Positions 1 through 64,000 of a DNA stretch of 64,000 nucleotides are shown in pieces. The notes beneath the pieces are model-generated. The model was not told the DNA's origin and did not search any database. It saw only the letters and a list, made by a program, of their open reading frames with translations. The DNA lies in assembly GCF_023146395.1 (NCBI RefSeq), contig NZ_JAGLCD010000010.1, forward strand, positions 1-64,000, read 5' to 3'. Source of the DNA: Aeromicrobium sp. (GTDB taxonomy: Bacteria > Actinomycetota > Actinomycetes > Propionibacteriales > Nocardioidaceae). Every line of letters starts with the position of its first letter. Positions within the stretch are counted from its first letter, which is position 1. Position numbers and translations under genes: made by a program.

Positions 1-25
1 CAACGTGACTGGACATCACACCTAG
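1..25 (+). mobile_element. Right end of an IS481-family element, cut by the window edge
   Basis: Bases 1-20 match bases 63106-63125, the right end of the complete IS481-family element in this window, at 18 of 20 positions and in the same orientation. Both contain GGACATCACA at the outer end. The reading frame from base 2 gives N-V-T-G-H-H-T then a TAG stop at 23-25, close to the N-L-P-G-H-H ending of the transposase at 62135-63130. I infer the last codons of a second, non-identical transposase whose body lies left of the window. Its stop overlaps the stop codon of the ABC ATPase gene on the other strand, so the insertion abuts but does not obviously truncate that gene. Confidence 0.6.
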
Positions 26-774
26 TTCGCCTCGTAGGCGTCGACGACCTCGTCGGTCGGGCCGTCCATCACGACGCGACCCCGCTCGATCCAGATCGTG
101 CGGCTGCAGGTGTCACGGATCGACCGCATCGAGTGGCTCACGAGGAACACCGTGCCGGCGTCGTCGCGGATCTCGCGGATGCGGCGCTCGCTCTTCTCCC
201 GGAACGCCTTGTCGCCCACGGCGAGCGCCTCGTCGACGACCAGGATGTCGTGGTCGCGGGCCGCCGCGAGGGCGAACTTGAGCCGTGCGGTCATGCCGGA
301 GGAGTACGTGCGCATGGGCAGGTCGATGAACTCCTCGAGCCCGGCGAAGGCGACGATGTCGTCGTGCCGGTCCTCGATCTCCTGCCGGGAGAAGCCGAGC
401 GCCAGGCCCCCCAGGACGATGTTGCGCGATCCGGACAGCTCCTTGACCAGGGCCGCGCCGACGCCCAGCATGCTGGGACGCCCGGCCGCCCGCACGGTGC
501 CCCGGGTCGCCGGGGTCAGACCGACGATCGCGCGCATCAGGGTCGACTTGCCCGAGCCGTTGGGACCGATCACGCCGATGCTGTCGCCCTCGCGGACGAC
601 GAGGTCCACGCCCCGCAGCGCGTGGACCGTCCGGGTGCTCCGCCCGCGGTGGAGCAGCCCGCCGCGGGCGTCCACCGCCGCAGCGCGCTTGCCGGTCGCG
701 AGGACCCGGTACTCCACGTGCAGGTCGTCGACCACGACGACGGGTCGCCGGGCGGAGTCAGTCGGTGCGGCCAT
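22..774 (-). CDS. ABC transporter ATPase, polysaccharide/teichoic acid export type
   Basis: Nucleotide-binding subunit of a surface-polysaccharide exporter (Wzt/TagH type), about 250 residues, cytoplasmic and expected to pair with the permease encoded just upstream. Visible motifs are the Walker A loop GPNGSGKST, the signature YSSGM typical of this subfamily in place of LSGGQ, and the Walker B run ILVVDEALAVGD, followed by the switch histidine in VSHS. The start chosen is the ATG at 774, giving MAAPTDSARR; the open frame continues upstream but only into permease sequence. It overlaps the permease end by 17 bases, so translation is probably coupled. There is no C-terminal carbohydrate-binding extension as in long Wzt proteins. 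The substrate cannot be told from sequence. Confidence 0.9.
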   Translation of the reverse strand: MAAPTDSARRPVVVVDDLHVEYRVLATGKRAAAVDARGGLLHRGRSTRTVHALRGVDLVVREGDSIGVIGPNGSGKSTLMRAIVGLTPATRGTVRAAGRPSMLGVGAALVKELSGSRNIVLGGLALGFSRQEIEDRHDDIVAFAGLEEFIDLPMRTYSSGMTARLKFALAAARDHDILVVDEALAVGDKAFREKSERRIREIRDDAGTVFLVSHSMRSIRDTCSRTIWIERGRVVMDGPTDEVVDAYEAN

Positions 775-1636
775 AGCGCTCCTCCGCGGACCAGAAGAAC
801 AGGACGCCGAGGACCAGCATCGCGACCGACCACCCGGTCGCGTAGAGCCAGAACTCACCGGGCGCCGCGAAGGCGGGATCGTCGAGGAGGATCCCGCGGG
901 CGAGGGTCAGGAACTCGTGGAGCGGGACGAACGACGCGATGCGGAGCACGAGCGGGTCGTCGGCGAACCGCTGCTCGATGCTGAAGAAGATCCCGGTCGT
1001 GTAGAACGTGATCCGGGTCAGGAACGGCAGGAGGTGCGTCAGGTCGCGCACGTGCACCGTGAGCCGGGCCGCGATCAGCGCGAGGCCGGTGTTGAACAGG
1101 AAGAACAGGGCCGTGAGCGGCACGAGCAGCAGCCAGTCCACCTCCACCGGGTGGCCGAGCGCCGCGACCGCGACGACCATGATCGCCAGCATCGGCACGA
1201 ACTGCAGCAGTCGCTGCACGACCACGGCGACCGGCAGGGCCATCCGCGGGAACGCGAGGCTCTGCACCAGGGCCGTGTTGGCGGTGATCGACTTCGCCCC
1301 GCTCGTGAACGAGGTCGCGAAGAACTCGAACAGGAATACGCCGATCACGAGGAACTCCACGAAGTGGGGCGGCCGCCCGCTCGCGAGCAGGACGCCGAAG
1401 ATCGTGCCGTAGAGCCCGGCGTTGAGCAGTGGTTTGAGGACCACCCAGGCCATGCCGAGGCGGTTCTGCTGGTTCTCGGCCTCGATCCGGAACCGGGCCA
1501 GGGCGGCGATGAAGGAGCGGCGCTGCCAGACCTGGCGGAGGTACGCAGGCAGGGTCGGCCGGCCGCCCACCAGGGTCAGCGGTTCCGGACCTGGCGTCGT
1601 CGCGGTGACGAGCGCGTCACGGTCGGTGGTCACCAC
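758..1636 (-). CDS. ABC-2 type transporter permease, polysaccharide export
   Basis: Integral membrane subunit of the exporter formed with the ATPase at 22-774. The 292-residue protein has about six hydrophobic segments after a cytoplasmic N-terminus of roughly 60 residues, the usual layout of the Wzm/TagG family. The region around residues 30-60 (LRQVWQRR, then FRIEAENQQNRLG and a WVVLKPLLNAGLYG stretch) resembles the conserved first helix of this family. It is the first gene of the two-gene unit and is separated by 24 bases from the TIGR03089 gene upstream, so the whole minus-strand block from 3006 to 22 may be one transcript. The cargo (teichoic acid, O-antigen-like glycan or galactan) is not determined. 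Confidence 0.88.
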   Translation of the reverse strand: MVTTDRDALVTATTPGPEPLTLVGGRPTLPAYLRQVWQRRSFIAALARFRIEAENQQNRLGMAWVVLKPLLNAGLYGTIFGVLLASGRPPHFVEFLVIGVFLFEFFATSFTSGAKSITANTALVQSLAFPRMALPVAVVVQRLLQFVPMLAIMVVAVAALGHPVEVDWLLLVPLTALFFLFNTGLALIAARLTVHVRDLTHLLPFLTRITFYTTGIFFSIEQRFADDPLVLRIASFVPLHEFLTLARGILLDDPAFAAPGEFWLYATGWSVAMLVLGVLFFWSAEERYGRTD

Positions 1637-1660
1637 GCGACGGGACGCTAGGGCCCGGAG

Positions 1661-2338
1661 TCAAACAGTCGGGGTCCAGACGGTGGCCTGCTCCTGAACG
1701 GCCGCGCGCTCGACGGCCTCGGGGTCGCCCCCGCGGCAGAGCACGAGCGAGCCGCCCCCGAGGCATGCGGCGACCAGGAGCCCGACGTCGCGCACGACCT
1801 CGCCCTCGGTCAGCACGAGCCGTCGGGGGTCGGGGGGCGTGGCGAGCAGGTCGGCGTGTGTCGCCGCCAGGCCCGGGAGGTCGACGGCCGCGTCGTCGGG
1901 GGAGGGGAAGTTCGTCCCGAGGTAGAGGTCCGGGTGGCCGGGGACCTCGGCGCCGATGTCCCAGAACCCGGCCGGTGGTTGCGGAAAGCGGACGCCGAAC
2001 GGCAGGAGCGCCGACGCCACGCGATCGGGCTCGTCGGCCGCGAGATCGGGTCCCGTCACGGCGATCCGTGCATCGTGCTGCACGACGACGGCCCCGACCT
2101 GCCAGGCCGAGAGCAGCCAGACCAGGCGCAGCCAGTGGCTCGGCAGGCCGATCCGCAGGCGGGTGCCGATCTCGACGTCGAGCTCGTCGTTGAGGAAGTT
2201 GGCGGTCTTCGCGACCCAGTTCGCGGTCGTGACGCCGCTGAGCTCGACCCGCTCGCCGGTGTCGAGGTCGTAGTAGGTGACGAGGGGCGACGTGGGGCGG
2301 TCGACGTGGGCCGCGAGGTCGACGAGGGTGCGGGTCAT
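1661..2338 (-). CDS. TIGR03089 family protein (acyl-CoA-synthetase-like, N-terminal type)
   Basis: A 225-residue protein resembling the N-terminal part of AMP-forming acyl-CoA synthetases. Such proteins form the actinobacterial TIGR03089 family, of unknown role. The text runs from MTRTLVDLAAH through a LVTYYDLDTGERVELSG strand pattern and WVAKTANFL, like the first subdomain of adenylating enzymes. The ATP-binding TSGTTG-like loop and the C-terminal lid are absent, so adenylation activity is unlikely. The start is the ATG at 2338, which overlaps the stop of the CofD-like gene by four bases (ATGA). A much longer open frame extends upstream, but its translation is low-complexity shadow sequence and I rejected it. 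The assignment rests on memory of the family. Confidence 0.7.
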   Translation of the reverse strand: MTRTLVDLAAHVDRPTSPLVTYYDLDTGERVELSGVTTANWVAKTANFLNDELDVEIGTRLRIGLPSHWLRLVWLLSAWQVGAVVVQHDARIAVTGPDLAADEPDRVASALLPFGVRFPQPPAGFWDIGAEVPGHPDLYLGTNFPSPDDAAVDLPGLAATHADLLATPPDPRRLVLTEGEVVRDVGLLVAACLGGGSLVLCRGGDPEAVERAAVQEQATVWTPTV

Positions 2339-3006
2339 CGGGGGGCGGTGACCGCGCGCAGGACCTCGGCGACGCCCGCGTCGGCGACGTCGACGAAGCG
2401 GGCCTCCGGCACCTGCGCCGCGATGGCCTCCACGGCGTGGCGCAGGACCGGGTCGGCCCCGTGCACCGCCACGGTCGTCTCGTGCGACGCCCGGACCGCC
2501 TCGACGACGCGGTCGGTCACGCCCCAGGTCAGCGCGACGACCGCGGGCTCGGGGGCGTCGCCCTCGGGCAGGCCGGCGTGGAACTCGTCGTGGTGCACCG
2601 CGCGCGAGCCGTCGTCGTCGGTGACGACGTAGCGCATCTCGCCGCGGTCGTCGCTGAGCGGGAGCAGGGTGAATCCCAGGTCGCGGCGCGCTGCCAGCGC
2701 GCTGACGGCGTCGGTCAGCGTGAAGTCGGCGTGGAGCAGCTCGGTGCGCATGATCCGCAGCGCGACCTCGTCGTCGTGCGCGCGCTGCCACGCCGCACCG
2801 AAGGCCAGCTCCTCGAGCGCCCGGGCGACCCCGTAGGTGGGTTCGTGGGCCGGGTCGGTGAGGAAGGCGTCGATGTCGGGGGAGCGCTTCAGGCCGTCGG
2901 CCCAGGAGTCTCGGGTCGTGGGAGCGACGACCGTGAGCTCGCACCGATCGGCGAGCTCCCGGGCGAGGCCCGTGCCGGCGGCACCGGCGAGCAGGACGAG
3001 TCGCAT
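2335..3006 (-). CDS. CofD/FbiA-like protein, shortened and diverged
   Basis: Related to 2-phospho-L-lactate transferase (CofD/FbiA), the enzyme that joins the side chain to the deazaflavin in coenzyme F420 synthesis. Recognisable elements are an N-terminal MRLVLLAGAAGTGLA strand-loop, the SPDID segment near residue 45, RTELLHADFTLT near 90, and LLPLSDD near 120. The protein is about 223 residues against about 310-330 for active family members. The glycine-rich loop (usually LxGGxGG), the NTGDD-like motif and the SPIxxGxxxKGP C-terminal region are not present. I infer a non-catalytic relative. Its place next to whiB2 matches fbiA in mycobacteria, but no fbiB follows. Starts at 3006 or 3015 are both possible; 3006 gives a compact Rossmann start. 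Confidence 0.6.
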   Translation of the reverse strand: MRLVLLAGAAGTGLARELADRCELTVVAPTTRDSWADGLKRSPDIDAFLTDPAHEPTYGVARALEELAFGAAWQRAHDDEVALRIMRTELLHADFTLTDAVSALAARRDLGFTLLPLSDDRGEMRYVVTDDDGSRAVHHDEFHAGLPEGDAPEPAVVALTWGVTDRVVEAVRASHETTVAVHGADPVLRHAVEAIAAQVPEARFVDVADAGVAEVLRAVTAPR

Positions 3007-3071
3007 GACACCCATCGTGCCGCAACGTCAGCGCGACACGCCGTCGAGGGGCTGAATCTTGACCATTCGGC

Positions 3072-3100
3072 TTGACGTGTGGCAGTTGAGGGACTGTAAT
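3072..3100 (+). promoter_or_regulatory. whiB2 promoter, probably leaderless
   Basis: TTGACG at 3072-3077 and TGTAAT at 3095-3100 are separated by 17 bases, a good housekeeping sigma factor match. Only seven bases lie between the -10 box and the chosen ATG at 3108, so the transcript would begin at or near the start codon. An alternative ATG sits at 3104 in another frame. Confidence 0.65.
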
Positions 3101-3107
3101 CACATGC

Positions 3108-3362
3108 ATGTCATTCGATCTGGGCCTACCGGTGGGCGATACCGAGGAACTCCTGTGGCAGGAGCGCGCCCTGTGCGCCCAGACTGATCCCGAGGCGTTC
3201 TTTCCCGAGAAGGGTGGGTCCACCCGCGAGGCCAAGCGCGTCTGCCTGACGTGCGACGTCCGCAGCACCTGCCTCGACTACGCACTGGAGCACGACGAGC
3301 GCTTCGGCATCTGGGGCGGCCTCTCCGAGCGCGAGAGGCGCAAGCTCAAGAAGCGCGCCTGA
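3108..3362 (+). CDS. whiB2: WhiB-family iron-sulfur regulator, WhiB2/WhmD type
   Basis: Small cytoplasmic transcription factor of 84 residues that holds a [4Fe-4S] cluster. The four cluster cysteines are C23, C46, C49 and C55 (C-x22-C-x2-C-x5-C). They are followed by the GIWGG turn at residues 67-71 and a basic C-terminus (ERERRKLKKRA) for DNA contact. Length, motif spacing and the neighbourhood (CofD-like gene on one side; DUF1025, DUF3499 and phosphomannomutase genes on the other) match the WhiB2/WhmD locus, whose members control septation and cell division. The start at 3108 gives MSFDLGL and sits seven bases after a TGTAAT -10 box. It is divergent from the CofD-like gene, and the two share a 100-base gap. 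Confidence 0.93.
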   Translation: MSFDLGLPVGDTEELLWQERALCAQTDPEAFFPEKGGSTREAKRVCLTCDVRSTCLDYALEHDERFGIWGGLSERERRKLKKRA

Positions 3363-3395
3363 GGGGCAACCGCTGGTCCAGTAGTGTCGACGCTC

Positions 3396-6218
3396 GTGGA
3401 CGACGAGCAGGTGATCGCGGCGTGGCGGAGCAGTCCACCCACCGTGGCCGCGGTCCTGGTCAGCCATGACGGAGCGCCCTGGTTGCCCAAGGTTCTGGCT
3501 TCCCTGGCGGGGTTGAGCCACGCCCCCACGGCCTGGCACGCCGTCGACGTCAGCTCGACCGACGGCTCGGCCGAGCTGCTGCGCCGTTCCTTCGGTGGCG
3601 AGCGCATCACGTACGCACCGTCGGGCACGGGCTTCGGCCAGGCGGTCCGGCTCGGCCTGGCCGAGCTGCCCCGCACCGACTGGATCTGGCTGCTGCACGA
3701 CGACCTGACGGTGACGCCGGGCACCCTCGCGGGCCTGCTCGACGAGGCCACCGCGTCCGACGACGTCGCGATCGTGGGTCCGAAGATCCGCGAGTGGCCC
3801 TCGCTCCGCCGTCTCCTGGAGGTCGGACTCACGCTGTCCGGCACGGCCTCGCGGGAGACCGGCCTGGAGACGGGAGAGCCCGATGCGGGCCAGCACGACT
3901 GGGCCGAGGACGTCCTCGCCGTCAACACCGCGGGCATGCTCGTGCGCCGCGACGTCTGGGACGAGCTCGGCGGCCTCGACCCCGAGCTGCCGCTGTTCGC
4001 CGACGACCTCGACCTCGGCTGGCGGGCCAATCGCGCCGGCTACCGCGTCCGCACGGCACCCGGCGCCGTGGTGTTCCACGCCGAGGCGAGCCGTCGCCGG
4101 GTGCGCGAGCGCAGCGCCGGCGACCCGCCACACCACGAGCGCCGCCGGGCCGAGATGTTCACGGTGCTCGCCAACGTGTCCCGGCGCCGGTTCGCGTGGC
4201 AGTACGTCCGGCTGTTCTTCGGCTCGCTGCTGCGGTTCGTGACCCAGCTGGTCGGCCGGTACCCCGAGGGAGCTGCCGACGAGCTGCTCGCCCTGCGGTC
4301 GATCTACCTCCACCCCGGCCGCCTGAAGAACGCGCGTCGCTGGCGTCAGTCGACATCGCGGCGCCAGCACGAGGACATCGCCCACCTGTTCCCGCCGTGG
4401 TGGCAGCCGTACCAGCACGGGTGGGACGGTCTGGTCGAGACGGTGCGCGCGATGGTGCGCCCGGAGACCACCGAGACGGTCGGGCGACGCACGTTCGCCC
4501 CGGACCCCGAGGACGGCGAGGAGCTCGAGGTCGAGGAGGGCCCCTCGATCTGGCGCCGCCGTCCGTGGCTGACCGCCACGGTCCTGCTGCTCGTCGCGGC
4601 CGTGCTGGCCGCTCGCCCCCTGACGCCGGGCCTGTCCGGCGGCGCCCTGCTCCCGGCCCCGCCCACGACCGGCGGGTGGTGGGACCTCGTGCTGCGCGGT
4701 GCGCAGGACATCGGGCTGCCGTCGCTCGCGCTCGCGCCGCCGTACGTGCTGCTGCTCGGCCTCGGCGCGGTCCCAGTGTGGTTCGCGCCTGAGCTGCTGG
4801 TGTGGGTCCTGCTGCTGCTGGCGCCGGTGCTCGCCGGGCTGACGGCCCACCGGCTCGCGCGACTCGTCAGCAGCCAGCGGCCCGCCCGCATCCTGTTCGC
4901 GGTCTCCTACGCCCTGGTCGTCGCGGCCGGAGGCGCGATCGACCAGGGCCGGATCGGCACGGTCCTGGGGCTCGTCGTCGCGCCGATCCTCGTCAACGTC
5001 GCGCTGCAGCTCGTCACGGTGCCGCACTGGCAGACCGCGCTGCGGCTGGGCATCTGGGTCGCGGTGGGGGCGGCCTTCGCCCCGCTTCTGCTGCCGATGA
5101 CGATCGCGGTCCTGGCGATCGTGCTCGTCGCGCGACGTGGCCACGAGGAGCTGCGCACCCTCGCGCTCCACGTCGGTGCCGCGCTCGGTGTCGCGGCCGT
5201 GCTGCTGGGGCCGTGGCTGGCGCAGCGGGCCCTGAACCCCGTGCGCGTGTGGTGGGACGCCGGTCTCGCCACCGCCGCCGACACCTCGCTCCCCTCGGCC
5301 GTGCTCGGAGGCTGGGACGGGGCCGGATCGGCCCCGGGGTGGATGGGGGTCTCGATCGTGGTTCTCGGCGTGCTGGCCCTCGTGCCGGCGCTGACGCGCG
5401 CCGAGGTGCGCTGGGCGTGGGCCATCGGCCTGGTCGGTCTGGCCGTGGCCGTGCTGGGTCACCTGGTCACCTACGGCACCCCGAGCGGCGAGCTCGGCAT
5501 CACGCCCTCGCTGGCTCTGCCGGCCGGGCTCTTCCTCGGCGCGATGCTCGGTGCGGCACTGCTGGCCTCGGAGGAGCTCGAGTTCCTGCCGCGGCGCCTC
5601 GCGGCCGCGGTCGTCGCGGTCGCCCTCGTCTTCCCGGTGGCCGCCGGCGTCCACTGGCTCGTGCGGGGTTCGAGCGACCCGCTCACCAACGCGTCCAACG
5701 AGATCGTGCCGGCCTACCTGGCCGAGCGTGACGGCTCGACCCTCGTCGTGCGGGGCAGCCTCGACGCCGGCGTGCGGTACACCGTGGTGCGCGGCAGCGG
5801 ACCCGTGCTCGGCGAGGAGGCGATGATCGGCCCCTCCGACACGGCCGAGGACGTCCGGGCCGCGGTCGACCGGCTGCTCAGCTCGCCGTCGGACGAGGAC
5901 GTGCAGGTCCTGCTCGACGCTGGGATCACCGCCGTCTACCTCCCGGATGCCGACGACCGCCTCGCCTCGCGCGTCGACGCGGCCCCGTCGATGCAGCCGG
6001 CCGGCAGCGAGAGCCCCACGTCGCGGGTCTGGACCGTCCAGGGCGACGCCGACGACCCGGCGCGTGACGCGCCGTGGTGGCGGGTGGGTCTGGGGGCCGT
6101 GCAGACCCTCGTCTGGCTCCTGGCGCTCGTGCTCACCGCTCCCGTGCGCCGCCGGCCCGAACCCGAGCCCTACGTCGACGAGGCCGACGACGAGACCGAC
6201 AGCGTGGTGCTGGCATGA
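3396..6218 (+). CDS. Family 2 glycosyltransferase fused to a multi-pass membrane region
   Basis: A 940-residue protein. The first 250 residues are a GT-A glycosyltransferase: TVAAVLVSHDGAPWL near the start, WLLHDDL as the sugar-nucleotide DxD-type motif, and PLFADDLDLGWRANR near residue 205. After an acidic linker near residue 380 come roughly ten hydrophobic segments (about residues 385-750), an extracytoplasmic domain and a last membrane helix close to the C-terminus. I infer transfer of a sugar to an envelope polymer or lipid carrier; donor and acceptor are unknown. GTG at 3396 is chosen because TAGTGT at 3382-3387 lies eight bases upstream, a leaderless pattern; an in-frame GTG at 3384 lies inside that box. 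The stop overlaps the next start by four bases. Confidence 0.85.
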   Translation: MDDEQVIAAWRSSPPTVAAVLVSHDGAPWLPKVLASLAGLSHAPTAWHAVDVSSTDGSAELLRRSFGGERITYAPSGTGFGQAVRLGLAELPRTDWIWLLHDDLTVTPGTLAGLLDEATASDDVAIVGPKIREWPSLRRLLEVGLTLSGTASRETGLETGEPDAGQHDWAEDVLAVNTAGMLVRRDVWDELGGLDPELPLFADDLDLGWRANRAGYRVRTAPGAVVFHAEASRRRVRERSAGDPPHHERRRAEMFTVLANVSRRRFAWQYVRLFFGSLLRFVTQLVGRYPEGAADELLALRSIYLHPGRLKNARRWRQSTSRRQHEDIAHLFPPWWQPYQHGWDGLVETVRAMVRPETTETVGRRTFAPDPEDGEELEVEEGPSIWRRRPWLTATVLLLVAAVLAARPLTPGLSGGALLPAPPTTGGWWDLVLRGAQDIGLPSLALAPPYVLLLGLGAVPVWFAPELLVWVLLLLAPVLAGLTAHRLARLVSSQRPARILFAVSYALVVAAGGAIDQGRIGTVLGLVVAPILVNVALQLVTVPHWQTALRLGIWVAVGAAFAPLLLPMTIAVLAIVLVARRGHEELRTLALHVGAALGVAAVLLGPWLAQRALNPVRVWWDAGLATAADTSLPSAVLGGWDGAGSAPGWMGVSIVVLGVLALVPALTRAEVRWAWAIGLVGLAVAVLGHLVTYGTPSGELGITPSLALPAGLFLGAMLGAALLASEELEFLPRRLAAAVVAVALVFPVAAGVHWLVRGSSDPLTNASNEIVPAYLAERDGSTLVVRGSLDAGVRYTVVRGSGPVLGEEAMIGPSDTAEDVRAAVDRLLSSPSDEDVQVLLDAGITAVYLPDADDRLASRVDAAPSMQPAGSESPTSRVWTVQGDADDPARDAPWWRVGLGAVQTLVWLLALVLTAPVRRRPEPEPYVDEADDETDSVVLA

Positions 6219-7597
6219 GCCGGCGTCGTGCGGTGCAGCGCCGCGCGGGTGCCGACGCGCTGAAGGTGCTGGCCCTGCCGGTCGTGGGCGTGCTGCTGGT
6301 CGCGGTGGGTGTCGTGGTCGGCCCGGCCGAGCAGCCGGCCACCGGTCCGCGCGAGGTGCCGCTGGTCTCCTCGGTCGTCGCCTGCCCGCTCCAGGGTGCG
6401 CTGACCGCGTCCGTGGGCCAGCCGGAGGCGGGCGGCGCGAGCGAGATCACGAGCATCACGGGCGAGGAGTCCGTCACGACCGATCTCGATCCGGCTGCCT
6501 GGACGGCGTCGGCCGGCGCGGGTGACGCCGCGATCGTGCGCCACGAGGGCTCGGCCGGGGGAGTCGCGTACGCCGCCGGGCAGCTGCCGCCCGGCAACGG
6601 TCTGGTCGTGACTCCGTGCCCGCAGGTCGCCGACGACTCGTGGTACCTGGGCGCCGGCACCAGCGAGCGGCATGCGTCGTCGCTCGTGCTGACCAACGTC
6701 GCCGACGTCGTGGGCAGCGTCGACGTCGAGCTGTGGGGGCCAGCGGGTCCGATCGACGCGGTCGACGAGACCGGGATCGTGGTCGAGCCGGGCCAGACCC
6801 GCACGATCGCGATCAGTGACCTCGCTGTCGGGGCCGACGACGTCGCGGTGCACGTGACGCGCACGCGCGGAGCCGTCGTGACGTCGATGGTCGACACCTC
6901 GACCTCGGTGCTGGCGGGGTCGGAGGTGCTGAGCTCGTCCGGCGAGCCGTCGACCGAGACCGTGCTCCCGGGCGTCGCCGCGGCGGGCACCCGGTCGCTG
7001 CTGCTCGCCAATCCCGGCTCGACCGCCGCGACCGTCACGGTCAACCAGACCGGGGCGGACGCCGACTTCGTGCCCGAGGGACTCGACGCCGTGCAGGTGC
7101 CGGCCGGAACGGTGCTGGCGGTGCCGATACCGCAGGCCTCGGGCACCGAGGCCACGGCCTTCCGGATCACCTCCGACGAGCCGGTGCTCTCGGTCGTCCG
7201 CGTGACGTCGTCCGATCGTGACTTCGCGTACGCGACGGCCGCGCCCGCCGTCACCGGTCCGGTCGTCGTCCCGGTCGCCACCGGTCTCGGACCCGTGCGG
7301 CCCGTGCTCCAGCTGCTCGCCGACGACGCCGAGGCGCAGGTCACCGTCGAGGCGTTCGACGCGACGCTGACCTCCGTCGGGTCGACGACGGTCACGGTGG
7401 GCCACGAGGTCCTCGCAGCGGTCGACCTCGCCGATCCCGAGGCATTCGCCTCTCCCGACGTCGCCTACGTCGTGGTGCGATCCGATGCCCCGGTCCACGG
7501 CACCGCCGTCTACCGGACCTCGAACCTGCTCGCGCTGGTCAGCCTCGTGGAGGCGCCCCTCACGGCCCTCGGCCCGAACGTCGAGCCCGGGTTCTAG
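6215..7597 (+). CDS. DUF5719 family secreted or membrane-anchored protein
   Basis: A 460-residue protein of unknown function, starting at an ATG that overlaps the glycosyltransferase stop (ATGA), so the two are translationally coupled. Residues 1-17 are basic, followed by one hydrophobic segment (about 18-40, LALPVVGVLLVAVGVVVG), a signal anchor. The remainder is rich in Val, Thr, Ala and Asp with repeated beta-strand-like stretches and no catalytic motif I can name. DUF5719 genes are regularly found between a GT2 gene and the DUF1025 gene in actinobacteria, and this order is kept here. I infer an extracytoplasmic partner of the glycosyltransferase. The family name rests on context and composition. 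Confidence 0.72.
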   Translation: MSRRRAVQRRAGADALKVLALPVVGVLLVAVGVVVGPAEQPATGPREVPLVSSVVACPLQGALTASVGQPEAGGASEITSITGEESVTTDLDPAAWTASAGAGDAAIVRHEGSAGGVAYAAGQLPPGNGLVVTPCPQVADDSWYLGAGTSERHASSLVLTNVADVVGSVDVELWGPAGPIDAVDETGIVVEPGQTRTIAISDLAVGADDVAVHVTRTRGAVVTSMVDTSTSVLAGSEVLSSSGEPSTETVLPGVAAAGTRSLLLANPGSTAATVTVNQTGADADFVPEGLDAVQVPAGTVLAVPIPQASGTEATAFRITSDEPVLSVVRVTSSDRDFAYATAAPAVTGPVVVPVATGLGPVRPVLQLLADDAEAQVTVEAFDATLTSVGSTTVTVGHEVLAAVDLADPEAFASPDVAYVVVRSDAPVHGTAVYRTSNLLALVSLVEAPLTALGPNVEPGF

Positions 7598-7632
7598 CCA
7601 CGGCAGGTGCGAGGGGCCGATCGGCTGAATCT

Positions 7633-7668
7633 GAGGGGCTGAGGGTGTTCTGGCACCCTCAACCCCTC
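7633..7668. terminator. Hairpin terminator between convergent genes
   Basis: A stem with arms 7633-7647 and 7654-7668 (GAGGGGCTGAGGGTG against its complement, one mismatch) and a six-base loop lies between the ends of the DUF5719 gene (plus) and the DUF1025 gene (minus). It has no long T run, as is common in high-GC actinobacteria. It could serve both strands. Confidence 0.75.
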
Positions 7669-7724
7669 GGGTTGGCCGCTTGTCCCGCTCCACGAGCCCC
7701 GGTTGGGGTGCGCTCGGCGCTGAG

Positions 7725-8201
7725 TCACCTCGGATCCAACGAGTCCGGCGGGACGTGCCAGACCTCGGCCAGGCCGTCGAGCACCGCGTCCCAGACCGCG
7801 TCTTCGAGGTCGGCCCGGCTCGTGCAGCCACGGCTGAGGGGGAGGCGGTACAAGATGAGCCGGGCAGGTGTCAGGTGCTGGGCCACGACGCTGCTCGGGA
7901 CCGGGTCGTCCCACTCCGGGGGGAGCAGCGGAGCCTCCTCCACCACGATGTCGACGTCGTCGGTCTCGCGCACGAAGTGCGGTTCGAGCGCGGCCAGGAT
8001 TTCCGACACGATCCGGTCGAACGCGTCACGGGGGGAGCGGTGCAGCGGAACGCTCGCCGGGGAGAGGGGGCCGGGCAGCGCCAGCGGTCCGCGGGCGCCC
8101 CGGCCTCGGCGGTCGCGCAGTCGCCCGGGTCGTGGTCCGAGAACGATCGGATCCAGCCCGGGGCCGACGAAGCGACGCGTGCCGCGCGGAGGGTGACCCA
8201 C
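7725..8201 (-). CDS. DUF1025 (zincin-like metallopeptidase family) protein, Rv3259 type
   Basis: A 158-residue member of the PF06262 zincin-like family, in the same syntenic slot as Rv3259 of M. tuberculosis. The N-terminal RGRGARGPLALPGPL and the central PARLILYRLPL pattern are the conserved parts. Canonical family members carry HExxHxxG; here the equivalent helix near residue 137 reads WDAVLDGLAEVWHV, so both zinc histidines and the glutamate are missing. I infer a fold-only, non-peptidase protein. It faces DUF5719 across a terminator and is divergent from DUF3499, with 48 bases between starts. The first 30 residues are Arg/Pro/Gly-rich and an internal start is possible. Confidence 0.72.
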   Translation of the reverse strand: MGHPPRGTRRFVGPGLDPIVLGPRPGRLRDRRGRGARGPLALPGPLSPASVPLHRSPRDAFDRIVSEILAALEPHFVRETDDVDIVVEEAPLLPPEWDDPVPSSVVAQHLTPARLILYRLPLSRGCTSRADLEDAVWDAVLDGLAEVWHVPPDSLDPR

Positions 8202-8249
8202 GGTGCGAGCCTAGCCAGCCCCACGCGCGTCGCGAGGTAGTCTCGCCGC

Positions 8250-8579
8250 GTGAGTGTCCGACGATGCACCCGAGCCGCATGCCCCGCCGCGGCCGTCGCC
8301 ACGCTCACCTACGTCTACGCCGACCAGACCGCCGTCATCGGCCCGCTCGCGACGGCCGCCGAGCCGCACACCTACGACCTGTGCGTCGAGCACGCCCAGC
8401 GTCTCTCGGTGCCGCAGGGGTGGAACGTCATCCGGCTCGCGATCGACACGGCCACGAGCGAGCCGTCGCGCGACGACCTGCTGGCCCTGGCCGACGCGGT
8501 CCGCGAGGCGGGGCGGCCTCGCCCCGAGGCCGAGCCACCGGGGCCGCCCGGGCTCCGCTCGGTCCCTCCGCGCGACTGA
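8250..8579 (+). CDS. DUF3499 family protein
   Basis: A 109-residue conserved actinobacterial protein of unknown function (Rv3258c-like). The N-terminus RRCTRAAC and the later YDLCVEHA supply cysteines and a histidine that could bind a metal, and RLSVPQGW is the conserved core. The C-terminal 30 residues are Pro- and Arg-rich and probably disordered. The start is the GTG at 8250, six bases after TAGTCT at 8238-8243, a leaderless arrangement. It lies between the DUF1025 gene and phosphomannomutase exactly as in mycobacteria, which supports the call more than the sequence alone. Confidence 0.82.
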   Translation: MSVRRCTRAACPAAAVATLTYVYADQTAVIGPLATAAEPHTYDLCVEHAQRLSVPQGWNVIRLAIDTATSEPSRDDLLALADAVREAGRPRPEAEPPGPPGLRSVPPRD

Positions 8580-8663
8580 CGGCATCGACTCACAGAGTGG
8601 GTGCGACCCGGCACCACTAGGCTCGTGGCACCCCGTCGGCCGACCGCAGGAGGACCCCGTCCC

Positions 8664-10016
8664 ATGCACCCCCGTTTCGCTGCCGTGACCAAGGCGTACG
8701 ACGTCCGTGGCACGACCCCGGACCAGCTCGACGCCGAGCTCGCTCTGGCCTTCGGCCGGGCCTACGCCGACGAGGTCGGGGTCAGCGAGGGCGGGGGCGA
8801 GGTCGTGGTGGGTCACGACATGCGCGACTCCTCGCCCGAGCTCGCGGCAGCGATCGCCGACGGCATCCGCGCGCAGGGCGGTGACGTCCTGCTGGTGGGC
8901 CTCGCGTCGACGGACCTGCTCTACGCCGCGTCCGGCCAGCTGGACCTGCCCGGGGTCATGATCACGGCGAGCCACAACCCGGCCGGGTACAACGGCTTCA
9001 AGGTGTGCCGCGCGGGTGCACGCCCCATCGGCCTGGACACCGGCCTGCGCACGATCGCCGAGGCGGCCGGGGAGCTGCTCGACCAACCGGCCGGGGCGCT
9101 GCGTGGCACCCTGACCGAGCGTGACTTCCTCGAGGACTACGCCGAGCTCGTCGTCTCGCTCGCGCCGGTCTCGGGCCGCCGGCTGAAGGTCGTCGTCGAC
9201 GCCGGCAACGGCATGGCCGGGCACACCGCCCGCGCCGTCCTGGGCAAGATCGACGTCGACGTCGTGCCGCTCTACTTCGAGCTCGACGGCACGTTCCCGA
9301 ACCACGAGGCCAATCCGCTCGACTCCTCGACCCTGGTCGACCTCCAGGCGGCCGTCACCGAGCACGGGGCCGATCTCGGCCTCGCGTTCGACGGTGACGC
9401 CGACCGCTGCTTCGTGGTCGACGAGCGCGCCGAGCTCGTGGCCCCCTCGGCGATCACGGCGCTGATCGGCACCCGGTACCTCGCCCAGCAGCCCGGTGCC
9501 ACGATCCTGCACAACGTGATCTGCTCGCGCGCCGTGCCCGAGATCATCACCGAGCACGGGGGCACCGCGATCCGCACGCCCGTGGGCCACTCGCTGATCA
9601 AGGCCGAGATGGCGCGCACCGACGCGGTCTTCGGCGGCGAGCACTCCGGCCACTTCTACTTCCGTGACTTCTACCTGGCGGACTCCGGGATGCTGGCCGC
9701 GCTGCACGTCATGGGCGCGCTCGCCGAGTCCGACGGCACGGTCTCGCAGCTCATGGCGCAGTTCTCCCGCTATGCCGCGTCCGGGGAGATCAACAGCACC
9801 GTCACCGACGCCGACGAGGTCATCGCTCGTCTCGTCGAGACCTACGCCGACCAGGAGCAGGACCGCCTCGACGGCCTGACGGTCACGGCCGACACCTGGT
9901 GGTTCAACGTGCGCGCCTCGAACACCGAGCCGCTGCTGCGCCTCAACGTCGAGGGCGACGACGAGGCCACGATGGCGCGCGTACGCGACGAGGTGCTCGA
10001 GCTCATCCGGAGGTAG
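8664..10016 (+). CDS. manB: Phosphomannomutase / phosphoglucomutase
   Basis: Cytoplasmic alpha-D-phosphohexomutase, 450 residues, converting mannose-6-phosphate to mannose-1-phosphate for GDP-mannose and mannosylated envelope glycans. The four family motifs are present: phosphoserine loop TASHNP with S103, metal loop DGDADR at residues 243-248, sugar-binding GGEHSGH, and phosphate-binding RASNTEP near the C-terminus. The start is the ATG at 8664, preceded by an AGGAGGA ribosome site about seven bases away; the open frame upstream of it is not conserved in character. The position after whiB2 and DUF3499 matches mycobacterial manB. Dual activity on glucose phosphates is known in the family and cannot be excluded. 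Confidence 0.92.
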   Translation: MHPRFAAVTKAYDVRGTTPDQLDAELALAFGRAYADEVGVSEGGGEVVVGHDMRDSSPELAAAIADGIRAQGGDVLLVGLASTDLLYAASGQLDLPGVMITASHNPAGYNGFKVCRAGARPIGLDTGLRTIAEAAGELLDQPAGALRGTLTERDFLEDYAELVVSLAPVSGRRLKVVVDAGNGMAGHTARAVLGKIDVDVVPLYFELDGTFPNHEANPLDSSTLVDLQAAVTEHGADLGLAFDGDADRCFVVDERAELVAPSAITALIGTRYLAQQPGATILHNVICSRAVPEIITEHGGTAIRTPVGHSLIKAEMARTDAVFGGEHSGHFYFRDFYLADSGMLAALHVMGALAESDGTVSQLMAQFSRYAASGEINSTVTDADEVIARLVETYADQEQDRLDGLTVTADTWWFNVRASNTEPLLRLNVEGDDEATMARVRDEVLELIRR

Positions 10017-10019
10017 ACC

Positions 10020-10310
10020 GTGCCAGGACCCAGACCCGAGATCTTCTTCGACGAGGCCGACGACGCGACCGAGCTCGTCAAGGCCCTGCAGTCCGAGGGC
10101 TACACCACCGATCTGCGCCGCGAGGCCTTCGCCGGTGACGACGACGCCGAGGACCGCGCCTGGGTCCTGGTCGTGACCCCGTTCGACGACCGGGTCGTGG
10201 AGATGGTCGACGTGTACGGCGGCTGGATGCCGGGCGACGAACGGCTGCCCGGCGAGCCGGTCGAGGGGCCGCCGCTGCCGGATGCCCCGAAGCGGCTCAA
10301 GCGGGAGTGA
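10020..10310 (+). CDS. Hypothetical acidic small protein
   Basis: A 96-residue acidic protein starting with GTG at 10020, three bases after the phosphomannomutase stop, so certainly in the same transcript. It reads as an alternating strand/helix domain (PEIFFDEADDATELVKAL, then WVLVVTPFDD, then MVDVYGGW) with a basic tail PKRLKRE. I do not recognise the family. A small regulatory or RraB-like fold is conceivable from the acidic ferredoxin-like pattern, but this is speculation. No signal peptide or membrane segment is present. Confidence 0.7.
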   Translation: MPGPRPEIFFDEADDATELVKALQSEGYTTDLRREAFAGDDDAEDRAWVLVVTPFDDRVVEMVDVYGGWMPGDERLPGEPVEGPPLPDAPKRLKRE

Positions 10311-10386
10311 GACGGGGGACTGCTCCCCATGCCGGGTGGTGGACGCCGCACTGCTTGCATGGCCCGATCGGGCTAGGGTGCTGCTC

Positions 10387-12093
10387 ATGACTTCGCAGCC
10401 CTATCCACCGCAGCAGCCGCAGCCGCAGTACCAGCAGGCTCCCGGCGCTCCGGCCCAGGTCGCCAATCCCTTCTCGGGCATCCCGGTGGTCGACGTCCTG
10501 CGCGACGTCGCGGCCCTCCTGCTCCTGGTCACCGCACTGTTCTACGACTGGAACTTCGACGCCGGCATCAAGAGCGGCGCCAATCTCTGGTACGTCGACG
10601 TCGCCACGGGTCTCGCCGTGGTCTCGCTTGGGGCGACGTACCTCTGGAAGCTCGGCGTGTTCGGGCAGGCCTGGAACGTCCGCACCAACGGTCTGATCCG
10701 CCTGATCGCCGCCGTCCCCTACTTCGTCAGCGTCCTCGCCGTGGTGATTCTCGACCTCGCTGACGAGCGCGCCGTCGGCATCGGTGTCGCGATCGGCCTG
10801 TTCGCCGCGATCCTCGTGGCGCAGCCGCGCAAGCACGAGCTGCCGCCGACGTCACTCGCCCCGAGCGACAGGATCTGGGTCTACGTCACGGGCGGCCTCG
10901 TCGCCCTGTCGGCGCTGCTCGCGCTCGTCACGTCGCTGCTCTACATCGGTGACCTCGACGACTTCGGCGCCGAGGCTCCGGAGATCATCGTCTTCGTCAT
11001 CGCGGCGATCGTCTACACCGTCCTGCTGGCGTACGGCGCCGTGCAGGCGCTGCTCTCCAAGCCTGCGGGCATCGCCCTGATCGCCGGGTTCGGACTCCTC
11101 GTCCTGATTCTCGGGATGCTGCACATCGACGGTGAGAACGCCTCGCAGCTCACGGGCTTCGCGACGCTGTTCGCCGGGTTCGAGTCCTTCCAGGCGCCGG
11201 GCTTCGGTGCCTTCCTCCTGGTGGGGGCCGCCGCGGCGGCGCTGTCCCCGGGAGCCTCGCGCGCCACGGGCGGGGCCTCTCACCCGATCTCGTTGGCCGG
11301 CGCCGCCAAGTCGGGCTTCCTGCTGCTGGCCCTCGCCTCGCTGCTCCACGTGCTCGGCGCGGTGTTCGTCGGCATCGCCTCCGACGACTTCGGCGCCGCG
11401 GTCATCGTCTCGATCATCCTCTCGGTGCTCGCGGCCGTCGTGGCGGTCTTCGGCTTCGTCACGACGTCGTCGACCGGGGCCAAGGCCCTGCCGCTCGTCG
11501 CGGCTGCGGTCTGGGCCGTCCTCGGGATCCTCGCCTCGATCATCATGGCGATCATCGACGAGGTCTCGCCCGGCTTCGCGAGCATCGGCAGCGCGGGCTC
11601 GATCCCGGCCCACACCTGGCTCGGCTCGATCCTCGCGGGGCTGTTCGTCGCGTTCGCGATCCTGGGTGCCGGCACGATCGGCGGTGCGGTCAAGAAGCTC
11701 TTCGCCAACGCCCAGGCCGCGGGCCCGGCGCCCGGCGCGCCGCTCCCGGGCGCCCCGGCCCCGACGGCCCCGATCGTGACCCCGCCGGCTCCGGCGGCTT
11801 CTGCTCCGGCTCCGGCGGCTCCCGCCCCGGCACCTGCCGTGGACGCCCCGGCTCCGACGCAGGAGATCCCGGTGGCCGAGGCCCCCACCGAGCAGGTCGC
11901 GGTCGACCCGATCGTGCAGCGGGCCTCGGATCCCACGATCTCCCAGGCCGAGCTGGCCGACCTGGTGCAGAACCACCCGCAGGCGCGGGCCGCCGCGGCC
12001 GGCAACCCGCAGGCCTACCCCGGCATGCTCGAGTGGCTCGGCCAGCTCGGCGATCCGGAGGTCGACGCGGCGCTGGCGCGTCGCCAGGGCTGA
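10387..12093 (+). CDS. Multi-pass membrane protein with C-terminal variant leucine-rich repeat
   Basis: A 568-residue membrane protein. Residues 1-30 are a Pro/Gln-rich cytoplasmic leader (PPQQPQPQYQQ). About ten to twelve hydrophobic segments follow up to about residue 440. Next comes an Ala/Pro linker of about 60 residues, then a C-terminal domain of about 60 residues reading ASDPTISQAELADLVQNHP and NPQAYPGMLEWL, which is the variant leucine-rich repeat (LRV-type) found at the ends of many actinobacterial membrane proteins. The transmembrane part resembles DUF7937-type proteins, but I hold that loosely. The ATG at 10387 is seven bases after TAGGGT at 10374-10379, a leaderless pattern. Function unknown. 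Confidence 0.78.
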   Translation: MTSQPYPPQQPQPQYQQAPGAPAQVANPFSGIPVVDVLRDVAALLLLVTALFYDWNFDAGIKSGANLWYVDVATGLAVVSLGATYLWKLGVFGQAWNVRTNGLIRLIAAVPYFVSVLAVVILDLADERAVGIGVAIGLFAAILVAQPRKHELPPTSLAPSDRIWVYVTGGLVALSALLALVTSLLYIGDLDDFGAEAPEIIVFVIAAIVYTVLLAYGAVQALLSKPAGIALIAGFGLLVLILGMLHIDGENASQLTGFATLFAGFESFQAPGFGAFLLVGAAAAALSPGASRATGGASHPISLAGAAKSGFLLLALASLLHVLGAVFVGIASDDFGAAVIVSIILSVLAAVVAVFGFVTTSSTGAKALPLVAAAVWAVLGILASIIMAIIDEVSPGFASIGSAGSIPAHTWLGSILAGLFVAFAILGAGTIGGAVKKLFANAQAAGPAPGAPLPGAPAPTAPIVTPPAPAASAPAPAAPAPAPAVDAPAPTQEIPVAEAPTEQVAVDPIVQRASDPTISQAELADLVQNHPQARAAAAGNPQAYPGMLEWLGQLGDPEVDAALARRQG

Positions 12094-12114
12094 CTCACGC
12101 CTGACGTCACAGGA

Positions 12115-12140
12115 CCCCCGCACCGACACCGGTGCGGGGG
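12115..12140. terminator. GC-rich hairpin terminator
   Basis: A perfect 11-base stem, CCCCCGCACCG at 12115-12125 against 12130-12140, with a four-base loop, lies just after the LRV-protein gene and before the convergent S9 peptidase gene. Confidence 0.75.
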
Positions 12141-12143
12141 CCC

Positions 12144-12188
12144 TGTGCGTGCGGGGGTGCTGTGCGTGCGGGGGCCCTGTGCGTGCGA
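12144..12188. repeat. Short imperfect tandem repeat
   Basis: The decamer TGTGCGTGCG, with one change in the last copy, starts at 12144, 12161 and 12179, giving a 17-18 base period with GGGGG between copies. It directly follows the terminator hairpin and repeats part of its arm, so it may have arisen by slippage there. Confidence 0.6.
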
Positions 12189-12198
12189 CTGTGCGGTG

Positions 12199-14298
12199 TC
12201 AGCCCAGGTGCTCGCGCAGGAACTGCACCTGGAGCAGCTTGAGGTTCTCGGCCACGGTCTCCTGCGGCGTCATGTGGGTCACGCCCGAGAGCGGCAGGAC
12301 GGTGTGGGGGCGGCCGGCGGCGAGCAGTGCCGACGAGAGCTGCAGGGTGTGGGCCGCCACGACGTTGTCGTCGGAGAGTCCGTGGATCAGCATCAACGGA
12401 CGCTCCAGGCCCGCGGCGAGCGGCAGGAGCGAGTTGCGGTCGTAGACCTCCGGCACCTCGGCGGGATCGCCGAGATAGCGCTCGGTGTAGCAGGTGTCGT
12501 AGAGGCGCCACTCGGTCACGGGCGCGCCGGCGACGGCCGCGTGGAACACGTCCGGCCGCTTCAGCACCGCGAGCGCGGCGAGGTAGCCGCCGTACGACCA
12601 GCCCGTGATGCCGACCCGGCTGAGGTCGACCTCGGCCGGGAACGCGGCCGCGACGGCGTCGAGCGCCTCCACCTGGTCGTCCAGCGTCACCCCGGCGAAG
12701 TCGTGGTGGAGCGCGCGGTCCCAGGCGCTCCCGCGGCCCGGCGTGCCGCGGCCGTCGGCCACGACGACCACGAATCCCTGGTCGGCGAGCCACTGGGCCT
12801 CGGCGAACGCCCGGGCCGAGGCCCACACGCGCTGCGCTCCCGGGCCGCCGTAGGGGTCCAGCAGCACCGGCAGCGGGGTTCCCGGCTCGTGGTCCGAGGG
12901 GAAGACCACGGCGGTGCGGATCTCGTGCGGTCCGGCGCTGAGCAGGTGCACCGACGGCATCACGGGCAGGGGCACCGAGACGTTGGTGAGGGTCGCGGTC
13001 TCGACGGTCTCCTCGGGTCCGTGGTCGCGGAGCACCGTGTGGTGCACGAGCGTGTCGTCCAGGCTCGTGCGGGTGAGCACGGTCGTGCCGCCGCCGATCA
13101 CGGCACCGTGCACGCCGCGTCCCTGCGTGAGCGGCTCGAGCGCCCCGTCGGTGCCGATCCGCACGACCTGGACCTCGGTGGGCTCCTGGGACGCCGTCAC
13201 GACGACCGCGTCGTCCAGCGTGGCGACGACGCTGCGCACCTGCCAGCCGTCCGGGCTGACGGGCTCGCCGTCGACCACGACGCGGCGCCAGCCACCGGCG
13301 TCCTCGATCGTCAGGAGTGCGCCGGCCGGTGACCAGCGCGGGCCGGGGCCGAGCTCGACCCAGGCGGGGTCCTGCAGCGTGCGCAGCACCTCGGTGGTCC
13401 CGGACGTGGTGTCGACCCGAAGCACCTGCGAGAGCTTCTGGTCGCGCGACAGCACCTGCAGCAGGGGCGGCCCCTCCGGTGTCCACGTGACCCGTGCGAG
13501 GTACTCGAAGGCCTCGCGGTCCCAGGTGACCTCGGTGCGACCGCCGTCGAGGCCCACGTGCCAGAGCGAGACCTCCGCGTTGGTCGTGCCGGCCGCGGGG
13601 TAGCGGTGGGCCGCCGCGGGACGCTCGGGGTGCTCGGGCGAGGCGACGTGCCAGATCGCGACCTCGGCCTCGTCGTAGCACTCGACCAGCAGGGAGCGAC
13701 CGTCAGGCGCCCACCAGAAGCCGCGCATGCGCTCCATCTCCTCGGCGGCGATGAACTCGGCCTGCCCCCACACCTGGGTGTCGCTCGTCGGCGTCGCGAG
13801 CGTCGTGTGGTCCGCGTCGCCGAGCTCGACGACGTGCAGGCCCCCCGCGGCCGCGTAGGCGACGCGCTGGCCCGTGGGATCGAGCCGGGGGTCGATCACG
13901 GCACCGGCCGACGGGAGCTCGCGGGTGGCCCGGGTGCCCAGGTGCGTGGCCCACAGGCGTCCGGACAGGGCGAAGGTGGCCCAGCGTCCCGTCTCGTCGA
14001 CGTCGTACCCCACGATCCCCGCGGCGCCCTCGCGGCTGCGCTCGCGTCGGGCGCGCTCCTGCGGCGACAGCTCCTCGTCGCCGGCGCCCAGCAGTGCGAC
14101 GGGGTCGACCAGGAGCGTCTCGACCCCGGACTCGACGTCGTGCTCCCAGAGCTGGCCCGTGCGGGTCACCCCGTCGGGCGTGCGGATGAATCGCACCGTC
14201 GAGCCGTCGGGCGAGACGGTGACGGCCCGCGGCACCCCGAGGGTGAAGCGCAGGGTGCGGGCGGCGAGCCGGGGGTAGGACGGGGCGTCGTCGGTCAT
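12199..14298 (-). CDS. S9 family peptidase, dipeptidyl-peptidase IV-like
   Basis: A 699-residue serine peptidase with an N-terminal beta-propeller (about residues 1-440, DPPIV N-terminal type) and a C-terminal alpha/beta hydrolase domain. The nucleophile is S568 in GWSYGG, the acid lies in HGLSDDN (residues 643-644), and the base is H675 in SGVTHM. The GGPGAQRVW segment near residue 480 and a DGRGTPGRG oxyanion region are typical of S9B/S9C enzymes. The glutamate pair EEMERMRGFWW in the propeller resembles the DPPIV double-Glu that binds the substrate N-terminus. There is no signal peptide, so it is likely cytosolic, cutting proline-containing peptides. It is divergent from mshB, with 38 bases between starts. 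Confidence 0.9.
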   Translation of the reverse strand: MTDDAPSYPRLAARTLRFTLGVPRAVTVSPDGSTVRFIRTPDGVTRTGQLWEHDVESGVETLLVDPVALLGAGDEELSPQERARRERSREGAAGIVGYDVDETGRWATFALSGRLWATHLGTRATRELPSAGAVIDPRLDPTGQRVAYAAAGGLHVVELGDADHTTLATPTSDTQVWGQAEFIAAEEMERMRGFWWAPDGRSLLVECYDEAEVAIWHVASPEHPERPAAAHRYPAAGTTNAEVSLWHVGLDGGRTEVTWDREAFEYLARVTWTPEGPPLLQVLSRDQKLSQVLRVDTTSGTTEVLRTLQDPAWVELGPGPRWSPAGALLTIEDAGGWRRVVVDGEPVSPDGWQVRSVVATLDDAVVVTASQEPTEVQVVRIGTDGALEPLTQGRGVHGAVIGGGTTVLTRTSLDDTLVHHTVLRDHGPEETVETATLTNVSVPLPVMPSVHLLSAGPHEIRTAVVFPSDHEPGTPLPVLLDPYGGPGAQRVWASARAFAEAQWLADQGFVVVVADGRGTPGRGSAWDRALHHDFAGVTLDDQVEALDAVAAAFPAEVDLSRVGITGWSYGGYLAALAVLKRPDVFHAAVAGAPVTEWRLYDTCYTERYLGDPAEVPEVYDRNSLLPLAAGLERPLMLIHGLSDDNVVAAHTLQLSSALLAAGRPHTVLPLSGVTHMTPQETVAENLKLLQVQFLREHLG

Positions 14299-14336
14299 GG
14301 CGCCATTCGATCATGCCGGCCCTCTAATCTGACCCC

Positions 14337-15242
14337 ATGACCCTTCCCGACCGCCGGCTGCTGCTGGTCCACGCGCACCCCGACGACGAGTCCATCGGCA
14401 ACGGCGTCACGATGGCGCGCTACGTCGCCGAGGGAGCCCACGTCACGCTCGTGACCTGCACGCTCGGCGATCTCGGCGAGATCCTGGTGCCCGAGCTCGA
14501 GCACCTGGCCGCCGACCGCGACGACGGCCTGGGTGAGCACCGGGCGGGTGAGCTCGCCGCCGCCATGGCCGAGCTCGGCGTCACCGACCATCGGATCCTG
14601 GGCGGACCGGGCCGGTTCCGCGACTCGGGCATGAAGTGGGACGAGAACGGCCACGCCACCGCGGCCGACGAGGTCGATCCCCGGTCGTTCTGGAACGCCG
14701 ACCTCCTCGAGGCCTCCGACCTGCTGGTCGAGATCATCCGGGAGGTGCGCCCCCAGGTCGTCGTCACGTACGACACGTTCGGCGGCTACGGCCACCCCGA
14801 CCACGTGCAGGCCCACCGGGTCGCGCACTACGCGGTCGACCTCGCCGCCGCCCGCAGCCACCGTCCTGATCTCGGGGAGGCCTGGGACGTCGCCAAGCTG
14901 TACTGGGGGGCCATGTCGGCCGGTCGCATGCGCGAGGGCATCCGGATGATGCGCGAGTCGGGCGTGGGCGGCTTCGAGGACTTCGACCCCGACAACCTGC
15001 CGCCGTTCATGGTCGAGGACGACCAGCTCGACGCCGTGATCGAGTCGCCGGAGCACACGAGCGCCAAGCTCGCCGCGATGCGGGCGCACGCCTCGCAGAT
15101 CACGCCGGACGGCATGTTCTTCGCGATGGGGGTCGACCTGGCCACGATCGCCTGGGGCACCGAGCACTACCGACTCGTGCGCGGCACCCGCGGCCCCGTG
15201 GGCGCGTCGGGCCTGGAGGAGGACCTGTTCGCCGGGCTCTGA
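14337..15242 (+). CDS. mshB: Mycothiol deacetylase (GlcNAc-inositol deacetylase)
   Basis: Zinc hydrolase of 301 residues that removes acetate from GlcNAc-Ins in mycothiol synthesis. The LmbE/PIG-L fold motif AHPDDE gives H14, D16 and D17, and the third zinc ligand region is GHPDH at residues 152-156 (H153 or H156), matching the His-Asp-His set of MshB. Length and motifs fit MshB better than Mca, the mycothiol conjugate amidase. The ATG at 14337 follows TAATCT (14325-14330) by six bases, so the message is probably leaderless. It heads a block also found in mycobacteria (mshB, small membrane gene, later ferredoxin and dapC). Mycoredoxin at 44127 is a consumer of mycothiol. Confidence 0.92.
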   Translation: MTLPDRRLLLVHAHPDDESIGNGVTMARYVAEGAHVTLVTCTLGDLGEILVPELEHLAADRDDGLGEHRAGELAAAMAELGVTDHRILGGPGRFRDSGMKWDENGHATAADEVDPRSFWNADLLEASDLLVEIIREVRPQVVVTYDTFGGYGHPDHVQAHRVAHYAVDLAAARSHRPDLGEAWDVAKLYWGAMSAGRMREGIRMMRESGVGGFEDFDPDNLPPFMVEDDQLDAVIESPEHTSAKLAAMRAHASQITPDGMFFAMGVDLATIAWGTEHYRLVRGTRGPVGASGLEEDLFAGL

Positions 15243-15574
15243 CCCGGGGGGCCTGGGTCCTGGCGGGTCTCTACGTCGGGGTGCTCGGCGCGCTCGTGCA
15301 CCGGCACGACACCGGCGTGCTCGGCGTCGACGTCCCGTGGGGTCTGCTGCTGGCGGTCGCGCCGCTCGTGCCAGTGGGGCTGCTCGCCGACCGCACGGTC
15401 TCGCTCGGCAGCGCGGCGGTCATGATCGGCTGGGGCCTGGTCCTCGTGCTGCAGGGCGCGACCGGGCGCGGGCAGTACCTGATCGCCGGGGACCGCGTCG
15501 GTTGGACGTTCACCCTGCTCGGTCTGGCCCTGCTCGTGGCGGTCGTGCTCCAGAACTCTAGGCTGAGACGATGA
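15239..15574 (+). CDS. Small multi-pass membrane protein downstream of mshB
   Basis: About 111 residues with four hydrophobic segments, in the slot that Rv1171 occupies next to mshB; possibly DUF6113, which I cannot confirm. The only in-frame ATG, GTG or TTG near the beginning is GTG at 15281, but that start cuts the first membrane helix (WVLAGLYVGVLGALV) in half. A CTG at 15239 overlaps the mshB stop as CTGA, the same geometry as the ATGA and GTGA overlaps elsewhere here, and gives a full helix. I therefore propose CTG as the start, moderately sure, with 15281 as the conservative alternative. The stop overlaps a following 31-codon frame. Confidence 0.6.
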   Translation: MTRGAWVLAGLYVGVLGALVHRHDTGVLGVDVPWGLLLAVAPLVPVGLLADRTVSLGSAAVMIGWGLVLVLQGATGRGQYLIAGDRVGWTFTLLGLALLVAVVLQNSRLRR

Positions 15575-15666
15575 ACACGGTCTTCCCCGTGCGATGCTGG
15601 GCCGGCTCCGGCGCCATCGCACGGTCGCGGGAGACATCGTCAGAGAGTCGTCAGGGAGTGTCATGA
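15571..15666 (+). CDS. Possible leaderless 31-residue upstream ORF of the VanW gene
   Basis: ATG at 15571 lies six bases after TAGGCT (15559-15564), the same leaderless geometry seen at recognised genes here. The frame encodes 31 residues beginning MNTVFPVRCW and ends in TGA at 15664-15666, overlapping the ATG of the VanW-protein gene by four bases (ATGA). It may be a translated leader that couples ribosomes into the next gene rather than a functional peptide. There are no recognised motifs and it is too short for composition tests. The promoter would then be that of the VanW gene. Confidence 0.4.
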   Translation: MNTVFPVRCWAGSGAIARSRETSSESRQGVS

Positions 15667-17570
15667 GCAGCGACGAGAGTGCGGGGGCACCGCCGCAGCA
15701 GCAGCCCGACGACGGGCTGGCCGACGAGCCGGAGTACGTCGACCCCGATGCCGCGGTCCGCGAGGCCGCGGGCGTCGACGACGACGCCACGTCCGACCTC
15801 CCACCGGTCGACGAGCCGCCGCAGGACCCGCCGGTCGACGCGGCGCCCACCGACGCCGACGGCGACGAGCCGCGCCGCCGCCGGCGCTGGCCCTGGGTCG
15901 CGGCGGCGGCCGCCGCGGTGCTGCTCGGTGTCGTCTACGTCGGCGCCTACGTCCTGATCGGTGACCGGCTCGCCGCCGACACCACGATCGCCGGGGTCGA
16001 CGTCGGCGGCCAGGACCCGGCCACGGCTGAAGCCACCCTGACCGAGGAGCTCGGCCCGCGCGAGAACCAGAACCTGGTCTTCGTGCTCGAGGACCAGCAG
16101 TTCACGTTCGCCGCCGCCGACATGGGGCTGTCCCTGGACGCCGCCGGGTCGGTCGAGGCGGCCGGCGGCCAACGCAGCTGGAATCCCGTCGACATGGTCA
16201 CGACCCTGTTCGGCGGCGAGGACCACGACGCCGTGCTCACGGTCGACCAGGAGCTCTTCGACACCGCTCGCGCCGGGATCGGCGAGGCCGTCGACATCCC
16301 GGTCACCGAGGCGCTCATCACGTTCCCCGAGGCCCAGCCCGTCGCCGTGCAGCCCGCGGACGGCCGTCAGGTCAGGTCCGACGACCTGCTCGAGGCGCTG
16401 CGGGAGGTGTACCTGCTGAGCGACGACCCGATCGAGATCCCCACGGCGGTCGTCGAGCCCGGCGTCGATGCCGAGGGCCTCGAGCAGGCGATGCAGGAGA
16501 TCGCCATTCCCGCCGTCAGCGCCCCGGTGGTCCTCGACGTGGGCGGCACCCAGGTCGAGCTCCCGGTCACGGCCTACGCCCCGGCCCTGCAGATCCAGAC
16601 CGACGGCGACGAGATGGTGCCGTTCATCGACCCGGCCGCCCTGGCCGGTCCGCTGACCGACTCCACGACCGGCATCGGGGAGAAGGCCGTCGACGCCACG
16701 ATCGACATCGAGGGAGGCGTTCCGGTCATCACCCCCGGCAAGCCCGGCATCGGCCTGCAGCCCGATGTGCTCGCGGTCGACCTGCTGCCGGTGCTGACCG
16801 CCTCGGGGCCCGAGCGGATCCTGCCCGTGGAGGCCCAGCCGGTCGAGCCCGAGTTCACGACCGCCGACGCCGAGGCCCTGCAGATCGTCGAGAAGGTCAG
16901 CGAGTTCGAGACGAACTACCCCAACACGCAGTACCGCAACATCAACCAGGGCCGCGCGGCCGAGCTGATCGACGGCACGATCCTGGAGCCCGGCGAGCAG
17001 TTCAGCTTCGACAAGGTCGTTGGCAAGCGCACGGCGGCCAACGGCTTCGTCCAGGGCGGCGTCATCGAGGGCGGCCGCTTCGTGGAGTCGTACGGCGGTG
17101 GCGTGTCGCAGGTGGCCACCACGACCTACAACGCGGCGTTCTTCGCCGGACTGGACGACGACGAGCACAAGCCGCACTCGCTCTACCTGAGCCGGTATCC
17201 GCTCGGCCGTGAGGCCACCGTCAACTGGGGCACGATCGATCTCAAGTTCACGAACTCGACCCCCTACGGGATCCTGATCAAGGCCTGGGTCGTCCCGAGC
17301 AACTCCAGCCGTCAGGGCACGATGCACGTCGAGATGTGGAGCACGAAGTACTGGGACATCGAGGCGAGCGTCTCGTCCAAGCGCAACTTCCGCTCCGGGT
17401 CGACGATCTACGACACCTCGCCGGAGTGCTCGCCCCAGGCGGCGATCCAGGGATTCGACGTCGACGTCACCCGCACGTTCAAGCAGAACGGGCAGGTCGT
17501 CAAGACCGAGACCAAGACCGCGGTCTACCGCGCGGGCGACGCCGTGGTCTGCGGGCCCCCACCCGCCTGA
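15663..17570 (+). CDS. VanW family protein with peptidoglycan-binding-like domains
   Basis: A 635-residue membrane-anchored exported protein. Residues 1-75 are acidic and Pro/Asp-rich (cytoplasmic), a single helix lies near 77-100 (WVAAAAAAVLLGVVYVGAYV), and the rest is outside the cell. Two to three PG_binding_4-type modules occupy about 105-400. They are followed by the VanW domain (about 435-570) with NINQGRAAELIDG, EPGEQFSF, and FVQGGVIEGG then YGGGVSQVATT. A C-terminal domain contains one cysteine pair. VanW proteins are of uncertain role, linked to cell-wall glycopeptide biology. ATG at 15663 is preceded by CAGGGAG. It overlaps the proposed small upstream ORF. Confidence 0.88.
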   Translation: MSSDESAGAPPQQQPDDGLADEPEYVDPDAAVREAAGVDDDATSDLPPVDEPPQDPPVDAAPTDADGDEPRRRRRWPWVAAAAAAVLLGVVYVGAYVLIGDRLAADTTIAGVDVGGQDPATAEATLTEELGPRENQNLVFVLEDQQFTFAAADMGLSLDAAGSVEAAGGQRSWNPVDMVTTLFGGEDHDAVLTVDQELFDTARAGIGEAVDIPVTEALITFPEAQPVAVQPADGRQVRSDDLLEALREVYLLSDDPIEIPTAVVEPGVDAEGLEQAMQEIAIPAVSAPVVLDVGGTQVELPVTAYAPALQIQTDGDEMVPFIDPAALAGPLTDSTTGIGEKAVDATIDIEGGVPVITPGKPGIGLQPDVLAVDLLPVLTASGPERILPVEAQPVEPEFTTADAEALQIVEKVSEFETNYPNTQYRNINQGRAAELIDGTILEPGEQFSFDKVVGKRTAANGFVQGGVIEGGRFVESYGGGVSQVATTTYNAAFFAGLDDDEHKPHSLYLSRYPLGREATVNWGTIDLKFTNSTPYGILIKAWVVPSNSSRQGTMHVEMWSTKYWDIEASVSSKRNFRSGSTIYDTSPECSPQAAIQGFDVDVTRTFKQNGQVVKTETKTAVYRAGDAVVCGPPPA

Positions 17571-17583
17571 GCGATCCACCGCC

Positions 17584-17606
17584 TGTCCGGGCGCAGCGCC
17601 GGGACA
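17584..17606. terminator. Hairpin between convergent genes
   Basis: TGTCCGGGCGC at 17584-17594 pairs with 17596-17606 with one mismatch; the innermost bases form a tight loop. It sits between the stop of the VanW gene and that of the GNAT gene, which converge. Confidence 0.65.
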
Positions 17607-17609
17607 CCG

Positions 17610-18566
17610 TCAGGAGCTCGGCGGCCCGGGCTCGGGGAGCGTCAGGTACCGGTACTCGTGGTGGTCGACGAAGCCGAACGTGCGGTACAGCCGCTCGGCC
17701 GGCTCGTTGTCGGTGACGACCTGCAGGTAGGCCTTGTCGGCGCCCTGCTCGACCGCCCAGCCGAGCGAGGTCGTGACCAGACGCCGAGCCAGGCCCCGTC
17801 CTCGCTGCTCCTCGGGCACCCAGAGTGCGCTCAATCCGGCCCACTCGCCCGTCACGACGACCCGCGCGATGGCCCCGTCGAGCCTGAGGTGCGCCGCGGT
17901 CGGCGCGCCCGTCATGACCTTCCGGGCCAGGTCGACCGACTCGCCGGGGGTGACGTAGGCGGCCAGCCAGGCGTCGTCGGGATCGCTCGCGACCTCGGCG
18001 GCGGCGTCCAGCGGCCAGCGCCGGTCGAGCTGGGCGACGAGCGCAGCGGTGTCGCCGCCCGCGACGGGCGTCCACCCGCGGGCGGCGAGCGGGGCCTCCC
18101 ACGGCCCTGCGGCCTCGAGGGCGACGAGGGGGCGCAGCCCCCGGTCGGCGTAGAACGCCTGCACCTGGGTCAGGGCCTCGTCGAGGTCGGTCCCGGGGTC
18201 GCCGAACGCCGCGGCGGAGTTCGCCCGTTTGGTGAACCCGCCGGAGCCGCGCAGCTGCCACTCCCCGAGGGGCGCGGTCTCGAGGGCGGGCCACCCGCGG
18301 GCCATGATCCGCGCGAGCTGGTCGACCGGCGTGGCGGTCGCGCGACGGGAGCGCACCGGACGGTCCGGCACGAGCCGCCAGATGATCACGGTGGCTGCCT
18401 CGACCGTGGCCACCGAGCCGTCGCGACGTTCGAGCCGCAGGACCGGCCCGGCCGCGAGGAGACGCCCGACGACGTCGCTCGCCGAACCGTCTGGAGTGCG
18501 GTGCCGTACGCTGACGCGGCGGCCGACGACGTCTGCCCCAGGCGGGCGCACGGGGCTGGTGTCCAT
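17610..18566 (-). CDS. GNAT family N-acetyltransferase
   Basis: A 318-residue cytoplasmic protein with a C-terminal Gcn5-type acetyltransferase domain. The acetyl-CoA pyrophosphate loop reads EEQRGRGLARRL near residue 260, followed by VVTDNEPAERLYRTFGF, the classic GNAT C-terminal motif. The N-terminal 65 residues form a small beta-rich domain (VGRRVSVRHR, VLRLERRDG) seen in several actinobacterial GNATs; the middle may be a degenerate second GNAT half. The substrate is unknown. ATG at 18566 follows TAGGTT by six bases on the minus strand, a leaderless layout. It is divergent from the ferredoxin gene. Confidence 0.85.
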   Translation of the reverse strand: MDTSPVRPPGADVVGRRVSVRHRTPDGSASDVVGRLLAAGPVLRLERRDGSVATVEAATVIIWRLVPDRPVRSRRATATPVDQLARIMARGWPALETAPLGEWQLRGSGGFTKRANSAAAFGDPGTDLDEALTQVQAFYADRGLRPLVALEAAGPWEAPLAARGWTPVAGGDTAALVAQLDRRWPLDAAAEVASDPDDAWLAAYVTPGESVDLARKVMTGAPTAAHLRLDGAIARVVVTGEWAGLSALWVPEEQRGRGLARRLVTTSLGWAVEQGADKAYLQVVTDNEPAERLYRTFGFVDHHEYRYLTLPEPGPPSS

Positions 18567-18642
18567 CAGGCGAACCTAACGTGTGGGGAGTGCCCGCGAG
18601 CCGCGATACTGGTGGGCGGACCGTCGACAAGGAGTCAGAGCA

Positions 18643-18966
18643 GTGACGTATGTGATCGCCCAGCCGTGCGTGGACGTGAAGGATCGCGCGTGCGTCGACG
18701 AGTGTCCGGTCGACTGCATCTACGAGGGCAAGCGCATGCTCTACATCCACCCTGACGAGTGCGTCGACTGTGGTGCGTGTGAGCCGGTGTGTCCGCCGGA
18801 GGCGATCTTCTACGAGGACGACACGCCGCAGGAGTGGGCCAGCTACTACGACGCGAACGTGCACTTCTTCGACGAGCTCGGCTCGCCCGGCGGCGCCGCG
18901 AAGCTCGGCGTGATCGAGGCCGATCACCCGCTGATCGCCGAGCTCCCGCCCCAGAACCAGGACTGA
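18643..18966 (+). CDS. fdxA: Seven-iron ferredoxin
   Basis: A 107-residue electron carrier of the bacterial [3Fe-4S][4Fe-4S] type. Cysteines at C9, C17, C21, C25, C40, C43, C46 and C50 fit the FdxA pattern, in which the first motif carries a 3Fe and the second (CVDCGACEPVCP) a 4Fe cluster. The C-terminal extension to residue 107 is standard for actinobacterial FdxA/FdxC. GTG at 18643 is chosen because AAGGAG lies nine bases upstream and the protein then begins TYVIAQPC, the conserved start. It is followed after five bases by the dapC-like gene, as for Rv1177-Rv1178. Confidence 0.94.
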   Translation: MTYVIAQPCVDVKDRACVDECPVDCIYEGKRMLYIHPDECVDCGACEPVCPPEAIFYEDDTPQEWASYYDANVHFFDELGSPGGAAKLGVIEADHPLIAELPPQNQD

Positions 18967-18971
18967 CCCGG

Positions 18972-20069
18972 GTGGCCCGTGTCTCGGCCCGGTTCCCGGA
19001 CTTCCCGTGGGACACCCTCGCGGCGGCCAAGTCCCGGGCCGCGGCGCATCCGGACGGGATCGTCGATCTCTCGATCGGCACCCCGGTCGACCCGGTGCCG
19101 TCGGTGGCCCGTGAGGCGCTGACGGCGGCCGTCGACGCGCACGGCTACCCGACCGTGGCCGGTCCTGACGAGGTCCGCGACGCCGTGGCGGCCTGGGTCG
19201 AGCGCGCCACGGGTGCCGCCTCGGTCACCCGCGACCAGGTCCTCATGACGATCGGCTCCAAGGAGCTCATCGCCAACCTCCCGGCCCAGCTCGGCCTGGG
19301 CGAGGGCGATCTCGTGGTCTACCCCGAGCTGGCGTACCCGACCTACGAGGTGGGAGCGCGCTACGCCGGCTGCGACGTGCTCGCCGCCGACTCCACGCTG
19401 GCGATCGGCCCGCGGACGCCGGCGCTGCTGTACCTGAACTCGCCGGCCAATCCGAGCGGCCAGATCCTGGGCGTCGACCACCTGCGCAAGGTCGTCGACT
19501 GGGCGCGCGAGCGTGACGTCCTGGTCGTGTCCGACGAGTGCTACCTCGACTTCGCGTGGGACGTTCCGGCCGTGTCGGTCCTGCACCCTGACGTCTGCGG
19601 CGGCGACCTGACGGGTCTGGTCGCGCTGCACTCCAGCTCGAAGCGCTCGAACCTGGCGGGATACCGGGCGGCGTTCCTGTCCGGCGACGCCGACGTGGTG
19701 GGGGAGCTGCTCGCGGTGCGCAAGCACCTCGGGTTCATGGTGCCCACCCCGGTGCAGCAGGCTCTGGCCGCCACCCTCGGCGACGACGCGCACGTCGTGG
19801 AGCAGCGCGAGCGGTACGCGCGCCGCCGGTTGCAGCTGCGTGCGGCGCTCGAGGCGGCGGGATTCACGATCGACCACTCCGGGGGCGCCCTGTACCTGTG
19901 GGCCACCCGCGGGGAGCCGTGCCGTGCCACGATCGACTGGCTCGCGGGTCGCGGCATCCTCGCCGCGCCGGGGGAGTTCTACGGCCCGGCCGGAGCCCAG
20001 CACGTGCGGATCGCGTTCACCGCCACCGACGAGCGCATTGCCGCCGCCGCCCAGCGACTCACCGCCTGA
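18972..20069 (+). CDS. dapC: Succinyldiaminopimelate transaminase, class I aminotransferase
   Basis: PLP-dependent aminotransferase of 365 residues, assigned to lysine/diaminopimelate synthesis from its place behind fdxA, as in mycobacteria. Fold-type I landmarks are DLSIGTPVDPVP at the start, NSPANPSGQ, the SDECYLDF aspartate that binds the pyridine nitrogen, and the Schiff-base lysine in SSSKRSNLAGYR. The closing arginine lies in HVRIAFTATDE. GTG at 18972 gives VARVSARFPDFPWDTL, the expected N-terminus; there is no strong ribosome site, and coupling to fdxA is likely. Specificity is inferred from synteny, and another aminotransferase activity remains possible. Confidence 0.85.
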   Translation: MARVSARFPDFPWDTLAAAKSRAAAHPDGIVDLSIGTPVDPVPSVAREALTAAVDAHGYPTVAGPDEVRDAVAAWVERATGAASVTRDQVLMTIGSKELIANLPAQLGLGEGDLVVYPELAYPTYEVGARYAGCDVLAADSTLAIGPRTPALLYLNSPANPSGQILGVDHLRKVVDWARERDVLVVSDECYLDFAWDVPAVSVLHPDVCGGDLTGLVALHSSSKRSNLAGYRAAFLSGDADVVGELLAVRKHLGFMVPTPVQQALAATLGDDAHVVEQRERYARRRLQLRAALEAAGFTIDHSGGALYLWATRGEPCRATIDWLAGRGILAAPGEFYGPAGAQHVRIAFTATDERIAAAAQRLTA

Positions 20070-20086
20070 CCCGCCCCACGGGGAGC

Positions 20087-20131
20087 AAAGCGTCAGCGAC
20101 TGCTGTACTGTTCACTACATGCTGACGCTTT
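20087..20131 (+). promoter_or_regulatory. Inverted repeat around the cmtR promoter and start codon
   Basis: AAAGCGTCAGC at 20087-20097 is repeated as an exact inverted copy at 20121-20131, 23 bases apart. Between the arms lie TACTGT (20106-20111), a -10 box, and the first bases of the cmtR start codon at 20119. The position suggests an autoregulatory operator. It could alternatively act as a terminator-like hairpin for dapC. Confidence 0.55.
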
Positions 20132-20451
20132 CTTCACGGGTCGACGTGGTGCAGAGAGTGGGCCACGCCCTCTCCGAGGCGAATCGGGCGCGGATCCTGC
20201 TGGCGCTCACGGAGGCACCGCGATACCCCGGCGACCTCGCGACCGATCTCGGGCTCACGCGGTCGAACGTCTCGAACCACCTAGCCTGCCTGCGGGGGTG
20301 TGGGCTGGTGGTCGTCGTTCCTCAGGGGCGGCGGATGCGGTACGAGCTGGCCGACCCGGCCCTGGCTGGCGTCCTCTCGGCCATCGTGGCTCTCGACCTC
20401 GTGGCGTCGTGCGACGGCGACTGCGCGACGGGGGCGTGCACGTGTCGCTGA
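20119..20451 (+). CDS. cmtR: ArsR-SmtB metal sensor, CmtR type (Cd/Pb)
   Basis: A 110-residue winged-helix repressor. The recognition helix region LTRSNVSNHLACLRGCG holds C57 and C61, and C102 lies in the C-terminal tail. These are exactly the three residue numbers known as metal ligands of M. tuberculosis CmtR, which binds Cd(II) and Pb(II). The tail has further cysteines (C98, C107, C109), which may widen metal capacity. ATG at 20119 sits seven bases after TACTGT, suggesting a leaderless, self-repressed message. The next gene, a cation transporter, overlaps its 3' end and is the likely target. In mycobacteria the partner is a P-type ATPase instead. Confidence 0.9.
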   Translation: MLTLSSRVDVVQRVGHALSEANRARILLALTEAPRYPGDLATDLGLTRSNVSNHLACLRGCGLVVVVPQGRRMRYELADPALAGVLSAIVALDLVASCDGDCATGACTCR

Positions 20452-21146
20452 TCCTCGGTCCCGCGCCCTCCCGGCGGGACACCCTCGTGCGCCGCATCCG
20501 CCTCCTCGTGGCCCTGACGATCGCCTACAACGTCGTCGAGGCGGTCGTCGCCCTGTCCGCGGGGTTCGCGGCGTCGTCGACGGCCCTGATCGGCTTCGGC
20601 CTGGACTCGGTCGTCGAGGTCTCCTCGGCGACGGCCGTGGCGTGGCAGTTCGCCGCACGCGACCACGCCTCTCAGGAGCGGCGCGAGCGCGTCGCCCTGC
20701 GCGTCATCGCCGCCTCGTTCGTGGGGCTCGCGCTCATCGTGGGCTACCACGCGATCGAGGCGCTGGTGACCGGCGCGGAGGCCGACGAGTCGCGCACCGG
20801 CATCGTGCTGGCCGCGGTCAGCACGATGCTGATGCCGTTCCTGTCGTTCGCCCAACGACGTGCGGGCCGCGAGCTCGGCTCGTCGTCGGCGGTCTCCGAC
20901 TCCCACCAGACGCTGCTGTGCACGTACCTCTCGGGCGCGCTGCTGCTCGGGCTGCTGCTCAACGCAGCCTGGGGCATCACCTGGGCCGACCCGGTCGTCG
21001 CGCTCGCGATCGCCGCCGTGGCCCTGGTCGAGGCCCGGCGCGCCTGGCGCGGCGACGCCTGCTGCGCCCCTGCCATGCCAGGATCGGCAGCAGCCGCCAC
21101 CGGCGACTGCGGTGACGGCTGCTGCTCCCCGGGAGCGGTGACTTAG
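20442..21146 (+). CDS. CDF-like cation transporter with Cys-rich tail
   Basis: A 234-residue integral membrane protein with about six hydrophobic segments, related to cation diffusion facilitators of the short TMEM163-like type. The second segment carries GFGLDSVVEVSSATAVAW, and the fifth to sixth region carries SDSHQT and WADPVVALAI, where Asp and His would form the transport site. The C-terminus is rich in Cys (GDACCAP, GDCGDGCC), a plausible soft-metal docking tail. It starts at GTG 20442 (or 20436), overlapping cmtR, so the two are co-translated. I infer export of Cd, Pb or Zn under CmtR control. No large cytoplasmic CDF domain is present. Confidence 0.8.
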   Translation: MSLILGPAPSRRDTLVRRIRLLVALTIAYNVVEAVVALSAGFAASSTALIGFGLDSVVEVSSATAVAWQFAARDHASQERRERVALRVIAASFVGLALIVGYHAIEALVTGAEADESRTGIVLAAVSTMLMPFLSFAQRRAGRELGSSSAVSDSHQTLLCTYLSGALLLGLLLNAAWGITWADPVVALAIAAVALVEARRAWRGDACCAPAMPGSAAAATGDCGDGCCSPGAVT

Positions 21147-21219
21147 TCGCCTGTGGAGGCTCCCCATGAGCGACTAGCTCACCGCCCGCGGGTGGAATAG
21201 GCGACTAGCTCACCGCCCG
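21136..21219. repeat. Three-part intergenic repeat, copy 1
   Basis: An inverted unit at 21136-21150 is followed by two identical 19-base direct units, GCGACTAGCTCACCGCCCG, at 21170-21188 and 21201-21219. The inverted unit matches them at 13 of 15 positions. The first unit overlaps the last codons of the transporter gene and the rest fills the gap to the convergent CitE gene. A second element with the same layout and the core CTCACCGCCC lies at 37456-37570. Confidence 0.65.
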
Positions 21220-21229
21220 GGGGTTGGGG

Positions 21230-22111
21230 TCAGCGGTTCTTGAGGGCCTCCGCGAAGGCGAGGATGCGCTTCGCGTCGCGGATGTGCAGCTCCTCGATCA
21301 TCTTGTTCTTGTAGGTGGCCACGCCCTTCTTCTCGCGGGCGGCCTCCTCGAAGGCGGCGATCATGCCCTCGGCGCGCTCGATGTCGGCCTCCGACGGGCT
21401 GAACGCGACGTTGGCGGGCTCGACCTGCGACGGGTGGATCAGCGTCTTGCCGTCGAAGCCCATCTCGCGGCCCTGCCGCGCCTCGGCCTCGAAGCCCTCG
21501 GGATCCTTCACGTCGTTGTAGACACCGTCGATGATGACCTTGCCGGCGGCGCGCACCGCGAGGAGCGTCCAGGCGAGCGAGGTCAGCACGACCGCGTTGC
21601 GGCCCGGCACGTGCAGACCGTAGGTCTCGTTGACGACGTCGTTCGTGCCCATCACGATGACGGTCAGGCGATCGTGGGCCGCCGCGATCTCCTCGGCGTG
21701 CAGCAGGGCGCGAGGCGTCTCGATCATGGCCCACAGCTGGGTGTGCTCCGGCGCGCCGGCAGCCTCCATCGCGGCGACGAGGCCACGGACCTGCTCGGCC
21801 GACTCGACCTTGGGCACGAGGATCGCGTCGGGACCGGCCTCGGAGGCGGCCTTGACGTCGTCGTCGTGCCACTGCGTGCCGATCGAGTTGACGCGGATCG
21901 CGAGCTCGCGGTGGCCGTACTCGCCGGACCGCACGGCGGCGACGACGTTGGCGCGGCCGTCCTCCTTGGCGTCGGGCGAGACGGAGTCCTCCAGGTCGAG
22001 GATCAGCGCGTCGGCGTCGATCGTCTTGGCCTTCTCGAGCGCGCGCTCGTTGGCCCCCGGCATGTACAGCACGGAACGGCGGGGGCGCAGCTCCACGGAA
22101 TCGGTGCTCAC
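21230..22111 (-). CDS. CitE/HpcH family CoA-ester lyase
   Basis: A 293-residue TIM-barrel enzyme of the citrate lyase beta-subunit / malyl-CoA lyase family, cleaving or condensing CoA thioesters with Mg. Motifs: [18 protein letters not shown] (CoA-binding loop), LILDLEDSV with the metal-binding carboxylates, [19 protein letters not shown], and [10 protein letters not shown] with the second metal ligand. No citrate lyase alpha or gamma subunits are nearby, so a stand-alone citramalyl- or malyl-CoA lyase type is likelier. The start is GTG at 22111, overlapping the stop of the paralogous gene upstream by four bases (GTGA), so the two are made together. Confidence 0.85.
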
Positions 22112-23181
22112 AGGTCGTACAGCTCCTTCAGCTCGGGGTCGCGCTCGGCCAGCTCACGGGCCAGGTCGAGCATCACGAGGCACTGCTTGCAGGACGCGTC
22201 GTCCTCCATCTTGCCGTTGATCATGACGGCGCCGGAGCCGTCACCCATCGCCTCGACGACGGTCTTGGCGTGCTCGACGTCCTCCTTCGAGGGCGAGAAC
22301 ACCTTCTTGGCGATGTCGATCTGCACGGGGTGCAGGCTCCAGGCGCCGACGCAGCCCAGCAGGAACGCGTTGCGGAACTGGTCCTCGCAGGCCACGACGT
22401 CCTTGATGTCGCCGAACGGCCCGTAGAACGGGAGGATGTCGTTCGCGGCGCAGGCGTCGACCATGCGCGCGATCGTGTAGTGCCACAGGTCCTGCTGGTA
22501 CGTCGTACGGCCCTCGTGGAGGTCCTCGCCCGTGGGGTCCTGGCGCACGAGGTAGCCGGGGTGGCCGCCCCCCACACGGGTCGTCTTCATGCGGCGCGAG
22601 GCGGCCAGGTCGGCCGGGCCGAGGCTGATGCCCTGCATGCGCGGACTGGCGGCCGCGATCCCCTCGACGTTCGTCACGCCGAGCGCGGTCTCGAGGATCG
22701 CGTGCACGAGCAGCGGCTTCTGGACGTTGCCCTTGGCCTCGAGCTGCGCGAGCAGGCGGTCGACGTAGTGGATGTCCTGGGCGCCCTCGACCTTCGGCAC
22801 CATGATGACGTCGAGCTTGTCGCCGATCTCGGTCACGAGCGTCGTGAGGTCGTCCAGGACCCACGGGGAGTCGAGGCTGTTGACGCGGACCCAGAGCTGG
22901 GTGTCGCCGAAGTCGGTCTGCTTCGCGATCTCGACCAGGCCGAGCCGGGCGGCCTCCTTCTTCTCGGTCTTCACCGCGTCCTCGAGGTTGCCGAGGATGA
23001 TGTCGACCTTGGCGGCGATGTCCGGCACCTTCGCGGCCATCTTCTCGTTGCTCGGGTCGAAGAAGTGGATCATCCGGCTGGGCCGGAACGGCACCTCCGA
23101 CACGGGCGCGGGAGCGCCGACGGCGAGGGGGCGGAGGAAGGCACGGGGATTGCGCACGAGGTCCCTTTCGACAGGCGTCAC
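22108..23181 (-). CDS. HpcH/HpaI aldolase family, malyl-CoA lyase-like
   Basis: A 357-residue second member of the same superfamily, longer than its neighbour. It has [16 protein letters not shown] at the CoA loop, [11 protein letters not shown] in place of [26 protein letters not shown], and [10 protein letters not shown] as metal-binding strands, and a 60-residue insertion ([15 protein letters not shown] and following) seen in actinobacterial beta-methylmalyl-CoA lyase-like proteins. The glutamate-aspartate pair is kept, so it is probably active. The start is GTG at 23181; a GTG at 23157 with AGGGA five bases before it is an alternative. It is divergent from kdpF, whose operator-like repeats lie in the 133-base gap. 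The true substrate is unknown. Confidence 0.82.
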
Positions 23182-23237
23182 GACGAGGGTCAGTATGCCG
23201 ACCGTCGGAGCTGCCCGCCTCGGGCACCCCCACCGGC

Positions 23238-23308
23238 GTCAAGATCGCGTCAAGACCGGTCAAGGCTCCGTCAGCGGCGGCGCAGCGGGCTCGCCGCGGG
23301 TGTGCGAT
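23238..23308 (+). promoter_or_regulatory. kdp promoter region with three GTCAAG repeats
   Basis: GTCAAG starts at 23238, 23249 and 23259, spaced 11 and 10 bases, that is one helical turn each, as expected for an OmpR-type response regulator such as KdpE. TGCGAT at 23303-23308 is a possible -10 box six bases before the kdpF ATG. No c-di-AMP riboswitch-like fold was recognised. Confidence 0.5.
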
Positions 23309-23314
23309 GAGCGC

Positions 23315-23404
23315 ATGGAACTCTCCTCCGCGCTCTGGCTGGGGCTCGCCGGCGCCCTGATCGTGTACCTGCTCGTCGCGCTGGTCCTGGCGGACCGGTT
23401 CTGA
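23315..23404 (+). CDS. kdpF: KdpF, small subunit of the K+-transporting ATPase
   Basis: A 29-residue peptide, a single membrane helix (LWLGLAGALIVYLLVALV) with a short polar N-terminus and the ending ADRF typical of KdpF. It stabilises the KdpABC complex in the membrane. ATG at 23315, seven bases before the kdpA start from its stop. The possible leaderless -10 box TGCGAT lies six bases upstream, making this the first gene of kdpFABCDE. Confidence 0.88.
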   Translation: MELSSALWLGLAGALIVYLLVALVLADRF

Positions 23405-23411
23405 GGCGCGC

Positions 23412-25085
23412 GTGAACGACACCACCTCCGGCCTGCTCACGATCGCGGTCCTGGGCCTCCTGCTGGCCCTGTTGTGGGCCCCGTTCGGCGACCACATGGC
23501 GCGCGTCGTGACCGGCACGCGCCACGCCCGCCTCGAGCGAGGCCTGTACCGCCTGCTCGGCGTCGATCCCGAGGCGCAGCAGAGTGCGCGCTCCTACGCC
23601 ACGAGCGTGCTCGCGTTCTCGGCCGTCGGCATCGCCCTGCTCGTCGCGATCCTCATGGGGCAGCAGCACCTGCCGTTCTCGCGCGGGTTGCCGGGCATGC
23701 CGTGGGACATGGCCCTCAACACGGCCGTCTCCTTCGTGACCAACACGAACTGGCAGTCCTACGCGGGGGAGTCGACGCTCGGCTTCACGGCCCAGATGGC
23801 CGGCCTCGCGGTGCAGAACTTCCTCTCCGCAGCCGTCGGGATCTGTGTCGCGGTGGCCCTCGTGCGCGGCTTCCTGGCCTCCCGGTCCGGCACGGTCGGC
23901 AACTTCTGGGTCGACCTCGTGCGCGTGACCGGCCGAGTCCTGCTGCCGGTGGCGGTCGTCGGTGCCGTCCTCCTCCTCACGCAGGGGGTGGTCCAGAGCT
24001 TCGCGGACCAGACCATCACGACCGTCACCGGTGGCAGCCAGGTCGTGCCCGGCGGACCGGTCGCCGGCCAGGAGGCGATCAAGCAGCTCGGCACGAACGG
24101 CGGCGGCTTCTTCAACGCGAACTCGGCGCACCCGTTCGAGAACCCCACGCCGTTCTCGAACCTGCTGCAGATCCTGATGCTCCTGCTCGTGCCGGTCTGC
24201 CTGACCCGCACGTTCGGCACGATGATCGGCTCCCGTCGCCAGGGCCTGACGGTCCTGGGCGCGATGGCCGCGCTGTTCACGGCCTCCCTGGCCGTCGCGG
24301 CCTGGGCCGAGACCACGGGTCAGGGCGTCGCCGCCCGCGCCGCAGGAGCGGCGATGGAGGGCAAGGAGACGCAGTTCGGCGCGTGGGGCTCGATCCTGTA
24401 CTCGACCGCGACGACCAGCACCTCGACCGGCGCCGTCAACGCCTCCCACGACTCGCTGACACCCGCGGGTGGTGGTGCGGCACTCGTGAACATGATGCTC
24501 GGCGAGGTCTCGCCCGGCGGCGTCGGATCGGGGCTCTACGGGATGCTCGTGATGGCCGTCGTGACGGTCTTCGTCGCCGGACTCATGGTCGGGCGCACGC
24601 CCGAGCTGCTCGGCAAGAAGATCGGGCGGCCCGAGATCACGTGGGTCGCGCTGACGACGCTCATCACGCCGGCGATCGTGCTGATCGGGGTGGGGGTGGC
24701 GATCGCGCTGCCGTCCACCCGTGACGCGCTGGGCAACACCGGCGTGCACGGCTTCAGCGAGGTCGTCTACGCCTTCACCTCCGCGGCGAACAACAACGGC
24801 AGCGCCTTCGGCGGCATCACCGTGACCTCGACGTTCTTCCAGCTCGCGCTGGCCACGGCGATGCTGCTGGGCCGGTTCGGCTCGATCGTCCTCGTCCTGG
24901 CTCTGGCGGGCTCGCTGGCGCGCCAACGTCCCGTGCCGACCACGGCCGGCACGCTCTCGACCCAGACCGTGCTGTTCGGCTCGCTGCTCGTCGGGGTCGT
25001 GCTGCTCGTGACCGGCCTGACCTACCTGCCGTCCCTCGCCCTCGGGCCCGTCGCCGAGGCCCTCACGAACGGAGCCCTCTCGTGA
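23412..25085 (+). CDS. kdpA: KdpA, potassium channel subunit of the Kdp ATPase
   Basis: A 557-residue membrane protein with about ten helices, the K+-selective subunit of the high-affinity Kdp uptake pump. The four pore-loop signatures are visible: [27 protein letters not shown], a third near [17 protein letters not shown], and [15 protein letters not shown]. The [11 protein letters not shown] segment is also conserved. Start GTG at 23412 (MNDTTSG). Its stop overlaps the kdpB start by four bases (GTGA). Length equals that of typical KdpA; nothing is missing. Confidence 0.97.
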
Positions 25086-27091
25086 CCACCTCGTCGCTGC
25101 TGCCGATGCTGGCGGCTCAGCTGTCGCAAGCCCTGCGCAAGCTGGACCCCCGCCACCTGTGGCGCAGCCCCGTGATGTTCGTCGTGTGGACGGGCTCGAT
25201 CGCCACGACTGCGGTCGCGATCACCGACCCGTCGGTCTTCGCCTGGTTCATCGCCGTGTGGCTGTGGCTCACCGTCGTGTTCGGCAACCTCGCCGAGGCC
25301 GTCGCGGAGGGGCGCGGCAAGGCCCAGGCGGACTCGTTGCGGGCGGCGCGCAACGACGTCACCGCACGGCGCCTGGAGCCGGGCGGCACCGAGACCGTCG
25401 TGCCAGGCAGTGCCCTGACGATCGGTGACCGCGTCGTGGTCGAGGCCGGCGAGGTCGTGCCCGGTGACGGCGACGTCGTGGAGGGCGTCGCGTCCGTCGA
25501 CGAGTCGGCCATCACGGGGGAGTCCGCGCCGGTCATCCGGGAAGCCGGCGGCGACCGCTCGGCCGTCACGGGCGGCACGCGGGTGCTGTCGGACCGGATC
25601 GTCGTGCAGATCACGGCGGCCCCGGGGGAGACGTTCCTCGACCGGATGATCGCGCTGGTCGAGGGCGCGGAGCGGCGGCGGACACCCAACGAGGTCGCCC
25701 TGTCGATCCTGCTCACGACCCTGACGATCGTGTTCCTGGTCGCGGTCGTGACGCTGGCGCCGATGGCGGACTACGCCGGCGCGCCGCAGGAGCCGCTCGT
25801 GCTGGTGGCGCTGCTGGTGTGTCTGATCCCGACCACGATCGGGGCGTTGCTCTCGGCGATCGGCATCGCCGGCATGGACCGGCTGGTCCGGGTCAACGTG
25901 CTCGCGATGTCCGGACGCGCCGTCGAGGCCGCCGGCGACGTCAGCACCCTGCTGCTCGACAAGACCGGCACGATCACGTACGGCAACCGGCGGGCGGCCG
26001 ACTTCCGGCCGGCCCCCGGGGTCACGGCCGACGAGCTGCGCGACGTCGCGCGGTTCACGAGCCTGGCCGACCAGACGCCGGAGGGCCGCTCGATCGTCGA
26101 TCTCGCCCTGGAGCGCGGGGCCGACGACCGCGACCTCCCGGCGGGCGCGACGTTCGCCGAGTTCACGGCCCAGACCCGCATGTCCGGGGTCGACCTGGCC
26201 GACGGGCGGTCCCTGCGCAAGGGCGCCGGCTCCGCCGTGCAGGCCTGGCTCGGCGCCGACCTCCCGGCCGCGGTGCAGGAGCAGGTCGACGAGGTCAGCG
26301 GCGCCGGCGGGACACCGTTGGTCGTGGCGGAGTCCGGGCCGGACGGCAGGCGGTCGCTCGGGGTCGTGCACCTCAAGGACGTCGTCAAGGACGGCATGGT
26401 CGAGCGGTTCGCCCAGCTTCGCGCGATGGGGATCCGGACCGTCATGGTCACGGGCGACAATCCCCGGACGGCCGCCGCGATCGGCCGTGAGGCCGGGGTC
26501 GACGAGGTGCTCGCCGAGGCGACGCCGGAGGACAAGCTCGCGCTGATCCGCACCGAGCAGCGGGGCGGACGCCTCGTCGCGATGACCGGCGACGGCACCA
26601 ACGACGCCCCCGCCCTGGCCGCGGCCGACGTCGGCGTCGCGATGAACAGCGGCACGTCGGCGGCGAAGGAGGCCGGCAACATGGTCGACCTCGACTCCGA
26701 CCCGACCAAGCTGATCGACGTCGTCGCGATCGGCAAGCAGCTGCTGATCACGCGCGGTGCCCTGACGACGTTCTCGATCGCCAACGACGTGGCCAAGTAC
26801 TTCGCGATCCTGCCGGCGATGTTCCTGGCCGCGTATCCCGCGCTCGACACGCTCAACGTCATGCGGCTCTCGACGCCGCAGTCGGCGATCGCGTCGGCGG
26901 TCGTGTTCAACGCGCTCGTGATCGTGGCGCTCATCCCGATCGCGCTGCGCGGCGTGAAGTACCGGCCGCTGTCGGCCGAGGCGCTGCTGCGCCGCAACGT
27001 CCTCGTCTACGGACTCGGCGGCCTGGTCGTCCCGTTCGTCGGCATCAAGCTCATCGACCTCGTGGTGTCGATGATTCCGGGAATCGGGTGA
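25082..27091 (+). CDS. kdpB: KdpB, P-type ATPase subunit
   Basis: A 669-residue catalytic subunit that couples ATP hydrolysis to K+ transport through KdpA. The phosphorylation motif is [10 protein letters not shown], the actuator loop is ITGESAPV, the nucleotide-domain KGA loop is present ([11 protein letters not shown]), and the hinge [20 protein letters not shown] is intact. Membrane helices flank these in the usual order, with [10 protein letters not shown] in helix 5. TGES is complete, so the inhibitory serine phosphorylation site described for E. coli (TGES serine) could be present. Start GTG at 25082; it overlaps kdpC by four bases. Confidence 0.97.
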
Positions 27092-27651
27092 ACCAGATGT
27101 CGAACCTCACGCACGTGCTCACGTCGACCGGCCGCCAGGCCTGGGTCGGGGCGCGTCTGCTCCTCGTAGCCACGCTCCTGCTGGGCATCGGGTACCCCGC
27201 GGTGATCTGGGCCGCAGGTCAGGTCGTGCCGGGCCACGAGGCCTCGATCGGCCAGGACTTCCCGGTCGCCGACGACGACTGGTTCCACGGCCGTCCGTCC
27301 GCGAACGACGACGACGGCCTCGCGTCCGGCCCCTCCAACCTCGGCCCGTCGAGCCCCGACCTGCTCGACCTGATCGAGCAGCGCCGCGCCGCGGTGGCGC
27401 AGGTCGAGGGCGTCGACCCGGGATCGGTGCCGGCCGATGCGTTGACGGCGTCGGCCTCGGGCCTGGACCGGTTCATCTCCCCGGAGTACGCGGCACTGCA
27501 GGTCGACCGGGTGGCGCAGGACCGGGGGCTGTCGGTCGCGGAGGTCGAGCGGCTCGTGCGGGCCCACACCTCGGGCCGCCAGCTCGGCTTCCTCGGTCAG
27601 CCCCGGGTCGACGTCCTGGCGCTCAACCGCGCCCTCGAGGGAGCAGACTGA
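27088..27651 (+). CDS. kdpC: KdpC, accessory subunit of the Kdp ATPase
   Basis: A 187-residue protein with one N-terminal membrane helix (about residues 17-43) and an extracytoplasmic domain that assembles with KdpA and KdpB. Family landmarks are [13 protein letters not shown] and [10 protein letters not shown], then [12 protein letters not shown] and [21 protein letters not shown] at the end. GTG start overlapping kdpB by four bases. It lies four bases before kdpD, so the sensor genes share the transcript. Confidence 0.95.
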
Positions 27652-27655
27652 TCCC

Positions 27656-30172
27656 GTGAGCGATCTCCAGGAGCCGGGGCGAGGTGCCCTGCGGGTCTAC
27701 CTCGGCGCGGCTCCCGGTGTCGGCAAGACCTACCGGATGCTCGACGAGGCCTGCCGGCGCGCGGGCCGCGGCACCGACGTCGTGGTCGGGGTCGTCGAGA
27801 CGCACGGCCGGACCCACACCGCCGAGCGGATCGGCGGGCTCGAGGTGCTGCCGCGGCGCACCGTGACGTACCGGGGCACCGAGCAGACCGAGCTCGACCT
27901 GCCCGGTCTGCTCGCCCGGAACCCACAGGTCGCGGTCGTCGACGAGCTGGCCCACACCAACGTGCCGGGGCTGGAGCACGCCAAGCGCTGGCAGGACGTC
28001 GAGGCCCTGCTCGCCGCCGGGATCGACGTCATCACGACGGTCAACGTGCAGCACCTGGAGTCGCTCAACGACGTCGTCGAGGCCATCACGGGGGTGCAGC
28101 AGCGCGAGACCGTGCCGGACCGGTTCGTCCGGTCGGCCGACGCGATCGAGCTCGTCGACATGAGCCCGCAGGCCCTCCGGCGACGCATGGCCCACGGCAA
28201 CGTGTACCCGGCCGACCGGGTCGACGCCGCCCTCGGGCAGTACTTCCGCGAGGGCAACCTCACCGCGCTGCGCGAGGTCGCCCTGCTGTGGCTGGCCGAC
28301 CGGGTCGAGGAGGGCCTCGCCCGCTACCGGGCCCAGCACGACATCGACGCGACGTGGGCCGCCCGGGAACGCCTCGTCGTGGCGGTGACCGGAGGGCCGG
28401 AGTCCGAGGCGCTCATGCGACGGGCGGCCCGGATCGCCTCGCGCACGGGCGGCGGGCAGTGGATGGCGCTCTACGTCGCCCGCGGCGACGGGCTCGTGCA
28501 CCACCCCACGGTCCGGCTCGAGGAGCTGCGCGCGATGGCCGCCGACCTGGGCGGGTCCTTCCACAGCGTCGTGGGAGACGACGCGGCCGGCGCGATCCTG
28601 TCATTCGCCCGGGCCGAGAACGCGACCCAGGTCGTCATCGGTGCGAGCCGGCGCGGCCGTGTCTCGACCCTGGTGCGCCCCGGCATCGGCGAGGTCGTGA
28701 TCGCGGAGTCCGGCGACATCGACGTGCACATCGTGACGCACGACCAGGCCCGCCGGCAGCGCGGTGACGTCCGCGCGAGACCCGCCCTCGCGGTGCGGCG
28801 ACGGATCGCCGGCTTCGTGCTGGCGGTGCTCGGGCCGCTCGCCCTGGCCGCCGGCATGCTCGTGACGCCCGACCTGCACTCGCTGCCGAGCGAGTCGATG
28901 CTGTTCATGGTCGTGGTGGTGGCGACCGCGCTCGTGGGGGGCCTGGCTCCCGCCGTCGTCGCCGCGCTCGTCAGCGGATTCGCGCTCAACTACTTCTTCA
29001 CGCCTCCACTGCGCACGCTGATCATCGGCTCGGCCGAGAACGCGTACGCCGTGGCCCTGTTCATCGTGGTGGCGGTCGCCGTCTCCTCGGTCGTCGACCT
29101 GGCAGCCCGCCGCACGGCGCAGGCCCTGCGGGCCACCGCCGAGGCCGACGCGTTGTCGGCCCTCGCGCACGGGCTCCTGCACGCCGGCCTCGACGTGGGC
29201 GACGTCGTCGGCCGGGCGCGTGAGGTGTTCGGCCTGCGCCGCGTGGCCGTGGTGGACCGCGACGGCGCCGAGCTGGTGGTGTCGGACGAGGGGGCTGGCG
29301 ACACGGGCGACGTCCGGACCACGATCGAGGTCGACGAGACGACCTCGCTGGTGTTCACCGGCCACGCGCCCTCGCCCGACCAGCTGCGGCTCATGACGGC
29401 CTACGCGGCCCACGTGCGGGTCCTGGCCGAACGGCGGGCGGCGGCCCGCGAGAGTGCCGAGCGCGAGGCGCTCGCCGAGGCCGACCGGGCGCGCGCGGCC
29501 CTGCTCGCGGCCGTCTCGCACGACCTGCGCACGCCGCTCGCCTCGGTCAAGGCCGCCGCGTCGAGCCTGCGCAACGGCGCGATCGACTGGAGCCCGGACG
29601 ACACCGAGGCGTTTCTGGCCACGATCGAGGAGGGGGCCGACCGTCTCGACGCCCTGGTCGCGAATCTGCTCGACATGAGCCGGCTGGAGGCGGGGGCCGT
29701 GAGCACCCGGAGCGGACCGGTCGAGCTCGACGCTCTGGTGCGGGTCGTCGTGGCCACCCTGGAGCCGCGCGACGCGCAGCGGGTGGAGATCGACCTGGAC
29801 CCCGGGCTGCTCGCCTGGGCCGACGGCGGCCTGCTCGAGCGCGTCGTCGACAACCTCGTGAGCAACGCCGTCCGCCACGCCCCGGCCCCCGCCGCCGTGC
29901 GGGTCGACGCCACCCTCGTCGGGGCGCGGGTCGTGCTGCGGGTCACCGACACCGGCCCGGGCATCGCCGCGGCCGATCGGGAGCGGGTCTTCGCCCCGTT
30001 CCAACGGCTCGGCGACGTGCCTGGTGGCTCCGGCATCGGGCTGGGACTGGCCGTCGCGCGAGGGCTGACCGAGGCGATGGCCGGTACCCTCGCGCTCGAC
30101 GACACGCCCGGCGGCGGCACGACCTTCGTGGTCGACCTGCCGGCGCGGGGCGAGGAGGGAGGGCTTCGATGA
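27656..30172 (+). CDS. kdpD: KdpD, potassium-sensing histidine kinase
   Basis: An 838-residue sensor kinase. It has an N-terminal KdpD domain with Walker A GAAPGVGKT and Walker B VAVVDELAHTN (residues 1-220), then a universal-stress-protein-like domain (about 235-360). Four membrane helices of the DUF4118 type follow (about 385-480), then a GAF-like stretch, HisKA with phospho-acceptor His in VSHDLRTPL, and HATPase with NLVSNAVRHAP and DTGPGIAAADRERVF. It phosphorylates KdpE when K+ is scarce. GTG start at 27656. The stop overlaps the kdpE start by four bases (ATGA). No domain is missing. Confidence 0.96.
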   Translation: MSDLQEPGRGALRVYLGAAPGVGKTYRMLDEACRRAGRGTDVVVGVVETHGRTHTAERIGGLEVLPRRTVTYRGTEQTELDLPGLLARNPQVAVVDELAHTNVPGLEHAKRWQDVEALLAAGIDVITTVNVQHLESLNDVVEAITGVQQRETVPDRFVRSADAIELVDMSPQALRRRMAHGNVYPADRVDAALGQYFREGNLTALREVALLWLADRVEEGLARYRAQHDIDATWAARERLVVAVTGGPESEALMRRAARIASRTGGGQWMALYVARGDGLVHHPTVRLEELRAMAADLGGSFHSVVGDDAAGAILSFARAENATQVVIGASRRGRVSTLVRPGIGEVVIAESGDIDVHIVTHDQARRQRGDVRARPALAVRRRIAGFVLAVLGPLALAAGMLVTPDLHSLPSESMLFMVVVVATALVGGLAPAVVAALVSGFALNYFFTPPLRTLIIGSAENAYAVALFIVVAVAVSSVVDLAARRTAQALRATAEADALSALAHGLLHAGLDVGDVVGRAREVFGLRRVAVVDRDGAELVVSDEGAGDTGDVRTTIEVDETTSLVFTGHAPSPDQLRLMTAYAAHVRVLAERRAAARESAEREALAEADRARAALLAAVSHDLRTPLASVKAAASSLRNGAIDWSPDDTEAFLATIEEGADRLDALVANLLDMSRLEAGAVSTRSGPVELDALVRVVVATLEPRDAQRVEIDLDPGLLAWADGGLLERVVDNLVSNAVRHAPAPAAVRVDATLVGARVVLRVTDTGPGIAAADRERVFAPFQRLGDVPGGSGIGLGLAVARGLTEAMAGTLALDDTPGGGTTFVVDLPARGEEGGLR

Positions 30173-30858
30173 CGTTCGTCCTCGTGGTCGACGACGACCC
30201 GGCGATCGTGCGCACGCTCGGCATCAACCTGCGGGCGCGCGGCTACGAGGTCGAGACCGCGGCGGACGGCCGCTCCGCGCTGCAGATCGTGCAGGAGCGT
30301 CTGCCCGATGCCGTGATCCTCGATCTCGGTCTGCCGGACCTGGACGGGCTCGCGGTGCTCCAACGGCTGCGCGAGCGGCATGCGGTGCCCGTCGTGATCC
30401 TCTCGGCCCGCCACGAGACCGACGACAAGGTCGAGGCGCTCGACTCCGGTGCGGACGACTTCGTGACGAAGCCCTTCGAGATGGAGGAGCTCATGGCACG
30501 AGTGCGGGCCGCGGTCCGGCGCACGGCAGCGGGGGAGCCCCCGCTCGTCGTGACGGGCTCAGGTGTGCGTCTCGACGTGACCGAGCGCCGAGCCGAGCGC
30601 GAGGGCGAGGTCGTGCGTCTGACGCCCACCGAGTGGCATCTCGTCGAGGTGCTCGCCCGACGGGCTGGCCACCTCGTCTCGCAGCAGGACCTGCTCCGGG
30701 AGGTCTGGGGTCCCGGCTACGGGCGCGAGTCGCACTACCTGCGCGTCTACCTGGCGCAGCTGCGGCGCAAGCTCGAGCCCGATCCGGCGCACCCCGTGCT
30801 GTTCCTGACCGATCCGGGCCAGGGGTACCGCCTGGTGGCTCAGCGGTCCGAGGAATAG
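30169..30858 (+). CDS. kdpE: KdpE, OmpR-type response regulator
   Basis: A 229-residue transcription factor activating kdp. The receiver domain has the acidic pocket VDDDP, the phospho-acceptor Asp in VILDLGLPDLDG (near residue 53), and Lys in TKPFEMEEL. The C-terminal winged helix ends with LEPDPAHPVLFLTDPGQGYRL. The likely operator is the GTCAAG array at 23238-23264. Its 3' end overlaps the convergent oxidoreductase gene by 19 bases. Confidence 0.96.
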   Translation: MTFVLVVDDDPAIVRTLGINLRARGYEVETAADGRSALQIVQERLPDAVILDLGLPDLDGLAVLQRLRERHAVPVVILSARHETDDKVEALDSGADDFVTKPFEMEELMARVRAAVRRTAAGEPPLVVTGSGVRLDVTERRAEREGEVVRLTPTEWHLVEVLARRAGHLVSQQDLLREVWGPGYGRESHYLRVYLAQLRRKLEPDPAHPVLFLTDPGQGYRLVAQRSEE

Positions 30859-31676
30859 CCCTCACGCAGCAGCTCGACGAGCGTGGGACGGCTCGGAGTC
30901 CAGCCGAGATCGGCTCGGGCCTTGGCGCCGGAGGCCTGCTGGTCGAGCAGCAGCGCCTCGCCGAACGCGCCGAGCGTCTCGAGCGTGGCTTCGTCGCCCT
31001 GGGCCGTCACCTCGGGGCCGATGGCCCCGCCGATCTCGCGGACCATCGGGTTCTCGCCGCTGACGCCCAGGTACGCCTGGCCGCCGGGCGCGTCGAGGGC
31101 CGCCAGGTACAGCTCGGCGAGGTCGTCGACATGGACCGTGGTCCAGTGCTGGTCGCCGGTGCCGGGGTAGGACTTCTGGCTGATGATCATCGCCGGGATG
31201 CCGGCTCCGTGACCGTAGACGATGCCGGGCTGGATGACGCTGGCTCGCACGTCGGACGCCAGCAGCTGTCGCTCGAGCGGCACTCGCCACGCCGTGAGTG
31301 GCACCGGGTTCGCTGCGGCGTCCTCGGCGAGGTCAGTGCCCGAGCCGTAGGTCCACACCCCGCCGGTCAGCACGAACGGGCTGGTCGTCCCGCCGAAGGC
31401 CGCGATCGCCGCCTCGACGACGGAGGTGTTGAGCGCCTGGTCGTCGGCGTCGCTGCCGGCCGCGGTGTGGATCGCGGCGTCGTGCTGCACGAGCTGCTCG
31501 CGCAGCCAGGTCGAGTCGAACAGATCGCCGACGAGGCCGGTAGCGCCGGCCTGCTCGACCGTGGCGCGTGAGGCGTCGCTGCGCACGATCGCCGTGACCT
31601 CGTGACCGGCCGTCGTGAGACGGTCGAGCACGGCTGACCCGATGTAGCCGGTTCCCCCGGTGAGCACGATCTTCAT
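30840..31676 (-). CDS. NAD-dependent epimerase/dehydratase family oxidoreductase
   Basis: A 278-residue extended short-chain dehydrogenase. The cofactor loop is LTGGTGYIGSAV at residues 4-15. The YxxxK pair is not obvious; instead LTGGVWTYGSG and PLTAWRVPLE occupy the active-site region, as in atypical SDRs. A GHGAGIPAMII region and VHVDDLAELYLAAL are typical of the NmrA/epimerase border group. The substrate is unknown. The ribosome site GAGGA lies five bases before the ATG at 31676. It converges on kdpE with a 19-base overlap, so transcription interference is possible. Confidence 0.85.
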   Translation of the reverse strand: MKIVLTGGTGYIGSAVLDRLTTAGHEVTAIVRSDASRATVEQAGATGLVGDLFDSTWLREQLVQHDAAIHTAAGSDADDQALNTSVVEAAIAAFGGTTSPFVLTGGVWTYGSGTDLAEDAAANPVPLTAWRVPLERQLLASDVRASVIQPGIVYGHGAGIPAMIISQKSYPGTGDQHWTTVHVDDLAELYLAALDAPGGQAYLGVSGENPMVREIGGAIGPEVTAQGDEATLETLGAFGEALLLDQQASGAKARADLGWTPSRPTLVELLREGYSSDR

Positions 31677-31715
31677 GTCATCCTCAACCGGGAGCTGCGG
31701 CGGGGTGTTCCCGGC

Positions 31716-32042
31716 TCAGTCGAAGAGCTCGGAGAGCCAGTGCTCCTTCTTCTTCCGGCGGTACGGCTTGCCGTAAGAGTCGCCCCGGTAGCCGCGGTCC
31801 CCGGAGTAGCGATCGTCGCGGTAGGGCTCGTCGCGGTAGGGCGGCTGCGGGGCCGCGGGCGTCATCGGCGGCGCGGCGGGTGCAGCCGGGGCGACCTCGG
31901 CGGCGGCGCGGTCGAGGATCTTGTCGAGCTCGCCGCGGTCCAGCCAGACGCCGCGGCACTCGGGGCAGTAGTCGATCTCGACGCCGGCTCGCTCGCTCAT
32001 GGTGAGCGTCGTTCCGTCGGTGGGGCACTTCATCGTGGTCAT
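31716..32042 (-). CDS. zf-TFIIB domain zinc-ribbon protein
   Basis: A 108-residue protein with an N-terminal TFIIB-type zinc ribbon: MKCPTDGTTL, then GVEIDYCPECRGVWLDRGELDKIL. The second knuckle is CPEC; in the first knuckle the second Cys is Asp (CPTD), which occurs in this family. A linker rich in Pro/Ala and Tyr/Arg/Asp (PYRDEPYRDDRYSGD) follows, then a basic KPYRRKKKEHWLSELFD tail. ATG at 32042 has AAGGAG three bases upstream; ATG at 32033 is an alternative. Function unknown, cytoplasmic. It is divergent from the CoA-binding protein gene. Confidence 0.82.
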   Translation of the reverse strand: MTTMKCPTDGTTLTMSERAGVEIDYCPECRGVWLDRGELDKILDRAAAEVAPAAPAAPPMTPAAPQPPYRDEPYRDDRYSGDRGYRGDSYGKPYRRKKKEHWLSELFD

Positions 32043-32103
32043 CAGCTCCTTCTGATCACGCAACGCGCGCGCGGCTCCGGGAGTTCCGGCCTACCGTGGC
32101 CTC

Positions 32104-32514
32104 ATGAGCGCGAACTGGCAGGACAAGGCAGCCGTCGACCTGATGCTCGACGAGCTGCACACGTGGGCCGTCGTCGGCCTGTCGACCGACACGAGCCGCA
32201 CCGCCCACTCGATCGCGGCGCTCCTGCAGCAGCGTGGCAAGCGCATCGTGCCGATCCACCCGGACGCGCCGGTCGTGCTGGGGGAGCAGGGGTACGCGAC
32301 CCTCGCCGACGTGCCCTTCGAGATCGACGTGGTCGACGTGTTCCGCCGGTCCGAGGCCGCGGGTCAGTTCGTCGACGAGGCGATCGAGGTGGGAGCGAAG
32401 GCCATCTGGCTCCAGCTCGGGGTGATCGACGAGGCCGCGTTCGACCGGGCCGCCGCTGCCGGTGTGCCGATGGTCATGGACACCTGCCCCGCGATCGAGT
32501 GGAACCGCCGCTAA
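32104..32514 (+). CDS. CoA-binding domain protein
   Basis: A 136-residue Rossmann protein of the CoA_binding_2 (YccU-like) family. Residues 20-60 give WAVVGLSTDTSRTAHSIA and then RIVPIHP, followed by VDVVDVFRRSEAAGQFVDEA and AKAIWLQLGV, all conserved in the family; the ending MDTCPAIEW carries the usual cysteine. It binds CoA or a nucleotide; its biological role is unclear. The ATG at 32104 follows TACCGT (32092-32097) by six bases, a leaderless pattern. The repeat field begins right after the stop. Confidence 0.9.
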   Translation: MSANWQDKAAVDLMLDELHTWAVVGLSTDTSRTAHSIAALLQQRGKRIVPIHPDAPVVLGEQGYATLADVPFEIDVVDVFRRSEAAGQFVDEAIEVGAKAIWLQLGVIDEAAFDRAAAAGVPMVMDTCPAIEWNRR

Positions 32515-32525
32515 CCACCCCCGCC

Positions 32526-32990
32526 GGTCGAGTGGCCCGCCAGCGCCACCCGCCGGTCGAGCGGCTCGCGAGCGCGGCCCCCACCGCTGGTCGAGTGGCT
32601 CGCGAGCTCTGCGAGCGGCCGTATCGAGACCCCCACGGCTGACCTCGCGCCGTCGTGACGGACAAGCAGCAAGGACCAGAGCAGGTCGTCGCCACCCGCC
32701 CCCTGCTGGTCGGGTGGCTCGCGAGCTCTGCGAGCGGCCGTGGGGGTACCTCCCAGAACGAAGTCCTAGGGGGAGCGAGACCCCGACACCTCACGGCACC
32801 CCGCCACCACCCGACCCGGTGGTCGAGTTGGTCCGAGGGACGAGGACCAGTATCGAGACCCCGGACAGCCGACCTCGCGCCGTCACCACCCCACCCGGTG
32901 GTCGAGTTGGTCCGAGGGACGAGGACCAGTATCGAGACCCCGGACAGCTGACCGCGAACCGTCACCCCGTACAAGCAGCAACGACCAGAA
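32526..32990. repeat. Field of GGTCGAG...TATCGAGACC intergenic repeats
   Basis: The 595-base gap 32515-33109 holds no gene. It contains at least five imperfect units that begin GGTCGAG or GGTCGGG (near 32526, 32589, 32708, 32820, 32899) and end in or near TATCGAGACCCC. Units at 32814-32874 and 32893-32953 are almost identical over about 60 bases with a 79-base period. Another unit has an insert with GGGGTACCTCCC near 32745. ACAAGCAGCAA recurs near 32663 and 32970. Such partly palindromic units are common in Nocardioidaceae-like genomes. They are not CRISPR: there are no uniform spacers. Confidence 0.75.
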
Positions 32991-33074
32991 GCAGGTGGTT
33001 TCCGCCCGCCCCGATCTGACCGGACTGCCTGTCAGAAAGACCTGCAACCCCAGCGGAAATCTGCCCCCAACCCC

Positions 33075-33103
33075 TTGCCATCGAACACCTGTTCGACTAC
33101 ACT
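33075..33103 (+). promoter_or_regulatory. Promoter of the DUF222-HNH gene
   Basis: TTGCCA at 33075-33080 and TACACT at 33098-33103 are 17 bases apart. The ATG at 33110 follows after six bases, so the message is predicted to be leaderless. Confidence 0.65.
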
Positions 33104-33109
33104 CGAATC

Positions 33110-34390
33110 ATGGTTTCGGGGCCCACAGTGCACGCGCTCCGTACCGCCGCGCACGCCGTCACCGGCACCGACCACCGATCCGCCCTGGTCGCGATCCAGA
33201 CCGCCCAGGACGCGCTCGACGCCGCCAAGGCTCACCATCTGGCGGAGCTGGAACGCACCGCCGACCACGAGCTCGACGGCGCCTCGACCGTCACCGCCTG
33301 GGCGCGGGACCACCTGCGCCTCGACGCCCGCACCACCCGCAGCCTGATCGCCGCGGACCACACGATGCGTGAGCTGCCCGCCGTGGCCGAGGCGGCTGTC
33401 GCTGGTGACATCCGTCTGGACCACGTCAAGCTCTTCACCTTCGGGCTCAAGCACATCGGCACGGAGATCGTCACCGATGCTGAACCGTGGCTCCTGGCGG
33501 TCGCGACCACCCATGAACCCGTGCAGCTGCGCCGGGTGGTTCGCGCCCTGCGGGATGCGGTCTACCCCGAGGCGTTGGATGAGGCGTGGATCAACGGGAT
33601 GGCCAAAGAAGACCTCCAACTCTCACCCGTGCCCGAGGGCTGGCACCTGACGGGGTTCCTCAAGACTGAGACCGGCGCGAAGCTCAAGGCCGTCCTCGAC
33701 TCGTTGTCGATCCCCACGGTCGCGAACGACGACCGCAGCAGTGCCGAGCGTCGTGTCGCCGGACTCGACCGGCTCCTCTCGTCCGTCCTCGAATCCGGGC
33801 TGCCGTCGAGCAAGGGCATCCGCCCCCAGCTCTCGGTCATCGTGGGGGTCGAGACCCTCCACGAGGCCATGACCGCGGAACCCGGGACGGCCCAACCGGT
33901 CGGTGAGCCGGCCGAGCTGACCGGCTTCGGGCCCATCGGACCCCAGCTCCTCTCCTACCTGGCCTGCACCGGCGACATCACCCCCATCCTCACCAGTGAT
34001 GACGACATCGAGCAGGCACAGATCCTCAACGTCGGCGACACCATCCGCCTCGCCACCCCACCCCAACGCAAAGCCGTCAACGCCCGACAGCACGGCCAGT
34101 GCGCAGCACCCGGCTGCACCCACACCCACCTCGAGATCCACCACACCACCTGGTGGTCCAACGGCGGCAAGACCGACCTCGACGGACTCATCGGCCTCTG
34201 CACCAACTGCCATTCACTCGTCCACCGCGGCCTACTCATCATCGACGCCCTCGGCCACGGCAAATTCGACCTGTCCACCCGCGACGGCAGACCCATCGAC
34301 CTCACCCGACGCCGCACTACCCGCCACCACCTCCGCGCCATCCGCCACGCCGCACGCGCGCGAAGAACCGACTACCCCATGCGCGCCTGA
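33110..34390 (+). CDS. DUF222 / 13E12-repeat HNH endonuclease-like protein
   Basis: A 426-residue protein with an N-terminal DUF222 domain (about residues 10-290; ALVAIQTAQDALDAAKAHHLAELER, TRSLIAADHTMRELP) and a C-terminal HNH nuclease fold. The nuclease part holds GQCAAPGC, EIHHTTWWSNGG, DLDGLIGLCTNCHSLVHRG. Both zinc knuckles and the catalytic HH pair are complete, so it may be an active nuclease. These genes are multi-copy in many actinobacteria (REP13E12 family) and may be mobile. Here it lies directly behind a field of short repeats. Its 3' part has a lower-G, C/A-rich codon style (many CAC, ACC, CCC) unlike its neighbours, hinting at transfer. Confidence 0.9.
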   Translation: MVSGPTVHALRTAAHAVTGTDHRSALVAIQTAQDALDAAKAHHLAELERTADHELDGASTVTAWARDHLRLDARTTRSLIAADHTMRELPAVAEAAVAGDIRLDHVKLFTFGLKHIGTEIVTDAEPWLLAVATTHEPVQLRRVVRALRDAVYPEALDEAWINGMAKEDLQLSPVPEGWHLTGFLKTETGAKLKAVLDSLSIPTVANDDRSSAERRVAGLDRLLSSVLESGLPSSKGIRPQLSVIVGVETLHEAMTAEPGTAQPVGEPAELTGFGPIGPQLLSYLACTGDITPILTSDDDIEQAQILNVGDTIRLATPPQRKAVNARQHGQCAAPGCTHTHLEIHHTTWWSNGGKTDLDGLIGLCTNCHSLVHRGLLIIDALGHGKFDLSTRDGRPIDLTRRRTTRHHLRAIRHAARARRTDYPMRA

Positions 34391-34417
34391 CGGGCACCGC
34401 AGCCCAGAAACGCGAAA

Positions 34418-34445
34418 CGCCCTCCGACCCGGAGGTCGGAGGGCG
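34418..34445. terminator. Terminator between HNH gene and tRNA-Lys
   Basis: A perfect 12-base stem, CGCCCTCCGACC at 34418-34429 and its complement at 34434-34445, with a CGGA loop. It lies between the DUF222-HNH gene and the convergent tRNA-Lys gene, and so may end both transcripts. Confidence 0.8.
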
Positions 34446-34447
34446 AG

Positions 34448-34523
<76 letters not shown>

Positions 34524-34586
34524 GCGGGGAAGAACGTTACCAGCCGGGGCCCCGGTTCTGAAATCGGGCGGCCTCCGAGCGCGGAC

Positions 34587-36146
34587 TCACGACAGGTCCA
34601 GGTCCCCGAGCCCCAGCTGCTCCACGAGCGCTGCGGCCGCCGCATGGCCACCCAGGCCGCTGACGGCACCGCCGCGCCGCGCACCGCTGCCGCAGAACAG
34701 CACCCGCGGGTGCGCGGTGGCCACGCCCCAGCGGGTCGCGGAAGTGTCGGCCGGTTCGCCCTCCTCCAGCCACGGCCAGGCGAGATCGCCGTGGAAGATG
34801 TGGCCGCCGGGCATCGCGAGCGCCGTCTCGATGTCGCTCGGGGTCTTGACCTCGACGCCGAGCACCAAAGGGGAGAGCGGCTCGGCCAGGTGCTCCTCGA
34901 TCGCCGCCACGACCCGCGCGTAGGCCTCCTCCGCTGCCGGGGCATCGCCCAGCGTGGCAGGCGGCGTGTGGAGTCCGAAGTAGGTCAGGGTCTGAGCCTC
35001 GGTGGCCGCGAGCTCGGGGCCGAGGATGCTGCGGTCGGTCAGGGTGTGGCAGTACACCTCGCCCGCGGCGCGGGTGGGCAGGCGGCCAGCCGAGGCCTCG
35101 GCGTGCGCGGTCTCGAGCTCGGTGTAGGACTCGCCGAGGTGCAGCGTGCCGGCGAACGCGACCTGCGGGTCGAGTCCGCTGCGGAGGCGCGGGAGACGCG
35201 ACAGCAGCAGGTTGACCTTGAGCTGCGACCCTTCGGGGCGCGTGTCGACGGGTGACCCGAGCAGATCGGCCAGGACCGCGGGAGCCACGCCCGACAGGAC
35301 GTGCGCGGCGCGCCAGGTGCGATCGCCGGAGGTCACGAGCACCGCGTCCTCGCCCGCACTGACGGTCTCGACCGGGGTGCCTGTGACGATCTCGGCTCCG
35401 GCCTCGCGAGCCACTCGCTCCAGCTCACCCGTGACGGCCCCCATGCCGCCCACGGGGACGCGCCACTCACCCGTCCCGTTCCCGACGAGGTGGTAGAGGA
35501 AGCAGCGGTTCTGGCTCAGGGACGGTTCGTGCAGCGAGGCAAACGTGCCGATCAACGCATCGGTCGCCACGACCCCGCGCACCAGGTCGTCGGTGAACCG
35601 GCGCTCGATCGCCTCGCCGAGGGGTCGCTCCACCAGGTCGCGCCACGTCGCGGGATCGATGCCAGCGCGGACGTCGCGGACCGACGGCAGGGGCCCGAGC
35701 AGGGTCGGCGCCACGGCCGCCGCCAGGCCTTCGACATCGGCGTAGAAGCGCTCCCATGCGACCAGCTCGTCGTCGCCGCCCGTGAGCCGTCGGAACGACT
35801 CCCGCGTGGGATCACCCACGACAGTCTCGACCAGGAGTCCGTCGGGCGAGCCGTCGTCGCGGACGTAGGGGCTGTACGAGGCGGTGTCGCGCGACCGCAG
35901 CTCGAGGCGCAGGCCGAGCTCCTCCCGCAGACGGTCGGGGAAGAGACTCACGAGGTAGGAGTACCGCGAGAGGCGGGCCTCGAGGCCCGGGAACGCCTGG
36001 GCGCTCACCGCGGCACCACCCACGTGCTCGAGGCGCTCCAGCACCGCCACGGCCAGGCCGGCGCGAGCCAGCAGGGTCGCGGCGACCAGGGCGTTGTGGC
36101 CCCCGCCGACGATCACGACGTCACGGTGCTCGGTGGTGCTGGTCAC
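34587..36146 (-). CDS. FAD-dependent oxidoreductase, phytoene-desaturase-like
   Basis: A 519-residue flavoprotein of the amine-oxidase/phytoene-dehydrogenase group, close in layout to PYROXD2/CrtI-like proteins. The N-terminal dinucleotide fold reads DVVIVGGGHNALVAATLLARAG, followed by LERLEHVGGAAVSAQ. The C-terminal FAD motif GGHIFHGDLAWPWLEEG and FCGSGARRGGAVSGLGGHAAA close the fold. No carotenoid synthesis genes are nearby, so the substrate is unknown. GTG at 36146 lies six bases after TAGGTT on the minus strand; that box overlaps the -10 box of the divergent Nramp gene. Confidence 0.87.
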   Translation of the reverse strand: MTSTTEHRDVVIVGGGHNALVAATLLARAGLAVAVLERLEHVGGAAVSAQAFPGLEARLSRYSYLVSLFPDRLREELGLRLELRSRDTASYSPYVRDDGSPDGLLVETVVGDPTRESFRRLTGGDDELVAWERFYADVEGLAAAVAPTLLGPLPSVRDVRAGIDPATWRDLVERPLGEAIERRFTDDLVRGVVATDALIGTFASLHEPSLSQNRCFLYHLVGNGTGEWRVPVGGMGAVTGELERVAREAGAEIVTGTPVETVSAGEDAVLVTSGDRTWRAAHVLSGVAPAVLADLLGSPVDTRPEGSQLKVNLLLSRLPRLRSGLDPQVAFAGTLHLGESYTELETAHAEASAGRLPTRAAGEVYCHTLTDRSILGPELAATEAQTLTYFGLHTPPATLGDAPAAEEAYARVVAAIEEHLAEPLSPLVLGVEVKTPSDIETALAMPGGHIFHGDLAWPWLEEGEPADTSATRWGVATAHPRVLFCGSGARRGGAVSGLGGHAAAAALVEQLGLGDLDLS

Positions 36147-36152
36147 GTGCTC

Positions 36153-36162
36153 AACCTACGGT
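36153..36162. promoter_or_regulatory. Overlapping divergent leaderless -10 boxes
   Basis: On the plus strand TACGGT occupies 36157-36162, six bases before ATG 36169. On the minus strand TAGGTT occupies 36158-36153, six bases before GTG 36146. The boxes overlap by two bases, so the two genes cannot easily start transcription at once. Confidence 0.55.
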
Positions 36163-36168
36163 GGGTCG

Positions 36169-37440
36169 ATGGACGATCACGGGGGAGAGCAGGAGGCGCG
36201 TCAGGTCAGGGCGCGGTGGAAGCTGGTCGGGCCAGGGCTCGTGGTGGCCGGCACGGGTGTCGGTGCGGGTGACCTCGTCGCGACCCTGACGGCGGGCTCG
36301 AAGTTCGGCTACGCGCTGCTGTGGGCGGTCGTGCTCGGCACGCTGTTCAAGATCGCGCTGGTCGAGGGGGCCGGCCGGTTCACCTTGGCCACGGGCCGCA
36401 CGATCTTCCAGGGTTGGCAGACGCTCGGCCGATGGACCGGGTGGTACTTCGGTCCGTACATCGTGATCTGGGGCGTCGTCTACGGAGCGACCGCGATGTC
36501 GTCCTCGGCGCTCCCGCTCGTGGCGCTGTTCCCCGACGGTCCCGACCTCAAGGTCTGGGCCATCGCGATGGGCCTGGCCGGCTTCGCGCTCGTGTGGCTG
36601 GGACGGTACGGCCTGGTCGAGAAGCTCATGGCGACGTTCGTCGGGATCATGTTCACGACCGTCGTGGGGGCGGCGATCCTGGCCACGCCCAACCTGCCCG
36701 AGATGGTGGGTGGGCTCGCGCCGCGCATCCCCGAGGGCGGCCTCGTCAACACCCTCGCGGTCGCGGGCGGCGTGGGCGGCACGATCACGCTCGCGGCGTA
36801 CGGCTACTGGCTGCGCGAGAAGGGCTGGTCGACGCCGGGCTGGATGCGCGTCATGCGCCTCGACAACTCGATGGCCTACGTCATGACCGGCATCTTCGTC
36901 GTCGCGATGCTGGTCGTCGGCGCCGAGCTGCTCTACAGCAGCAACATCGCCGTCGGTACGGGCGACCGAGCGCTGATCGGCCTCTCGGACGTGCTCGACG
37001 ACCGGTACGGCGAGTTCTTCGGCAAGCTGTTCCTGTTCGGCTTCTGGGCCTCGTCGTTCTCGTCGTTGCTGGGGGTCTGGCACGGCGTCTCGCTGATGTT
37101 CGCGGACTACCTCGGCACGTCGCGCGGCCTGGACCAGGACGATCCGCGGATGCACGCCCGGGGCACGTACTACCGCGCCTACGTGTTGTGGCTGACGTTC
37201 CCGTCGATGGCGCTGCTGTTCCTCGACGAGCCGGTCGCGGTGATCCTGGCGTACGGCGTGCTGGGATCGATCTTCATGCCGTTCCTGGCGCTCACGCTTC
37301 TGGGCCTGCTCAACACCGACCGGGTGCCGCGCGAGTGGCGCAACGGCCTGCTCGGCAACGTCGTGCTCAGCATCTGCGCCGTCATGTTCATCGCCGTGGG
37401 CGCCAACGAGCTCTACAAGGCCGTCACCGGGGTCTTCTGA
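36169..37440 (+). CDS. Nramp-related transporter with non-canonical metal site
   Basis: A 423-residue, eleven-helix LeuT-fold protein of the Nramp superfamily. In transition-metal Nramps helix 1 has DPGN and helix 6 has MPH. Here the equivalent stretches are PGLVVAGTGVGAGDLVA and GGTITLAAYGYW, so the Asp-Asn and Met-His ligands are absent. This resembles Nramp-related Mg-type or uncharacterised branches, and Mn or Fe uptake should not be assumed. The rest (GRYGLVEKLMATFVGIMF, WLREKG, KLFLFGFWASSFSS) fits the family. ATG at 36169 follows TACGGT by six bases. A three-part repeat lies directly after the stop. Confidence 0.82.
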   Translation: MDDHGGEQEARQVRARWKLVGPGLVVAGTGVGAGDLVATLTAGSKFGYALLWAVVLGTLFKIALVEGAGRFTLATGRTIFQGWQTLGRWTGWYFGPYIVIWGVVYGATAMSSSALPLVALFPDGPDLKVWAIAMGLAGFALVWLGRYGLVEKLMATFVGIMFTTVVGAAILATPNLPEMVGGLAPRIPEGGLVNTLAVAGGVGGTITLAAYGYWLREKGWSTPGWMRVMRLDNSMAYVMTGIFVVAMLVVGAELLYSSNIAVGTGDRALIGLSDVLDDRYGEFFGKLFLFGFWASSFSSLLGVWHGVSLMFADYLGTSRGLDQDDPRMHARGTYYRAYVLWLTFPSMALLFLDEPVAVILAYGVLGSIFMPFLALTLLGLLNTDRVPREWRNGLLGNVVLSICAVMFIAVGANELYKAVTGVF

Positions 37441-37455
37441 GCCCCCGCGGTGTGC

Positions 37456-37570
37456 GGGCGGTGAGTGTTCCACCCAGGGCGGTGGCTCAGCCACGGTATG
37501 AGCGCTCATGCGGTGGACAACTCACCGCCCACCCCCGGGAGGGTTCCGAAAGGTGGACAACTCACCGCTC
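37456..37570. repeat. Three-part intergenic repeat, copy 2
   Basis: An inverted unit, GGGCGGTGAG and following bases, at 37456-37474 is followed by two direct units GGTGGACAACTCACCGCCC at 37512-37530 and 37552-37570, the latter with one change. Between them lie two small palindromes, GTGGCTCAGCCAC near 37482 and ATGAGCGCTCAT at 37498-37509. The layout and the core CTCACCGCCC match the element at 21136-21219. It lies between the convergent Nramp and HxlR genes. Confidence 0.65.
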
Positions 37571-37581
37571 CACCGCGCAGG

Positions 37582-37920
37582 TCAGCGGAGCGTGGGCTGG
37601 ACGCGGTAGACCGACTGCACCAGCGCCATGACGGAGCGGGCCACGGTCCGCCCGGGGTCGGTGAGGGCGTAGTCGACGTGCTGGGCGAGCGTGTCGTGCT
37701 CGGTCCGCGAGACCAGCCCGCCGGCCAGGAGCTGCTTGAGCGTCTGCGACAGCATCTTGTCGCTGATGCCGTCGATCCGGCGCCGCAGCTCGCCGAAGCG
37801 TGCGCTCTCGACGTCGTTCAGGGCCGCCAGCGTCAGGGTGCCCCAGCGGCTCGTCACGAGCTCGAGCGTCTCGCGCGACGGGCACTGCGTCGCGAACACG
37901 TCGTACTCGGGTGCACTCAT
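37582..37920 (-). CDS. HxlR family winged-helix regulator
   Basis: A 112-residue MarR/HxlR-type DNA-binding protein. The pattern CPSRETLELVTSRWGTLTLAAL, RFGELRRRIDGISDKMLSQTLKQL (recognition helix), then GLVSRTEH and VDYALTDPGRTVA is diagnostic. C13 in the N-terminal arm is in the place of the redox- or quinone-reactive Cys of YodB/QorR-like regulators. ATG at 37920 has AGGAGGT six bases upstream. It is divergent from a QorB/NmrA-like reductase gene, and a palindrome lies between them, so it probably represses that gene in a thiol-dependent way. Confidence 0.9.
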   Translation of the reverse strand: MSAPEYDVFATQCPSRETLELVTSRWGTLTLAALNDVESARFGELRRRIDGISDKMLSQTLKQLLAGGLVSRTEHDTLAQHVDYALTDPGRTVARSVMALVQSVYRVQPTLR

Positions 37921-37954
37921 GGTCGACCTCCTGAGCTCATGCTAACCCACAGGT

Positions 37955-37977
37955 AGTACTTACGAGAAGTAAGTGCT
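37955..37977. promoter_or_regulatory. Putative HxlR operator
   Basis: AGTACTTAC at 37955-37963 and GTAAGTGCT at 37969-37977 form a nine-base inverted repeat with one mismatch and a five-base spacer. It lies between the divergent HxlR and NmrA-like genes, just upstream of a -10 box TAGAAT at 37991-37996 for the reductase gene. Confidence 0.65.
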
Positions 37978-38021
37978 AACCTCGGGTGAGTAGAATCCCC
38001 CTTCGAACTCAGGAGAACCCC

Positions 38022-38870
38022 ATGACCATCGCCGTCACCGGAGCCACCGGCCAGCTCGGCCGCCGCATCGTCGCCCAGCTCCTCGAGCGCGTCCCCGCGT
38101 CCGAGATCGTCGCCGTCGTCCGGGACGAGGCCAAGGCCGCGCCGCTCGCCCAGCAGGGCGTCCAGGTGCGCGTCGCGACCTACACCGACGTCCCCGCCCT
38201 CGACGCCGCATTCGCCGGCGTCGACAAGGTCGTGCTCGTGTCGGGCAACGAGATCGGGCAGCGCGCCGTGCAGCACGGCAACGTGATCGAGGCCGCGAAG
38301 GCCGCAGGCGTCGGCTTCATCGCGTACACGAGCGTCCTGCACGCCGACGGCTCGCCGCTGCTGGTCGCCCCCGAGCACGTCGCGACCGAGGCCCTGCTGG
38401 CCGACTCCGGCCTGTCCTACAGCCTGCTGCGCAACGGCTGGTACCACGAGAACTACGCCACCAGCATCGACGCGGCGCGCGCCTCGGGCGCCGTCGTGAC
38501 GAGCGCCGGCGACGGCAAGGTCGCCAGCGCGTCGCGTGACGACTTCGCCGCGGCCGCCGCGGTCGTCGTCACGACCGAGAACCCCGAGCGGGTCTACGAG
38601 CTGTCCGGCGACGTCGCCTGGTCGCAGGCCGATCTGGCCGCCGCGATCGCACAGGTCATCGGCTCGGAGGTGTCGGTGCTCGACGTCGACGCCGAGAAGC
38701 ACGCCGAGATCCTGAGCGGTGCCGGTCTCGACGAGGGCACCGTGCAGTTCGTCGTGGCGACCGACGGCCACATCGCCGCGGGCCACCTGGCCGCCACGCC
38801 CGGCACCCTGTCGACCCTGATCGGTCGGCCGACTACGCCCCTGGTCGACACGCTCCGCACGCTGGTCTGA
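38022..38870 (+). CDS. NmrA/QorB-like NAD(P)H-binding quinone reductase
   Basis: A 282-residue atypical SDR. ITGATGQLGRR-type loop (here VTGATGQLGRRIV) binds NADP. The text ASEIVAVVRDEAKAAPL, VLVSGNEIGQR, YTSVLHADGSPL and SLLRNGWYHENYA closely matches the QorB NAD(P)H:quinone oxidoreductase group, which reduces quinones and electrophiles. ATG at 38022 is preceded by CAGGAG six bases away. The adjacent divergent HxlR gene and operator-like palindrome suggest control by quinone or disulfide stress, as for yodB/qorR systems elsewhere; this is inference. Confidence 0.87.
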   Translation: MTIAVTGATGQLGRRIVAQLLERVPASEIVAVVRDEAKAAPLAQQGVQVRVATYTDVPALDAAFAGVDKVVLVSGNEIGQRAVQHGNVIEAAKAAGVGFIAYTSVLHADGSPLLVAPEHVATEALLADSGLSYSLLRNGWYHENYATSIDAARASGAVVTSAGDGKVASASRDDFAAAAAVVVTTENPERVYELSGDVAWSQADLAAAIAQVIGSEVSVLDVDAEKHAEILSGAGLDEGTVQFVVATDGHIAAGHLAATPGTLSTLIGRPTTPLVDTLRTLV

Positions 38871-38881
38871 GTTCTGACGGA

Positions 38882-38925
38882 AGGAGGCCTGCGTCACTAG
38901 GCTGCCCCCATGACGCAGGCCTCCT
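38882..38925 (+). promoter_or_regulatory. Perfect 15-base inverted repeat spanning the glpK promoter and start
   Basis: AGGAGGCCTGCGTCA at 38882-38896 is matched exactly by its inverted copy at 38911-38925. The 14-base centre holds TAGGCT (38898-38903), a -10 box six bases before the glpK ATG at 38910. The right arm covers the start codon and first codons. It may be an operator or an RNA hairpin. The AGGAGG in the left arm is too far away to be the ribosome site. Confidence 0.7.
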
Positions 38926-40430
38926 CCGCACGAGCCCGGTACGTCGGAGCGATCGACCAGGGCACCACGAGCACCCGCTTCATGGTGTTCGACCACGCTG
39001 GCGCCGAGGTCGTCCGGCACCAGGTCGAGCACGAGCAGATCCTGCCGCGCGCGGGCTGGGTCGAGCACGACCCGGCCGAGATCTGGCGCAACACCGAGCT
39101 GTGCATCCGCGAGGCGCTCTCGAGCGCCGAGCTGACCCACGAGGACCTCGTCGCGGTCGGGGTCACCAACCAGCGTGAGACGACGGTGGTGTGGGACCGC
39201 CGCACGGGGCAGGCCTACACCAACGCGATCGTGTGGCAGGACACCCGCACGGCCGAGATCGCCGCACAGGCCGACGAGAAGCACGGCGACCTGATCCGTC
39301 ACCGGTCCGGCCTGCCGCCCGCGGCCTACTTCGCCGGCGGCAAGATCGCCTGGATCCTCGCGAACGTCGAGGGGGTGCGCGAGGACGCCGAGGCGGGTCA
39401 CGCGATCTTCGGCACGATCGACACGTGGCTGCTGTGGTGGCTCACGGGCGGGCCCGACGGCGGTCAGCACCTGATCGACGTCACGAACGCCAGCCGCACG
39501 ATGCTGATGGACCTGGAGACCTTGGCGTGGGACGACGAGCTGCGCGAGGTCTTCGGGGTGCCCGAGCAGATGCTGCCGCAGATCCGGTCCTCGTCGGAGG
39601 TCTACGGCACGACGCTGGCCGACGGGCCCTTCGGCGGCGAGGTCCGGCTCGCCGGTGACCTCGGCGACCAGCACGCGGCCCTCGTCGGGCAGGCGTGCTT
39701 CGAGCCGGGCCAGCTCAAGAACACCTACGGCACCGGCAACTTCCTGGTGCTCAACACCGGCACCGAGATCGTGCGGTCGAGCCACGGCCTGCTCACGACA
39801 CTCGGCTACCAGCTGGGGGACGAGGCGCCGGTCTACGCGCTCGAGGGATCGATCGCCGTGACCGGGTCGGCGGTGCAGTGGCTGCGCGACCAGCTCGGCA
39901 TCATTGAGGACGCGGCCGAGACCGAGACGCTCGCCGCGAGCGTCGAGGACACCGGCGGCGTGTGCTTCGTGCCGGCCTTCTCCGGCCTGTTCGCCCCGCA
40001 CTGGCGGCCCGACGCTCGTGGCGTCATCGTGGGCCTCTCGCGGTTCAACACCAAGGCCCACCTCGCTCGCGCGGCGCTCGAGGCGATCTGCTTCCAGAGC
40101 AAGGATGTCGTCGACGCGATGGTCGTCGACGCGGGCCTGGAGCTCTCGATCCTGCGGGTCGACGGGGGTGTCACGGCCAACGACCTGTGCATGCAGATCC
40201 AGGCCGACGTGCTCGGCGTCGAGGTCAGCCGCCCCGTCGTGACCGAGACCACGGCGCTCGGCGCGGCCTACGCCGCCGGCCTCGCGGTGGGCTTCTGGAC
40301 GAGCTGCGAGGAGCTCGTCGACAACTGGCAGGAGAGCAAGCAGTGGGCCCCCCGTTGGGACGACGAGCATCGCGAGGTCTCGCACGCGCAGTGGACCAAG
40401 GCCGTCGAGCGCACGCACGGCTGGGTCTGA
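38910..40430 (+). CDS. glpK: Glycerol kinase
   Basis: A 506-residue FGGY kinase phosphorylating glycerol to glycerol-3-phosphate in the cytosol. [18 protein letters not shown] opens the N-terminal domain, followed by [13 protein letters not shown] and [22 protein letters not shown] contains the catalytic Asp, [11 protein letters not shown] precedes the ATP-site loop, and [19 protein letters not shown] closes the C-terminal domain. No other in-frame start lies between ATG 38910 and the conserved core. It belongs with glpD at 41320, although a MerR gene lies between them. Confidence 0.96.
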
Positions 40431-40439
40431 CGCGCAGGG

Positions 40440-40470
40440 TTGATCCTGACACGGTGTCAGGAGGTGGAGT
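40440..40470 (+). promoter_or_regulatory. MerR-type operator-promoter with 19-base spacer
   Basis: TTGATC (40440-40445) and TGGAGT (40465-40470) are 19 bases apart, the long spacer that defines MerR-controlled promoters. The perfect palindrome CCTGACAC-G-GTGTCAGG at 40445-40461 fills the spacer. ATG of the merR gene follows six bases after the -10 box, so the message would be leaderless and self-activated. Confidence 0.75.
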
Positions 40471-40476
40471 GGTCAC

Positions 40477-41283
40477 ATGTTCACCATCGGAGAGCTCGCT
40501 CGCCTCGGGGGCGTCTCGGTGCGGATGCTGCGTCACTACGACGCCCTGGGTCTGCTCGAGCCCGCTGAGGTCGACCCCTTCACGGGTCGGCGCTCGTACG
40601 CCGCTGCTCAGCTCGCGCGCCTCAACCGCCTCGTGGCGTTGAAGGACCTGGGCTTCTCGCTCGACCAGGTCCGTCTCCTCCTCGACGAGGCGCTCGAGGC
40701 CGACGAGCTTCGCGGCATGCTGCGCCTGCGCCATGCCGAGCTGGTCGAGCAGATCGCGGCCGACCGGTCGCGGCTCGACCGCGTCGAACGGCGTCTCCGA
40801 ACCATCGAGAAGGAGCACGACATGACTGAGACCACCGTCACCACCCTGCCCTCGATCCGTGTCGCTGAGCGTCGGGGCGAGGCTGCATCGCTCGAGGAGG
40901 TCGCCGCGGTCGTCCAGCCCCTGTTCGGCGAGCTGGCCGGGGCACTCGCGGCCACGGGAGCACCGCTGCAGGACCCGGCCATGGCGTTCTACGAGCTGCA
41001 CGACGATGGCACGGTCGGGGTTCACGTGGCGTTCCCGTTGCCGACCGGGGACGATCCCGGCGTCGGTAACACCGTGACGCTCCTGCCGGCCGAGGAGCAC
41101 GCGATCGTGACGCAGCACCTCGGTCCGCTCGACGAGGCGGCCGAGGCGTGGCAGGCGCTGGGCGCCGCGATGGCGAGCGACGGCCTGGAGCCCAGCGGGG
41201 CAGCGGTCCGTGAGGTCTACATCCACATGCCCATGGACGATCCCGGCGCCTGGGTCACCGAGCTGCAGTGGCCGGTGCGCTGA
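40477..41283 (+). CDS. MerR family regulator with GyrI-like effector domain
   Basis: A 268-residue activator with an N-terminal MerR winged helix (FTIGELARLGGVSVRMLRHYDALGLLEP, residues 1-75), a dimerisation coiled coil (about 85-118), and a C-terminal GyrI-like ligand-binding domain (about 120-268), the BmrR/TipA-like layout. No cysteine cluster is present, so it senses an organic ligand rather than a metal. Its own promoter has a textbook MerR operator. It lies between glpK and glpD, 36 bases before glpD; whether it controls glycerol use or simply sits there is open. Confidence 0.9.
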   Translation: MFTIGELARLGGVSVRMLRHYDALGLLEPAEVDPFTGRRSYAAAQLARLNRLVALKDLGFSLDQVRLLLDEALEADELRGMLRLRHAELVEQIAADRSRLDRVERRLRTIEKEHDMTETTVTTLPSIRVAERRGEAASLEEVAAVVQPLFGELAGALAATGAPLQDPAMAFYELHDDGTVGVHVAFPLPTGDDPGVGNTVTLLPAEEHAIVTQHLGPLDEAAEAWQALGAAMASDGLEPSGAAVREVYIHMPMDDPGAWVTELQWPVR

Positions 41284-41319
41284 GGCGCGCGCGCCTGCCG
41301 TGGGTGATTGACTGGGCGC

Positions 41320-43050
41320 ATGCGATCGGTAGCGCTCTCCCCGGACCAGCGGCAGGCCGCGCTCGAGGCCATGGCCACGGAGCACCTCGACGTGCTCGTG
41401 ATCGGTGGTGGTGTCGTCGGCACGGGAGCCGCGCTCGATGCCGCGACGCGCGGCCTCTCGGTCGGCCTCGTCGAGGCGCGTGACTTCGCCTCCGGCACCT
41501 CCAGCCGGTCCAGCAAGCTGATCCACGGCGGCCTGCGGTACCTCGAGATGCTCGACTTCCGCCTCGTCGCGGAAGCGCTGGCCGAGCGCAGCCTGCTGAT
41601 CGAGAAGCTCGCCCCGCACCTGGTCAAGCCCGTGCCGTTCCTCTACCCGCTCACGCACCGGGTGTGGGAGCGCTTCTACGCCGGCTCCGGCGTGCTGCTG
41701 TACGACACGTTGGCGCGGCTGTCCGGCCGGTCCCGCGGCGTGCCGCACCACACGCACCTGACGCGCCGGGGTGCGCGCAAGATGATGCCCGCGCTGCGCA
41801 AGGACGCGCTGGTCGGCGCGCTGCACTACTACGACGGACAGGTCGACGACGCCCGCCACACCATGATGATCGCCCGCACCGCCGCCGCCTACGGGGCGCA
41901 CGTCGCTACGCGGGCCCGCGTCGTCGACCTGCTACGCGAGGGCGGCCGGGTCGTCGGCGCGCGGGTCGCCGATCTCGAGACCGGTCGGCAGATCGAGGTC
42001 CGCGCCCGCCAGGTCGTCAACGCCACCGGCGTCTGGACCGACGAGACCCAGTCGTTCGCGGGGGAGCGCGGGCAGTTCCACGTCCGCGCCTCGAAGGGCA
42101 TCCACCTCGTCGTGCCGCGCGACCGGATCCGCGGCGAGTCCGGCCTGATCCTGCGGACCGAGAAGTCGGTCCTGTTCGTCATCCCGTGGGGCCGCCACTG
42201 GATGATCGGCACGACGGACACCGACTGGTCGCTCAGCAAAGACCACCCCGCGGCCAGCCGCAGCGACATCGACTACCTGCTCGACCACGTCAACGCGGTC
42301 CTCGTCGAACCGCTGACCCACGACGACGTCGAGGGCGTGTTCGCCGGACTGCGCCCGCTCCTGGCCGGTGAGTCCGACGCCACCAGCAAGCTGTCGCGTG
42401 AGCACGCCGTGTCCACCAGCACCCAGGGCCTCGTGGTCGTCGCGGGCGGCAAGTACACGACCTACCGCGTCATGGCCAAGGACGCGATCGACGCCGCCGT
42501 GCACGCGATGAGTGCCGACCTGGACCGCAAGGTGCCGCCGTCGTGCACCGAGGACGTCCCGCTGCTCGGTGCCGACGGCTACGAGGCGCTGTGGAACCAG
42601 CGCCACCAGCTCGCGGTGTCCTCGGGTCTGAGCGTCTCCCGCATCGAGCACCTGCTCAACCGCTACGGATCGTTGGCGTTGGAGGTCCTCGACCTGGTCG
42701 GCAGACACCCCGACCTGGGCAGGCCGCTCGGCGGTGCGGACGACTACCTGCGCGCCGAGGTCGTGTACGGCACGACCCACGAGGGCGCGCGTCACCTCGA
42801 CGACGTGATCGCCCGTCGCACCCGCATCTCGTTCGAGACCTTCGACCGGGGCACCGAGGTCGCCCGGGAGGTGTCGGAGCTGATGGGCAAGGCGCTCGGC
42901 TGGAACAAGGCGCAGCGCCAGCGTGAGGTCGAGCACTACCTGAAGCGGGTCGAGGCCGAGCGCGAGAGCCAGACGATGCCGGACGACGAGACGGCCGACG
43001 CGGCCCGGATGGGGGCGCCGGACGTCGTGCCCGTGCAGGTGAGCGCGTGA
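41320..43050 (+). CDS. glpD: Glycerol-3-phosphate dehydrogenase, FAD type
   Basis: A 576-residue membrane-associated flavoenzyme oxidising glycerol-3-phosphate to dihydroxyacetone phosphate and feeding electrons to quinones. The FAD loop reads VLVIGGGVVGTGAALDAATRG, followed by the GlpD signature DFASGTSSRSSKLIHGGLRYLE and GTTDTDW. The C-terminal DAO_C domain (about 400-530) has KYTTYRVMAKDAID before it. ATG at 41320 is chosen; a TTG at 41308 is also in frame. It forms a glycerol-use set with glpK; no glycerol facilitator is in the window. The stop overlaps the DUF4097 gene by four bases. Confidence 0.94.
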   Translation: MRSVALSPDQRQAALEAMATEHLDVLVIGGGVVGTGAALDAATRGLSVGLVEARDFASGTSSRSSKLIHGGLRYLEMLDFRLVAEALAERSLLIEKLAPHLVKPVPFLYPLTHRVWERFYAGSGVLLYDTLARLSGRSRGVPHHTHLTRRGARKMMPALRKDALVGALHYYDGQVDDARHTMMIARTAAAYGAHVATRARVVDLLREGGRVVGARVADLETGRQIEVRARQVVNATGVWTDETQSFAGERGQFHVRASKGIHLVVPRDRIRGESGLILRTEKSVLFVIPWGRHWMIGTTDTDWSLSKDHPAASRSDIDYLLDHVNAVLVEPLTHDDVEGVFAGLRPLLAGESDATSKLSREHAVSTSTQGLVVVAGGKYTTYRVMAKDAIDAAVHAMSADLDRKVPPSCTEDVPLLGADGYEALWNQRHQLAVSSGLSVSRIEHLLNRYGSLALEVLDLVGRHPDLGRPLGGADDYLRAEVVYGTTHEGARHLDDVIARRTRISFETFDRGTEVAREVSELMGKALGWNKAQRQREVEHYLKRVEAERESQTMPDDETADAARMGAPDVVPVQVSA

Positions 43051-43814
43051 GCGGCTTCGACCCGGTCGAGCCCGAGATCGACGACCTCGGCGACCCGCGG
43101 TCACCGCTGTCCCGGACCCTCATCACGGTGGCCGCCACGGCGGTTGTCGTCCTGCTGGTCATCGGCCTGGTCCTCGGCGTCGGGCGGCTCACCCGGTCGA
43201 CCTCGACGACGTCCCAGACCTTCGCGGTGGACCCCGTGGAGCCGCTGCGCTTCGTCGTCGAGAATCTCGACGTCACGGTCGTGCCGGCAACGGCCGACAC
43301 CATCACGGTCGACGTCGACCTCGTCAGCGGATGGCTGGGCACCGACTTCGACAGCGAGCAGAACGGTGGCGACATCCTGCTCGCCGCGAGCTGTCAGCCA
43401 CTGCTGATCCCCGGGTGTGGCGGCAGCGTCACGATCGGGGTGCCGGCGGGGACCCAGTTCGAGCTGCAGGCCACGGGCCAGGACGTCGACCTCGCCGGCA
43501 TCGACGGCGTCGCGACGGTCCGGACCGGGTCGGGCGACGTCACCGGACGCGACCTGGCGCTCGTCGACCTCGGTGTCACGACGGGCTCGGGCGACGTCAA
43601 CCTGGCCTTCGCGCAGCAGCCGTACAGCGTCAAGGCCACGACGACGTCCGGCGACGTCGACGTCGCGGTACCGCAGGGCGAGGTCTCCTACGACGTCGTC
43701 ACGACGTCGGCGTCCGGTGGCGTGGAGTCCGATCTCGAGCCAGGCGGTGACAACGCCGAGGGGTTCATCGCGGTCGAGTCCGACTCCGGCGACGTGGACC
43801 TCCGGAGCTCCTGA
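43047..43814 (+). CDS. DUF4097 family beta-helix membrane protein
   Basis: A 255-residue protein with one N-terminal helix (about residues 25-47, LITVAATAVVVLLVIGLVLGV) and an extracytoplasmic domain made of repeated short strands: TGSGDVTGRDL, TGSGDVNLAF, TSGDVDVAVP, SDSGDVDLRSS. This is the DUF4097 putative-adhesin pattern, a right-handed beta-helix of unknown role. Two cysteines (CQPLLIPGC) may pair outside the cell. GTG at 43047 overlaps the glpD stop (GTGA), so the two are co-translated, though no functional link is known. Confidence 0.87.
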   Translation: MSGFDPVEPEIDDLGDPRSPLSRTLITVAATAVVVLLVIGLVLGVGRLTRSTSTTSQTFAVDPVEPLRFVVENLDVTVVPATADTITVDVDLVSGWLGTDFDSEQNGGDILLAASCQPLLIPGCGGSVTIGVPAGTQFELQATGQDVDLAGIDGVATVRTGSGDVTGRDLALVDLGVTTGSGDVNLAFAQQPYSVKATTTSGDVDVAVPQGEVSYDVVTTSASGGVESDLEPGGDNAEGFIAVESDSGDVDLRSS

Positions 43815-43916
43815 CGGGCGGAGCGGGACGCGAGGATCGGCTCAGCGAACCGGACGGACAAGCGGCCTCGGACGAACAGCGTGGTGACGGCACCGCGGAT
43901 TCCCGCCATGGTCTTC

Positions 43917-43986
43917 GCATCCCACGGCGACTGGTTACTTAGCACGGCACAGGTGCCTTGGGAAGTCACCAAAAGCCGTGGGATGT
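43917..43986. other. Long irregular stem-loop in the 312-base gap 43815-44126
   Basis: The gap between the DUF4097 gene and mrx1 has no convincing gene. Within it, CATCCCACGGC at 43918-43928 pairs with 43975-43985. After a short bulge TGGTTACTT at 43932-43940 pairs with 43963-43971 (8 of 9), and GGCA/TGCC closes the tip near 43946-43957. The sequence is less GC-rich than its surroundings. It might be a structured RNA, a terminator or a decayed small mobile element. Confidence 0.5.
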
Positions 43987-44067
43987 GGTCAGGTGACCGC
44001 CGGGCGGGCCATCGGCTTCTGGTCCGTGCCGCTTGTCCGTGACGACGGGATTCGGTCAGGTGCCGGA

Positions 44068-44113
44068 GGTTTCGAGGCTCGTCGCCGAGAGCTCCTCGCA
44101 CCTCAACCAGCGG
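44068..44113. repeat. Single copy of a GGTTTCGAGGCTCG...CTCAACCAGCGG repeat
   Basis: This 46-base unit begins GGTTTCGAGGCTCG and ends CGCACCTCAACCAGCGG, an imperfect palindrome of the same style as the GGTCGAG units at 32526-32990. It lies just past the end of mrx1. Confidence 0.55.
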
Positions 44114-44126
44114 AAAGGCCTGACCC

Positions 44127-44372
44127 TCACGCCAGGGCGAGCTGGGCCTTGATCTGGGCGACCGACGGGTTGGTCAGGGCGGTGCCGTCGGCGAAGACGA
44201 GGGTCGGCACGGTCTGGTTGCCGTTGTTGGCCTTCTCGACGATCGCGGCGGCCTCGGGGACCTGCTCGATGTCGACCTCGTCGAACGTGATGCCCTCGCG
44301 CGTGAGCTGCGACTTGAGCCGGTGGCAGTAGCCGCACCACGGGGTGCTGTACATCGTGAACGTCTCACTCAT
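44127..44372 (-). CDS. mrx1: Mycoredoxin (glutaredoxin-like)
   Basis: An 81-residue thioredoxin-fold protein that reduces mycothiol mixed disulfides. The active site is CGYC (residues 13-16) in YSTPWCGYCHRLK, and the cis-proline lies in NQTVPTLVFADG, with LTNPS at the C-terminal mycothiol-binding turn, as in M. tuberculosis Mrx1 (Rv3198A). ATG at 44372 has AAGGAG seven bases before it. It is divergent from uvrD2, the same pairing as in mycobacteria. It works with mycothiol made through MshB at 14337. Confidence 0.93.
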   Translation of the reverse strand: MSETFTMYSTPWCGYCHRLKSQLTREGITFDEVDIEQVPEAAAIVEKANNGNQTVPTLVFADGTALTNPSVAQIKAQLALA

Positions 44373-44445
44373 GGACTGTCTCCTTCGACCTCTACGCTGG
44401 AGTCAACCACGCCCCCCAGCATCTGATTCCTCGCAGGAGCCCAGC

Positions 44446-46482
44446 ATCAGCACGACGTCCCACCCTCTGCTCGACGCGCTCGATCCCGAGCAGCGCGAGG
44501 TCGCGGTCGCCCTCAAGGGCCCTGTTGCCGTCATCGCCGGCGCGGGCACGGGCAAGACCCGGGCGATCACCCATCGCATCGCCTACGGCGTCGACACAGG
44601 CGTCTACAAGCCGCAGGAGGTCCTGGCGGTCACGTTCACCACCCGGGCCGCGGGGGAGATGCGCGGGCGGCTCTCGCGGCTCGGCGCCCCGGGGGTGCAG
44701 GCGCGCACGTTCCACTCGGCGGCGCTGCGGCAGCTCCGGTACTTCTGGCCGCAGTTCTACGGCGGCGACCTGCCCGAGATCATCGGCTCGAAGTTCGCCC
44801 TCGTCGCGGGTGCGGCGCGCCGGGTGGGCCTGCGCGCCGACAACGCGATCATCCGCGACCTGGCGTCCGAGATCGAGTGGGCCAAGGTCAGCAACGTCGT
44901 CCCGCACGACTACACCGGTCGCGCGGCCGGTCGGTCCGTCGGCGACCTCGACCTCGGCGACGTCGGGGCCACCTACGCGGCGTACGAGGAGCTCAAGCGC
45001 GAGCGTCGCGTCATCGACTTCGAGGACATCCTGCTCTTCACGGCCTCGATGCTCGACTCCGACGAACGCATCGCCGCGCAGGTGCGCAGCCAGTACCGCT
45101 GGTTCGTGGTCGACGAGTTCCAGGACGTCAACCCGCTCCAGTCCACGTTGCTCGACCTCTGGCTCGGCGGACGTTCCGACGTGTGCGTCGTGGGCGACCC
45201 GTACCAGACCATCTACACCTTCGCGGGGGCCTCACCCGCCGCCCTACGCACGTTCGCGGGCCGGTTCGACGACACCACGCGGGTCGAGCTCGTGCGCAAC
45301 TACCGGTCGTCGCCGCAGATCGTGGCGGCCGCCAACGCGGTGTTCAGCGGGTCCCAGCGCACGGGCGTCACGCTGCAGCCCCAGAACCCGGCGGGCGATC
45401 CGGTCGACTACACCGGCTACGCCGACGAGGCCACGATGGCCGAGTCCGTCGCCGAGGAGATCGTCGCGCTGCACCGCCGGGGGGTGCCCTACCGCGAGTG
45501 CGCCGTGCTGTTCCGCATCAACGCGCAGTCGGAGGCCTTCGAGGAGGCGCTGGGCGCCCGGGGTGTGCCGTTCATGCTGCGCGGCGTCGAGGGATTCTTC
45601 CAGCGCGCGGAGGTGCGCCAGGCCGTCACGCTGCTGCGGGGCGCGGCCGTCGCGGCCGACTCCGGCGATCTCATGGCTGACGTCCGTGCGGTGCTGGCGG
45701 GCATGGGGCATCCCGACGAGGCGCCCAAGGGCACCGGCGCGGCCCGCGACCGGTGGGAGTCGCTGCACGCGCTCACCACGATGGCGGCCGACCTCGCCGA
45801 GGCCGACCCGCAGGCCACCGTCGCGAGTCTCGTGGCCGACCTGGAGCGGCGCGCCGAGTCGGCGCACGCACCCACCGCCGACGGCGTCACCTTGGCCACA
45901 TTCCACGCCGCCAAGGGCCTGGAGTGGGACGCCGTGTTCTGCACGGGGTTGCACGAGGGCATGATGCCGATCGTCCACGCGCAGACCCCCGAGGCGGTCG
46001 AGGAGGAGCGGCGGCTGTTCTACGTCGGCGTCACCCGGGCGCGTCGTCACCTGTACCTGACCTGGGCCACGGCCCGCACCGCCACCGCGCGCACCAAGCG
46101 CAACCCCACCCGCTTCCTCGATCCGCTCCTGCCGGCGGGGCACGCCGCTCGAGCCAGTCGCAGCGCCGACCGCAAGGTGCGCACGTGCCCGGTCTGCGGG
46201 CAGGTGCTGGCCACCTCGGCCGATCGCAAGCGCGGGCGCTGCGCCGACTGTCCGGTCACGTACGACGAAGAGCTGTACGAGCGCCTGCGCTCGTGGCGCA
46301 CCGAGGTTGCCACCGACCGCAAGGTCCCGGCCTACGTCGTCTTCAACGACCACACCCTCAAGCTCATCGCCGAGGTCAAGCCCGCCGACGGCCCGGCGCT
46401 GTTGCGCATCAGTGGCGTGGGGCGGCGCAAGCTCGACGAGTTCGGCGAGTCACTGCTCGACATCGTGGGCAAAGCCCGGTAG
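44446..46482 (+). CDS. uvrD2: ATP-dependent DNA helicase UvrD2, apparent AUC start
   Basis: A superfamily 1A 3'-5' helicase of about 678 residues. It has VIAGAGTGKTRAITHRI (motif I), VDEFQDVNPLQ (II), VGDPYQTIYTFAGA (III), LVRNYRSSPQIV (IV), and VTLATFHAAKGLEWDAVF and FYVGVTRARRHL (V, VI). The CPVCG...RCADCP tetracysteine and a C-terminal HRDC domain (LRSWRTEVATDRKVPAYVVF) define UvrD2. No ATG, GTG or TTG lies between a -10-like TACGCT (44392-44397) and the conserved N-terminus. ATC at 44446, with AGGAG six bases upstream and followed by Ser-Thr-Thr, fits best. ATG at 44371 is in frame but overlaps the mrx1 start codon. Confidence 0.85.
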   Translation: MSTTSHPLLDALDPEQREVAVALKGPVAVIAGAGTGKTRAITHRIAYGVDTGVYKPQEVLAVTFTTRAAGEMRGRLSRLGAPGVQARTFHSAALRQLRYFWPQFYGGDLPEIIGSKFALVAGAARRVGLRADNAIIRDLASEIEWAKVSNVVPHDYTGRAAGRSVGDLDLGDVGATYAAYEELKRERRVIDFEDILLFTASMLDSDERIAAQVRSQYRWFVVDEFQDVNPLQSTLLDLWLGGRSDVCVVGDPYQTIYTFAGASPAALRTFAGRFDDTTRVELVRNYRSSPQIVAAANAVFSGSQRTGVTLQPQNPAGDPVDYTGYADEATMAESVAEEIVALHRRGVPYRECAVLFRINAQSEAFEEALGARGVPFMLRGVEGFFQRAEVRQAVTLLRGAAVAADSGDLMADVRAVLAGMGHPDEAPKGTGAARDRWESLHALTTMAADLAEADPQATVASLVADLERRAESAHAPTADGVTLATFHAAKGLEWDAVFCTGLHEGMMPIVHAQTPEAVEEERRLFYVGVTRARRHLYLTWATARTATARTKRNPTRFLDPLLPAGHAARASRSADRKVRTCPVCGQVLATSADRKRGRCADCPVTYDEELYERLRSWRTEVATDRKVPAYVVFNDHTLKLIAEVKPADGPALLRISGVGRRKLDEFGESLLDIVGKAR

Positions 46483-47808
46483 GTCTTCCTGCAGGATCTG
46501 CTGGAAGGGCGCGGTGGCCTCGAGCTGGCTCAGGACCCCGATCGCCCCGGTCCAGACCCGGTGGATCAGCAGGTACTCCGGCGGCAGGTTGACCTTCATC
46601 GCGGTGCCCATGCCCTCGGCGCCCGGTGCGGTCACGCGCGCCAGCTGGTCGCGGAGCCAGATCCGGCTGAAGCTGAACCGTTCGACCGTGGCCGGCTCGA
46701 CGAACGGGGCCACGTAGGCGGCGATCGTCGTGGGCTCGATCGTGACCCCGGGCCGGATGAAGCCCTCGTCGCGCAGCCCCTGGGTCACGGCCTCGGCATC
46801 GCCGGCGATGGCGTGCCGGAGCAGGGTGCCGATCGCGGGCGGGAAGCCGTGCTCGAGGTGCGCCACGGCACCGAAGTCGACCACGCCGAGACGGCCGTCG
46901 GCCAGGGTGCGGAAGTTCCCCGGATGCGGATCGGCGTGCAGCAGGCCCGATCGCCGTGGACTGCCGATCAGGAAGCGCGCGAACTGCTCGCCGCGGAGGT
47001 CGCGCTCTTCCTGGCTGCCCGTCGCGATGACCTGGGCGAGTGATCCCGTGCTCTCGATCCACTCGCTCACGAGGACGCGCTCGGTGTGGGCCACGACGCC
47101 GGGCACCAGGTACACCGGGTCGTCGGCGTAGGCGGCCGCGAAGACGGCCTGCGAGGCGGCCTCGAGGGAGTAGTCGAGCTCCTCCTCGACGCGGGCCTGC
47201 AGCTCGGCGATGAGGGGCTTGACGTCCAGGCCCGGCGCGAGGATCGAGAAGAGGCGTGACAGTCGCGCGATCTGACGCAGGTCGGCGCGCAGCGCTCGCG
47301 CGGCGCCCGGGTACTGGATCTTGACGGCGACGTCGCGCCCGTCGGCCCAGACCGCGCGATGTACCTGTCCGATCGAGGCGGCGGCCACCGGGGTGTCGTC
47401 GAAGGAGGTGAACCGGTCGCGCCAGAACTCGCCGAGCTCGTTCTCCAGCACGCCGTGCACCGTCGACGCCGGCATCGCGGGAGCGGCGTCCTGCAGCTTC
47501 GTGAGCGCCTCGCGGTACGGGCCGGCGAGCTCGTCGGGCAGGGCCGCCTCGAACACGCTCATGGCCTGGCCGAACTTCATGGCGCCGCCTTTGAGCTGGC
47601 CGAGCACGGAGAAGATCTGGTCGGCGGTGCGGCGTTGCACGTCGGTCAGGACCGCCTGGGCCGGCCGCCCCACCATGCGCTTGCCGACACCCAAGGTGGC
47701 GCGACCGGCGAAACCGACAGGCAGGGCGGCGAGGCGGGCGGTGCGTCCGAAGGCGCTGCCCGGCATGACCGTCTTGCGGTCGTCCGATGAGTCATCGCCC
47801 TGTGCCAC
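46450..47808 (-). CDS. ABC1/AarF (UbiB-like) atypical kinase
   Basis: A 452-residue protein-kinase-like ATPase, homologous by position and sequence to Rv3197. Motifs: KGGAMKFGQAMSVFE (KxGQ), VAAASIGQVHRAVW (Ala-rich loop), VAVKIQYPG, LLHADPHPGNF and VVDFGAVAHL. In other bacteria such proteins aid isoprenoid-quinone synthesis; Rv3197 has been linked to macrolide tolerance. GTG at 47808 lies six bases after TATCCT on the minus strand, suggesting a leaderless message. Its 3' end overlaps the convergent uvrD2 by 33 bases, leaving no room for a whiB7 gene, which sits between these genes in mycobacteria. Confidence 0.9.
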   Translation of the reverse strand: MAQGDDSSDDRKTVMPGSAFGRTARLAALPVGFAGRATLGVGKRMVGRPAQAVLTDVQRRTADQIFSVLGQLKGGAMKFGQAMSVFEAALPDELAGPYREALTKLQDAAPAMPASTVHGVLENELGEFWRDRFTSFDDTPVAAASIGQVHRAVWADGRDVAVKIQYPGAARALRADLRQIARLSRLFSILAPGLDVKPLIAELQARVEEELDYSLEAASQAVFAAAYADDPVYLVPGVVAHTERVLVSEWIESTGSLAQVIATGSQEERDLRGEQFARFLIGSPRRSGLLHADPHPGNFRTLADGRLGVVDFGAVAHLEHGFPPAIGTLLRHAIAGDAEAVTQGLRDEGFIRPGVTIEPTTIAAYVAPFVEPATVERFSFSRIWLRDQLARVTAPGAEGMGTAMKVNLPPEYLLIHRVWTGAIGVLSQLEATAPFQQILQEDLPGFAHDVEQ

Positions 47809-47812
47809 GCCT

Positions 47813-48706
47813 TCAGGATACGGATGATGCCGTCTCGTGCGCCGTCAGCAGGTGACACGGGCAGTCGGGGTGGAACGCGACGCTGAGCCGGGTCGCGTGG
47901 TCCGGCTCGGGTCCGACCGTGAGCTGGGCGCCTGCCGTCCGGACCGGTTGCCGGTCACAGGCGGCGAGGACGTCGGAGACGACGAGGGCCGCGACCGACT
48001 GGGTCAGCTCCGCACCGACGGCGTGCGGGCGGTCCGGGCGGTCGAGCGAGGGCCAGTGCCCGGCCCAGCTCGTGGACCAGGAGGCGCGGGCGAGATCGGC
48101 GCAGCGCAGGCACGGCGTCCGACCGGGGCTGGTCCACGGCCCGACGACGCAGCGCCCCTCGTCCAGCACGACCGGCAGCACCATGGCGCCGGTGGCCGTG
48201 AGCGACTCGATCGTGTCGCGGTGCGGCTCACCGACGGTCAGGACGACGAGCACGTGCGCCGGCCGGTCCCCGCGCAGGGAGACGCCGGCGATACGGGCGC
48301 CCAGGCGCACGAGGTCGGCGAGGTCGTGACATCCAGGACCGGCGTGCACCGACAGCACGGTGCGGGCACGAGCCGAGAGGGCGGCCGGGTCGCGCCCGCG
48401 CAGCACCGCGGCGGCGACCTCGTCGCGCGGGGCCCGGCACCGGATCCAGTCCGCCGCCTCCACGACGGCGCCGCGAGCGACGAGCTCGTCGAGCAGTGCG
48501 TCGGCCGCACGGGCCGCACAACCCGCGGCCTCGGCCGCAGCGCGGCACACGAGGGCGCGGCTCTGCACGCCGTCGATCGCGGCCACGAGGGCGCGCAGGA
48601 GCGCGGAGTCGTCGACCACCACGCCCGGGTGCGAGCCGAGGCGCAGGCGGAGGGCGTCGTGACGGGTCAGGTGGGTGCCCGGGGCGAGGGCGGGACGTCG
48701 GACCAT
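47813..48706 (-). CDS. E1/ThiF-like or TOMM leader-binding-type protein (Rv3196-like)
   Basis: A 297-residue protein resembling stand-alone E1-like proteins annotated as TOMM precursor leader peptide-binding. An N-terminal winged-helix-like RRE part is suggested by VVVDDSALLRALVAAIDG and ADALLDELVARGAV. The middle carries a Rossmann half (AHVLVVLTVGEPHRDTIESL). A C-terminal zinc site is formed by CLRC (after GRTP) and FHPDCPCH. No ATP-adenylation GxGxxG is evident, so it is probably non-adenylating. No YcaO cyclodehydratase or dehydrogenase gene is in the window. ATG at 48706; four bases before the ABC1 gene start, so the two are co-transcribed. Confidence 0.68.
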   Translation of the reverse strand: MVRRPALAPGTHLTRHDALRLRLGSHPGVVVDDSALLRALVAAIDGVQSRALVCRAAAEAAGCAARAADALLDELVARGAVVEAADWIRCRAPRDEVAAAVLRGRDPAALSARARTVLSVHAGPGCHDLADLVRLGARIAGVSLRGDRPAHVLVVLTVGEPHRDTIESLTATGAMVLPVVLDEGRCVVGPWTSPGRTPCLRCADLARASWSTSWAGHWPSLDRPDRPHAVGAELTQSVAALVVSDVLAACDRQPVRTAGAQLTVGPEPDHATRLSVAFHPDCPCHLLTAHETASSVS

Positions 48707-48776
48707 GGGCCCAGCCTCAGGCCAGCGGCCGCCGGCCGCGCGCCCCCGTCCACAGGCGACCGGTCCGAGTGCGGGG

Positions 48777-48935
48777 TCAGGCCTTGCCGAGGATGCGGGT
48801 CAGGTTGGTCGAGCAGACCGGGCAGACGCCCTTCGCGAGCTTCGTGCCCTTCGCGTTGACCTCGATCGGGCCGCTGGCCTCGCGCTTCTCGCGGCACTTC
48901 ACGCAGTAGAACTCACCACTCCAGGTCTCCGACAT
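48777..48935 (-). CDS. DUF5679 zinc-ribbon small protein
   Basis: A 52-residue protein with two CxxC knuckles, C11-C14 (FYCVKC) and C38-C41 (VCPVC), separated by 23 residues: a small zinc ribbon ending in LTRILGKA. It matches the conserved actinobacterial DUF5679 family by length and motif, as far as I recall. ATG at 48935 has GGAGGAG six to seven bases upstream on the minus strand. It lies 70 bases before the E1-like gene in the same direction and may share its transcript. Function unknown; possibly RNA or protein binding. Confidence 0.88.
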   Translation of the reverse strand: MSETWSGEFYCVKCREKREASGPIEVNAKGTKLAKGVCPVCSTNLTRILGKA

Positions 48936-49045
48936 GGTCGACTCCTCCGTCCGGCGGCACCACTGTGATGCCCATCACATCCGAGCATAGGGTCAGGAAG
49001 CGATAGGGCGGGAGAGGCGGTCCGTCAAGGGGTTCGCGAACAAAC

Positions 49046-49132
49046 TGTCCACCGTTGTGGATAAACCTGGGGACAGCCTGGGGGAATCGCCGGGATGAGG
49101 TGTGGACGCGTCGGTGGACGGGGTGTGGGAAC
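49046..49132. other. Cluster of DnaA-box-like nonamers
   Basis: The 217-base gap 48936-49152 has no gene. TGTGGATAA at 49056-49064 is a perfect reverse copy of the DnaA box TTATCCACA. Near matches are TGTCCACC (49046), TGTGGACG (49101), GGTGGACG (49113) and TGTGGGAA (49124). No dnaA or dnaN gene is close, so this is not the chromosomal origin. It may titrate or be regulated by DnaA, or be chance. Confidence 0.35.
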
Positions 49133-49152
49133 AGCCGCTTCCTGCCGGACTT

Positions 49153-49734
49153 TCAGTCGTTCTCCGCGGGCGGAGCGGCCACGTGATCTTCTCGAAGGCG
49201 TCGCGCACCAGCACTGACGAGGTGGCGCACGTCGTCGTCGGTGTTGGCGGGCAGGTGCGCGACGTCGAACCAGCGCAGGTCCGCAGACTCCTCCGAGCGC
49301 ACGGCGGTGGCGCCGCCGGGAGCCACGGCCACGAGCTGCACGTCCAGGTGGTGCCCGCCCGGCACGCAGAACGGCACGGCGTGCCGCGAGAGCAGCACGG
49401 GTACGGGGTCGATCGCGAGGTCGTCGATGCCCGACTCCTCCACGCCTTCTCGCAGGGCCGCGCCGGCCAGAGTCGTGTCGGACGGCTCGCAATGGCCGCC
49501 GGTCTGGAGCCAGAGGCCCGCCTTGGCGTGCAGCGTGAGCAGGACCTGCCGGTGGTCGGCGGAGAACACCAGGACGCTGCCGGTCAGGTGATCGGGGCGG
49601 CTGGACCGGTACATCGCGTCGCCGCGCTGCGCCAGCACGGTCAGGTACAGCTCCCGGAGGCGTTCCTGCTCAGGGCTGGGCGCGCGCCAGGAGGTCAGCG
49701 TCGCGACCGCGTCGGCGTGCAGGCCTCCGGTCAC
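49153..49734 (-). CDS. Nudix hydrolase
   Basis: A 193-residue cytosolic pyrophosphohydrolase. The Nudix box region reads LQTGGHCEPSDTTLAGAALREGVEESGI: the REGVEESG half with catalytic glutamates is intact, but the first Glu of the standard spacing is replaced, as in a subgroup with GGHCEP. Sequences VLLTLHAKAGLWLQ and LRWFDVAHLP flank it. The substrate is not predictable. GTG at 49734 overlaps the stop of the DUF2342 gene by four bases (GTGA), so they are co-translated. The 3' end borders the DnaA-box-like gap. Confidence 0.87.
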   Translation of the reverse strand: MTGGLHADAVATLTSWRAPSPEQERLRELYLTVLAQRGDAMYRSSRPDHLTGSVLVFSADHRQVLLTLHAKAGLWLQTGGHCEPSDTTLAGAALREGVEESGIDDLAIDPVPVLLSRHAVPFCVPGGHHLDVQLVAVAPGGATAVRSEESADLRWFDVAHLPANTDDDVRHLVSAGARRLREDHVAAPPAEND

Positions 49735-51083
49735 GCGTCGCCGTCGAGCAGCCGGCGCAGCTCGTCGTCGAACGCGTCGTCACCGTCCTGCGTCGAGCGG
49801 GGCTCGGCAAAGCCGAGCGGGTCGTCGAGATCGGCCGGGGCGGGCAGGACGTCGGGGTGCTGCCAGAAACGGTCGCGCGCCTCGGCGCCCTGTCGGTCGC
49901 GCACCGCGGCCCAGAGGTTGACGGCGTCGCGAAGACGACGCGGACGCAGCTGGAGCCCGACGAGGCTGGCGAAGGTCTGCTCCGCGGGCCCGCCGCTGGC
50001 GCGGCGGCGGCGCATCGTCTCGGCCAGGGCGACGGCCGCGGGCATCCGGTCGTGCGTGGCCTGCGTGACGACCTCGTCGACCCACCCCTCGACCAGCGCC
50101 AGCAGGTGCTCCAGACGAGCGAGCGCGTGCTGCTGCTCGGGCGTGGGCTCGGGGTCGAACAGACCGTTCTGCAGCGCGTCGACGATCTCCTGCGGACGGG
50201 AAGGGTCGAACTCGGCTGCGCGCCGTTCGATCGCCTCGAGGTCGATGCGGGTGCCGCGCCCGTACTCCTCGACCGCGGCGACGAGGGCTCCCTTGAGCCA
50301 CGGTGCCGCGGCGAACAGGCGGTGGTGCGCGCACTCGCGCAGCACGACGTACAGCAGGACGTCGGAGGTGCGCAGCTCGAGCCCGTCACCGAAGGACGCC
50401 AGGTTGGCCGGGAGCACGGCGGCGACGCCGGCGGGCCCGAGCGGGAGGCCGATGTCGGTCGAGCTGAGGACCTCGCCGGCCAGCTCGCCGAGGCCGCGGC
50501 CGAGCTGCTGGGCGAACATGGCGCTGCCCGCCTGCGACAGCATGCCGATCAGCGGGCCGGCCATCGTCTTGATCTCCTCGGGCAGGGCCTGGCTCATCGC
50601 GTCGACCACGTGCTCGGCGACCGGCTCGGCCAGGGTGTGCCAGGTGTCAGCGGTGTGCTCGATCCACTCGGCACGGCTCCAGGGAGCTGCCGTGGTGGCG
50701 CCGCGCGGCAGACCGGTCGCGTGGTCCAGCCACATCTCGGCCAGCTGCACGGCATCGGCGACGGCGGCCTCCTCGGCGGCCGTGGGGGAGGGATCAGGGC
50801 CTGCGGCCGCCGTGGTGTGGCGGGCGACGTCGAGCGTGACGGAGGCATCGACCGTGCCCTCGTGCGGCTGGAACATGCGCTGGACCTGGGCCATCAGCGC
50901 GTTGAGGTCGGGTGCGGCGCCGCCGGACGGGCCGTTGGGCAGGAAGCCGGCGGGACCGGCCGCACCGGGCTGCCCGGGCATGCCGAGCTGCGAGAACAGG
51001 GCCTCGAAGGGAGTGCCCGCGAAGGGGTTCTGCGGGGTGTCGTCGCCGGAGTCGTCGGGGCGGTCTGCGCCATGGTCGGACAT
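49731..51083 (-). CDS. DUF2342 zinc-dependent metalloprotease-like protein (F420-associated family)
   Basis: A 450-residue protein of the family annotated as zinc-dependent metalloprotease or coenzyme F420 biosynthesis-associated (DUF2342). The N-terminus is Gly/Pro/Asp-rich and disordered (about 60 residues). The conserved part has LGRGLGELAGEVLSSTDIGLPL, LRECAHHRLFAAAPWL as the HExxH-like helix (here the residues before HH are EC, so the exact zinc motif is altered), and AVEEYGRG. ATG at 51083 lies six bases after TATCGT. A longer open frame upstream is only a shadow of the protease gene. It is divergent from PDZ-S16, as in mycobacteria. Confidence 0.85.
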   Translation of the reverse strand: MSDHGADRPDDSGDDTPQNPFAGTPFEALFSQLGMPGQPGAAGPAGFLPNGPSGGAAPDLNALMAQVQRMFQPHEGTVDASVTLDVARHTTAAAGPDPSPTAAEEAAVADAVQLAEMWLDHATGLPRGATTAAPWSRAEWIEHTADTWHTLAEPVAEHVVDAMSQALPEEIKTMAGPLIGMLSQAGSAMFAQQLGRGLGELAGEVLSSTDIGLPLGPAGVAAVLPANLASFGDGLELRTSDVLLYVVLRECAHHRLFAAAPWLKGALVAAVEEYGRGTRIDLEAIERRAAEFDPSRPQEIVDALQNGLFDPEPTPEQQHALARLEHLLALVEGWVDEVVTQATHDRMPAAVALAETMRRRRASGGPAEQTFASLVGLQLRPRRLRDAVNLWAAVRDRQGAEARDRFWQHPDVLPAPADLDDPLGFAEPRSTQDGDDAFDDELRRLLDGDA

Positions 51084-51089
51084 GGACCC

Positions 51090-51128
51090 ACGATATCGGG
51101 GCCGTCCCAACCAGACCGGCCCTATCGT
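51090..51128. promoter_or_regulatory. Mirror-image divergent leaderless promoters
   Basis: TATCGT followed by GGG(T/C)CC and a start codon occurs on both strands: 51095-51090 for the DUF2342 gene (ATG 51083) and 51123-51128 for the PDZ-S16 gene (GTG 51135). Both leave six bases before the start codon, giving a near-palindromic 53-base control region. Confidence 0.6.
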
Positions 51129-51134
51129 GGGCCC

Positions 51135-52244
51135 GTGTCCCTGACCCCTTCGCAGCCTGATCACGACCCGTGGATCGGCCTCGAGCCCACCGTGAGCCGC
51201 CGGTACGTGACGGTCGTGGTCGCCGCGGTCACGACGATCGTGCTGACCATCGTGGCCTTCCTGCTGCCCGTCCCGTACGCGACGCTCCAGCCGGGGCCCG
51301 TGTTCGACACCCTCGGTGACTTCAACGGCGAGCCCATGCTCTCGATCTCGGGCGACGTCCAGACGTACCCCACCGACGGCGCGCTCGACTTCACGACGGT
51401 CTCGGTCACGAGCCCGGACGGCAAGGTCGGGTTCAGCGAGGCGCTGCTGGCCTGGTTCGACCCGGACGTCAACGTCGTGCCGAGGGACTTCCTCTACCCG
51501 GAGGGCGAGACTGCCGAGGAGTCCGACGCCCAGTCCGCCGCGCAGCTTGCGTCGTCGAAGGACAACTCGTCGGTCGCGGCGCTCCGTGCGCTCGGCTACG
51601 AGGTGCCCGAGCAGGTGCGCATCGGCGACGTCGCCGACGACGGCGCCTCGGCCGACCTGCTCGAGAGCGGCGATGTCGTGCAGGCGGTCGACGGCACGGC
51701 CGTCGGCACGCCGCAGGAGGCCGTCGACGCCGTCGCGGGGGTGACACCCGGTGACGTGGTGACGCTCGCGATCGAGCGTGACGGGGTGTCGCAGGACGTC
51801 GCGATCACGACCCGACCGGCAGCCGATGACCCGGAGCTGCCGCGCATCGGCGTCAGCCTCGCGGCGAGCTTCGACCTGCCCCTGCAGATCGACAACAACG
51901 TGGGCGACTCGGTCGGTGGACCGAGTGCGGGCACGATGTTCGCCCTGGCGATCTACGACCTGCTGACCCCTGGCAGCCTGACGGGCGGCCGGCGGGTGGC
52001 GGGCACGGGTGAGATCTCGCCCGAGGGCGTGGTCGGACCGATCGGCGGCGTGCGGCAGAAGATGGCCGGGGCGCACGCCGACGGCGCCGAGGTGTTCCTG
52101 GTGCCGGCCGACAACTGCGCCGAGGCCGCGGACGGCGACGACTTCGGCATGACCCTGGTCAAGATCACCGCCCTCGACGACGCGATCTCCTCGCTGGAGT
52201 CGCTCGCCGCAGATCCCGACGCGAAGGTCCCGAGCTGCTCATGA
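51135..52244 (+). CDS. PDZ and Lon-type (S16) membrane serine protease
   Basis: A 369-residue protein, Rv3194c-like. One N-terminal helix (about residues 24-46, VTVVVAAVTTIVLTIVAFLLPV) anchors it. A PDZ domain (about 165-235, VQAVDGTAVGTPQEAVDAV) and a C-terminal Lon proteolytic domain follow, with nucleophile Ser in VGGPSAGTMFAL and general-base Lys in VRQKMAGAHADGAEVFLVP. The active site would face outside the membrane. No ATPase domain is present. GTG at 51135 with TATCGT six bases upstream. The PPA1309 gene overlaps by four bases, then UPF0182. Confidence 0.92.
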   Translation: MSLTPSQPDHDPWIGLEPTVSRRYVTVVVAAVTTIVLTIVAFLLPVPYATLQPGPVFDTLGDFNGEPMLSISGDVQTYPTDGALDFTTVSVTSPDGKVGFSEALLAWFDPDVNVVPRDFLYPEGETAEESDAQSAAQLASSKDNSSVAALRALGYEVPEQVRIGDVADDGASADLLESGDVVQAVDGTAVGTPQEAVDAVAGVTPGDVVTLAIERDGVSQDVAITTRPAADDPELPRIGVSLAASFDLPLQIDNNVGDSVGGPSAGTMFALAIYDLLTPGSLTGGRRVAGTGEISPEGVVGPIGGVRQKMAGAHADGAEVFLVPADNCAEAADGDDFGMTLVKITALDDAISSLESLAADPDAKVPSCS

Positions 52245-52807
52245 ACATCGACCTGCCCACCGACGACGGCGTGCTGGAGCTGCACCCCGACTCGCCCCTG
52301 CGCCGCGCCGCCCTCGAGGTCGAGCAGCACGTCGCCGAGGCCGGGTGGGACCAGCCGCCCCGGCTGTTCGCGCTCGTGCGCACTGCCGAGCTCGTCGCGA
52401 AGCAGCCGGCGCTGGCCGACCAGGTCGGGGACGGCGCCGACGGGTCGCTCACGCCGATCGAGCAGGACGGCGTGCCCACCGACGACTTCGAGTCCGCGCT
52501 GACGCGCCTCACCTGGCCGGGCGAGGTGCACGGGTGCGCCGCGGTGATCGAGCGCTACATGGTGCCTCCGGAGGCCGAGGAGGGGCTGCCCGACGACCCC
52601 GCCCTGGCCGCCACGGCGCTCGCGGCGCACCCCGACCGCCAGGAGGTCAGGCTCGTTGCGGCCGTGCTGCGCGGCGGCAGCTCGCACAGTGCCGTCCGCC
52701 GGCGCGGAGCGGGGGAGGAGCTCCCGGACTCCGACCTGCTCGAGGGCCCCGACCTGGTGCCCGGACTGGTTGCACTTCTCGACCAGACCCTCGCTGAGGA
52801 CCCGTGA
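52241..52807 (+). CDS. PPA1309 family protein
   Basis: A 188-residue actinobacterial protein of unknown function. MNIDLPTDDGVLELHPDSPLRRAALEVEQHVAEAGWDQPPRLFALVRTAELV and LTPIEQDG are conserved pieces of the family (quoted here only in part: DQPPRLFALV, EVHGCAAVIE, RQEVRLVAAVLRGG). Acidic, no membrane segment, no cofactor motif. ATG at 52241 overlaps the protease stop (ATGA). It lies between the PDZ-S16 gene and the UPF0182 gene, as in other actinobacteria, which suggests a shared envelope task. I cannot say more about function. Confidence 0.82.
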   Translation: MNIDLPTDDGVLELHPDSPLRRAALEVEQHVAEAGWDQPPRLFALVRTAELVAKQPALADQVGDGADGSLTPIEQDGVPTDDFESALTRLTWPGEVHGCAAVIERYMVPPEAEEGLPDDPALAATALAAHPDRQEVRLVAAVLRGGSSHSAVRRRGAGEELPDSDLLEGPDLVPGLVALLDQTLAEDP

Positions 52808-52859
52808 CGTAGAGTTCGGGATCCACGGACTCATCCCTACGCAGGAGCCCAGTGACGCT

Positions 52860-55793
52860 GTGAGCGACATCTTCGGTACCCCCGACCAGCCCGTCCAGCC
52901 TGCCCCAGAGCGGCGTCGCCGCGTGCTGGTGCCGACGCTCGTGACGGTGGCTGTACTGATCTTCCTCGGGTCGATCTTCACGAACATCTACACCGACCGG
53001 CTGTGGTTCAGGTCAGTCGGCTACACCGACGTCTTCACCAAGGTGCTGCTCACCCGCATCGGCATGTTCGCCGTCTTCGGGCTGCTGTTCGCGCTGGTCG
53101 TCATGGGCAGTGCGTACCTGGCGTGGCGGTTCCGCCCCGAGAACCCGCCGGCGCGTCGTGACGATCCGGCCGTCCGGTACCGCCAGGCGCTGTCGCCGAT
53201 CCTGCGCCCGGTCACGATCGTCGGTGCGCTGGTGCTCGCAGCGTTCGCGGGCTCGGTCGCCCAGGGTCAGTGGCAGACGTTCCAGCTGTGGCGCGCCGGT
53301 GGCTCGTTCGGCGTGACCGATGCGCACTTCTCGCGTGACATCGGGTTCTTCGTGTTCGACTACCCGTGGTTCCGGTTCCTGTCGACGTTCGGCTTCACGA
53401 CGCTCATCATCGCGTTCGTCGTCACGGCGTTCACGCTCTACGTGTTCGGCAGCATCCGGGTCATGGGCGGCATCCGCGTCACCCGCGCCGCCCAGGTCCA
53501 CCTGTCGGTCCTGGTCGGCGTCGGTCTGCTGCTGCGCGCGTTCGGCTACTACCTGGACCGCTTCGGCTACGCGGTCGGCAACTCCTCGTTGTTCGACGGC
53601 ATCGGCTACACCGACGCGATGGCCCGCATCCCGGCCCGCAACGTGCTCGCGATCGTCGCGATCGTCGTGGCGCTGCTGTTCTTCGCGATGATCTTCCTGA
53701 AGTCGTGGACCCTCCCGGGCCTGGGCCTGGCCGGTCTGCTGCTCGCGTCGATCGTGATCGGTGGCATCTGGCCCTACGCGATGCAGTCGTTCCAGGTGCG
53801 TCCGTCCGAGCCCGACCGCGAGGGCCCCTACATCGCCAAGAACATCGAGGCGACCCGCGAGGCCTACGGGGTGGCGGACTCCGAGACCGAGGACTACACC
53901 GCCAAGACCGAGCTGACGCCGGAGGAGCTCGCCGGATCGGCCGAGTCCCGTGTCAGCAGCCGGTTGCTCGATCCCACGCTGATCTCCGACGCCTTCCAGC
54001 AGCTGCAGCAGGTGCGCGGCTACTACACCGTGCCGTCGACCCTCGACGTCGACCGGTACCTGCTCGACGGCAGCGACGTCCCGCAGGACGTCATCATCGC
54101 GGCACGCGAGGTCGATCTCGCCGGACTGCAGGAGAGCCAGCGGACGTGGTCGAACGACCACACCGTGTACACGCACGGCTACGGCGTCATCGCGGCGTAC
54201 GGCAACCAGCGCGGCGAGCAGGGCGAGCCCGTGTGGGCCGTGCAGGACATCCCGCCGGTCGGTCAGATCGAGACCGACATCCCGCCGCGCATCTACTTCG
54301 GCGAGAACTCGCCGAGCTACTCGATCGTCGGACGTCCCGCCGGAGCCGACCCGATCGAGGTCGATATCCCGCGCGGTGGCAGCTCGGCCAGCGACGACGG
54401 CGGCACCGACGGCGACGCACAGGCCACACAGAACACCTACGACGGCGAGGGCGGTGTCGGCATCGGCAACCTGTTCCGCCAGGTGCTGTACGCGGTCAAG
54501 TTCAACGAGCCGAACATCGTGCTCTCGGACCGGGTCAACTCCAACTCCAAGATCCTGTACGACCGCGAGCCGCGTCAGCGGGTCGAGAAGGTCGCGCCGT
54601 GGCTCACGGTCGACGGCGACGTCTACCCCGCCGTGGTCGACGGACGCGTGGTGTGGATCGTCGACGGCTACACGACGAGCAACTCCTACCCGTACTCCGA
54701 GCACCGCTCGCTGCGCACGGCCACCGCGGACACGCTGACGCAGAACAGCGCCCAGGCGGCGCTGCCGTCCGACGAGATCAACTACATGCGCAACTCGGTC
54801 AAGGCCGTGGTCGACGCCTACGACGGCAGCGTCGTGCTGTACCAGTGGGACGAGGACGACCCGATCCTCAAGGCGTGGATGAAGGTCTTCCCCGACACGG
54901 TCGAGAAGAAGTCCGACATCAGCGAGGACCTCTTGCGCCACCTGCGCTACCCCGTGGACCTGTTCAAGGTGCAGCGCGACGTGCTCGCCCGGTACCACGT
55001 GACCGACGCCCAGACGTTCTACGAGGACGGCGAGCGCTGGCGCGTGCCGAGCGACCCGACGCAGAGCGGCGACTCCGGCGTGCTCCAACCGCCGTACTAC
55101 CTGACGATGAGCCGGCCCGGCGCGAACGAGACGCCCAACTTCTCGCTCACGAGCGTCTTCCTGCCGAACAGCCGTCAGAACCTGGCGTCGTTCGTGTCGG
55201 TCAACTCCGAGGCCTCGAGCGACGACTACGGCACGATGCAGATCCTGCAGCTGCCGAGCGACACGCAGGTCCCGGGACCGTCGCAGATCGCCAACCAGTT
55301 CGAGACCGACAGCGCCGTGACGCAGGCGTTGCTGCCGTTCGCGCAGTCCAACGAGGCACGGATCCTGCGGGGCAACCTGCTGACCCTGCCCGTGGGCGGA
55401 GCCCTGCTCTACGTGCAGCCGGTCTACATCCAGCGCAGTGCTGGTGACGGCTCGTTCCCGGTCCTGCAGTTCGTGGCCGTCTCGTTCGGTGAGGACGTCG
55501 GCTTCGGCACGACGTTGGAGGACGCCTTGGCTAACGCCCTGGGTCTGCAGCCGCCGGACATCCCCACGGACACCGAGGAGCCGCCGCCGAGCAACGACGA
55601 CGACGTCGCGCAGCCGCCGGCCGACACCGGGGGTAAGACCACGGCCCAGTGGCTCGCCGAGGCGTCGGCCGCCTACAACGCGGCCCAGGACGCCCTGGCC
55701 GCGGGCGACCTCTCGGGCTACCAGTCGAAGATCGACGAGATGAACGCAGCGATCAACGGGGCGACCGAGTCGCTCAACCAGCCGGCGTCGTAG
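52860..55793 (+). CDS. UPF0182 family large membrane protein
   Basis: A 977-residue protein of the actinobacterial/cyanobacterial UPF0182 family (Rv3193c-like). Seven hydrophobic segments lie in residues 25-315. About 600 extracytoplasmic residues follow (YYTVPSTLDVDRYLLDG, FGENSPSYSIVG, NTYDGEGGVGIGNLFRQVLYA, YPYSEHRSL), and the tail is acidic and Pro-rich (EEPPPSNDDDVAQPP) before a short helix. Function unknown, probably envelope-related. GTG at 52860 is chosen, with AGGAG 12 bases upstream; the frame upstream is a shadow of PPA1309. A strong terminator follows. Confidence 0.92.
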   Translation: MSDIFGTPDQPVQPAPERRRRVLVPTLVTVAVLIFLGSIFTNIYTDRLWFRSVGYTDVFTKVLLTRIGMFAVFGLLFALVVMGSAYLAWRFRPENPPARRDDPAVRYRQALSPILRPVTIVGALVLAAFAGSVAQGQWQTFQLWRAGGSFGVTDAHFSRDIGFFVFDYPWFRFLSTFGFTTLIIAFVVTAFTLYVFGSIRVMGGIRVTRAAQVHLSVLVGVGLLLRAFGYYLDRFGYAVGNSSLFDGIGYTDAMARIPARNVLAIVAIVVALLFFAMIFLKSWTLPGLGLAGLLLASIVIGGIWPYAMQSFQVRPSEPDREGPYIAKNIEATREAYGVADSETEDYTAKTELTPEELAGSAESRVSSRLLDPTLISDAFQQLQQVRGYYTVPSTLDVDRYLLDGSDVPQDVIIAAREVDLAGLQESQRTWSNDHTVYTHGYGVIAAYGNQRGEQGEPVWAVQDIPPVGQIETDIPPRIYFGENSPSYSIVGRPAGADPIEVDIPRGGSSASDDGGTDGDAQATQNTYDGEGGVGIGNLFRQVLYAVKFNEPNIVLSDRVNSNSKILYDREPRQRVEKVAPWLTVDGDVYPAVVDGRVVWIVDGYTTSNSYPYSEHRSLRTATADTLTQNSAQAALPSDEINYMRNSVKAVVDAYDGSVVLYQWDEDDPILKAWMKVFPDTVEKKSDISEDLLRHLRYPVDLFKVQRDVLARYHVTDAQTFYEDGERWRVPSDPTQSGDSGVLQPPYYLTMSRPGANETPNFSLTSVFLPNSRQNLASFVSVNSEASSDDYGTMQILQLPSDTQVPGPSQIANQFETDSAVTQALLPFAQSNEARILRGNLLTLPVGGALLYVQPVYIQRSAGDGSFPVLQFVAVSFGEDVGFGTTLEDALANALGLQPPDIPTDTEEPPPSNDDDVAQPPADTGGKTTAQWLAEASAAYNAAQDALAAGDLSGYQSKIDEMNAAINGATESLNQPAS

Positions 55794-55804
55794 GCCCGGC
55801 ACGA

Positions 55805-55839
55805 CCGAGGCCCCCCGGGGAGCTCCCCGGGGGCCTCGG
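55805..55839. terminator. Strong GC hairpin terminator after UPF0182
   Basis: CCGAGGCCCCC at 55805-55815 pairs perfectly with 55829-55839, and GGGG/CCCC (55817-55820 with 55825-55828) continues the stem inside, with an AGCT tip. It ends the S16-PPA1309-UPF0182 unit. Confidence 0.85.
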
Positions 55840-55966
55840 CCCGTGATGTCGCGCACGCCGGACCCCTCTGACCTGCGGCGTTGTGAACCCGCCAGATTTC
55901 GGCTTGCCTGAGATGTAACCGGGTGTCACAGTGAGGAAACACTGGTCTGGGCGAAGGAGTGTCGAC

Positions 55967-57055
55967 GTGGCGGACTCGCTGATCGAGAGGTCGCGCGTGC
56001 TGCGTCAGGTGCGCCGCGTGGGCAAGGCGCTGACGACGCCGCTGCACCCCGACGACTACCTGAGCCTGGTCAACCCGCTCTGGTCCGCGCGCGAGCTTCG
56101 CGGCCGAGTGGAGCGGGTCGAGCCGGTCACCGACCGCGCGGCGACCCTGGTGATCCGGCCCGGCTGGGGATGGCAGTTCGACCACAAGCCGGGCCAGTAC
56201 ATCGGCATCGGCATCGAGGTCGACGGCAAGTTCCACTGGCGCTCCTACTCGCTGTCGTCCACGCCCTTGGTCGAGGGCAAGACCGTGAGCATCACGGTCA
56301 AGGCGATGCCCGAGGGATTCCTCTCGAACCACCTCGTCGAAGGCGTCGAACCGGGCACGATCGTGCGTCTGGCCGCCCCGCAGGGCGACTTCACGGTGCC
56401 CGAGCCGCCGCCGGCCAAGATGCTGTTCATCGTCGGCGGCAGTGGCATCACCCCGGTCATGTCGATCCTGCGCACGCTCGACCGGCGTGATCAGATGCCC
56501 GACGTCGAGCTCGTCTACTCGGCGGTCAGCGAGGAGCAGATGATGTTCCTCTACGAGCTGCGGGTGCTGGCCCTGCGGTACCCGACCTTCACGTTCCACG
56601 AGCGCTTCACCGACAGCGACGGCATGTTCACCGCCGACCAGCTCGACGACGTGTGCCCGGACTGGCGCGAGCGCGAGACCTGGGCCTGTGGTCCCGGGCC
56701 GATGCTCGACGCCTTCACCGAGCACTACGCCGAGGCAGGCCTGGAGGACAACATCCACGTCGAGCGCTTCACGCTCCAGCGCGTCGACGGCGGCGACGCC
56801 GGCGGAACGGCCACGTTCGGCGTCGGTGGACCGACCGTCGAGGTCGACGGCGCCGAGACCCTGCTCGAAGCGGGTGAGCGCGCGGGCGTCAACATGCTGT
56901 TCGGCTGCCGCATGGGCATCTGCCACACGTGCGACGTGCCGCTGGCCTCCGGGCGTGTCCGCGACCTGCGCAACGGCGACGAGCACGGCGAGCCCGGCCA
57001 GTACATCCAGACCTGCGTCTCGGTCGCTGTCGGCGACTGCACGCTCTCACTCTGA
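55967..57055 (+). CDS. Ferredoxin-reductase-type electron donor for the desaturase
   Basis: A 362-residue FNR-family flavoprotein with a C-terminal plant-type 2Fe-2S ferredoxin domain (Rv3230c-like). FAD site WRSYSLSSTP near residue 98, NAD site IVGGSGITPVMSILRTL, and CGPGPMLDAF. The cluster cysteines lie in GCRMGICHTCDVPL and, after about 29 residues, QTCVSV. It passes NADPH electrons to the fatty-acid desaturase encoded 35 bases downstream, as Rv3230c does for DesA3. GTG at 55967 is preferred because GAAGGAG lies seven bases upstream; an in-frame GTG at 55931 is upstream of that site. Cytoplasmic, membrane-associated. Confidence 0.92.
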   Translation: MADSLIERSRVLRQVRRVGKALTTPLHPDDYLSLVNPLWSARELRGRVERVEPVTDRAATLVIRPGWGWQFDHKPGQYIGIGIEVDGKFHWRSYSLSSTPLVEGKTVSITVKAMPEGFLSNHLVEGVEPGTIVRLAAPQGDFTVPEPPPAKMLFIVGGSGITPVMSILRTLDRRDQMPDVELVYSAVSEEQMMFLYELRVLALRYPTFTFHERFTDSDGMFTADQLDDVCPDWRERETWACGPGPMLDAFTEHYAEAGLEDNIHVERFTLQRVDGGDAGGTATFGVGGPTVEVDGAETLLEAGERAGVNMLFGCRMGICHTCDVPLASGRVRDLRNGDEHGEPGQYIQTCVSVAVGDCTLSL

Positions 57056-57090
57056 CCCATCAGTCCGTTCCCACCCCAGAAGGAGATCCC

Positions 57091-58281
57091 ATGGCTTACT
57101 CCGACGTGCGTGAGTACACCCACCTGACCGACGACGAGGTCGAGGCGATCGGGCGGGAGCTGGACGAGATCCGTGCCGAGGTCGAGGCCTCACGGGGCCA
57201 GGCCGACCGTGACTACGTGCTGCGGGTCATCGCCCTGCAGCGCCGGCTCGCGGTCGCCGGCCGCATCACGCTGTTCGCCAGCATGTTCCCGCCGGCCTGG
57301 CTGCTCGGCACGGCCCTGCTGTCGTCGGCCAAGATCCTCGAGAACATGGAGATCGGCCACAACACCATGCACGGCCAGTGGGACTGGATGAACGACCCGG
57401 AGATCCACTCCAGCAACTGGGAGTGGGACACGACCCAGCCGGCCGAGCAGTGGAAGCACTCGCACAACTACATCCACCACCAGTTCACGAACGTGCTGGG
57501 TCACGACAACGACGTGGGCTACGGCATCCTGCGCATGAGCCGCGACCAGAAGTGGACGCCCTACAACCTCGGCCAGCCGGTCTACAACGCCCTGCTCGCG
57601 CTGTTCTTCGAGTACGGCGTGGCGCTGCACGACCTCGACATCGAGGCGATCCGCACGGGCAAGAAGGACCCGAAGCTGCTCAAGAAGCAGCTCAAGCAGA
57701 TCGGCGACAAGATCGGCAAGCAGGCGCTCAAGGACTACATCGTCTACCCGGCCCTGACCGGCCCCGCCTTCTTCCACACCCTCAGCGCCAACGTCACGGC
57801 CAACCTCGTGCGCAACGTGTGGGCGTACATGATCATCTTCTGTGGCCACTTCCCCGACGGGGCAGTGCACTTCGACGAGGAAGAGCTCGAGGACGAGACC
57901 CGCGCCGAGTGGTACTTGCGTCAGATGCTCGGGTCGGCCAACTTCGACGGCGGCAAGCTGCTGCACCTGATGAGCGGTCAGCTCGGCTACCAGATCGAGC
58001 ATCACCTGTTCCCCGACCTGCCGAGCAATCGCTATGCGGAGATCTCGGTCAAGGTGAAGGACCTCTGCGAGCGGTACGGCATCCCGTACACCACGGGTCC
58101 GCTCCACCGCCAGTACGGGCAGACGCTGCGCACGATCCTGAAGCTCTCGCTGCCCAACCGGCGTACGAAGGACGACAGCACGCCGCCGCCGGTCCCGAAG
58201 GGGCGCAAGCGCGACGACGAGCGTCCCGGCCGCCGTTCTGAGCTGGGGCGGTGGACCAACGCCGCCGCGTCGATCCTGTGA
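57091..58281 (+). CDS. Fatty-acid (acyl-CoA) desaturase, DesA3-like
   Basis: A 396-residue membrane di-iron desaturase. The three His boxes are GHNTMHGQ, HSHNYIHHQF and QIEHHLFPDLP. Two hydrophobic hairpins flank them (about 60-85, and about 165-180 with 230-255). The neighbouring reductase makes it a delta-9 stearoyl-CoA desaturase candidate like DesA3 (Rv3229c) of M. tuberculosis; position specificity is inferred. ATG at 57091 has AAGGAG six bases upstream. The C-terminal 40 residues are basic and Pro-rich. Its stop overlaps the next gene's GTG (GTGA). Confidence 0.92.
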   Translation: MAYSDVREYTHLTDDEVEAIGRELDEIRAEVEASRGQADRDYVLRVIALQRRLAVAGRITLFASMFPPAWLLGTALLSSAKILENMEIGHNTMHGQWDWMNDPEIHSSNWEWDTTQPAEQWKHSHNYIHHQFTNVLGHDNDVGYGILRMSRDQKWTPYNLGQPVYNALLALFFEYGVALHDLDIEAIRTGKKDPKLLKKQLKQIGDKIGKQALKDYIVYPALTGPAFFHTLSANVTANLVRNVWAYMIIFCGHFPDGAVHFDEEELEDETRAEWYLRQMLGSANFDGGKLLHLMSGQLGYQIEHHLFPDLPSNRYAEISVKVKDLCERYGIPYTTGPLHRQYGQTLRTILKLSLPNRRTKDDSTPPPVPKGRKRDDERPGRRSELGRWTNAAASIL

Positions 58282-58697
58282 GCGTGATCGAGGGGCTGCA
58301 CCGGCCCGTCGTCGACGGGGTGCGGCTCCCGTTCGCGTGTGTCGATGATGCCGACGGCGGCCGGCACGACGCGGTCGTGAAGGCTCGCGTCATCCGGTGC
58401 GCCCTGAGCCGCATCTGCGGGATCTGCGCCCAGGTGCTCACGCGACCCGTGGCCTTCCTCGGCTCGGCCGAGGAGGCGTCCGCGGGTGAGTTCCTGTTTC
58501 CGCCGTGCCACGCGACGTGCGCCGAGGAAGCGGTGCGCGAGCACGCGCCCCGTGGGGCGGTGCTGGGTCACGCGAAGGCGCCGCAGGAGTGGGTCGTGGT
58601 CACCACGGCCGGCTTCGACCTGGTGCGCCCCACCACGCGGGGTGGGCCGGTGTCGTTCCGGCCGAACTCCGTGATCGGCAGCGCGGTCGTCAGCTGA
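58278..58697 (+). CDS. Hypothetical Cys-rich protein coupled to the desaturase
   Basis: A 139-residue cytoplasmic protein that I do not recognise. It holds CALSRICGICAQVL near residue 42 and FPPCHATCAEEAV near residue 77. That gives five cysteines and a histidine in two clusters, which could bind zinc or an iron-sulfur cluster. The rest (EWVVVTTAGFDLVRPTTRGG) is beta-rich. GTG at 58278 overlaps the desaturase stop by four bases, so its synthesis is coupled to it. Its 3' end overlaps the convergent kinase gene by eight bases. Confidence 0.72.
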   Translation: MSVIEGLHRPVVDGVRLPFACVDDADGGRHDAVVKARVIRCALSRICGICAQVLTRPVAFLGSAEEASAGEFLFPPCHATCAEEAVREHAPRGAVLGHAKAPQEWVVVTTAGFDLVRPTTRGGPVSFRPNSVIGSAVVS

Positions 58698-60153
58698 CGC
58701 TGCTGCGGTCGATCCGCAGCTCGCCGTCCTCGCGTGTCACGCCCACCTGCAACGTGCGGGTGACCGTCTCCGACACGGTCTCGGTCCGCGTGCCCGGGCC
58801 GGGACCCGCGTCGTCGTCATCCTCGTCGTCGTCCTTCTTCTTGCCCTTCTTCTCCTCGGGGCCGGCCGGCACCTCCACGGTCGACGTCACGGTGTACTGC
58901 AGGGTCGCCTCGGCCGTGCCGGCCTCCGGGTCGGTCGTGATCGCGGCGATCACGACACCGGGCATCGAGGCCCAGGAGGCCTGGAACGGCTCGAAGCCCC
59001 CCACGTCGTCGCGCGCCTCGTCGGTCAGCAGGGCGAAACCGGCCCCCGGGTCGGCTGCGGACGTCGTGACGTACTGACGCACGACGGCGTCGATCTCCTC
59101 CGCGGTGGGTGGCGGTGCTGCCGTGCTGGTCTCTGCAGCGTCGGCGAGGTCGGTGGAGTCGTCGCCACCCAGCGCCAGGGCGAACGTGCCGAGGGCGACG
59201 ACCAGGAGTGCTGCGGCAGCGACCACGAGGGCTCGCCGGCGGCCACGGGTGGTCGCGGCTCGGCCGGGCGGGGGCGGGAGGTCAGGCAGGGGCAGTGGCA
59301 CGGGCGGAAGGTCCATGACCGCCGTGCTCGGCTCCTCGACCGTGCCGATCCCGGAGGCGAGGGGCGCGAGCGCGGCGGACGCCTCGGCCGCGCTCGGACG
59401 TGCGGCGGGGTCGTGGCTCATGAGGCGGGCGACGAGGGCCGCCAGGGCCCCGTGTCCCTCGAGCCGCGGCGGGTTGTCGTGGACGATGCGGAACAGCGTG
59501 CCGACGGCGTTCGACGCCTCGCCGTCGGGGGTGGCGTAGGGCGCACGGCCGCTCGCGGCGTGGAACAGGGACGCGCCCAGCGACCACAGGTCGCCGGCCG
59601 GGCCCGCGGTCTCGCCGCGCGCCACCTCGGGCGGCAGGTAGGCGGGGGAGCCGCTGACGTGCCCCGTGCGGGTGAGGGCGTCGTCGCCGTCGCCGCGGGC
59701 GATGCCGAAGTCGGACAGCTTCACGGTGCCCGCGGGGGTCAGCAGGATGTTCGACGGCTTGACGTCACGATGCACGATCCCGGCGGCATGCGCAGCGGCC
59801 AGGGCGTCGGCGACCTGCTGGCCGACCGAGGCGACCTGGGCGGCGGGAAGGGCCCCGTGCGCAGCGATCTCCTGCGAGAGCGTGTGCCCCGCGACCAGCT
59901 CCATGACGAGCCACGACCAGCCCTCGTCGTCCTCGACCAGGTCGTGGACCGCGACCACGTGGGCATCATTGAGCCGGGCCGCGAGCGTGGCCTCCCGATG
60001 CGCGCGGGCACGATCGGGGCCGTCGGAGGTGCCCACGCCGCCCAGCCGCTTGAGCGCGACGGTCCGCCCGAGCAGGGTGTCGTGCGCGCGCCACACCGCG
60101 CCCATGCCGCCCCGACCGATCTCGCTCTCGAGCTCGTACCGTCCTGCGATCAC
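58690..60153 (-). CDS. Membrane Ser/Thr protein kinase (PASTA-less), kinase 1
   Basis: A 487-residue Hanks-type kinase. The cytoplasmic kinase domain (1-265) has GRGGMG at 13-18, catalytic Lys K35 in VALKRL, HRDVKPSN with D130, DFGIA and SPAYLPPEVA. A Pro-rich juxtamembrane stretch follows, then one helix (about 320-342, ALVVAAAALLVVALGTFALAL) and an external domain of about 140 residues interrupted by a Lys/Asp run (EEKKGKKKDDDEDDDD). No PASTA repeats. GTG at 60153 follows TAGCGT by seven bases. It lies 40 bases after a paralogous kinase; the open frame upstream of 60153 is a shadow. Confidence 0.92.
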   Translation of the reverse strand: MIAGRYELESEIGRGGMGAVWRAHDTLLGRTVALKRLGGVGTSDGPDRARAHREATLAARLNDAHVVAVHDLVEDDEGWSWLVMELVAGHTLSQEIAAHGALPAAQVASVGQQVADALAAAHAAGIVHRDVKPSNILLTPAGTVKLSDFGIARGDGDDALTRTGHVSGSPAYLPPEVARGETAGPAGDLWSLGASLFHAASGRAPYATPDGEASNAVGTLFRIVHDNPPRLEGHGALAALVARLMSHDPAARPSAAEASAALAPLASGIGTVEEPSTAVMDLPPVPLPLPDLPPPPGRAATTRGRRRALVVAAAALLVVALGTFALALGGDDSTDLADAAETSTAAPPPTAEEIDAVVRQYVTTSAADPGAGFALLTDEARDDVGGFEPFQASWASMPGVVIAAITTDPEAGTAEATLQYTVTSTVEVPAGPEEKKGKKKDDDEDDDDAGPGPGTRTETVSETVTRTLQVGVTREDGELRIDRSSVS

Positions 60154-60193
60154 CCGCCCGACGCTAGCGGAGGAGCCGAATCGTCGCCCGGCG

Positions 60194-61459
60194 TCAGGGC
60201 GCCGGAAGGAGGGACGGGACTGTTGGCTCGCTCGGCGGCGGGTCCGGGTCTGGGGCGGTCGTCGTGGGCGCTGGCGTCGGCGTCGGTGTGGAGGAGGGGG
60301 TCGCGGACGGAGTCGGCGTCGGGGTGGGGGTCGGGCTCGGCGTCTGCGAGGGGGTCGGCGTGGGGATCGTGGACGGGGTCGGGGAGGTGGACTCGCTCGG
60401 CGCGGGGGTGGAGGGCTCGTCCTCCGGCGTACCGGCGTCGTCCCGGCCCAGGCCGAGGGCCAGCACCCCGAGCAGCACCAGGGCCGCGACGGCGACGATC
60501 CCGGCGACGATCCACGGCGTGCGGTTCGGTGGGTCCGGCTGCACGGCGGCGTAGGCGGCCGTGGGGCTGTCGGGCACCGCTGCGGCCGCGGCGATGACCG
60601 AGGTCGCCTGGGCATCGGGCTCGGGCGCTCCGGCCAGCGGTCCGATGGCCTGCGTCGCCTCGGATCGGGACTCGCCGGCGATGACCGCCAGGGCCACCGC
60701 GGTGCTGGCGGCGTCGGGCCGCTGCTCGGGGTCGTGGTTCATGAGGTCGGCGACGACCGTTGCCAGCTCCCCACGCCCGGTGAGCCGGGGGGCCGGCTCG
60801 TGGACGATGCGGAACAGCACTGCGACCCCGTCGCCCTCGCCGGCGTACGGCGTGTGACCGCTCGCGGCGTGGAACAGGGTCGCGCCGAGCGACCACATGT
60901 CGCCGGCCGGACCGCCGCTCTTGCCGCGGGCGACCTCCGGCGGCAGGTACGCCGGGGAGCCCGTGACCTGACCCGTGCGCGTGACCGACGCATCGTTCTC
61001 GCCGCGAGCGATGCCGAAGTCGGAGAGCTTGGCGGTGCCGTCCTCGGTCAGCAGGATGTTCGACGGCTTGACGTCGCGGTGGGAGATGCCGGCAGCGTGC
61101 GCCGCGGCGAGCGCCTCGGCGACCTGCCGACCGATGCGGGCGATCGCCTCGGTCTGCAACGAGCCCTGGGCGATGGCCTGCGACAACGTGATGCCGGGGA
61201 CGTGCTCCATGACGAGCCAGGTCCACCCCTCGTCGTCCTCGACGAGGTCGTGCACCGAGACGATGTTGGCGTGGTTCAGCTGGGCGGCCAGGAGCGCCTC
61301 GCGGTGTGCGCGCTCGCGTCCGGGCCCGTCGGCCGTGCCGACCTCGCCGAGGCGCTTGAGCGCGACGGTTCGTCCGAGGCGGGTGTCACGGCCGCGCCAC
61401 ACCGCGCCCATTCCGCCGCGGCCAATCTCTTCGTCGAGCTCGTACCGATCTGCGATCAC
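60194..61459 (-). CDS. Membrane Ser/Thr protein kinase, kinase 2
   Basis: A 421-residue paralogue of kinase 1. Kinase motifs GRGGMG at 13-18, K35, HRDVKPSN with D129, DFGIA and SPAYLPPEVARG are intact. One helix (about 318-340, PWIVAGIVAVAALVLLGVLAL) separates it from a short external tail of about 80 residues made almost only of Pro, Thr and Ser (PTPTPSQTPS), a low-complexity wall-spanning stalk with no sensor fold. GTG at 61459 follows TACCGT by seven bases. Duplication of the kinase part and different outside parts suggest a tandem gene pair that has specialised. Confidence 0.92.
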   Translation of the reverse strand: MIADRYELDEEIGRGGMGAVWRGRDTRLGRTVALKRLGEVGTADGPGRERAHREALLAAQLNHANIVSVHDLVEDDEGWTWLVMEHVPGITLSQAIAQGSLQTEAIARIGRQVAEALAAAHAAGISHRDVKPSNILLTEDGTAKLSDFGIARGENDASVTRTGQVTGSPAYLPPEVARGKSGGPAGDMWSLGATLFHAASGHTPYAGEGDGVAVLFRIVHEPAPRLTGRGELATVVADLMNHDPEQRPDAASTAVALAVIAGESRSEATQAIGPLAGAPEPDAQATSVIAAAAAVPDSPTAAYAAVQPDPPNRTPWIVAGIVAVAALVLLGVLALGLGRDDAGTPEDEPSTPAPSESTSPTPSTIPTPTPSQTPSPTPTPTPTPSATPSSTPTPTPAPTTTAPDPDPPPSEPTVPSLLPAP

Positions 61460-61528
61460 CCGCCTGACGGTAACGGAGGCACCCCGATTTGGCTCTCCCG
61501 TCACCGGTCTGTAAAGTGGGGCAGGCGA

Positions 61529-61602
61529 CGCGGGGTGGAGCAGCTCGGTAGCTCGCTGGGCTCATAACCCAGAGGTCGCAGGTTCAAATCCTGCCCCCGC
61601 TA
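61529..61602 (+). tRNA. Initiator tRNA-fMet(CAT)
   Basis: A 74-base cloverleaf without encoded CCA. The first acceptor pair is a C-T mismatch (C1 and T72), and the anticodon stem has three G-C pairs in TGGGCTCATAACCCA; both are initiator hallmarks. T arm GGTTCAAATCC. A strong terminator follows after five bases. The DNA to its right is accessory. Confidence 0.93.
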
Positions 61603-61607
61603 CAAAT

Positions 61608-61643
61608 TTTCAGGCTCGGAATCTACGGATTCCGAGCCTGAAA
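61608..61643 (+). terminator. Rho-independent terminator of tRNA-fMet
   Basis: A perfect 16-base stem (61608-61623 with 61628-61643) and a TACG loop, beginning TTTCAGGCTCGG. The arms start with A/T tracts. Confidence 0.88.
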
Positions 61644-61785
61644 GCATTTAGAGATTTGATCCAGGTACCACTTACGGTCCAAGAACCCGATCCACGAACC
61701 TCCCCGGAGCCTCGGAAACGAAGGCGCTGCGGAGTCGAAGCGGTAGGTGCGGTCCTGTGCGGACCCGGCCGCGCACCTAGGGTGC

Positions 61786-62016
61786 ATGGAGACCACCACG
61801 CCCACGTTGAGCGGACTCGAGCCGCTGATGAGCATCGAGGAACTCTCGGAGTACCTCCACGTGCCGGTCAGGACGCTGTACGACTGGCGCCTCGCTGGCA
61901 AGGGGCCATGCGCCATCCACGTCGGTCGACAATTGCGCTACTTCGTCAGCGACGTGCACGACTGGCTCGCCAGTCAGCGCGAGCGGGAGCCCGGCCATGT
62001 GCCCGACGGGGCGTGA
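61786..62016 (+). CDS. Small helix-turn-helix, excisionase/AlpA-like DNA-binding protein
   Basis: A 76-residue protein with an HTH_17 (MerR-like excisionase) domain: MSIEELSEYLHVPVRTLYDWRLAGKGP, then VGRQLRYFVSDVHDWLASQ (quoted in pieces). Such proteins are recombination directionality factors of integrated elements or small regulators. It is the first gene after the initiator tRNA. The ATG at 61786 has TAGGGT only two bases before it; ATG at 61828 (MSIEEL) is an alternative. Its stop is 15 bases left of the IS481 end; no integrase is visible, perhaps lost with the IS insertion. Confidence 0.8.
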   Translation: METTTPTLSGLEPLMSIEELSEYLHVPVRTLYDWRLAGKGPCAIHVGRQLRYFVSDVHDWLASQREREPGHVPDGA

Positions 62017-62031
62017 TGGCTCATGGCTAGG

Positions 62032-63125
62032 TGTGATGTCCAGGGACGTTATTGTCGACCTGGGTGACGGGTGAAGGCCTCCTGTGGTGAGAGTGGAGCT
62101 GTCTAGGAACCGCTTCACGCACCAGGAGGCCTTCGTGTCCCACGCTAACGCTGCTCTGACTCCTCGCGCCCGGTTGAGGCTCGCGAGACTGATCGTCGAG
62201 GACGGCTGGTCACCCACGGCGGCGGCCAAGATGTTCATGGTCTCGGTGCCGACCGCCCGCAAGTGGGCCGCGAGGTTCCGGTCCGAGGGGCCCGCCGGGA
62301 TGCTCGACCGCTCGAGCCGACCGCGGACGTGTCCGCATCGCACGCCCGAGGTGGTGAAGCGGCGGATCGTCGCGCTGCGATGGCGACGACGGCTTGGTCC
62401 GGTGCAGATCGGTGGTCAACTCGGGGTCGCACCGTCCACCGTTCACGCCGTCCTGGTGCGTTGCCGGCTCAACCGGCTTAGTCACATCGACCGGGTCACC
62501 GGCGAGCCGATCCGCCGTTACGAGCACCCGCACCCGGGGGCGATGATCCACGTCGACGTCACCAAGTTCGCGAACATCCCCCACGGAGGCGGGCACCGCT
62601 TCGTCGGCCGCCAGCGAGGACGAGCCAACGCGATTGCCACCGCGACCAGAACCGGTGAGCGGAGCCCGACCTACCGGCCAGTCATCGGAACCGCATTCGT
62701 GCACACCGTCATCGATGACCACTCTCGCGTCGCCTACGTCGAGATCTGCACCGATGAGAAGGCCGTCACCGCGATCGGAGTCCTGCGCCGGGCCGTGGCC
62801 TGGTTCGCTGACCACGGCGTCACCGTCGAACGAGTGCTGTCCGACAACGGCAGCTGCTATCGCTCTCACCGCTGGCGCGAGGCCTGCAACGAGCTCGGGA
62901 TCGTCCCGAAGAAGACCCGGCCTTACCGGCCCCAGACCAACGGCAAGATCGAACGCTTCCACCGCACCCTCGCCGACGGCTGGGCCTACGCCCGCTTCTA
63001 CTCCAACGAGAACGAACGCCGCTCAGCCCTGCCAGCCTGGATCCACTCCTACAATCACCACCGGACCCACTCCGCCATCGGCGGCCCACCCATCAGCAGG
63101 ATCAACAACCTGCCTGGACATCACA
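62032..63125 (+). mobile_element. IS481-family insertion sequence, complete
   Basis: A 1,094-base element. Its ends are inverted copies of TGTGATGTCCAGG (62032-62044 and 63113-63125), with about 20 of the first 23 bases matching when extended. One transposase gene fills it. The five bases outside each end (CTAGG left, GATGA right) do not match, so no target duplication is seen. This suggests a deletion next to the IS or recombination between two copies. A related end lies at 1-20 in the same orientation. Confidence 0.82.
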
Positions 63126-63130
63126 GATGA
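62135..63130 (+). CDS. IS481-family transposase
   Basis: A 331-residue DDE transposase. An N-terminal HTH (LTPRARLRLARLIVEDGWSPTAAA, and VSVPTARKWAARFRSEG; leader of IS481 proteins) precedes the rve integrase core. The first Asp lies in MIHVDVTKF, the second in VLSDNGSCYRSH, and the Glu in TNGKIERFHRTL. All are intact, so it is probably active. GTG at 62135 has CAGGAGG five to six bases upstream; the frame could begin at 62084. The TGA stop at 63128-63130 lies outside the IS end at 63125, so the last codon and the stop are supplied by flanking DNA. Confidence 0.92.
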   Translation: MSHANAALTPRARLRLARLIVEDGWSPTAAAKMFMVSVPTARKWAARFRSEGPAGMLDRSSRPRTCPHRTPEVVKRRIVALRWRRRLGPVQIGGQLGVAPSTVHAVLVRCRLNRLSHIDRVTGEPIRRYEHPHPGAMIHVDVTKFANIPHGGGHRFVGRQRGRANAIATATRTGERSPTYRPVIGTAFVHTVIDDHSRVAYVEICTDEKAVTAIGVLRRAVAWFADHGVTVERVLSDNGSCYRSHRWREACNELGIVPKKTRPYRPQTNGKIERFHRTLADGWAYARFYSNENERRSALPAWIHSYNHHRTHSAIGGPPISRINNLPGHHR

Positions 63131-63638
63131 GACACACCTGGCCCTCGAGCACATCGCACCTCAGCAGGAGACGAGCGGGTGGAACTCCGACTTTTACAGC
63201 GACAAGGAGATTGTCCACCGCCTTGGCAATCTGGTCCTCGCGCCCGGGGCTGCAAACGCTTCTCTTAGTTCGCGCCCGTGGACCGAGAAGAAGGTGCTGT
63301 ACTCGGCCCTCGGCGCGCCAAGCGCAGATGAGGCGAAGACGGTTCTCACCAATTCTGGGATCGTGTTCGCCCAGAGCACAGAGGATCTAGCAGCGCTGTC
63401 CCGGTACATGCCACATCTCCGCGCGTTGGGCCAGCGGGATGCGGAATGGGATCCAGTCTTTATGGACGACCGGGCCGAGGTATTGCTCCGGCTCGTGTAC
63501 TTGCGCCTGAAGGACTGGCTGGGGCTTACATGGTCGGAGTCGGCCACTGACCCGGTTGTGCAGGTGGCCGATGAGGAGGATGGCGACGTCGACGAGGACA
63601 GCCTGGGGGATGACCTGGACGCGCCGGTCGAACCGTAG
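63126..63638 (+). pseudogene. 5'-deleted DUF1524 (GmrSD/DUF262-type) gene remnant
   Basis: An open frame of about 170 residues starting at the IS end with no start codon of its own: DETHLALEHIAPQQ, IVHRLGNLVLAPGAANASL, SSRPWTEKKVLYSA. This is the C-terminal HNH-like DUF1524 domain that follows DUF262 in GmrSD-type modification-dependent nucleases and related defence proteins. The H-x-x-P in LEHIAP, the HRLGN and the asparagine are conserved. The DUF262 nucleotide-binding half is missing, apparently removed by the IS. The tail is acidic (DEEDGDVDEDSLGDDLD). I infer a dead defence gene. TAG stop at 63636. Confidence 0.78.
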
Positions 63639-63725
63639 AAGGACGCCGTCGCCGCAGAGCGCTTGAGTGGGCTCGTTGGCGAGCTTGATCCGGCCGGTCC
63701 TGGCGTCCGCTAGCGAGGTGGTCCG

Positions 63726-64000
63726 TTAGCGCCGCGGGTCAGGGTCGTGGTTGCGGGCCCGGAAGCGGTTCGCGCGGTGCCACGCGAAGTACACCTCGCG
63801 GTTGCGGTTCCAGGCGGGTGCTCGCTTGCCGTGATGTTGCACGAACGTCAGCGCGTCGGCGGCGGCGAGCACCCGTCCATCCGAATCCACAGCGATATAG
63901 CCCTGCTCAAAGAGTGCGTCGCAGCCGAGCAAACAGGCGGGGAACGCAATGTGGGGGATGTCGAGGCGCTCGGCATCACTGCATGGTGACGGGGCTTGAT
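63726..64000 (-). CDS. Partial unknown protein, C-terminal part, continues past the window
   Basis: An open minus-strand frame from the window edge to the TAA at 63726, at least 91 residues. Readable text: PSPCSDAERLDIPHIAFPACLLGCDALFEQGY, IAVDSDGRVLAAADALTF, APAWNRNREVYFAWHRANRF (given in pieces). The C-x-C spacing and the CDALFEQGYIAVDSDG turn resemble the last zinc knuckle of HNH-type restriction nucleases, but the family cannot be fixed without the N-terminus. Base composition is lower in GC than core genes. It converges on the DUF1524 remnant; 87 bases between them hold nothing clear. Confidence 0.55.
   Translation of the reverse strand, partial: QAPSPCSDAERLDIPHIAFPACLLGCDALFEQGYIAVDSDGRVLAAADALTFVQHHGKRAPAWNRNREVYFAWHRANRFRARNHDPDPRR

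Follow-up and report, generated by a model that had tools for sequence, protein, structure and literature searches.

The gene at positions 36169 to 37440 of the window (the whole stretch of 64,000 nucleotides analysed, from an Aeromicrobium sp.) encodes a protein which is not a canonical Nramp. We propose, with a probability of about 0.58, that it is a non-canonical secondary transporter of the LeuT fold, on the Nramp branch, which imports a small organic solute rather than manganese or iron, this solute being of the glycerol type in the genus. An organic molecule seems likelier than a metal because the metal-gripping residues are lost, because the protein stands on a separate branch, and because in the genus the gene is found only among genes of glycerol breakdown. 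The starting points are a predicted fold and four observations: the loss of the motifs, the strict conservation of what replaces them in the class, the position of the branch and the place of the gene in the genome.

The protein, its fold and its metal site

The features of the gene used in this section are the following:
36169..37440, plus strand: Nramp-fold transporter of the GAxD class, 423 amino acids (Pfam/NCBIfam, model, alignment, tree)
36256..36273, plus strand: GVGAGD of helix 1, codons 30-35, in place of DPGN (L-INS-i alignment)
36766..36786, plus strand: GGVGGTI of helix 6, codons 200-206, in place of the MPH region (alignment and model)

The open reading frame is complete, from the ATG at 36169 to the stop codon ending at 37440 (plus strand, 423 aa), and the sole Pfam match of its product at 0.001 is Nramp (PF01566, 126.3 bits for a cut-off of 29.8). 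The NCBIfam model NF037982, "Nramp family divalent metal transporter", scores it at 257 bits; this is an "equivalog" model with a cut-off of 50 bits, which was also passed by one GxGE and one GPGT protein (one of each class was scanned). The MntH model (59.7 of 430 bits) and TIGR01197 (23.7 of 272.5 bits) are both far under their cut-offs. The metal label of the protein stems from that single broad model. A second Nramp, on another contig of the same assembly (2.82 Mb, 83% complete), is a much stronger match (339 bits; row L030) and belongs to the DPGN class, of canonical MntH type.

We built an AlphaFold model of the window protein from 22 sequences (pLDDT 81). It has a full-length transporter fold with no extra domain, in which helices 1 and 6 are interrupted, at residues 31-32 and 202-204 respectively. 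The best PDB matches of the model are Nramps, headed by that of D. radiodurans (DraNramp, 6c3i_B; Z 42.0, 378 residues, 2.6 A); EleNRMT (Z 39.6) and 9a52, an integrative YcsG-FabL model (Z 36.6), are also matched. The predicted structure shares the LeuT-type fold of canonical Nramp/SLC11 proteins. Although canonical MntH/DraNramp is the closest structural match, its D, N, M and H ligand positions are all changed in the window protein.

These changes were read from an L-INS-i alignment of 85 Nramps, in which the canonical D-P-G-N of helix 1 faces G32-A33-G34-D35 and the M-P-H of helix 6 faces G204-T205-I206. In the 18 rows of the GAxD class, D has become G and N has become D without exception, while the canonical rows keep D and N (16/16); the position of the helix 6 methionine is G in 18/18, P or H is found at the next two positions in 0/18, and residue 206 is I, F or L. 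G32, D35, G204, T207, Y211, Y213 and W214 are invariant in 18/18 rows and T205 is kept in 17. Since the replacements hold throughout the class, the site has been altered in a fixed way and is not decaying. The GAxD, GxGE and ASGE rows have in common W214 and an acid at position 35 (33/33 in all). The block which corresponds to the proton-path acids of helix 3 (ATDLAEV in the canonical rows shown) contains no acidic residue in the window protein. Hence DPGN, MPH, the helix 3 acids and a place in the clade of canonical Nramps, which characterise canonical SLC11 proteins, are all absent. The original prediction had noticed GVGAGD in helix 1 (residues 30-35), the lack of Met-Pro-His in helix 6 and the absence of both canonical ligand sets; the alignment of the 85 proteins agrees on every point, the replacements being strict in 18/18 GAxD rows. 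The carboxylate of D35 remains, a helix 1 acid kept three residues further on, and therefore not all acidic ligands are lost.

Magnesium and aluminium, which had been put forward as candidate cargoes, receive no support. The site of the NRMTs (EleNRMT, CabNRMT), which carry Mg2+, is reported as DxxG-TxxA/T and that of NRAT as DxxN-AxxT (PMC8806188). The window protein resembles the NRMTs in its Nramp fold and in having a non-canonical site, but differs from them by the DxxG-TxxA/T site itself and by their MgtE-domain neighbour gene; DxxG in helix 1 with TxxA/T in helix 6 was not found in it, and motif, alignment and tree all place it outside the NRMT class.

Place in the family

We collected 233 Nramp ORFs, some of them fetched twice, and classed them by their helix 1 motif: GAxD 112, DxxG 37, DPGN 35, GxGE 15, ASGE 13, GPGT 7, DxGD 5, GPGN 4 and others 5. 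Quick unrooted IQ-TREE trees were calculated from 85 rows and then from 80 rows (five left out). The GAxD class lies on one side of a branch in both, with an SH-aLRT of 98 (85 rows) and 97 (80 rows). In the 85-row tree, GAxD, GxGE, ASGE and one unclassed row are split from DPGN, DxxG, GPGT and DxGD with an SH-aLRT of 100; the branches which separate GxGE from ASGE draw a long-branch warning from IQ-TREE. The AU test on the 80-row tree rejects a topology in which GAxD and DPGN are constrained to group. A grouping with canonical Nramps after proper alignment had been named beforehand as the outcome that would overturn the prediction; the GAxD proteins do not enter the canonical clade after alignment (p-AU 2.57e-5, SH-aLRT 97 for GAxD), and this objection therefore falls. 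The suspicion that the metal-transporter annotation may be wrong is strengthened by the lost ligands, the separate branch and the broad NF037982 label.

Of the 293 genomes of the order, 60 contain a match at E 1e-30 or better; at E 1e-15, a threshold which lets in more distant relatives, the count for the phylum is 41 of 396 genomes. These genome sets are from Actinomycetota; other phyla were sampled by plasmid records only, among which tblastn detected relatives in Rhodobacterales (Haematobacter, Ketogulonicigenium; 59-61% identity) and in Bacilli (Mesobacillus, Peribacillus; 45-47% identity). These relatives mean that the GAxD class has crossed phyla.

Nramp-related proteins which lack DPGN, MPH and the proton-path residues and fall outside canonical Nramps have been described (Ray, Berry and Gaudet 2026, preprint PMC12873925; PMC10606218), and a legend of the preprint calls their groups, except the NRMT-like one and that of MntG, "entirely uncharacterized". 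Like these "orphan" or "G-motif" proteins, the window protein is in PF01566 without either metal motif, and the G at its metal-aspartate position would be compatible with the name "G-motif" of the preprint. Unlike the reading proposed here, the parts of these two papers which describe Nramp-related proteins give them no organic cargo. C. glutamicum was reported in 2026 to need its NRAMP-family protein PxpT in order to grow on 5-oxoproline (PMC13274462), so that the idea of a divergent Nramp which carries an organic molecule predates this work. PxpT is 50% identical to YcsG of B. subtilis, and its authors left metal transport open as a possibility (PMC13274462); YcsG, as MntG, has been argued to be a manganese importer (PMC10448178), and MumT of A. 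baumannii is reported to be another (PMC5050338). PxpT and YcsG, likened to the window protein by description only, are also divergent members of the family in an organic-acid locus. PxpT is linked to pxpABC, whereas the window gene lies outside any pxpABC cluster, its nearest genes with family matches being those of the FAD oxidoreductase, HxlR, the NmrA-like protein, GlpK and GlpD.

The glycerol locus in the genus

The genes which follow the transporter gene in the window are:
37582..37920, minus strand: HxlR-type regulator (Pfam)
37986..38870, plus strand: NAD(P)H-binding NmrA-like protein (Pfam)
38910..40430, plus strand: glycerol kinase GlpK (NCBIfam, 741.5 bits, cut-off 498)
40477..41283, plus strand: regulator-like ORF between glpK and glpD, judged by eye to be of MerR type (NCBIfam gave no match at 1e-20)
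41308..43050, plus strand: GlpD-like glycerol-3-phosphate dehydrogenase (NCBIfam, 352.3 bits, narrowly missing the cut-off of 360)

Forty-eight of the 49 genomes of the genus contain the GlpK of the window (at E 1e-100) and five contain the Nramp gene, no match to the latter being found in the other 44. In all five, the Nramp gene lies in the glpK/glpD region, in three different arrangements. The order is FAD oxidoreductase (minus strand), Nramp (plus strand), HxlR, NmrA-like, GlpK, GlpD in the window and in G003; it is FAD oxidoreductase, Nramp, GlpD in G018, whose nearest GlpK is at another site, with a MIP gene about 55 bp away; and in G022 and G183 the Nramp gene is followed after 20 bp by GlpK and then by GlpD. 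A sixth genome, G015, has a MIP-family channel gene (TIGR00861, 221.6 bits) between the FAD oxidoreductase gene and GlpK, and no MIP match was found in the genome of the window, an assembly 83% complete. The window protein does not belong to the GlpF/MIP sequence family, an unrelated family of channels, and its likeness to GlpF is one of position only, through this slot of G015. By position, the gene is that of a glycerol-locus transporter in the genus (5/5) and not in the other genera searched: among the orthologue loci searched, GlpK and GlpD matches of at least 38% identity occur in the four loci of the genus and in none of other genera.

Two sister genomes, G181 and G704, have a GlpK 95% identical to that of the window and keep glpK and glpD, but all that is left of the Nramp gene is its two ends:
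L338:6150-7050 and L339:9950-10550: remnants of the Nramp gene in G181 and G704, interrupted by a gap of about 1.03 kb in one and 1.04 kb in the other
The inner gaps end at different points, which suggests separate losses. The transporter slot is occupied in G019 by an HNH-type ORF and in G013 by a cupin-like and a small ORF, unrelated to Nramp (both assigned by eye), and it is empty in G006; the idea that the slot is always filled by a transporter is rejected by these three genomes. HNH-type ORFs, again by eye, were seen near the locus in the window (33110-34390) and at L342:7921-9096, the latter being the one in the slot of G019. In L177 and L178, glpK possesses a separate -10-like box, given which a strict operon of the Nramp gene with glpK is not supported.

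Upstream of the transporter gene, the relevant features are:
34587..36146, minus strand: FAD-dependent oxidoreductase, amine-oxidase-like (Pfam PF01593, 44.5 bits)
36153..36158, minus strand: -10-like box TAGGTT for the divergent oxidoreductase gene, whose start codon is 6 nt away (TANNNT match)
36157..36162, plus strand: -10-like box TACGGT, 6 nt before the Nramp ATG (TANNNT match, read from the sequence)

The two boxes overlap by two bases on opposite strands. Both are found in the window, L338 and L339, and L175 has the box of the Nramp side only, so that both are present in three of the four aligned loci. The overlapping -10 boxes described beforehand are therefore found again as putative elements, which would imply leaderless starts for both genes; a sigma-70 scan, which requires a -35 box, found no promoter. 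The flavin oxidoreductase had also been called the promoter partner of the transporter. The divergent FAD gene (34587-36146, minus strand) is there, but it is not a dedicated partner. It lies at most 1.5 kb from glpK in 9 of 30 GlpK loci of the genus, in genomes without the Nramp gene, and it was not found beside the Nramp gene in L177 and L178; a dedicated pair is ruled out by these two facts. The oxidoreductase is an old neighbour of the glp locus. Control by a metal riboswitch was likewise rejected: at Rfam gathering scores, tRNAs were the only matches in the window and four orthologue loci.

Neighbouring genes follow the motif class

Across the Nramp classes, the neighbouring genes follow the motif class. 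Neighbours were called by our own scoring of ORFs and not by a gene finder, and the loci within a class are related, so that the counts are not independent; the 109 GAxD gene calls represent 107 distinct sequences, some genes having been fetched twice. Clusters (DtxR-like, PRC/MgtE_N/CBS, hydantoinase A/B) were counted up to four genes on each side; Pfam scans covered up to three genes on each side for GxGE and ASGE and up to two for GAxD, DxxG and GPGT, the tallies being taken among the matches listed (first 25 families). One sample of neighbours comprised 108 of 125, two near-duplicate loci and five single ORFs being left out, and another 108 of 112. The GAxD sample comprised 127 neighbours of 34 loci chosen from the 109 gene calls; 36 loci were wanted, and L171 and L172 were not called.

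A DtxR-like gene (PF02742 with FeoA) lies within four genes of 7 of the 20 DPGN genes, and of none of the 109 GAxD, 36 DxxG, 12 GxGE, 9 ASGE and 5 GPGT calls. For the NRMT-like DxxG class, MgtE_N and CBS were found by Pfam in 16 of 125 neighbours, and neighbours of the PRC/MgtE_N/CBS type accompany 26 of the 36 genes (L249-L284). The MgtE-domain context of NRMTs, linked to magnesium, has already been reported (PMC4072509), and the agreement with that report indicates that the neighbour test recovers known biology. The neighbours of GxGE and ASGE genes are genes of sugar-acid and purine catabolism: among 108, we found SMP-30/gluconolactonase 7 times, GntR 4, FCD 4, altronate dehydratase, PfkB, KDPG aldolase, 2-hydroxyacid dehydrogenase and OHCU decarboxylase 3 each, and uricase 2. 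In L174, L333, L331, L298, L302 and L303, the GxGE Nramp either is part of a four-carbon acid-sugar cluster or has an altronate-dehydratase-like gene next to it. Beside three of the five GPGT genes lie hydantoinase/oxoprolinase A and B, and near three of the five a D-glutamate-cyclase-like cluster (2 of 51 neighbours scanned by Pfam); judging from these neighbours, GPGT Nramps beside HyuA/HyuB are candidates for the uptake of 5-oxoproline or hydantoin. The order Nramp, hydantoinase/oxoprolinase A, B recurs in three actinobacterial loci and a haloarchaeon (L246, L247, L259, L337). In G355 (L246), a GAxD and a GPGT Nramp are about 3.7 kb apart with HyuA/HyuB in between.

The GAxD class itself has no enriched neighbours in its Pfam scan (127 neighbours, 34 loci), the top family having at most four members: gamma-glutamyltranspeptidase has four matches and QueT three. 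A clustering of ORFs from 80 named loci, with a crude caller, gave no cluster besides the transporter in more than nine loci. Ten co-directional close neighbours scanned singly share no theme; they include an enolase-superfamily protein, an amidohydrolase, a glyoxalase-like protein and unrelated proteins, and two are without match. GAxD genes are frequently solitary in other genera. The loci examined among the gamma-glutamyltranspeptidase and QueT matches, L186, L188 and L189, belong to one actinobacterial family; the GAxD gene lies near QueT in these loci, with gamma-glutamyltranspeptidase and QueF in L186 and L189.

Among the 68 plasmid records with a match, we examined the annotation of 14, and six of these 14 loci have a gene of organic catabolism next on the same strand. 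In Mesobacillus (GAxD), the Nramp gene begins 31 bp after a thiolase gene which itself follows CoA-transferase A/B; in Rhodococcus (GAxD-type, 32% identical), an amidase gene overlaps by 1 bp, with RidA and FAD-oxidoreductase genes near; two Streptomyces (GxGE) have a four-carbon acid-sugar cluster, at distances of 212 and 85 bp; Rubrobacter (GxGE) has a UxaA-family gene at 22 bp; and in Haloarcula (GPGT) HyuA is directly adjoining, with HyuB after it. The other 8 loci have no clear catabolic partner. Iron-uptake genes lie on both sides of the K. robustum orthologue, and a low-affinity iron permease gene lies upstream of the Nramp gene in Mesorhizobium.

Which cargo?

The likeliest cargo in the genus is glycerol or a closely related compound with three carbons, for instance glycerol-3-phosphate, and the imported solute would feed the GlpK and GlpD encoded just downstream. 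The transporter would work by alternating access, the broken helices 1 (G30-D35) and 6 (G200-T207) forming a site in which the solute may be held by the glycine-rich stretches at both breaks together with D35, T205/T207 and the conserved Y211-x-Y213-W214. Uptake may be proton-coupled through D35 or through E66/R70. From the direction of import and the organic, glycerol-type cargo to the role of each residue and the energy coupling, this scheme is what we infer. In favour of an organic cargo, we count the loss of the ligands in 18/18 rows, the p-AU of 2.57e-5, the presence of a canonical Nramp elsewhere, the context which tracks the motif class and the precedent of PxpT, as well as the glpK/glpD region in 5/5, the MIP gene in the slot of G015, the catabolic neighbours in Mesobacillus and Rhodococcus and the HyuA/B of Haloarcula. 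Against the organic or glycerol reading, we count the lack of any GAxD enrichment outside the genus, the remnants in two sister species, the 44 of 49 genomes without a match, the slots of G019, G013 and G006, the box of glpK's own, the 8 of 14 plasmid loci without a partner and the iron genes of K. robustum; by analogy, the reports of manganese import by MntG and MumT, and the metal transport which PxpT may perform, also weigh against it.

Within the organic reading, whose overall probability it shares, it is rather unlikely that the cargo is unrelated to glycerol, for instance a monocarboxylate or a ketoacid, the position in the glp locus being then an accident of insertion. Such a cargo would fit with the absence of a glp link outside the genus, with the thiolase and CoA-transferase genes beside the Mesobacillus orthologue and with the loss of the gene in sister species which keep glpK and glpD; against it, the gene lies by glpK and/or glpD in five genus genomes out of five, in three arrangements.

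The main rival, which we hold to be unlikely, is that a divalent metal, Mn2+ or another, is still imported through a redesigned site with D35 and backbone carbonyls as ligands, the glp neighbours being due to chance or the metal serving Mg/Mn-dependent enzymes of glycerol metabolism. The Nramp fold, the acidic residue of helix 1 kept in 18/18, the manganese import reported for the divergent MntG and MumT and the iron-uptake genes which flank the K. robustum orthologue are all consistent with it. Yet all the aligned canonical ligand positions are changed, a canonical-class Nramp is encoded elsewhere in the genome, a DtxR-like clustered gene is found within four genes of 0/109 GAxD genes versus 7/20 canonical ones, and no metal riboswitch reached the Rfam gathering scores in the window and the four orthologue loci. 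Finally, it is very improbable that the protein has lost transport and become a sensor or transceptor with an Nramp-like domain, for which plant EIN2 is the comparison case: the loss of the metal ligands and helix 3 acids and the frequently solitary gene in other genera would agree with this, but the model predicts a full-length transporter fold with no added domain, and both unwound helix regions are strictly conserved.

Returning to import of an organic solute, among the matches listed from a PMC subset of the literature we found none that connects glycerol, sugar acids or purines with Nramps of the GAxD or GxGE class, and none reporting a link between motif class and context across Nramp classes or an Nramp in a glycerol locus. 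We tentatively extend the reading to the branches with G or A at the metal-aspartate position, a generalisation which we ourselves consider doubtful: these would be misnamed importers of organic solutes, GxGE and ASGE carrying sugar acids and purine products, GPGT 5-oxoproline or hydantoins, and GAxD belonging with them, the window protein being an importer of glycerol or glycerol-3-phosphate which has taken the slot of a glycerol facilitator in a glp locus. Should the GAxD, GxGE and GPGT classes indeed transport polyols or organic acids, many proteins now annotated as metal transporters bear the wrong name. If the reading is true, the metal site of Nramps would have arisen among carriers of organic solutes, and the dispute about YcsG/MntG (manganese or 5-oxoproline) would become a general, testable question of motif class versus cargo.
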